Shown: positions 1 through 21,687 of the stretch, piece by piece | Numbering within the stretch: the stretch's first letter is position 1 | Layout of the letters: every line of letters begins with the position of its first letter | IMG/VR virus record: IMGVR_UViG_3300025889_001089 | Location: 1 to 21,687 of that record | From: a virus | Length of the DNA: 21,687 nt | Direction: 5' to 3' (one strand) | The notes under the pieces: model-generated | Seen by the model: only the letters and a program-made list of their open reading frames with translations | Database searches by the model: none | What the model was told of the DNA's origin: nothing | Position numbers and translations under genes: made by a program

Positions 1-332
1 GTATCCGTCTGAATACACTTCTCAAGTTTTGAGGTATACAGGACCTCCCGTATGGCCATCAGTGATGACCTGGATCATGTTCAGGCTATTTCCTGGGTCA
101 TTTTCAGGCTATTTCTAGGGTCTTGACAAGGGTCAAGCTGATAGGTTGTCTATGGTTAACCTGGCCACGCCTGGGTTAAACAGGCTGCCAGGCCATTATG
201 TCCTATTTTGTCCTATTTTGATCTATTTTAGCCTAATAGGACCTATTTTTGCCTGATTTATTCTTGTTTGTCCTGACTTAAGCTGATTTGTCCTGACTTG
301 ATCTGATTCAGTCTGATTTGACCTAGTTTATC
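1..332. other. Non-coding, repeat-rich region at the left edge
   Basis: I see no credible gene here. The stretch holds a small hairpin (CTCAA-GTT-TTGAG, 21-33), a 23-bp-period direct repeat (80-125), an inverted repeat TTGAC-AAGG-GTCAA (123-136), the palindrome GGTTAACC (154-161), several CCTGG/CCAGG elements (160-193), and the start of a 10-bp-period array (201-350). It lies downstream of the last leftward early gene. It could be a replication origin, a packaging site or a transcription end. The sequence shows the repeats but does not decide their role. Confidence 0.7.
80..125. repeat. Two-copy direct repeat, 23-bp period
   Basis: Copy one starts at 80 and copy two at 103. Both begin TTCAGGCTATTTC and continue with a diverged GGGTC segment. 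The period is about two helical turns, as in the 10-bp array that follows, so the two may be parts of one cis-acting element. Confidence 0.75.
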
Positions 333-350
333 CTAGTTTGAACCTTTTGA
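201..350. repeat. Degenerate 10-bp tandem array with phased T-tracts
   Basis: About fifteen consecutive 10-bp units follow the loose pattern NNCTNNTTTG, for example TCCTATTTTG (201 and 211), GCCTGATTTA (251), TCCTGACTTG (291), GTCTGATTTG (311) and TCCTAGTTTG (331). Almost every unit has CT at positions 3-4 and T-rich positions 7-9, and the register holds over about 140 bp. A 20-bp super-period is visible around 267-306 (TTTGTCCTGACTT twice). Short T/A tracts at helical spacing are expected to bend DNA. The array runs into the last codons of the HNH gene. Origin, packaging or protein-scaffold roles are all possible. Confidence 0.75.
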
Positions 351-653
351 GCTATTACAAGTTCGACATAACACTTGAAGATTTGATAGATCATTTGTCC
401 CTCCTTTGGATAAGGGAAGAATATGATCCACAGTCAGGTCTTTTAATGATTTACAGATCTGGCAATAAGGATGAATTGTTCTGAGATATTTACTCAGTTT
501 GTTCCATTCAGTTGTATACCCTCTGGCTCTTCTTGATGGCCTCGAGGTAGTCTTTGCTTTGTTGTAATAATAGGAACAACGTATACATCTAGGCTTAGAA
601 GTTATTACTCCACAATCTAAACATGGTTTATTCATAGCCGATTTGAGATACAC
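333..653 (-). CDS. HNH endonuclease with N-terminal zinc ribbon
   Basis: This is a small HNH nuclease of about 106 residues. The N-terminus has two CxxC pairs (C11/C14 and C23/C26) that could form a zinc ribbon. The C-terminal half carries the HNH signature: a CQIC knuckle, the segment TVDHILPLSKGGTNDLSNLQ with the catalytic His and the Asn, then the CRTC knuckle. Such proteins nick or cut double-stranded DNA. In phages they often support terminase during packaging, or act as homing nucleases. It is the last gene of the leftward early block, 20 bp beyond the stop of the preceding gene, and its 3' end runs into the 10-bp repeat array. The start is uncertain: GTG at 653 or ATG at 635, neither with a strong ribosome binding site. 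Confidence 0.85.
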   Translation of the reverse strand: MYLKSAMNKPCLDCGVITSKPRCIRCSYYYNKAKTTSRPSRRARGYTTEWNKLSKYLRTIHPYCQICKSLKDLTVDHILPLSKGGTNDLSNLQVLCRTCNSSKGSN

Positions 654-673
654 CTGTAGTTCGGTAAAACCGA

Positions 674-1285
674 TTATACACTGCTCACTTCAGTTTGTAC
701 CGAGATGAGCATAGCAAGACGAGTCCATTCTTCGTATAACCAACTGTGGCTCTGATCATTGCTGCAATGGACGTTTCCATTGAACTCTAAGATCAATATC
801 CCTTGACAGTCTTGAACAGGACAAGGGACTGGCTTTGGTGGTTTACGTTCGCCTAATACTATCATACGAAGTTGAGTCCAAGGTTCTTTAATCTCGTTAT
901 AAAAATCTGGCCAAAGATCTTGATCAGCTAACCAATCAACATGAGTCTCTAAAAACTTTTGCATTTGGTGTAACCGAGTATCCGAATTCGATACTAAAAA
1001 TGATGCCAAACTTCGTTGATCTACTATCAAATCAATCCAACTATTTAACACTGAGTAGATTCCAGTTTTAGATAAGAGATCCAACAATTGTACATTTACA
1101 ACTAAAGCATGGGTTAAAGATCCTCGTCCTTCTTGTTTAGTCATGTTTTGTTGCCTTAAAGTAGCATTGCTGTTAAGAAGATCCATTAAAGCTATCAATT
1201 CTTTAAGGATTTTTTTTAACCGTTTTCGGCAATGATTACAAGCTCCTTTAACTGAATTTCCCTTACAAGTTAGACAGTTATGCAC
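674..1285 (-). CDS. Hypothetical protein with two zinc-binding motifs
   Basis: This is a 203-residue protein I do not recognise. The N-terminus has a compact C5xxC8/C16xxC19 pattern that could bind zinc. Near the C-terminus a second cluster (CPVQDCQG, then CSNDQSHSW) looks like a zinc ribbon. The middle is helical and rich in Leu, with no catalytic motif I can name. The overall architecture recalls actinophage zinc-ribbon proteins of unknown role encoded near replication genes. The chosen start is a GTG with AAAGGA 9 bases upstream. A 10-codon ORF beginning ATGAATCGAG overlaps this start and may be a leader peptide or chance. A 150-bp gap with a strong palindrome separates it from the gene upstream. 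Confidence 0.7.
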   Translation of the reverse strand: MHNCLTCKGNSVKGACNHCRKRLKKILKELIALMDLLNSNATLRQQNMTKQEGRGSLTHALVVNVQLLDLLSKTGIYSVLNSWIDLIVDQRSLASFLVSNSDTRLHQMQKFLETHVDWLADQDLWPDFYNEIKEPWTQLRMIVLGERKPPKPVPCPVQDCQGILILEFNGNVHCSNDQSHSWLYEEWTRLAMLISVQTEVSSV

Positions 1286-1356
1286 AGGCTCTTGTCCTTT
1301 CTCGATTCATAAACCTTTTCACTAGCCCTGTCTTTATATGTCTTTTTGTCTTTAGT

Positions 1357-1396
1357 AGGGTGCTGGACGACACTCTATTGTGTCGCTCAGCGCCCT
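1357..1396. promoter_or_regulatory. Imperfect 40-bp palindrome between two early genes
   Basis: The arms AGGGTGCTG (1357-1365) and CAGCGCCCT (1388-1396) pair with one G:T. The inner arms CGACAC (1368-1373) and GTGTCG (1380-1385) pair perfectly around a TCTATT loop, with a 2x2 near-mismatch between the two segments. A related segment, TAGTGTCGTAGAGCGGC, follows at 1400-1416. There is no U-tract on either strand, so a simple intrinsic terminator is unlikely. An operator, an RNA-processing hairpin or a transcript-stabilising hairpin fits better. Confidence 0.65.
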
Positions 1397-1435
1397 GTCT
1401 AGTGTCGTAGAGCGGCATATTTACCAAAACTTTTT

Positions 1436-1780
1436 TTATTCATTAACAGCCTCATGGACAGCATCATACACAGACTTATGCACAGGCTGTTCATAAATAA
1501 CTTGAAGTGGATTTGCCCTACGTAAAATTAAACGATAATTGTTTGCTTTGCCTTTATAACCTTTTGCTGTCCTGATTAAATAACCATCTAGATACATTTG
1601 CTGTAAGACTTTGCCAACCATTCGTACATTTGTATTAGCTTGAAAAGCTATTTCTTGCTGAGTCGGCCAAAGATCAAGTTTGCCTGATCTCGCTCGGACA
1701 GCAAGTATGATATGAATAGTTCTAGCCACTCCCTTGTATGGACTATTTTTCAAAACCCAATTGGTCGCTTCCATGCACAT
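1436..1780 (-). CDS. Winged helix-turn-helix DNA-binding protein
   Basis: This is a 114-residue protein with a winged-HTH core at about residues 18-85. Helix 1 covers the VARTIHIILAVRARSG region, the turn and recognition helix run through TQQEIAFQANTNVRMVGKVL, and a wing follows around YLIRTAKGYKGKANNYRL. This arrangement occurs in phage replication initiators and in small phage repressors. Its ATG overlaps the ssb stop as TGATG, so it is probably translationally coupled to SSB. That neighbourhood favours a replication or recombination role, but a transcriptional role is also possible. Both an upstream ATG and a second ATG two codons later exist; the overlapping one is chosen. Confidence 0.7.
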   Translation of the reverse strand: MCMEATNWVLKNSPYKGVARTIHIILAVRARSGKLDLWPTQQEIAFQANTNVRMVGKVLQQMYLDGYLIRTAKGYKGKANNYRLILRRANPLQVIYEQPVHKSVYDAVHEAVNE

Positions 1781-2190
1781 CAGAACGGAGTCTCAATCTC
1801 ATTTTTTGGATTCCATTGTTGCGGATCAACAAGTTTTTCTTTTGTTTTAGTTCCATGATATTTAGCTGGAACAACTTGTAGCGCGCAGGTATCGACCAGA
1901 ACCTCATAGACCGTTCTTTTCTCGCCTTCTTTGTTCACGTATGATGATTGCTTGATCGCGCCTGTAATCGTCACCAGAGAGCCTCTAATTACCGAATCCA
2001 TCAATGACTCCGCGAGAGCTCCAAAAGCTTTGCATTCCCACCAAGTCGTATTAACATCTGTCCATTCCCCATTAACTATTTTACGATCATGGGTAACAAC
2101 ACTAAATGATGCAATAGCTAAATTTGCAGATGTGAACTTTAATTGCAAGTCTCTGCCAACTCGACCTTTTAAGGTTGCCGTCACGCTCAT
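1780..2190 (-). CDS. ssb: Single-stranded DNA-binding protein
   Basis: SSB coats single-stranded DNA during replication and recombination and recruits partner proteins through its C-terminal tip. The 136 residues show the bacterial-type OB fold: the opening MSVTATLKGRVGRDL, the strand ASFSVVTHDR (residues 27-36), the TWWECKAFG block (49-57), and GSLVTITGAIKQSSYVNKEG (70-89). The C-terminus ends NEIETPF. This keeps the terminal Pro-Phe that partner proteins recognise, but it is less acidic than the usual DDDIPF tip. The ATG is preceded by AAAGGGG and lies one base after the whiB-like stop. It overlaps the downstream HTH gene. Confidence 0.93.
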   Translation of the reverse strand: MSVTATLKGRVGRDLQLKFTSANLAIASFSVVTHDRKIVNGEWTDVNTTWWECKAFGALAESLMDSVIRGSLVTITGAIKQSSYVNKEGEKRTVYEVLVDTCALQVVPAKYHGTKTKEKLVDPQQWNPKNEIETPF

Positions 2191-2191
2191 A

Positions 2192-2467
2192 TTATTCTGC
2201 CCCTTTTCTTTGTTTATGTAATTGCTCGATTTGACTTTGTTTCATTGCTCCCCAAATTCCTTCCACAGGCCAAGATGATAAAGCATATTCTAAGCATTCA
2301 AATTGGACTTTACAACTACGGCAAATCTGTAAAGCAATTTTGGTTTCAATATGGTGTTCTGGTTTGCCAATAGGAAACCACCAATCAGGATCTATATCTT
2401 CGCCGACACAAGCAGCTTGCTTTGTCCATGGTTGCGGTGTAAAATTAAAAGTAAACCCCCGAAGCAT
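2192..2467 (-). CDS. whiB: WhiB-family iron-sulphur transcriptional regulator
   Basis: WhiB-like proteins bind a [4Fe-4S] cluster through four cysteines and associate with the principal sigma factor of actinobacteria. Here the cysteines are C20, C49, C52 and C58 (CxxCxxxxxC). They are followed by the family turn GIWGAM (70-75) and a basic C-terminus (KQRKGAE) that may contact DNA. The 91-residue length is normal for the family. WhiB proteins occur in actinobacteria and their phages; a mycobacteriophage homologue (WhiB of TM4) is known to repress a host whiB gene. A role in redirecting host transcription or in phage timing is likely, but is inferred. The gene sits directly upstream of ssb. Confidence 0.93.
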   Translation of the reverse strand: MLRGFTFNFTPQPWTKQAACVGEDIDPDWWFPIGKPEHHIETKIALQICRSCKVQFECLEYALSSWPVEGIWGAMKQSQIEQLHKQRKGAE

Positions 2468-2469
2468 TA

Positions 2470-2802
2470 TTAGTACCCAGCTTTCTTTAATAATAGGATC
2501 AAAGTTTCAAGAGTAACCACTGCAGGCCAACTCTCAAGATCTTTTTCACCTGAACCGTTTTGTCGTAAAACAGCAACTGCAATTTGACCTTCTTTTAATC
2601 TATTGCTTTGCTGTCTCATTGTTGCTTTGACAGGAAAACCTTGTCTTGCTTTTACTTCAATATCGACACCAAGTACACCTGTTATATCGGTACCGGGTGC
2701 TGAGGCAGAAGTCGCTTCAGCGTAAGGCCAACCTTTTTCTTTGAGAAAATCTGCAACCATTTTCTCAGTATTGCGCCCTCGTCTTCTTCGACTATTCGTC
2801 AT
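2470..2802 (-). CDS. PD-(D/E)XK nuclease, Holliday-junction-resolvase-like
   Basis: This is a 110-residue protein with a basic start (TNSRRRRGRNTEKMVADFL) and the nuclease core GTDITG followed by a DIEVKAR strand, which supplies the Asp and Glu-x-Lys of PD-(D/E)XK enzymes. A glutamine-containing helix (RQQSNRLKEGQ) follows, and the predicted strands AVAVLRQ and WPAVVTLE complete the fold. The layout matches small archaeal Hjc-like resolvases and the resolvase-like proteins of actinophages. The ATG overlaps the stop of the upstream HNH gene as TAATG and has GGGAG six bases before it. For that reason a longer in-frame ORF reaching 2886 is not used. It probably resolves branched DNA before packaging. 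Confidence 0.75.
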   Translation of the reverse strand: MTNSRRRRGRNTEKMVADFLKEKGWPYAEATSASAPGTDITGVLGVDIEVKARQGFPVKATMRQQSNRLKEGQIAVAVLRQNGSGEKDLESWPAVVTLETLILLLKKAGY

Positions 2803-3068
2803 TATTTCTCCCATGAGTGTTTCAACCAACCTTGAGCATGAGCTTCCTTTGGATTGGTTGTTATCCAGAAGTGGCAAGCATGGCATAATGCTACGCAGTT
2901 CGACTCATCTAAAATCGAACCACCACGCGCCCTCGAGAGTATTTCGTGCACTTCACTTGACCTACTTATTTTACAACGTAAACAGAGCGGATTTCGTGCC
3001 AAAATTTTGGCCACTAGTTTGCGTCTCTCAATGTATATTTTGGCTAGCTTTTTACTACGCGGTCTCAT
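2802..3068 (-). CDS. HNH endonuclease
   Basis: This 88-residue protein has a very basic first helix (MRPRSKKLAKIYIERRK), a CLRC knuckle, the core EVHEILSRARGGSILDESN with the catalytic His and Asn, and a CHAC knuckle followed by the WI and NP residues usual in HNH proteins. It is a complete small HNH domain, about the size of phage HNH proteins that nick DNA. It overlaps the coiled-coil gene upstream by ATGA and the resolvase-like gene downstream by TAATG, so the three are likely co-translated. An operon position between nucleotide-metabolism and recombination genes favours a DNA-processing job over a selfish homing role. Confidence 0.85.
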   Translation of the reverse strand: MRPRSKKLAKIYIERRKLVAKILARNPLCLRCKISRSSEVHEILSRARGGSILDESNCVALCHACHFWITTNPKEAHAQGWLKHSWEK

Positions 3069-3415
3069 ACTTGACCAATCCCTTCGGCGGAAAATTGTTG
3101 TCTCATAGCAGCAGATAACGTCTGGCCAATACTTATTTGTGCCCTTAAAGTATTGATCCTTTCCTTACAAGCGCGTAAAATTTGTTCTGCCGATTCCATT
3201 GCAAACTTCAAATCGGCTGTATTTAATGTTGCTTCGTAGCGCCGAATATCCATTGATCCTGAACTTTGTAAAAAGGTGCTTGCGTAAGCCTTTTCGAATG
3301 CACTTTTCTTTTCAATGTAATCTCGGTCAAAATTAGCCATTTCGTCTGTTGCTTTATCAAGAAGACGAGATAATTCAGCCAAACGTTTGACGACATCTAT
3401 TTGATTAGTTTGCAT
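3065..3415 (-). CDS. Coiled-coil hypothetical protein
   Basis: This 116-residue protein is predicted to be nearly all helix. Heptad-like segments run through the VVKRLAELSRLLDKATDEMA and AEQILRACKERINTLRAQIS regions. No catalytic motif is visible. The start is the ATG at 3415, preceded by AAGGA at about nine bases, not an in-frame ATG at 3466, because a separate small zinc-ribbon gene occupies that upstream stretch. Similar short coiled-coil proteins lie between nuclease genes in many actinophages, but I cannot give a function. Confidence 0.75.
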   Translation of the reverse strand: MQTNQIDVVKRLAELSRLLDKATDEMANFDRDYIEKKSAFEKAYASTFLQSSGSMDIRRYEATLNTADLKFAMESAEQILRACKERINTLRAQISIGQTLSAAMRQQFSAEGIGQV

Positions 3416-3539
3416 TGACGCGTTTCCTTGGATAATTTTTGCACATTTTACAGATGGCGGATGCACCAGAAAGTATTTGGTATTCAGGAATGTATGTCCA
3501 ATCTCCGCATATCTCGCAGCGACTTAAATTATTATCCAC
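3405..3539 (-). CDS. Small zinc-ribbon protein (44 aa)
   Basis: This short gene was found by translating the gap between the thymidylate-synthase-like gene and the coiled-coil gene. It begins with GTG, with AGGA seven bases upstream, overlaps the preceding stop codon by eight bases and ends eleven bases inside the next gene. The protein contains CEIC (residues 8-11) and CKMC (30-33), the spacing of a minimal zinc ribbon, and a basic tail (PRKRVNAN). Coupled overlaps at both ends and the two CxxC pairs argue that it is real. It may bind nucleic acid or a partner protein; nothing more specific can be said. Confidence 0.65.
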   Translation of the reverse strand: MDNNLSRCEICGDWTYIPEYQILSGASAICKMCKNYPRKRVNAN

Positions 3540-4362
3540 GATAAATTCCTAGATAATTATTACGTGAACTCCAAATCAAGTCTTCAAAACTAGTCATATT
3601 ATCTAATGGAAAACCATTCAAAAGTTTTCTAGCATTACTTGATATTTCACCAATAGACTCGCCTGACCAAAGTGGTTCATAGTTCTTAAATCCACCATTA
3701 AAATATGTTTTGATCCATTTAGCTGCATCAATGTCTTTTTCATAAATATGCATAGATCCAACAGAATGGAAATATGATCCCATTTCAAGATCTAATGCTT
3801 TGGCAATTGCCCCTTGTAAAGCAATAAACTGAACAAAGTCATATGGCAAACCAAGATAAATATCGTTTGATCTCATAGTTGTTCTAGCTATCAGTTTATT
3901 ATTTCTAACAAAATATTGCAAACTCAAAGTACACGGAATATCACGCAAATTTTGATTTAGATCTTTATTAGAATCAAAAATTGTCAAAATTGCTTGTCTC
4001 GATGCTGGATCATTTTTAAGTAAATTTACAACTTTACTTAAATTACCGTAAATACGAGGACCATAACTACCATAAAGAATCTCATCATCCATATAATTAT
4101 AAAATACTTTTGATGTTTCAATCATTTTTTCAGGACTTGCTATCTGACCAACTAATTGTAAAGCTTCAGTAAATCCAATATTTTGATTTAATTTTCTATT
4201 TTCTAATCCTAATGGAATATGCCATGGTTGAGTAACTTCAATCGTGGGATTTAAGATTTCTAAAGTTTTTTGATCGCGAGGGGCTATTTCTTCACCATTT
4301 TGTATAACATACTTAGTTATTAGTTCAATAGCTTCAGATGGAGTCATTGCTGTTAAGTACAT
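3532..4362 (-). CDS. Thymidylate-synthase-family pyrimidine (hydroxy)methylase
   Basis: The enzyme belongs to the folate-dependent thymidylate synthase superfamily, which adds a one-carbon group to C5 of dUMP or dCMP. By hand alignment to E. coli ThyA, with a steady offset of two, the conserved residues are catalytic C144 in DIPCT, R122, R164, D167, H205 and Y207. The nucleotide-specificity position, Asn177 in E. coli, is Asp175 here (GLPYD). An Asp at this site is characteristic of T4 dCMP hydroxymethylase and converts thymidylate synthase towards dCMP. The region aligning with Trp80 lacks tryptophan (Tyr90 by my alignment). Hydroxymethylation of dCMP, or of dUMP, is therefore more likely than ordinary dTMP synthesis. 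The ATG overlaps the kinase stop (TAATG), and the gene closes a five-gene modification-like cluster. Confidence 0.85.
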   Translation of the reverse strand: MYLTAMTPSEAIELITKYVIQNGEEIAPRDQKTLEILNPTIEVTQPWHIPLGLENRKLNQNIGFTEALQLVGQIASPEKMIETSKVFYNYMDDEILYGSYGPRIYGNLSKVVNLLKNDPASRQAILTIFDSNKDLNQNLRDIPCTLSLQYFVRNNKLIARTTMRSNDIYLGLPYDFVQFIALQGAIAKALDLEMGSYFHSVGSMHIYEKDIDAAKWIKTYFNGGFKNYEPLWSGESIGEISSNARKLLNGFPLDNMTSFEDLIWSSRNNYLGIYRG

Positions 4363-4805
4363 TAGAATAAAACCTCGCTTTGTATTAGTTTTTTATTTAA
4401 GTATTTAATTTGTTTGAAAGTTTGTATAAATAATTCTTGTGCATGTAATACTATGTCTACTTCTTTATCTTCACCTCGACGCAAAAGTTCATCTACAATT
4501 TTGTCTTCATGGCGAACTAAAATAATAAGGTTTACCCCTAAAGTAGCTAATTCCCAATTACAAAGATCAAATTCTTCGTCAGTAAATAAGGACTCACGAT
4601 TATAGATAATGGGCCAGATCATTTCACCTATATGCCATCTATCTAGGACCATATTTAGCGAAGTTATAGGTTTTATATACTCATCAATGTAATTTGAGGA
4701 TGTTGGATGCGAAGCATGCAAATAAGTCGCATTTGTTTTAGATGCCAAATATTTGGCCATAGTTGTTTTACCAGTTGCATCTGCACCTTCAAGAATTGTA
4801 ATCAT
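4362..4805 (-). CDS. P-loop deoxynucleoside monophosphate kinase-like protein
   Basis: This is a 147-residue kinase of the thymidylate-kinase-like fold. The Walker A motif is GADATGKTT (residues 7-15). DRWH (55-58) and the following segment match the DR(S/W) substrate-binding region of phage dTMP kinase-like proteins, and a LID-like RRGED sits near residue 110. It would phosphorylate a deoxynucleoside monophosphate, and next to a (hydroxy)methylase the natural substrate is the modified nucleotide. A kinase acting on 5-hydroxymethyl bases already in DNA, as in thymidine hypermodification, is the main alternative. It overlaps the PLP gene upstream by ATGA and the synthase-like gene downstream by TAATG. 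At 147 residues it is shorter than a cellular dTMP kinase. Confidence 0.8.
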   Translation of the reverse strand: MITILEGADATGKTTMAKYLASKTNATYLHASHPTSSNYIDEYIKPITSLNMVLDRWHIGEMIWPIIYNRESLFTDEEFDLCNWELATLGVNLIILVRHEDKIVDELLRRGEDKEVDIVLHAQELFIQTFKQIKYLNKKLIQSEVLF

Positions 4806-5689
4806 CTAATTTCGCCCCATTCTCGTTGTGAATCAATATTTTCAGGTTTTAATTTCTCGGCATGTATATCTCCAGCAACGTTCCAAACTAATGTCGTATT
4901 TTCAGTTGGAGCATTAGTTTTTTGAAGCATAAAGCGTTCAAGTCCTTTGCAATCATATGTTGGAGCTGATGATATTATCTCGTTTATCGACTTTGCATGA
5001 TCAGCCGGTTCATGAAATCCTTTGTGATATGCTGAAACATCTGCACGTCCAATTTCACCAGCATGCAGATTTCTTGCTACAGCAACGCCATGGAAACGGG
5101 CATTTGGAAAAGTTAATTGTAAAGTACGAGTTAAAACTCCAGTTGAAATTACCGATACGACATCTTTGGGTTCAGGACGCGTTCCCCAATGTTGTAAAGT
5201 ACTTTTAATACCTGCCGCAACAACTAATGGATGGTCTAAACCAAATGGAACAAATTCTGCATTATTTTCTTGAGCCCAATCTTTTGCATATTTATTAAGG
5301 ACTGGCATTGCAGCAATGCGTCTAAAGATTGGATTTGCTCCTCGTTCAATACATACTAATTGATGTTCACTTACTTGTTTTGAAGCCGGCATAAATAATG
5401 TTAGCTTTTTATTATATTTTTTTGCAAGCGCAGAAAGACTTATTCCTGCCCAACCGACTCTAGGTTGAACATAAACTAAATGATCGGCTTTCATTTCGCG
5501 TACTAATAAATCACCCCATCGACCTTTAGTACCGACTCCAGTTGTAGAATCGTCCCAAATTATTGCTCCATTAAATGTCGTTATATTTGGACTTGGTGTT
5601 TCATCATGCCAATCTTTTGCAAGATCTAACCATTCTGTACGACTTTTATAATCATATTTTGATGATTTGTCATCTGTAATCTTAAACAT
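4802..5689 (-). CDS. Fold-type-II PLP-dependent enzyme (ACC deaminase/D-cysteine desulfhydrase-like)
   Basis: The 295-residue protein has the plan of the tryptophan-synthase-beta superfamily of pyridoxal-phosphate enzymes. Its Lys is expected at K55 in GVGTKGRWGD, where relatives carry GGNKxR. A small-domain Rossmann-like stretch follows (VGWAGISLSALAKKYNKKLT), and the later STGVLTRTLQLTFPN segment sits where the phosphate-binding glycine/serine loop is expected. PLP enzymes are rare in phages but are known in thymidine hypermodification pathways, where they act on amino-acid adducts of the base. The ATG at 5689 has GGAGAG just upstream and overlaps the previous stop by eight bases. A TTG four codons earlier is the less likely start. 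Substrate unknown. Confidence 0.75.
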   Translation of the reverse strand: MFKITDDKSSKYDYKSRTEWLDLAKDWHDETPSPNITTFNGAIIWDDSTTGVGTKGRWGDLLVREMKADHLVYVQPRVGWAGISLSALAKKYNKKLTLFMPASKQVSEHQLVCIERGANPIFRRIAAMPVLNKYAKDWAQENNAEFVPFGLDHPLVVAAGIKSTLQHWGTRPEPKDVVSVISTGVLTRTLQLTFPNARFHGVAVARNLHAGEIGRADVSAYHKGFHEPADHAKSINEIISSAPTYDCKGLERFMLQKTNAPTENTTLVWNVAGDIHAEKLKPENIDSQREWGEIR

Positions 5690-6731
5690 GTTGCTCTCCA
5701 ATATGTTTTAAGTAACTTTGATGCTTCGGATGATCTGGAATTAGTGAGTTATTTGTTACTTGCCATTTTTCAAGTGTTTCGTAACCTCGCGGAACGTAAT
5801 TTTCCACGTACCTGACATAATCACAAGCTACATCTTCTAATGACATTGCTTTGCCTGAATCACGTAATAAATCATTAGCGTCAAATGGACTTCTAAATTC
5901 TTCACAAATACGATCCATTGCAGCATCTAGGAAGTCATTCCTTTTATAACCCTCATTTGTAAAAATTAAATTTAATGCTTCAACTGCATTTTTGCCGTAA
6001 TTGACTCTAGAATAAGGATCAATATATTCTGGAAAATATTCTGCAATGTCCATGACAAATGCAGTCATAACAAAATGAAAACATTTCAAAGATCTGGATT
6101 TGTGCCAGTTATTGATCCAATCGACCATTTGCCTAATTGAATATTTACCTGGGTTTTGATTTAATTCCATGCAAACATCTTGAACAAGAGTTGGCATATA
6201 ATCTCTAATGTAATATTCTGAAGCTCTCATACCTTGAGGTGGTTTAGGAAAACATGGAATTTGATTACCTATACTTGTAAAAATAGCTCTACCTGATTTT
6301 AGTTCTAATAAAACATATTTTTGCATGTCAGATGCTGTGCTACAAACCATTGCCATATCTGACAAAATAGAATTACGAAAACCATGATCATGACTAAATG
6401 AAGCTCCTGAACCGGTCAATCTGTGAATCAAAAACAAAAAGAACCAAGCTTCAGTGTCAATAGGATAATTTTCAAAGCGTAAATCTCTTTGCCATGCTTT
6501 AGGATTTTTACCCGCATACCAAATTTGCTGTATTGCATTACTGAAACCAGCAAATTGTCTATCTACGGTATCATAAATCGTCACATAATGTTGTAATGGA
6601 TCATCAACATGTAAAGGTTCAGATGTGTCGCGTCCATGCAATGAATTGATATTAATAGTTTGTAATTTAGCTGCACGCGAATAATATAATTTGAAATCTT
6701 CCCAATATACGGTATCCACTAATTTTCCCAT
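5682..6731 (-). CDS. Putative amino-acid:DNA transferase (aGPT-pyrophosphorylase-like)
   Basis: This large helical protein (349 residues) has blocks I associate with the alpha-glutamyl/putrescinyl-thymine pyrophosphorylase families. These are HhH-glycosylase-like proteins that replace a pyrophosphate on 5-hydroxymethyl bases with an amino acid or amine. Visible blocks are YWEDF near residue 10, DDPLQHYVTIYDTVDRQF (43-60), TGSGASFSHDHGFRNSI (106-122), and VDPxSxxxYG-like text in YIDPYSRVNYGKNAVEAL towards the C-terminus. The assignment is from memory of motifs and needs a profile search. It overlaps the SGNH-like gene by 13 bp and the PLP gene by 8 bp. The ATG at 6731 is preceded by AAAGG, which is why it is preferred over the longer in-frame ORF from 6779. 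Confidence 0.5.
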   Translation of the reverse strand: MGKLVDTVYWEDFKLYYSRAAKLQTININSLHGRDTSEPLHVDDPLQHYVTIYDTVDRQFAGFSNAIQQIWYAGKNPKAWQRDLRFENYPIDTEAWFFLFLIHRLTGSGASFSHDHGFRNSILSDMAMVCSTASDMQKYVLLELKSGRAIFTSIGNQIPCFPKPPQGMRASEYYIRDYMPTLVQDVCMELNQNPGKYSIRQMVDWINNWHKSRSLKCFHFVMTAFVMDIAEYFPEYIDPYSRVNYGKNAVEALNLIFTNEGYKRNDFLDAAMDRICEEFRSPFDANDLLRDSGKAMSLEDVACDYVRYVENYVPRGYETLEKWQVTNNSLIPDHPKHQSYLKHIGEQHV

Positions 6732-7750
6732 GACATACCTTTGTCCATAAAATTCGGTAAATTGCTTTCTAAATTCCAAGGATAAGATTCGGGTGATAAA
6801 TGAACTGAACCAGGTTTTTCCATATAATTCTCTGCATATGTTTTAGGATCTACTTGATACCAAAGTTCTGGCCATTCATAAACATTGTCAAAATAATATT
6901 TCATAGTATTAGTAACTACTTTGCACAGATCATTTCTTTGTTCCCATGTTCCGTAATATGGAGTACCCATGTAATATCCGGTCTTTGGAATACGTCGTTC
7001 TTCATATTCAATCGGATATGGAGCAGTTACTTCATAAGTACCAATATGCTGAATTCCTTGCAAGTACAAGCATTGTTCAGATAATTCTTCAATCATTTTT
7101 TTAATAGATTCCCCTGGATTTTGTTGGCGAAGTAAGTGATGTCGTATATCAATATTGGAAACTTGTATTATTAAATGAGGTATGAATAACATATCTGGTA
7201 AATACGAAGCTACGCCTCTTTTAACTAAACCATGTAGAGTTAAACCATCATGTCGTAAAACCAAAGAGTTTGGCGTATATCTAGCTATTGCATGCGAATC
7301 ACCAATAATTACTTGATCAATACGAGTTAATAAATCTTCGTGTTTTAATACGGGAATATTTTGAGCATCAGATATACGGTTCCATTCCTCATCGGTAAAA
7401 TGCCATCCAGATTTTTCAGCTCTAGGACGCAAGATCTTTTGAATATCTGGAATAGGTAAATCCAATGGTTTGATATTTGAATAATCCATTTTTAATAATC
7501 TAGCAATTCGATCATGGACTTCTTTTGTATATCCACCAAAAAGATTAAATACTTCTCCTTTGAATTCCATAGGAGTTGATACTAACCAAATATTATTTAG
7601 TACTAGATCAGGATTATCAAATGCCAATTCAACATTCAATGGACCAAACTTTTCCATTGCCATACAGTGTTGCATTTTTGGCCATGCACTTCTATGACTA
7701 CTTGATCTGGCAGAAAATGAGGTCACTATGTCATCTATCACGTATTTCAT
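6719..7750 (-). CDS. SGNH/GDSL-like hydrolase or transferase, modification cluster
   Basis: This is a 343-residue protein. Its middle carries IIGDSHA (residues 148-154), matching the nucleophile block of SGNH hydrolases. SNIDIRHHL (198-206) sits where the Asn-containing block is expected, and SVHLSP (315-320) resembles the terminal DxxH block. Between them is the family-like stretch LVLRHDGLTLHGLVKRG. The first 140 residues have no recognised domain. SGNH enzymes cleave or transfer acyl groups. Lying between a metallohydrolase gene and the transferase-like gene, it might acylate or deacylate a modified base, but that is an inference. The start ATG at 7750 follows a GGAGGG at a somewhat long spacing. 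Confidence 0.55.
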   Translation of the reverse strand: MKYVIDDIVTSFSARSSSHRSAWPKMQHCMAMEKFGPLNVELAFDNPDLVLNNIWLVSTPMEFKGEVFNLFGGYTKEVHDRIARLLKMDYSNIKPLDLPIPDIQKILRPRAEKSGWHFTDEEWNRISDAQNIPVLKHEDLLTRIDQVIIGDSHAIARYTPNSLVLRHDGLTLHGLVKRGVASYLPDMLFIPHLIIQVSNIDIRHHLLRQQNPGESIKKMIEELSEQCLYLQGIQHIGTYEVTAPYPIEYEERRIPKTGYYMGTPYYGTWEQRNDLCKVVTNTMKYYFDNVYEWPELWYQVDPKTYAENYMEKPGSVHLSPESYPWNLESNLPNFMDKGMSWEN

Positions 7751-7755
7751 TTTGA

Positions 7756-8247
7756 TTATTTACCCTCCCGATATCGGCTGATCCAATCTTGCATTTCTTT
7801 TGGACATCTTGCTTTTACTGGACCATTTTTCCCTATTATCTTGACACCTGTTGCATGAAAACCTGCTTGTAAAAGCATTGCCTCTTCTTTACCCATTGCA
7901 TTTCGTACAAGATCTAGTAAGCAATCAGCAAATATATGGTTATGGCCATATCCTGTAAAATGATGAGCTAATTCATGCAAAATTACATAACGATTTCTTG
8001 CCCATTTTGGCAAGCATACAACTTTATAACCATCTCTTATAGTAGCGCAAGCCGATCTTCTGCCGCGACCATCTAAGACTAATATTTTTGAATGTGCAAT
8101 TGGATAATGTTTTCTTATATATTTACGTTTACAAACATTATCGATAAACTGTTGACATTGTTTCAAAGTCAATTCTTCATTACGTTTAACTAATGAAGTA
8201 ATTCGTTCTGCTTTATACACGCGACCTGTTTGATTGCGGTACTTCAT
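7756..8247 (-). CDS. Zinc metallohydrolase, TIGR04338-like
   Basis: This 163-residue protein contains the zinc-protease motif HELAHH (His91, Glu92, His95), with a third ligand probably in GHNHIFAD (His102 or His104). The flanking text fits the actinobacterial putative metallohydrolase family TIGR04338: CQQFIDNV in the N-terminal half, GRRSACATI, LPKWARN just before the motif, and LLDLVRNAMG with LLQAGFHATGVKI after it. The substrate is unknown. The family supports an actinobacterial host. The ATG at 8247 has a very strong AGGAGG within the conserved AACCGCCAGGAG leader, so the longer in-frame ORF to 8361, which runs through that leader, is rejected. It heads the modification cluster. Confidence 0.85.
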   Translation of the reverse strand: MKYRNQTGRVYKAERITSLVKRNEELTLKQCQQFIDNVCKRKYIRKHYPIAHSKILVLDGRGRRSACATIRDGYKVVCLPKWARNRYVILHELAHHFTGYGHNHIFADCLLDLVRNAMGKEEAMLLQAGFHATGVKIIGKNGPVKARCPKEMQDWISRYREGK

Positions 8248-8252
8248 TTTTC

Positions 8253-8264
8253 CTCCTGGCGGTT
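8253..8264 (-). promoter_or_regulatory. Start-associated leader AACCGCCAGGAG, copy 1
   Basis: The 12-mer precedes the metallohydrolase ATG by five bases and contains its Shine-Dalgarno sequence. The same or nearly the same block precedes three other genes, always five or six bases from the start codon. The AACCGCC part is not needed for ribosome binding, so conservation implies an added role. Confidence 0.75.
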
Positions 8265-8267
8265 TAT

Positions 8268-8283
8268 ATGAGCGTGCGCTCAT
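8268..8283. promoter_or_regulatory. Palindromic operator-like site
   Basis: ATGAGCG-TG-CGCTCAT has perfect 7-bp arms. It sits between a candidate promoter and the metallohydrolase start. A second inverted repeat, GTATC-AC-GATAC (8292-8303), overlaps the candidate -10. Repressor or activator binding is plausible, as is an mRNA hairpin in the leader. Confidence 0.55.
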
Positions 8284-8288
8284 AGGAC

Positions 8289-8317
8289 ATTGTATCACGA
8301 TACTTGTAAATTGTACA
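8289..8317 (-). promoter_or_regulatory. Candidate sigma70-type promoter for the modification cluster
   Basis: On the minus strand TGTACA (8312-8317) and TACAAT (8289-8294) are separated by 17 bases, 4/6 and 5/6 matches to the -35 and -10 consensus. It lies in an 80-bp gap, one of the few in this packed block, just upstream of a gene with a strong leader. Confidence 0.35.
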
Positions 8318-8327
8318 GTCGACATTT

Positions 8328-8756
8328 TTATTCTAAATGTTCGCATCGCGTAGGAGTACACAAAACACCAATATCTTCATAGTCGCGATTGCATGAAATA
8401 CATTTGCCTTGAATACCATCGTAACCACTCAATTGCCGCTTTGCATTTTTCTCTGCTTTGCGAAAATAGAATTCAATAATCTCTTTTTCATTTACATTAG
8501 CCAACAAAACTAAGTTGCACCAAAAATGCAATACATCGATCATCTCGTTCAAAAAAGCTTCACGATTGAAATGTCGTGAACTTGCCCATGGTTTCCAACC
8601 AGTTTCATTCAAAGCCTCGTGCAATTCATCGGTTAAAGCCAATGACATGTCTCGAATATATGCAGCTCGTTGTTCTTCGTCAAATTGTTGAATATCAACG
8701 TTGAAATATTTTTTCTGTAATTCACGTTGTCTCTGTAAAATAAGATCTAGTCCCAT
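8328..8756 (-). CDS. All-alpha NTP pyrophosphatase (dUTPase/dCTPase or MazG-like) with C-terminal zinc knuckle
   Basis: This 142-residue protein carries the paired metal motifs of the all-alpha NTP pyrophosphatase superfamily: DELHE (Glu44, Glu47) and NEMID (Glu71, Asp74). The KNAKRQLSGYD text is typical of dimeric dUTPases. It would hydrolyse dUTP or dCTP to the monophosphate. The last 25 residues add a cysteine cluster (C119, C122, C133, C138) that looks like a zinc knuckle and is unusual for the family. It lies between dCMP deaminase and the modification cluster, so it may clear unmodified nucleotides and feed the (hydroxy)methylase, as T4 gp56 does for dCTP. AAAGG precedes the ATG. Confidence 0.75.
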   Translation of the reverse strand: MGLDLILQRQRELQKKYFNVDIQQFDEEQRAAYIRDMSLALTDELHEALNETGWKPWASSRHFNREAFLNEMIDVLHFWCNLVLLANVNEKEIIEFYFRKAEKNAKRQLSGYDGIQGKCISCNRDYEDIGVLCTPTRCEHLE

Positions 8757-8759
8757 GAT

Positions 8760-9179
8760 CTAACCTTTCTGTTCTAAACTAATGCCATACAATCGAGCTA
8801 AAAATTTGATTGATTCTAAATCATAAACATCATTATTTATTAAATCTTTGAATATAATTTTTTTAATTCCATATGACGCTATTACTTTTAGGCATTCTGC
8901 ACAAGGATGGTGCGTGATATATAAATAACCATCACGCGTATCACTTGGCAGACAATAACGTAATGCGTTAATTTCTGCATGAATTACAGATCCGCGTCTA
9001 GCGTCTCGATCATTCCAAATGATTTCAACGCTAGACGGTGCCCCGTTATAGCCGAGACTTACAACACTGCGATCTGATCGTAGTATGCAAGCACCGACTT
9101 TTAAGTATGGATCTTCACTGCGTTTGGCTGCAGTTAACGCGAGTTCTAATCCATATTCGTCCCATGACATTCGGTTCAT
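8760..9179 (-). CDS. Deoxycytidylate (dCMP) deaminase
   Basis: This enzyme converts dCMP to dUMP. The 139 residues contain the zinc-dependent deaminase motifs HAEINAL (His67, catalytic Glu69) and PCAEC (Cys93, Cys96), and the substrate-binding GYNGAP (43-48). The opening MSWDEYGLELA with SEDPYLKVGA is the classic family start. The dCMP deaminase family is allosterically regulated by dCTP and dTTP in many members; this is not visible here. It supplies dUMP for the pyrimidine pathway encoded just downstream. The ATG has AGGAG eight bases before it and overlaps the previous stop by ATGA. Confidence 0.93.
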   Translation of the reverse strand: MNRMSWDEYGLELALTAAKRSEDPYLKVGACILRSDRSVVSLGYNGAPSSVEIIWNDRDARRGSVIHAEINALRYCLPSDTRDGYLYITHHPCAECLKVIASYGIKKIIFKDLINNDVYDLESIKFLARLYGISLEQKG

Positions 9180-9730
9180 TGCTGAATCTCCTGTAAAGTC
9201 TCATAAATTTCATCAATTTCATCATCCGTTAAATCTGCTGATGATTCTACAGGACGATTGATAATAAACTGAACAGCACGTAATACTTCTTCTTTAGATT
9301 CATGACCTAAAAATTGAAGTAAATCAAAAATTTCTTTTGCTTTTGGATTTGGTCTACGCATTTTGATTTTTTCTGGTTTATTGCGCTCAATTGCTAGTTC
9401 AACTTCTTCTCTAGTTGCAATAGCTTTATCAATACCAATGCCTAATGAACCAATAGCTCTTCCCCAACAACTCGTTTCAAGATTTTGGATTTCAGAACCA
9501 CGAGTAAAATTAGTTTTACCTGGTAAATATTCTTGCGCTGTTCCCACACCAGGATTTTCATCTCCAGGATGGCGAAATGCAAATGCTCGACCGATTACAA
9601 TGATTTGATCACCAACTTCTTTGAAAAGAAGCTCAGGATCCATTTGCAATGATCCTTCTGGATATTTCTCATAGAACAGTTTGATTCTTTGCGGAACATC
9701 CACATAATTTTCAAGAACTCGTGCACTCAT
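9176..9730 (-). CDS. Probable single-strand annealing/recombination protein
   Basis: The 184-residue protein has the pattern of a widespread phage family found beside RecB-type exonucleases. Its opening is VPQRIKLFYEKYPEGSL, a central strand GRAFAFRHPG follows, then GTAQEYL, and the helix ETSCWGRAIGSLGIGID (residues about 85-101) corresponds to the ETSAxGRALxxLG motif shared by phage annealing proteins of the Sak3/Erf-like type. Such proteins pair single strands made by the exonuclease and enable phage recombination. The C-terminal third is acidic and helical. The next gene upstream encodes such an exonuclease, which supports the pairing. The family name is from motif memory and should be confirmed. 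Confidence 0.6.
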   Translation of the reverse strand: MSARVLENYVDVPQRIKLFYEKYPEGSLQMDPELLFKEVGDQIIVIGRAFAFRHPGDENPGVGTAQEYLPGKTNFTRGSEIQNLETSCWGRAIGSLGIGIDKAIATREEVELAIERNKPEKIKMRRPNPKAKEIFDLLQFLGHESKEEVLRAVQFIINRPVESSADLTDDEIDEIYETLQEIQQ

Positions 9731-9732
9731 AC

Positions 9733-10488
9733 TTATTCTGCCTCCGCTTCGTCTAAAAGATCTTCAATAATGGACAATTTTTCACTCAATTCAGCAACAT
9801 GCAAAAAAGACTTAAAAGCATATTTTTCATCATTTACCGTATAGACTTCCGTCTTGCCTGGTTTAACATGGACAATAGCTAGACCATCAACTAATGGTAG
9901 GACTTGCTCATTCCCGTCATCGTCTATATAAAACTCAGCATTAGAATATGCACTTAATTGCAAAGCCATTTCTCCATATACCGAGTTCGATGTTTTCCAA
10001 TCGCATAGATAAATCTTGTCTTTGAGAGGACCTGATCCAAACTTTAATATGGCATCAAAAGTTCCTGCATATTTATATCTACGACTACCGACAGTTTTTT
10101 CAGTTAAAATTGGTTCAACTTGCCATTCGTCTAACCAATTTATGTATCCTTGTACATAGTCGCTAATTTCAGCTGGTACTTCAACTTCACCTCCATGCAA
10201 AATTGCTTCTGCAAATGCATGTATATCAGTACCTCTTTTGGCAGCTCTGTCTCTTGACTGCCATGGGACATTCTTGAGAATATTCATAGTTTCAGCAGGA
10301 TTTTGATTGATCCATGTTTTGACATCATCAATATTTTGAACTACAAATGACGCAACTTCTTTTGCTGACCAATACATCAAATGCGGTTTTGGCAAACCGC
10401 TGCCTAATAAGGTCGTAACTCCTTTGATAGGCATGCCGTCGAGGACATATTTATGACCTCTTTTTGTTTCAATACGTTCTAGTCCCAT
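9733..10488 (-). CDS. Cas4/RecB-like exonuclease, PD-(D/E)XK fold
   Basis: This is a 251-residue nuclease. The motifs are those of the PDDEXK_1 family: RGTDIHAFAE (His90), ILTEKTV (Glu130), AGTFDAIL (Asp145), LCDWKTS (Asp163, Lys165) and ALQLSAY (Gln177, Tyr181). It lacks the Cas4 iron-sulphur cysteines, so a plain 5'-3' exonuclease is likelier. In phages it resects double-stranded ends for annealing-driven recombination, and the downstream gene probably encodes the annealing partner. The ATG has GAGG six bases upstream and overlaps the previous gene by ten bases. Confidence 0.87.
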   Translation of the reverse strand: MGLERIETKRGHKYVLDGMPIKGVTTLLGSGLPKPHLMYWSAKEVASFVVQNIDDVKTWINQNPAETMNILKNVPWQSRDRAAKRGTDIHAFAEAILHGGEVEVPAEISDYVQGYINWLDEWQVEPILTEKTVGSRRYKYAGTFDAILKFGSGPLKDKIYLCDWKTSNSVYGEMALQLSAYSNAEFYIDDDGNEQVLPLVDGLAIVHVKPGKTEVYTVNDEKYAFKSFLHVAELSEKLSIIEDLLDEAEAE

Positions 10489-10811
10489 GATGACCTCAAT
10501 TGACGCTTAGTAAAGAAATTAAAAAGATCACGTTCATTGGCTTCTATCAGTCTCGAATAACGACTTGCATAGTTATTGTTGATAACAAAATCTTCGCCTT
10601 TTGTACGTATTCCAATTTCCCAACGCAATTTATTGATCAAAAGATCTATTGAACAAATCTCATGACCTGCCGCTTTCCATTGTCTAGCTAATTGCACTAG
10701 TTCTTCATATACATGCGGATTTTCGTGATGGAATTTTGTAAATTGTTCGTCAATCGGATCTGCTAAAAGTGATAATTGACGAGGTTCGAACCATTGTCTG
10801 GCGGTATTCAT
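10479..10811 (-). CDS. Conserved phage hypothetical protein
   Basis: This 110-residue protein has the recurrent phage pattern FxxFHxxNPxVYxxL (residues 24-38), followed by GHEICSIDLLINKLRWEI and the NNxxxSRYxR segment near the C-terminus. Proteins with this pattern are common in phage replication regions but have no established function that I can name. It starts with ATG after AAGGAG, overlaps the upstream stop by ATGA and runs ten bases into the exonuclease gene. A role with the recombination module is possible from position only. Confidence 0.7.
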   Translation of the reverse strand: MNTARQWFEPRQLSLLADPIDEQFTKFHHENPHVYEELVQLARQWKAAGHEICSIDLLINKLRWEIGIRTKGEDFVINNNYASRYSRLIEANERDLFNFFTKRQLRSSWD

Positions 10812-11269
10812 GTATTACTCCTTAGATATTTTGGTACTAAGTCATTGCACTTTGAGTTATCAACGTGCCAATGTCTCCAGCCACTCCATTGGTATTTCCA
10901 ATTAAGAGCAGCAAGGAATCCTATATCCTGGTAGATAGGTTTCCATTGATCTATGGACTGATTTCTCAATTTTTTGATCAATTTTTTTTGTTTATTTTTT
11001 GGCATTCCGAAATCTACTAGACGTTTACTTACCATAAAAGCCAAGCCGTTTCGCCATTGAGCATCAAGAAATTGCCATCTTCCTCGAGCACTTGAAATGT
11101 CTCCTACTGCTCTGTAGTTATGTCGTGACTCTTGCCAACTAACGCACTCAGCAAATGCTTTTTGTTCTTTTGGAACAATTGCTGCGTGGGTTTCATAGTT
11201 TATACTTCCAGAATAAGTTGGAGTGGTATTTATAACTAAAAATAAAAAGCTTGTTATAAAAATCTTCAT
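10808..11269 (-). CDS. Secreted lytic-transglycosylase/lysozyme-like protein
   Basis: This 153-residue protein begins with a clear signal peptide (MKIFITSFLFLVINTTPTYS, cleavage probably near residue 20). The mature part opens with CVSWQESRHNYRAV, where Glu47 in the ES(R/G)xx(Y/N) context matches the catalytic Glu of goose-lysozyme/SLT-like and resuscitation-promoting-factor folds. GRWQFLDAQW follows, as in RGRWQF-type lysozyme domains. Two cysteines (about 42 and 140) could form a disulphide. It would act on peptidoglycan outside the membrane. Its place in the early block, far from the endolysin, is unusual: it could modify the wall during infection or affect superinfection. It overlaps the HTH gene upstream by ATGA. 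Confidence 0.65.
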   Translation of the reverse strand: MKIFITSFLFLVINTTPTYSGSINYETHAAIVPKEQKAFAECVSWQESRHNYRAVGDISSARGRWQFLDAQWRNGLAFMVSKRLVDFGMPKNKQKKLIKKLRNQSIDQWKPIYQDIGFLAALNWKYQWSGWRHWHVDNSKCNDLVPKYLRSNT

Positions 11270-11451
11270 GCGCTCTCGTTCTGTAGGCCGATAAGGAATT
11301 GATCTATCGCGTCTTCGTAGATATAACGTCTACCTGATACAATAAATCCATCAAGCTTGCCGTCGTCAAACCAACGACGAGCAGTTCTAGCATTAACTCC
11401 TAATTTCAATGCAGCTTCTTGAGTACTAAGTATTTTTCTAAATGGTTTCAT
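11266..11451 (-). CDS. Small helix-turn-helix DNA-binding protein (Xis/MerR-like)
   Basis: The 61-residue protein is almost entirely one domain of the excisionase/MerR-type winged helix. STQEAALKLGVNARTARRWF is the HTH, DDGKLDGFIVSGRRYIYEDA gives the wing, and a final helix follows. Proteins of this size serve as excisionases or as phage transcription factors. No integrase is seen in the window, so a regulator is at least as likely. The ATG at 11451 is preceded by AAGGA, and a TTG seven codons upstream is less likely. Confidence 0.8.
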   Translation of the reverse strand: MKPFRKILSTQEAALKLGVNARTARRWFDDGKLDGFIVSGRRYIYEDAIDQFLIGLQNESA

Positions 11452-11484
11452 GTTATCCTTTTTGTTATACAATGTAAATTGCAG

Positions 11485-11513
11485 CTGACCGGTTACCTGG
11501 CGGTTCCGGTCAG
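11485..11513 (-). promoter_or_regulatory. Hairpin with start-associated motif in its loop
   Basis: CTGACCGG (11485-11492) and CCGGTCAG (11506-11513) are perfect inverted repeats around a 13-base loop. On the minus strand the loop reads AACCGCCAGGTAA, a truncated copy of the leader motif. The hairpin overlaps the stop codon of the small membrane protein and lies about 35 bases before the HTH gene start. There is no U-tract. It may be an operator or an mRNA element. Confidence 0.55.
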
Positions 11514-11656
11514 TCTGTTAAAAAGCATTCAATATATGTACCCCAGCAATAGGAATCTCCAGTCCACCAAAGTTTTGTAGAGACTTGCCAGAATAAATAT
11601 GCAGCAATTATGATCAAAATTGTTCGAACTAATTTACCGCGTCTTGTAAGTTTCAT
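11510..11656 (-). CDS. Small membrane protein (48 aa)
   Basis: This gene was found in a gap of about 200 bp. The ATG at 11656 overlaps the previous stop by ATGA. The protein has a basic N-terminus (MKLTRRGKLVR), one hydrophobic helix (TILIIIAAYLFW, residues 12-23) and a short outer segment with two Cys (Cys37, Cys44) and several Trp. An N-in single-pass topology is expected. The combination of overlap coupling and a clear membrane segment supports a real gene; the function is unknown. Confidence 0.65.
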   Translation of the reverse strand: MKLTRRGKLVRTILIIIAAYLFWQVSTKLWWTGDSYCWGTYIECFLTD

Positions 11657-11781
11657 TTGCTAGTAATCTCCTTTTCATATAGACAAGTTTCGCATCTATA
11701 AAAACGTCTTCTCGCTTTATGACCAAGAACAAATTCTAAGATATAAATCATTTCAATCTTACAAACTGGACATTGATCCAT
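11653..11781 (-). CDS. Small zinc-ribbon protein (42 aa)
   Basis: The protein is a bare zinc ribbon: CPVC at residues 4-7 and CETC near residue 31, with a basic loop (GHKARRRFYR) between. The ATG at 11781 is chosen because GGGAG lies about ten bases before it and it follows the stop of the upstream zinc-finger gene by one base. In-frame ATGs farther upstream fall inside that gene and lack a ribosome binding site. It probably binds nucleic acid or a host factor. Confidence 0.65.
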   Translation of the reverse strand: MDQCPVCKIEMIYILEFVLGHKARRRFYRCETCLYEKEITSK

Positions 11782-11782
11782 T

Positions 11783-11914
11783 TCAACACTCTCCCTTGTC
11801 TTGTTGTTCATGGCGGTAATTGTGCTCCGGCAAGAGCTCCAGCATTGACCACTCATCGCGCCGGTTAAATTGTGCCCCGCACCGGGGGCAGACGTGAAAG
11901 TCTGAGTTAGACAT
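11783..11914 (-). CDS. Small zinc-finger protein (43 aa)
   Basis: This gene too is shorter than most gene callers accept. Its ATG overlaps the upstream stop as TAATG. The protein begins MSNSDFHVCPRCGAQFNRRD, a CPxCG knuckle, and continues with a charged tail containing two His and a final Cys that could complete a metal site. The local DNA is richer in GC than the neighbours. Tandem placement with the 42-residue zinc ribbon suggests a pair of early host-takeover proteins, which is an inference. Confidence 0.6.
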   Translation of the reverse strand: MSNSDFHVCPRCGAQFNRRDEWSMLELLPEHNYRHEQQDKGEC

Positions 11915-12219
11915 TATGCACTGATTTTTTCTACTAGAAGATTCGAAACATTAAGACTCCAACCATAAAATGCTGGCTGCTTGTGACTATCAATTAAGCG
12001 CGTCAATGAACCGCGTACGCGATCAAATAGTTTGCCATCTACATCAAGAAATGTAAGAATTACAACGATATTATGTCGAGTTGAAAAATATGAAACTATA
12101 GTCTCATATTCAGCATTTTTTCGTACTGTTTCAACTTTACGAACAATGCTTTTTAGATCTTTTTCAGTCACATCATTTTCATATGTGAATTCAATCTCTA
12201 CTGCTTCGTGCTTCAACAT
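11914..12219 (-). CDS. Hypothetical protein, first gene of the leftward early operon
   Basis: This is a 101-residue protein with no motif I recognise. It looks like a mixed alpha/beta domain: EIEFTYENDV, a helix over EKDLKSIVRKVETVRKNA, two strands (TIVSYFS and NIVVILTFLDVDG), a helix RVRGSLTRLIDS and a final strand-helix. The start has AGGAGG within the conserved AACCGCCAGGAG leader, so translation should be strong. Its position directly downstream of the divergent control region marks it as one of the first phage proteins made. Confidence 0.75.
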   Translation of the reverse strand: MLKHEAVEIEFTYENDVTEKDLKSIVRKVETVRKNAEYETIVSYFSTRHNIVVILTFLDVDGKLFDRVRGSLTRLIDSHKQPAFYGWSLNVSNLLVEKISA

Positions 12220-12225
12220 ACTTGC

Positions 12226-12239
12226 CTCCTGGCGGTTAG
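12226..12239 (-). promoter_or_regulatory. Start-associated leader CTAACCGCCAGGAG, copy 2
   Basis: On the minus strand this is identical over 14 bases to the copy on the plus strand at 12573-12586. It ends six bases before the ATG of the first leftward early gene. Confidence 0.8.
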
Positions 12240-12279
12240 TGTCAGCTGAATTGCCGACAGGGAAAATGTACTATGAATT

Positions 12280-12293
12280 GTCCACGTATGGAC
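12280..12293. promoter_or_regulatory. Operator-like repeat GTCCACGTATGGAC, copy 1
   Basis: This is an inverted repeat (GTCCA-CGTA-TGGAC) preceded by ATT. It is nearly identical to the element at 12527 and in the same orientation, and it lies upstream of the leftward early operon. Confidence 0.6.
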
Positions 12294-12326
12294 ACATTTA
12301 AGATCAATATGTACAGATCAAAAATT

Positions 12327-12342
12327 TAGAACATCTGTTCTA
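12327..12342. promoter_or_regulatory. LexA/SOS-box-like palindrome
   Basis: TAGAACATCTGTTCTA has 7-bp perfect arms and the core GAAC-N4-GTTC shared by Gram-positive and actinobacterial SOS boxes, with TA in place of TC at the outer position of the actinobacterial consensus. It sits in the middle of the control region, where a host repressor could act on either direction. Confidence 0.5.
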
Positions 12343-12526
12343 GTAGGTAGATGCAGAAATTATCGCGCCAGGATTGTCCCAGGACCGCGTTCATAGCTAG
12401 GTCCATATGTTTATATTCCGGATCAATATACTAGAAAATGCGGCCAGGATCCATTTTGAGGACTTTTATGTATATATCCAATATCAATAAAAAAGATCAA
12501 ATAAATGTCAATTTGGTGTGTCTATT

Positions 12527-12540
12527 GTCCGCGTATGGAC
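12527..12540. promoter_or_regulatory. Operator-like repeat GTCCGCGTATGGAC, copy 2
   Basis: This matches copy 1 at 13 of 14 positions, with the same ATT flank. It lies just upstream of the rightward operon and is followed by TATATGAT, which could be a -10 region; no good -35 is seen at the right distance. Confidence 0.6.
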
Positions 12541-12572
12541 TATATGATCTCCCTGTTGACAACCACGTCAAC

Positions 12573-12586
12573 CTAACCGCCAGGAG
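12573..12586 (+). promoter_or_regulatory. Start-associated leader CTAACCGCCAGGAG, copy 3
   Basis: This lies six bases before the ATG at 12593, is identical to copy 2, and provides the ribosome binding site of the first rightward gene. Confidence 0.8.
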
Positions 12587-12592
12587 ATCAAT

Positions 12593-12778
12593 ATGGGAAT
12601 TAAGGCCGGTACAACAATTACCGTCACTTTCGATGCACAACAAATTGCAGCACTTGATTGCATACTTCAAGATGCAGAAATGCATTTGTATCCAGATACT
12701 ATGCCAGAACACCAAAAGAGAACGCAAGAACGAGTTGTAAACATATTTCGTGCACTTCACGCTGCAGGATACCGCTAA
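12593..12778 (+). CDS. Small hypothetical protein, first gene of the rightward operon
   Basis: This 61-residue protein opens with a beta strand (GTTITVTFDAQQIAALDCIL) and then a long helix with alternating charges (PEHQKRTQERVVNIFRALHAAGYR). The design resembles small phage proteins with a ribbon-helix layout, but no family is recognised. Translation should be strong because of the conserved leader with AGGAG six bases before the ATG. The stop codon abuts directly on the 5' strand of a hammerhead ribozyme, so the transcript end of this gene is probably formed by ribozyme cleavage. Confidence 0.75.
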   Translation: MGIKAGTTITVTFDAQQIAALDCILQDAEMHLYPDTMPEHQKRTQERVVNIFRALHAAGYR

Positions 12779-12833
12779 GAGCGAAACGCTCCGCAAGGAG
12801 CGTCTGACGTTGAATGACGTCACTGATGAGCTC
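12779..12833 (+). ncRNA. Hammerhead ribozyme, type II
   Basis: Every core element is present in type II order. Stem II 5' strand is GAGC (12779-12782). The conserved GAA (12783-12785) is followed by A15.1. Stem III runs from A12786 to U12803: A-CGCUCC, GCAA tetraloop, GGAGCG-U. C12804 is the cleavage-site nucleotide. Stem I is UGACGU (12805-12810) with ACGUCA (12817-12822) around a UGAAUG loop. The core CUGAUGA is at 12823-12829, and stem II 3' strand is GCUC (12830-12833). All stems pair without mismatch. Cleavage is expected between 12804 and 12805. It lies between the stop of the small gene and the leader of the DUF932 gene, so it would split the operon mRNA. Confidence 0.88.
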
Positions 12834-12840
12834 ATCAGAT

Positions 12841-12852
12841 AACCGCTAGGAG
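12841..12852 (+). promoter_or_regulatory. Start-associated leader AACCGCTAGGAG, copy 4
   Basis: This differs by one base from the other copies and lies six bases before the ATG of the DUF932 gene. It begins seven bases after the ribozyme's last paired base, so ribozyme folding and translation initiation may influence each other. Confidence 0.75.
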
Positions 12853-12858
12853 AAATAA

Positions 12859-13818
12859 ATGTCAGTTAAAATCGTAGACGCAAATCTACGCAAAGCTCCA
12901 TGGATCAATACCGCTACATGGATCAATGATGGATCTGTTTCAAATGCAAGTGAAGTTTTAGAAGCTGCAAAACTTGATTGGGAAGTACAACACACAGAAC
13001 TTTCAACTGTTGCAATTAACAATGAAGGTGCTCAAATATTGACGCTTGCTGATAAGGTTTGCACTACTCGCGTCAATAAAGATGGCACTGCATCTGTTTT
13101 AGGAATCACAAGTCCTACATATTCAATTGTGCAAAATGGCGACATTGTTGACATGGTTGATGCTGTCACGTATGAATCTGGAGCAATATACGAGTCAGCT
13201 GGTGAACTTCGTGGTGGAAAAAAGATTTTTCTTGCTGCAAAGCTTCCACATAATTTGGCTTTGACAGATCAAATGATCGATCCAGTTAATGCATTTTTAA
13301 TTGTCTCAAATACTCATGATGGTACTGATTCTCTTCGTTTTGAGATCAAATACCTTCGTCAAATCTGCACAAATGGTATGAAAGGTTGGGTTCGCTCGTC
13401 GAGCATAGCTTTCCGTCACTCAGCACGTATGAAAGTTAGTGCAGAAAATGTTCGTTCAGCACTCGGTGTCATTATGGAATCCGTGAGCGAGTTTAATGAT
13501 CTCAGCCTCAAATTAGTAAATGAGAAGCTTTCAAATGCTGATTTCTACAATGTAGTCCAATCAATGTTGCCAATAACCGATGATATGACTGAGCGTCAGA
13601 AGTCAGTTGTTACTACTCGTCGCGAAGCTCTTATGGAGATCTACTCAGGTCCAACACAGGAGAATATTAAAGGAACTGCCTGGGGCATGATCAATGCTTT
13701 CACCGAATATGAGCAATGGGCACACACAAATCGTTCAACTCACCAAGATGTTGCTGAGCGTTTTATGCTTGGTTATGGCAACGATTTATCTTCGGCTCTA
13801 CTAGAAGCAAGAGTATAA
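12859..13818 (+). CDS. DUF932 phage/plasmid-like protein
   Basis: The 319-residue protein matches the DUF932/TIGR03299 pattern. It has SVLGITSPTYSIVQNGDIVDM near residue 80, AGELRGGKKIFLAAKLP around 113-130, the SNTHDGTDSLRF block, the RQICTNGMKGW block, and SIAFRHSARMK following. Members are common in phages and plasmids, often early and abundant, and their biochemical role is unestablished; links to recombination or anti-restriction have been suggested for some. The ATG follows the conserved leader. If the upstream ribozyme cleaves, this gene is read from an mRNA with a 54-base leader carrying a 5'-hydroxyl end. Confidence 0.85.
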   Translation: MSVKIVDANLRKAPWINTATWINDGSVSNASEVLEAAKLDWEVQHTELSTVAINNEGAQILTLADKVCTTRVNKDGTASVLGITSPTYSIVQNGDIVDMVDAVTYESGAIYESAGELRGGKKIFLAAKLPHNLALTDQMIDPVNAFLIVSNTHDGTDSLRFEIKYLRQICTNGMKGWVRSSSIAFRHSARMKVSAENVRSALGVIMESVSEFNDLSLKLVNEKLSNADFYNVVQSMLPITDDMTERQKSVVTTRREALMEIYSGPTQENIKGTAWGMINAFTEYEQWAHTNRSTHQDVAERFMLGYGNDLSSALLEARV

Positions 13819-13821
13819 ATA

Positions 13822-14064
13822 ATGGATTGGACAAGATTGATTTTGATCTTGTTATCAATCCCATGCGCATGGGCATTTGGGCGTTCAATATTTCGTTGGG
13901 CGCTCTATGTCTATTTTGGTGGTTATGTTGTTTTGATTTTATTATTTTTGTTAAAGAAAAAACCACCAAAGATACCAATCATACCGAAATGGTTTTTAGA
14001 TTGGTATAACAATAGGTATGTAAATAAACAAATAAATCATATGGAAAAACAATTTGATAAATAA
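13822..14064 (+). CDS. Membrane protein with one long or two short transmembrane segments
   Basis: This 80-residue protein has a hydrophobic N-terminal segment (LILILLSIPCAWAFG, residues 6-20) and a second (YVYFGGYVVLILLFLL, about 29-44), then a very basic tail (KKKPPKIPIIPKW) that should face the cytoplasm. The ATG lies three bases beyond the DUF932 stop but has only a weak ribosome binding site, so it probably depends on reinitiation. An overlapping ORF in another frame begins five bases later and is considered a shadow. The function is unknown. It is the last gene before the bidirectional terminator. Confidence 0.65.
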   Translation: MDWTRLILILLSIPCAWAFGRSIFRWALYVYFGGYVVLILLFLLKKKPPKIPIIPKWFLDWYNNRYVNKQINHMEKQFDK

Positions 14065-14068
14065 AAAA

Positions 14069-14104
14069 AACCCCTGCTTTTTACGGCAGGGGTTATTTTT
14101 TTTT
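14069..14104. terminator. Bidirectional intrinsic terminator
   Basis: AACCCCTGC (14069-14077) pairs with GCAGGGGTT (14086-14094) across an eight-base loop. The right side continues into A and then nine T residues; the left side is an eight-A run, which gives a U-tract on the minus strand. It separates the convergent rightward operon and the leftward late block and should stop both. Confidence 0.93.
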
Positions 14105-14111
14105 CTATTTG

Positions 14112-14690
14112 CTAGGAGAAAGTCGATCCTTTTACTACTATTGGCTCAGATGAGTAAACATCCCATTCACAAGCAATTTCAATCGCTCTATTTATAATTG
14201 CAGCAGCTTCATCCATGTTTTCTGCTTCGTCAATATCTAAGGCAACCATTGCTGCAGCAGCTAATGATCCTCCTGAACCTGTAAAGTAAATATTTCTTTT
14301 ATCTCTATCCCAAGAATAATCAAAATCGATTGGATAGATTAAACCATTTACAATTACTAATAGCGCTGAGTCATGATAAACTGGTGAATACTCACCCTTC
14401 ATTTCATAACCAGACTCTACAAAAATTTTGCGCATACTTGGGATAAATGTTCTAGTTATAAATTTATCCATTATTTTTACATCATTAGTTGCAGGTGGTT
14501 TTGGTGGCGTCCAACCATATTGCAAAATATTAGCACCTCGTGAAGCTCCAGCGGCAGCAATTAAGTATTTACCGACTCTAACAACTTTATCGCCTGCAAG
14601 ATCGAAGTATCTACCATTTGAATCAGTCGCGCGCGAATCAGATCCAATTACAGTCCAGCCATCACCTTGAAAAGCGGCTAGCGTTGTCAT
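14112..14690 (-). CDS. Proteasome-beta/HslV-like Ntn hydrolase
   Basis: The 192-residue protein aligns with the N-terminal threonine hydrolases. If Met1 is removed, the new Thr1 starts TTLAAF. Asp17 and Arg19 then fall in GSDSRAT exactly as in proteasome beta subunits. A Lys follows at mature position 34 (GDKVVRV), one residue from the canonical Lys33. AAAGAS matches the substrate-binding Gly47 loop, and GSGGS (residues 138-142) matches the Ser129 region. It would be a self-compartmentalising or stand-alone peptidase; no partner ATPase is seen in the window. No propeptide is present. It is the last gene of the late leftward block, overlapping the previous gene by ATGA, with GGAGG eight bases before the ATG. 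Confidence 0.82.
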   Translation of the reverse strand: MTTLAAFQGDGWTVIGSDSRATDSNGRYFDLAGDKVVRVGKYLIAAAGASRGANILQYGWTPPKPPATNDVKIMDKFITRTFIPSMRKIFVESGYEMKGEYSPVYHDSALLVIVNGLIYPIDFDYSWDRDKRNIYFTGSGGSLAAAAMVALDIDEAENMDEAAAIINRAIEIACEWDVYSSEPIVVKGSTFS

Positions 14691-14959
14691 GCATTTTCCT
14701 CCGTTGCTAGTTGACCTGCAATTGCAAAATACGCTGCTGCATCAATATACGAATCTAAATGATCAGGTGACTCAACTAAGCGTGCAGCTTTGACCATCGC
14801 CATACATATCGCCACTTGATCTATTGAAATTTCTTTTTCTAATATGACACTCCACAATTTAGCTATACGATCATGATTGATACGTGGATGTCCGTACGAT
14901 TGTTTACGGTCTTCTGTTATTAGACGCGCAGCTTCGTTTAATATTGATTCGCGATGCAT
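14687..14959 (-). CDS. DUF6378-like small phage protein
   Basis: This 90-residue helical protein fits the phage DUF6378 pattern: RESILNEAARLITEDRKQSYGHP, the IAKLWSVIL helix, DQVAICMAMVKAARL, then HLDSYIDAAAYFAI. The Asp/Glu-rich helices recall the all-alpha NTP pyrophosphatase fold, but the metal ligands cannot be assigned with confidence, so enzymatic activity is uncertain. The ATG at 14959 overlaps the upstream stop as TGATG; an adjacent upstream TTG is not preferred. Confidence 0.8.
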   Translation of the reverse strand: MHRESILNEAARLITEDRKQSYGHPRINHDRIAKLWSVILEKEISIDQVAICMAMVKAARLVESPDHLDSYIDAAAYFAIAGQLATEENA

Positions 14960-16002
14960 CAATCAAGCCAAATCTGATACGCTGCGGTTACTCGACCTCG
15001 AATTGGATCTATAAAGTGTAGTCGTTGACTTGGCAAACCAGACGCAGCCAAAGAGTCTCTTGCGTATCTATTGTCTGATTCAGTCGATCCTGTCCAATAT
15101 ATAGATCCAAGACCGTTAGAGAGCGGTTCTTGTGCATGACGATGGTAATGTCCCAAATAGATGTCTTGAAAGTCCCAATTGTAAGCACCAGCTTTCCACC
15201 TATTCCCGGCTGCTTGCCATGCCGATGGAGACGCAAAACCTGATCTACCGACTTCATCGCCGTGCATTAAAAGTGCTCGATAATTTCCAATTTCAATTCT
15301 TTGAATATCTTCTGCGCCATGTTGTTGATCCCATGTTAAACGCTTTTTAATTGTTTCGTCTTCTGCCAATATTTGACGAGCTAATTCATAACACATTCGA
15401 TCGATGTTATCAGATTTCGGTACATTATCTCGTTTACTGCCAATTCGACCGTGATTGCCCCATTCAGGAATAACTGTCACTTTTGGATAAATTGCTAATG
15501 CTTGTCTAATAACATCAACTATCAAGCGACTAACTACAATATATTGCTCATATAAAGTTGAATCTATTTCCCATAATTGAGCTGGGTAGTTAAATAGTCC
15601 TTCGACCATATCGCCACCAAAACATACATAAACTTCATTTATCGGATGATCTTGACGTTGTATTTCTGTTATCTTAGCAGCTTTTTCAACAAAATCCATA
15701 ACTCGTACTTTCATTTTTTCCGAATTATAACTTGGAGTAATTTTACTGCCTTGCCAATCTGTCAAATGCCACAAAGCTACTTCGTCTTTGCGTTTACGTT
15801 TATCGACCGATGGACTAGTAATTGAAGGTATTGGACCTAAAGCTAATGTCGCATCTTTACATGCTTGAATCGTAGCTTCTACCAGTTCTTCGGTGCGTTC
15901 TTTGGCTTTTGCTAATTGTTTTTGAGTACGAGCAAGAGCTTGACGTAATTCATTTATTGACGGATCAACGTCTAACTCTTTAAGATCATCCGATAAACTC
16001 AC
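14959..16002 (-). CDS. Calcineurin-like metallophosphoesterase
   Basis: The protein (347 residues from GTG) is a phage metallophosphoesterase. The motifs in order are HLTDWQG, GGDMVEG, WGNHGR, LMHGDE and LGHYHRH, corresponding to the metal-binding blocks of the calcineurin/MRE11 fold. The first block lacks the usual DxH histidine (it reads DWQ), a variation seen in phage members. The first 90 residues are a charged coiled-coil-like region (LRQALARTQKQLAKAKERTE). A DNA phosphodiesterase or nuclease role is likely. The GTG at 16002 overlaps the upstream stop as GTGA; a TTG four codons earlier is the alternative. Confidence 0.82.
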   Translation of the reverse strand: MSLSDDLKELDVDPSINELRQALARTQKQLAKAKERTEELVEATIQACKDATLALGPIPSITSPSVDKRKRKDEVALWHLTDWQGSKITPSYNSEKMKVRVMDFVEKAAKITEIQRQDHPINEVYVCFGGDMVEGLFNYPAQLWEIDSTLYEQYIVVSRLIVDVIRQALAIYPKVTVIPEWGNHGRIGSKRDNVPKSDNIDRMCYELARQILAEDETIKKRLTWDQQHGAEDIQRIEIGNYRALLMHGDEVGRSGFASPSAWQAAGNRWKAGAYNWDFQDIYLGHYHRHAQEPLSNGLGSIYWTGSTESDNRYARDSLAASGLPSQRLHFIDPIRGRVTAAYQIWLD

Positions 16003-16235
16003 TGGCAGGAACAAACCTTAGCTCTATGGCGATGCAATGATGATGCACTTATATAGTGATCACTTTTTTGTAATGCTAATGCAATACGATGAACACCAAC
16101 AGAAGAGTTTAATATTTTATTAAATATTTCTAACTCTTCATTTTCTAGGGTTTTTCTTAGCATTGCTACTTTGCATTGATATACTTTAGGTTGTAATAAT
16201 GCTTCTAAATTATTTTTTAAGCCCCCGCTATCCAT
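15999..16235 (-). CDS. Small conserved phage protein with basic C-terminus
   Basis: This is a 78-residue protein of the type often found just upstream of the phage metallophosphoesterase in actinophages. It has a helical N-terminal part (ENEELEIFNKILNSS), then GVHRIALALQKSDHYISASSLHRHR, an HTH-like stretch, and ends in the Cys-rich tail KVCSCQ. DNA binding is plausible; no activity is known to me. The start overlaps the upstream stop as TGATG. Confidence 0.65.
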   Translation of the reverse strand: MDSGGLKNNLEALLQPKVYQCKVAMLRKTLENEELEIFNKILNSSVGVHRIALALQKSDHYISASSLHRHRAKVCSCQ

Positions 16236-16420
16236 CAGTAGTTTGTTCTACCAAACTCTGGTGCTGATGGATCAAGCCATTTTAATACAGGACCAAGAAA
16301 TCCTGCGAGTGCAGCAGTTCCAAGAACTTTAATGTTAGTTTCACCTGCTAAATAAAGTGCAATAGCAGCGGCTGTTGCAGCGCGGAACCAAGTCAGCGAT
16401 ACTTGCTTTAGTGCTTCCAT
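16235..16420 (-). CDS. Holin-like small membrane protein
   Basis: The 61 residues contain two hydrophobic segments, WFRAATAAAIALYLAG (11-26) and VLGTAALAGFLGPVL (32-46), separated by a short turn and followed by LKWLDPSAPEFGR. This layout is the r1t-like phage holin plan. It lies directly after the endolysin in the transcription order, with AAAGGCG before the ATG. It likely forms the membrane lesion that lets the endolysin reach the wall. Confidence 0.7.
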   Translation of the reverse strand: MEALKQVSLTWFRAATAAAIALYLAGETNIKVLGTAALAGFLGPVLKWLDPSAPEFGRTNY

Positions 16421-16969
16421 TTATTTCGCCTTTCGTTTTATTTTTTCTGATGATTTATGAATTGGGCAGCAAGTACATGCTACTTTTTGATCATCATTAG
16501 TAGGTAATATATTACTTTTTACAATTTTCTTTTTCTTTTTTGGTTGTAACTTGGCTTTCATTTGATTTGTAATTGATGGAGTATCTAACCACCAAAACCA
16601 AGGACTAGTATCATTAGATTTATCAGACAAAATAGAGATATGTAAATGCTTAGTATGAGGGTTACTCCCATTATAAGGACGATTACCAGACTTAGCATAG
16701 GTGCGGTTCCATATTTTTTTGTTGAAGATAAGATACGCAACGCGTTCATCCTCTTTAAGTTTTTCAAAGACGATTGCACAATCAATACCATTCTTCGGAT
16801 CGTGAGTTAGGTCTACTGCTAGCCCAGTATTGTGGTCCGAAGTCGGATTGGCTTTTAGATGAGCAGCAGAAGGAAGTAGTCCATCGCTCGCCTTCATACG
16901 TTTCGGAGCAATGGCAGTCGCCTGTCGCAACAGAGCGACGGCAGCAGGACTTGCTTTTTTCGTTTTCAT
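16421..16969 (-). CDS. Endolysin, peptidase M15/VanY-like
   Basis: This cell-wall peptidase has 182 residues. The zinc motif of the M15/L-Ala-D-Glu or D-Ala-D-Ala peptidase type is visible: TSDHNTGLAVDLTHDP supplies His46 and Asp53, and HTKHLHIS supplies His110 (with His108). ASDGLLPSAAHLKANP before it is the conserved opening of this phage lysin group. The C-terminal third is lysine-rich (QPKKKKKIVK), with a CTCCPIH cluster that may bind the wall. It would cleave peptide stems at the end of infection. AAGGA precedes the ATG. Confidence 0.87.
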   Translation of the reverse strand: MKTKKASPAAVALLRQATAIAPKRMKASDGLLPSAAHLKANPTSDHNTGLAVDLTHDPKNGIDCAIVFEKLKEDERVAYLIFNKKIWNRTYAKSGNRPYNGSNPHTKHLHISILSDKSNDTSPWFWWLDTPSITNQMKAKLQPKKKKKIVKSNILPTNDDQKVACTCCPIHKSSEKIKRKAK

Positions 16970-17173
16970 TCATTTCCTTAATGCTTCTTTAACTAAATCA
17001 GTTAGGAAATCAACTTTCTCCTCTAGGGCGTTGACTTTATCCTTGATCGACAAACCACCATTGGGTTTCAATTCAGTTAGATAGTGCTTAACTAGCCATT
17101 TTACGCCTATGGCAACGGCGCCAATAATCGTCGTGAGAGCTACGATAAAACTCGCCCAATCCAATGCGCTCAT
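16970..17173 (-). CDS. Single-pass membrane protein, possible second holin
   Basis: The 67 residues begin with one hydrophobic helix (WASFIVALTTIIGAVAIGVK, residues 5-24), followed by a conserved-looking LVKHYLTELKPNGGLSIKDK and a heptad segment VNALEEKVDFLTDLV. This is the layout of small holin or holin-like proteins encoded next to actinophage lysins. The ATG at 17173 overlaps the upstream stop by ATGA and has GGGAG upstream; the ATG five codons earlier is less likely. Confidence 0.7.
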   Translation of the reverse strand: MSALDWASFIVALTTIIGAVAIGVKWLVKHYLTELKPNGGLSIKDKVNALEEKVDFLTDLVKEALRK

Positions 17174-17421
17174 CCGTGAATCTCCCATACATAGACGGTA
17201 ACAGTTCCGGAATTAGTAACAGCATATAAAGCAGTAGTCGGAGGTAACTGAAAAGTATCGTGGAAATTATTATCTATTTTTGCACCAGTTGTTGTAGTGA
17301 CATTTTCATCACCTACATAAATGGCACCGGATTCGTTATGAATATGACAATCGCGCCAAACGGTGTTTTTATCAAAAAGTAAGGTTGGATCACCTGTTAC
17401 TGTTATTTGCGCCGTTCTCAT
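17170..17421 (-). CDS. Small beta-rich virion-associated protein
   Basis: This 83-residue protein is predicted to be all beta (AQITVTGDPTLLFDK, GAIYVGDENVTTTTG, LYAVTNSGTVTVYVWE), with no catalytic motif. Similar small proteins occur between tail fibre and lysis genes, where they may decorate the virion or tail. Position and composition are the only basis. A short ORF of another frame overlaps its start. Confidence 0.6.
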   Translation of the reverse strand: MRTAQITVTGDPTLLFDKNTVWRDCHIHNESGAIYVGDENVTTTTGAKIDNNFHDTFQLPPTTALYAVTNSGTVTVYVWEIHG

Positions 17422-17512
17422 CTAGCTCTCTTTTCTTCAAAAACCCCAGGTTTTCAAATAGATCAATGTGGTCATCGATTGTGCGGATGACATCTTCAGC
17501 TTCGTAGATCAA
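17390..17512 (-). CDS. Small acidic hypothetical protein (40 aa)
   Basis: The 94-bp gap between two small tail-region genes contains an ORF starting with TTG: IYEAEDVIRTIDDHIDLF and then ENLGFLKKRELDENG. It is a plausible amphipathic helix. It follows the upstream gene's stop by one codon in the same frame, so low-level readthrough is another possibility. The start codon is weak, and no ribosome binding site is clear. Confidence 0.4.
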   Translation of the reverse strand: MIYEAEDVIRTIDDHIDLFENLGFLKKRELDENGANNSNR

Positions 17513-17515
17513 GGA

Positions 17516-17746
17516 TTACTTTTCTATAATCGCTGCTGCTTCTTCTGCCGTTAGTCCTAAGTCTTGCAACTTATTGAAAGCCGATGCCTGCAACTCTCCC
17601 TTTGCTACTTCTTCAGCTTCACGCTTTGCCTGCTCTTCAGCAGCAGCAGCAGCCTGTTGGTCACGCTCTGCAATCTCAGCAGGGGTAAGGGCAATGTATT
17701 CTTGCTTGCCTGTGGTGCAATCAACTACCAATTTATACTGCGTCAT
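17516..17746 (-). CDS. Small tail-associated protein, chaperone-like
   Basis: The 76-residue protein opens MTQYKLVVDCTTGKQEYIAL and continues with ALTPAEIAERD, then a long Ala/Glu coiled-coil (AAAAAEEQAKREAEEVAKGE) and a UBA-like ending (KLQDLGLTAEEAAAIIE). This pattern recurs in tail-fibre neighbourhoods of aquatic phages. A chaperone or assembly role is likely from position only. The ATG has GGAGG eight bases upstream and overlaps the preceding gene by 14 bases. Confidence 0.7.
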   Translation of the reverse strand: MTQYKLVVDCTTGKQEYIALTPAEIAERDQQAAAAAEEQAKREAEEVAKGELQASAFNKLQDLGLTAEEAAAIIEK

Positions 17747-18080
17747 TGACGAACGCCTCCCAATCTAGTTTCTCTTCATTCCAAAAATAAACCAAGCCAT
17801 CTTCAGGCTTTGGCTTCGGTGCCTGCCAGTCGTGGTTAGCATCAAGGCTCCACGAAGGGAAAGGCTGTGGGGCAATAAAGACATCTGCTACCTCATCATA
17901 GGTGTAGCCAATGCCAGCATATTGCTTGCGGATGTTGTTGTTGTAACTGGTCTGAATCCACATTCCACCCAGTCCTAAGTCATTTGCAAGGTACTCTTGA
18001 CCGCGATGCTCCTGTTGGTCAGGAACAACAAGCACCTGTTTTACTACTTGGTTGCTATCTATTTCTGCGAAGTGTGCCAT
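17733..18080 (-). CDS. Conserved aquatic-phage tail-region protein
   Basis: This 115-residue protein has the pattern of a common aquatic-phage family: MAHFAEIDSNQVVKQVLVV, GGMWIQTSYNNNIRKQYAGI (residues 39-58), GYTYDEVADVFIAPQPFPSW, then DWQAPKPKPED and a W-rich end. It is found in many marine and freshwater phages near tail fibres, probably as a virion component; the biochemical role is unknown. AAAGGA precedes the ATG. Confidence 0.82.
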   Translation of the reverse strand: MAHFAEIDSNQVVKQVLVVPDQQEHRGQEYLANDLGLGGMWIQTSYNNNIRKQYAGIGYTYDEVADVFIAPQPFPSWSLDANHDWQAPKPKPEDGLVYFWNEEKLDWEAFVNDAV

Positions 18081-18089
18081 ATTTTTCCT

Positions 18090-19382
18090 TTACTTTGCGT
18101 ACCTAACTATTACTACACCTGAGCCACCGGAGCCACCAGCAAGAGTGTCGCCGCCACCGCCTCCGCCACCGCCAAGATTGGCAGTTGCATTAGAGCCAGC
18201 GCCGCGAACAGTTGTTCCGCCAGCACCAGCGCCTGAAGCATCAGCACCAGCACCACCACCAGTAGCGTTATTAACAGCGCCACCGCCACCGCCAGCATAA
18301 TTAACAGCCGTACCGCTTATGGAATTAGAAGTAGCCGCGCCACCATTACCGCCTGCTGTTGTCGTTGTTGAATTTTGACCTACCGCAGCAGAACCACCAC
18401 CGCCTGAACCAGCACCAGGGTTTGCAGAAGTTCCGCCAGCATAACCTTCAACAGGTGAATAACTGCCAGCATTGCCAGCACCGCCAGTTCCACCATTTGC
18501 GCGACCACCGCCACCGCTACCACCCGAAGCGCCACCAGTATTTGATGAAGAACCACCACCGCCACCGCCTGATGATGAAGATGAATTAAATGTTGAGGTA
18601 GTTCCACTACCACCCTTATTTGCTCCAGTTGTGGCACCAGCACCGCCAGCGCCCACTGTTACTGTGTAATTAGTGCTAGAAGTCAATGATTGAGAAGTAA
18701 ATGCACGATAGCCACCTGCTCCACCACCACCACCGGCATCAAATCCACCTCCGCCACCACCAGCGACTACAAGATAGTCAGCAGTTAGGTTTTGGCTAGG
18801 CGTAAATGTTCCTGAAGCAAGGAAGGTGTGGTAGAAGTAGTCAGCATCAGATGTGATGATTCCACCAGTAGCCTTTGCGCCATAGGCAGACGAGGTAACG
18901 CCATACAAGGTGGCTGAGGAGTGTTCTACAAAAGAGCCGCTAGTGGGCGCAAAAGATAAAGAAGTAATAGCGCTCGCAGTTGATTCTAAGCCAGCGACTA
19001 ATGAAGAATAAGCATCTGTGCCGTTGTTTTCTGTGACACCATCCATAGAAACTGATTTGTTTTGACTCCCAGTGTAATTTGGGAAATACCACTCACCATT
19101 AGAAAAAGTCGTTGCTGTCGCGCCGCTATTATTGACAGCATAATTTTCTGTGTTTGAGGTAGAAGCAACGCCAGTTCCATTTCCTCTGAGCCTTTTACCG
19201 CTATCTAAAGCAGAGCCATTTATTGAACAAGTGACTCCTACTACCTCAGCATTAGCGCGAGATGACATTACAACTTTCAAGTCAGTATAAGTCTGCGGAA
19301 TAGAGGTAAATTCAATGCTTGCCGCACCGCCACTTGGAACGGTTACGGTTTGGATCGCTACCATATTTGGATTAGTTGCCAT
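18090..19382 (-). CDS. Glycine-rich tail appendage protein
   Basis: The 430-residue protein has three parts. An N-terminal beta domain (about 1-175) contains the repeat-family block SIEFTSIPQTYTDLKVVMSS. A linker YFYHTFLASGTFTPSQNLTA leads to DYLVVAGGGGGG. A long glycine/serine-rich segment follows (to about 415), and the last block is GSGGSGVVIVRYAK. The plan matches glycine-rich phage tail fibre or adhesin proteins, whose Gly-rich region can form a polyglycine-II sandwich. It would act in host recognition. The local GC is clearly higher than the early genes because of Gly and Ala codons. GGAGGG precedes the ATG. Confidence 0.8.
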   Translation of the reverse strand: MATNPNMVAIQTVTVPSGGAASIEFTSIPQTYTDLKVVMSSRANAEVVGVTCSINGSALDSGKRLRGNGTGVASTSNTENYAVNNSGATATTFSNGEWYFPNYTGSQNKSVSMDGVTENNGTDAYSSLVAGLESTASAITSLSFAPTSGSFVEHSSATLYGVTSSAYGAKATGGIITSDADYFYHTFLASGTFTPSQNLTADYLVVAGGGGGGFDAGGGGGAGGYRAFTSQSLTSSTNYTVTVGAGGAGATTGANKGGSGTTSTFNSSSSSGGGGGGSSSNTGGASGGSGGGGRANGGTGGAGNAGSYSPVEGYAGGTSANPGAGSGGGGSAAVGQNSTTTTAGGNGGAATSNSISGTAVNYAGGGGGAVNNATGGGAGADASGAGAGGTTVRGAGSNATANLGGGGGGGGDTLAGGSGGSGVVIVRYAK

Positions 19383-19396
19383 TTATATTTCCCTCC

Positions 19397-20740
19397 CTAT
19401 ACCGCATACCGAACGATTACAATGCCGGAGCCGCCTGTGCCGCCAACAGTAGATGCGGCATAACCTTTACCGTTACCACCACCGCCACCACCTGTGTTAG
19501 CAGTACCAGCAGTTGCATTTCCAGTTGAACCACCATTACCACCGCCACCAGAACCGCCAGTTCCTATGGTTGTCACATCTGTTCCACCTGAAGCGCCGCC
19601 ACCACCACCATAAGTAGTAGATGTGCCAGAAATTGAGGTAGTAATACCATTACCACCATTACCGGCGGTTACATCTGCGCCGTTTTGTCCAGCCGCGCCA
19701 GCACCGCCACCGCCACCCGAAGCAGACCGCGTATTAGAACCGCCTTGTTCATAACCTTTACCGCCAGCATAACCTTGATTGGTTGTTCCTGCGGGATTAG
19801 TAGTTGAATTAAATGCACTACCACCACCCGAGCCACCTGTTAATCCGGCGGATAATCCAGCGCCAAATACACCAGCACCGCCACCGCCTGTGGAAGTAAT
19901 TGTAGAAAAGACTGAATTGTTACCACTTGAACCGCGCTGTGAATCACCGCTACCACCAGCACCACCTGCGCCGACAGTTACTGTGTAAGCCTGTGCAGTA
20001 AGTGATAAAGCAGACTCTAATGAACCACCGCCACCCGTTGCGCCAACGGTACAGCGAACACCGCCTGCACCACCACCAGCGCCATAAACTCCTGAACCTC
20101 CACCTCCACCTGCAACTACTAAGTAATCAGCAGTCAGCGCTTCTGTCGGAGTGAATGTGCCACTTGAATAGAATGTGTGATACCAATAAGTGCCATCGGT
20201 AACAATCGTATCTCCACCATAGGCTTTTGCTTGTGCCGACAACTGGGCATTTACGCCGTAGAGGTTGAAAGTTGAGCCGGAAGCAAAAGTAGTAGGACTA
20301 TTTGTTGTAGTAAAAGAAATACTTGTAATTGCTGAAGTACTACGCCATAAATTCACAAGAGCCGAGGTACCTAAACTTGCGTGATTTTCTCTGTTTAGAA
20401 CAGTTTTGTAAGTAGTTGAATTTGAATAATTCATAAAATGCAAAATAGTATTCCACGCTCCAGCAACAGTATTAGCCGAAGCAGCGGAGTCTGTGTATCC
20501 CGCAGTTGCATTTGAACTTTGAGTACTGCTTGCTGTAGTACCATTACCACGGACTGTAGTTCTTGAATAATTGCTGCCACTATCGCCATTTATATTGAAT
20601 ATAACATCTGGATTTCCTGTTGTCACAGAAGCATTTATTACCACAACCAAATCAGTATATGTCTGTGGGATGCCACTAAAGGTGACAGAGGATTGTGCGG
20701 AGTCAAGAGTAACGCTTGCTATTGGAGTGTAGGTACTCAT
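19397..20740 (-). CDS. Glycine-rich tail appendage protein, paralogue
   Basis: This 447-residue paralogue of the downstream gene has the same plan. The N-terminal beta domain contains VTFSGIPQTYTDLVVVINAS; the linker YWYHTFYSSGTFTPTEALTA leads to DYLVVAGGGGG; a glycine-rich segment follows, and the end is GGSGIVIVRYAV. The two proteins diverge most within the glycine-rich part. They are adjacent, co-oriented copies, which suggests duplication with diversification of the receptor-binding surface. The ATG overlaps the upstream stop as TAATG, with GGAG upstream. Confidence 0.8.
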   Translation of the reverse strand: MSTYTPIASVTLDSAQSSVTFSGIPQTYTDLVVVINASVTTGNPDVIFNINGDSGSNYSRTTVRGNGTTASSTQSSNATAGYTDSAASANTVAGAWNTILHFMNYSNSTTYKTVLNRENHASLGTSALVNLWRSTSAITSISFTTTNSPTTFASGSTFNLYGVNAQLSAQAKAYGGDTIVTDGTYWYHTFYSSGTFTPTEALTADYLVVAGGGGGSGVYGAGGGAGGVRCTVGATGGGGSLESALSLTAQAYTVTVGAGGAGGSGDSQRGSSGNNSVFSTITSTGGGGAGVFGAGLSAGLTGGSGGGSAFNSTTNPAGTTNQGYAGGKGYEQGGSNTRSASGGGGGAGAAGQNGADVTAGNGGNGITTSISGTSTTYGGGGGASGGTDVTTIGTGGSGGGGNGGSTGNATAGTANTGGGGGGNGKGYAASTVGGTGGSGIVIVRYAV

Positions 20741-21321
20741 TATGCGGCTCCTTTCACACCGTACAAGGCGAACTGGGAGTATTGGTTAATAGTTTGACCG
20801 CCACCAGAAGCCGTAATGGTTATACCTGTTACCGCAGAAGTGCTTGTCCATAAACCAGAGTTGAGTGCTACAACGCCTGAACCATTGTTATCATATCCGG
20901 CTAAACTGCGAACTGTTGTATTTTTATTAGTGTTTGTGTAATCTAAAATATCTATAATCGCAACACCAAAGATATTTGAACCAGCGCCGGCATCAGCCAC
21001 TCGTTGAAAATCCATAAATGTGTTTGTTGTGCCAGCGCTCGCAGAAGCGGCTGTGCCATTACCGCGAACATAATGCCAGGGATAAGTAGAACTTGTATCG
21101 CTATTTAATTGAATTGAAAAAGTGTCACCATTACCGCTATTACTTCTAGAAGTTCTTACTATCCCTCTTACCTGCAAATGCTCATAAGTGCTAGGAATAT
21201 TTGAGAAAGTAATGCTAGAAGCACCAGCAGCGCCAACGGTGACTACCTGCAATGGGAACATTGCGCCGGTGTCGGCGGCTATTGCTGGTCTAGATGAAGC
21301 GAGGATTCCAAGGATAGGCAT
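20740..21321 (-). CDS. Tail appendage protein with the shared N-terminal beta domain
   Basis: The 193 residues hold a single copy of the beta domain found at the start of the two glycine-rich proteins: SITFSNIPSTYEHLQVRGIV, then a HYVRGNGTAASAS segment and a final QFALYGVKGA. No glycine-rich tail follows. The opening MPILGILASSRPAIA is a recurrent start of phage tail proteins. It is probably a short structural relative that attaches to the same tail site. The start overlaps the upstream stop as TAATG. Confidence 0.78.
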   Translation of the reverse strand: MPILGILASSRPAIAADTGAMFPLQVVTVGAAGASSITFSNIPSTYEHLQVRGIVRTSRSNSGNGDTFSIQLNSDTSSTYPWHYVRGNGTAASASAGTTNTFMDFQRVADAGAGSNIFGVAIIDILDYTNTNKNTTVRSLAGYDNNGSGVVALNSGLWTSTSAVTGITITASGGGQTINQYSQFALYGVKGAA

Positions 21322-21687
21322 TATTCAATATCTCCTATCACCGTAAAGGTATTGCTTGCGGTACAGATAATCGAGGCTGCTGAATACTGCGCTCTTAAAA
21401 CTGGAGCGCTAGCAGTAGCACCAGTAGAAGTAATAGTAACTCCAGCACCTTGAGCAAAGGTAACTTGACCTGCTCCGATTTGCTGGACATTGATGATGTC
21501 ATTAGCGCTAAACACTGATGGAGGAACTGTGACTGTGATAGCAGCAGCATTGTTTGCTGTGACTATCTTGTCCTTATCACCGATAACCAAGGTGTAAGTT
21601 GTACCTGTCTGAGCATTGAACCCAGCAATAATCTCTCCATTAGGACCAGTAGGACCGGTAGGCCCAGTAGATCCAGTAGGACCGGTA
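21321..21687 (-). CDS. Collagen-like tail fibre protein, 5' end beyond the window
   Basis: The reading frame is open to the right edge. The first visible residues (from the edge inwards) are collagen-like Gly-X-Y triplets: TGPTGSTGPTGPTGPNGE. The C-terminal globular part begins IIAGFNAQTGTTYTLVIGDK and continues as a beta-rich domain ending FTVIGDIE. Such Gly-Pro-Thr repeats build trimeric fibre shafts in phage tails. A TTG at 21590 would start only the globular part, but the uninterrupted collagen frame shows the gene is longer. Confidence 0.85.
   Translation of the reverse strand, partial: TGPTGSTGPTGPTGPNGEIIAGFNAQTGTTYTLVIGDKDKIVTANNAAAITVTVPPSVFSANDIINVQQIGAGQVTFAQGAGVTITSTGATASAPVLRAQYSAASIICTASNTFTVIGDIE

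Follow-up and report, generated by a model that had tools for sequence, protein, structure and literature searches.

The window, a stretch of viral DNA of 21,687 nucleotides (IMG/VR record IMGVR_UViG_3300025889_001089), contains in a three-gene plus-strand operon flanked by minus-strand genes a real hammerhead ribozyme that is a new bistable variant, the purpose of which we infer. The assignment of 12779-12833 to the type II hammerheads is, on the sequence, close to certain, with self-cleavage as the predicted activity. The tail at its 3' end, CAUCAG, is the exact complement of the core nucleotides C3 to G8 (CUGAUG, 12823-12828), forming a helix flush with stem I, and there is very little doubt that this core-tail hairpin is under selection. 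Somewhat probable is the wider proposal that the hammerhead processes the three-gene phage transcript with its catalytic strand used twice.

All bases of the hammerhead core are present (C3 U4 G5 A6 N7 G8 A9, G12 A13 A14 A15.1, U16.1 H17), and the layout is that of type II, with loop-closed stems I and III, an open stem II and lengths of 6, 4 and 7 bp for stems I, II and III (Table 1). The core motifs, the three paired stems in type II order and the GCAA loop are each found where the initial annotation of this DNA had placed them, equally as its position directly behind the stop codon of one gene and ahead of the leader of the next. Its expectation that such an arrangement would rarely arise by accident agrees with 400 dinucleotide shuffles of the window, which gave no equally good hammerhead match and 11 loose ones. 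The Infernal search it had proposed (cmscan, 401 nt versus all families) returned a match over the full RF02276 model (Hammerhead_II; 33.1 bits, E 4.6e-5), which falls short of the 37-bit gathering score, so that at the default threshold no RF02276 match is reported. The Rfam gathering threshold is a conservative curated model cut-off and not a structural feature. Applied to eight contigs that hold dozens of hammerheads, this cut-off finds two and none with the tail; the threshold thus misses members of the tail class. No other Rfam family reached its threshold in the window either. On inspection, a pseudoknot of at least 4 bp between loop I and the tail is absent from the window element, which offers at most 3 nt (AUG/CAU or UGA/UCA). 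Sequence, Rfam score and conservation together back the type II class, the predicted cleavage site and the product ends given previously, including a predicted 54-nt 5'-hydroxyl leader of the DUF932 gene (12805-12858).

Table 1. Features of the hammerhead and its operon in the window
Feature	Position	Strand	Remarks
Tentative -10 box of the operon promoter, TATGAT	12543..12548	+	Read by eye; position as in sister leaders
Hairpin GTTGAC-AACCAC-GTCAAC	12555..12572	+	At the putative 5' end of the operon transcript; AGGAG follows after 9 nt
Upstream small gene, 61 aa	12593..12778	+	No family; stop TAA 12776-12778 touches the ribozyme
Type II hammerhead ribozyme	12779..12833	+	RF02276 match, descriptor, conservation in 35/36 checked relatives
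Stem II 5' strand, GAGC	12779..12782	+	Pairs with GCTC 12830-12833, 4 bp
Core G12 A13 A14 A15.1 (GAAA)	12783..12786	+	
Stem III, 7 bp	12786..12803	+	ACGCTCC 12786-12792 / GGAGCGT 12797-12803, GCAA loop 12793-12796
C17, predicted cleavage 12804/12805	12804..12804	+	Based on hammerhead anatomy
Stem I hairpin, 6 bp	12805..12822	+	TGACGT 12805-12810 / ACGTCA 12817-12822; would be the 5' end of the downstream product
Core C3-A9, CUGAUGA (CTGATGA)	12823..12829	+	N7 is 12827
Core-complementary tail CAUCAG	12833..12838	+	Pairs with 12823-12828; covariation, tail-free samples, folding
Spacer ATAACCGCT and Shine-Dalgarno AGGAG	12839..12852	+	Leader common to promoter-born transcripts
DUF932 gene, 319 aa	12859..13818	+	PF06067, phrog_1221
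80-aa gene	13822..14064	+	Last gene of the operon
Strong intrinsic terminator	14069..14104	+	Usable from either strand; ends the operon

What the initial annotation overlooked is the core-complementary tail, an unusual feature that changes how the element must work. Core and tail together constitute the palindrome CTGATGAGCTCATCAG (12823-12838), a competing hairpin of 6 bp with the loop AGCU, and because the tail is complementary to the core, formation of this hairpin destroys the active site. In predicted folding by nearest-neighbour energies, which takes in no tertiary contacts, the core-tail hairpin reaches almost full probability in the complete RNA of the window with stem II pairing at about 0, as compared to 0.96-0.99 for stem II in an RNA ending at 12833. 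Of 207 members among the matches listed, 194 are predicted to favour the refolded over the active state while still uncut, with a mean difference of 1.6 kcal/mol; for the 3' product, folding assigns the core-tail hairpin a gain of 6.5 kcal/mol. A second competing helix predicted for the window, AGCG 12780-12783 with CGCU 12843-12846, was discarded as it is lost in relatives.

An alignment of 73 distinct members among the matches listed shows covariation in stem II (42 double changes in one pair) and in stems I and III as well, while the N7 core-tail pair is C-G in 36, U-A in 34, U-G in 3 and broken in none; the RNAalifold consensus of these 73 members is the refolded state. As the alignment was chosen by the tail pattern, its five invariant core-tail pairs are uninformative, and information comes from N7 and from samples drawn free of the tail alone. 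With stem II covarying alongside N7 and the tail, both the active and the refolded state appear to be selected.

Within the CUGANGA strand of the core, N7 alone is unconstrained, and as catalysis dictates the remaining core bases, variation is limited to one core-tail pair out of six. Core and following sequence read CUGAUGAGNNCAUCAG in all 35 DUF932-linked hammerheads, and hammerhead-like strings with this tail occur in at least 120 stretches of an IMG/VR scan. A U7 with a tail partner other than A is found in nine stretches of the whole IMG/VR collection, while N7 other than U accompanies the tail in at least 120, nearly all of those listed being C7 with G; a purine at N7 combined with the UCAG tail gave three IMG/VR matches, none of them with hammerhead stems. 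Stem-filtered hammerheads with an xUCAG tail carry, among the matches listed, U-A in 101, C-G in 81, U-G in 5 and U-U in 2 cases at N7 and its partner, with no further combination, and the association amounts to a Fisher p of 6e-47 in a near-identical earlier set, equally among the matches listed. In short-loop hammerheads without UCAG, the base at the partner position is A in 79/104 with U7 and in 63/91 with C7, and G in 8/91 with C7. Since A thus prevails there whatever the identity of N7, the decisive fact is that C7 is accompanied by G in 81 of 81 cases when UCAG is present, among the matches listed. A scan of bacterial genomes yielded four structural members and 90 chance matches; the latter, retained as a control, display no N7-tail correlation.

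In a sample of 118 hammerheads chosen regardless of the tail, with a pattern that fixed the fourth stem II base as C and thereby left out some members with a 3-bp stem II, core-tail helices of at least 5 bp occur in 23, compared with 3.6 expected from shuffles; all six pairs are found in 6/118, and the tail class is thus a minority of type II hammerheads. Two tail-blind samples contain 48 such helices, of which 43 have C3 itself as their first paired base, directly against stem I. Loop lengths range between 3 and 9 nt, and registers that had not been queried, such as CUGAC-GAG-GUCAG and CUGAU-GAG-AUCAG, are included. Both the U7/A and the C7/G version are present within each of six contigs. 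That N7 covaries with a base outside the ribozyme indicates that a second, mutually exclusive fold is under selection. One contig (L154, 1772-6064) possesses seven type II hammerheads, tail-type and pseudoknot-type members alternating before similar Shine-Dalgarno leaders; as both types serve neighbouring genes, the tail is not indispensable. Tail-type hammerheads have also been observed in the bacterial assemblies L403, L446 (Acidobacteria MAG) and L459 (Rhodobacteraceae MAG), perhaps in prophages.

The genomic association of the ribozyme is equally conserved. Two IMG/VR searches with the DUF932 protein gave 28 and 41 loci, mostly with 52-64% identity over most of the length, and the upstream DNA was checked for 36 relatives. 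The hammerhead is kept in 35 of these at no more than 3 nt from the upstream stop codon, with an invariant core and compensatory substitutions in all three stems, downstream of genes for at least eight unrelated proteins. Retained despite such varied upstream genes, the ribozyme travels with DUF932 while the preceding gene is exchanged; the border between exchanged and conserved sequence coincides with the 5' edge of the hammerhead (12776-12779, the same junction in 35 relatives), which therefore may act as a recombination joint. In the single exception (L491), DUF932 heads its unit, and a promoter-like sequence with a hairpin, CAGC-AACCAC-GCUG (930-1020), occupies the place of the hammerhead, a natural swap of ribozyme for promoter. 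DNA similarity to the locus was not found in cultured phages, and Mufasa8, the one examined of the cultured phages with a distant DUF932 homologue (about 30% identity), is without a hammerhead. The initial annotation had considered location and partner genes as perhaps new; the fixed link of hammerhead and DUF932 is indeed new in detail, whereas hammerheads at phage and prophage gene borders are already known (PMC3088659). The succession of stop codon, type II hammerhead and start codon is the usual layout, as 297 of 469 hammerheads, compared to 20 of 469 random positions, start within 6 nt of a stop codon.

In the window, the hammerhead ends 25 nt upstream of the DUF932 start codon. A consensus promoter scan of the operon called no -10 box. 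An HslV-like peptidase gene (phrog_1040; 14112-14690, minus strand) adjoins the operon, and a gene for a WhiB transcription factor (PF02467) is located at 2192-2467 on the minus strand. This WhiB gene, together with best DUF932 matches among cultured phages in Arthrobacter phages, suggests that the host of the phage is probably actinobacterial.

A possible role of the core-tail hairpin emerges from the leaders of the window's phage group. Those without a ribozyme show a -10-like box (read by eye), a gap of about 5 nt and a 6-7 bp hairpin, from which AGGAG is almost always separated by 9-12 nt; the core-tail hairpin of the same phage group, with 6 bp and a loop of 4, lies 7-11 nt before AGGAG. 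Thus, with transcription starts placed by sequence features, promoter-born mRNAs of this group appear to carry a similar leader at their 5' end. Outside the group, a median of 9 nt separates the core-tail hairpin from the Shine-Dalgarno sequence and a median of 21 nt from the start codon. The group leader, a hairpin with a loop such as AACC or AACCAC followed by CTAACCGCCAGGAG, is seen in the window at 12555-12586 (plus strand) and at 12235 and 8262 (minus strand), and in contigs L002-L497; it is likely a common 5' UTR element.

Integrating these observations, the following course of events can be envisaged. Stem II would close during transcription and the ribozyme, to judge from its anatomy, would cut between 12804 and 12805, leaving the mRNA of the small gene with the stem III hairpin and a cyclic phosphate at its 3' end. 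The tail would then pair with core C3-G8, a pairing supported by covariation and a timing that is presumed, whereby stem II would be broken, the upstream product released and religation prevented. The DUF932 mRNA would be left with a 5'-hydroxyl at the foot of stem I, the core-tail hairpin attached without a linker, 9 nt and the Shine-Dalgarno sequence. As the hairpin after cleavage would abut stem I with no free base, the mRNA would start with two adjoining helices, which might reach about the edge of the initiating ribosome, would be in keeping with a stable 5' end and would stand in the way of religation. Natural hammerheads can religate, and for a full-length hammerhead a ligation rate raised 2000-fold over minimal ones is cited in PMC6155905. 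The likely gain would be that an internal gene receives a stable, standard 5' end. Whether the core-tail hairpin acts as such a leader and ratchet we judge to be an even question, and equally balanced is the generalization to widespread self-erasing hammerheads, whose core, either following cleavage or in place of it, would be converted into a leader hairpin for the mRNA downstream, in substitution for a promoter. Uncut RNA would refold likewise and be locked off, which would make cleavage a single co-transcriptional chance; with the same fold predicted for uncut RNA, cleavage is probably confined to the interval between stem II and tail synthesis. Given published maximum hammerhead rates of about 100 to 1000 per minute (PMC6155905), cleavage within that interval is possible, not certain.

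This uncertainty turns an off-switch or timer into a serious rival, which we hold to be possible, if doubtful. Here, the core-tail hairpin would act mainly before cleavage by trapping the ribozyme as soon as the tail is synthesized, leaving only a defined fraction of transcripts to be cut, as determined by polymerase speed, pausing, magnesium, temperature or a protein. The predicted loss of stem II pairing in the presence of the tail (from 0.96-0.99 for RNA ending at 12833 to about 0) and the favoured refolded state before cleavage in 194/207 of the matches listed (mean 1.6 kcal/mol) speak for such a function; indeed, as the complete uncut RNA is predicted to be almost wholly inactive, actual cleavage might be weak and the tail might act chiefly as an off-switch. 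These near-equal energies, however, leave out tertiary contacts that favour the active fold, no conserved aptamer-like element accompanies the ribozyme (a conserved aptamer domain for riboswitch or ligand control was not seen in the leaders of the 36 DUF932 relatives), and the leader-like hairpin position as well as the replacement by a promoter and hairpin in L491 argue for a function in the product. An unlikely reading has the tail as a tertiary contact of the active ribozyme comparable to the loop I-tail pseudoknot, its match to the core being secondary. The tails of long-loop type II hammerheads do pair with loop I (PMC3088659), a feature of the majority and not of all type II hammerheads, and A prevails at this tail position also where the tail motif is absent. 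Loop I-tail complementarity of at least 4 nt is, nevertheless, seen in 21% of the tail class versus 16% in shuffles, and the pairing of C7 with G would be left unexplained. For members derived from a different pattern, mostly with long loops, the corresponding values are 71% versus 36% in shuffles. A loop I-tail pseudoknot as the cause of tail conservation was accordingly rejected, with the tail class near the shuffle level.

The tail complementarity might also be without a role in a plain gene-border hammerhead that splits polycistronic RNA of the phage into mRNAs of one gene each. Gene borders are indeed where most type II hammerheads of phages are situated, the majority lacking a complete tail, and hammerhead clusters near prophage genes are known (PMC3088659); the covariation of N7 with the tail, the flush C3 register and controls that lack the correlation make this account quite unlikely. 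Most improbable is a DNA operator, according to which CTGATGAGCTCATCAG, being palindromic and upstream of a gene, would be a protein-binding DNA site that has nothing to do with RNA folding. A loop length that ranges over 3-9 nt while one arm stays anchored at stem I, the retention of U-G wobbles and central bases that obey stem II pairing and not symmetry all argue against it.

The function of bacterial and phage hammerheads has been termed an open question (PMC6155905). The double design, with the core as enzyme strand and as hairpin arm, recurs in hundreds of phage ribozymes, and the covariation of N7 and tail offers a sharp and cheap mutational handle on what phage hammerheads are for. If the leader reading is true, phages would use ribozymes to give internal operon genes standard, promoter-like 5' ends; if hammerheads are self-erasing, one strand would be first an enzyme and then a 5' UTR. 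Furthermore, the element offers synthetic biology a natural blueprint for one-shot, irreversible processing of RNA.

Type II hammerheads in prophage gene clusters, including the loop I-tail pseudoknot, have been described in 2011, and the window element shares with these (RF02276; Perreault et al., 2011, PMC3088659) the core, the permutation and the intergenic place in phages, often with several in a row. In contrast to the known type II consensus with its pseudoknot, it has a short loop I, a tail complementing the core and a covarying N7; nothing of the kind of a core-complementary tail is described in the searched text of PMC3088659, and a literature search that reached few subscription papers found no mention of it. 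In cultured phages, four short queries of low sensitivity led, in the matches opened, to pseudoknot-type or unrelated sequences only. The Streptomyces phages Celia (L504) and Janus (L499) contain unannotated runs of pseudoknot-type hammerheads and, being cultured, are convenient laboratory subjects. Their hammerheads are likewise found between successive genes near stop and start codons, but possess a long loop I and a stem II of 3-4 bp, with no core-complementary tail in those examined. Bistable RNAs such as riboswitch expression platforms and attenuators equally employ two exclusive helices with one common strand, both selected, whereas in the window element the common strand is the catalytic core of a ribozyme, with no known ligand. 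Closest in form are the promoter-proximal leader hairpins of the same phage group, alike in their 6-7 bp, their distance of about 9-12 nt before AGGAG and the AACCGCCAGGAG leader; these would owe their 5'-triphosphate to the transcription start, whereas the DUF932 leader would be created by ribozyme cleavage.
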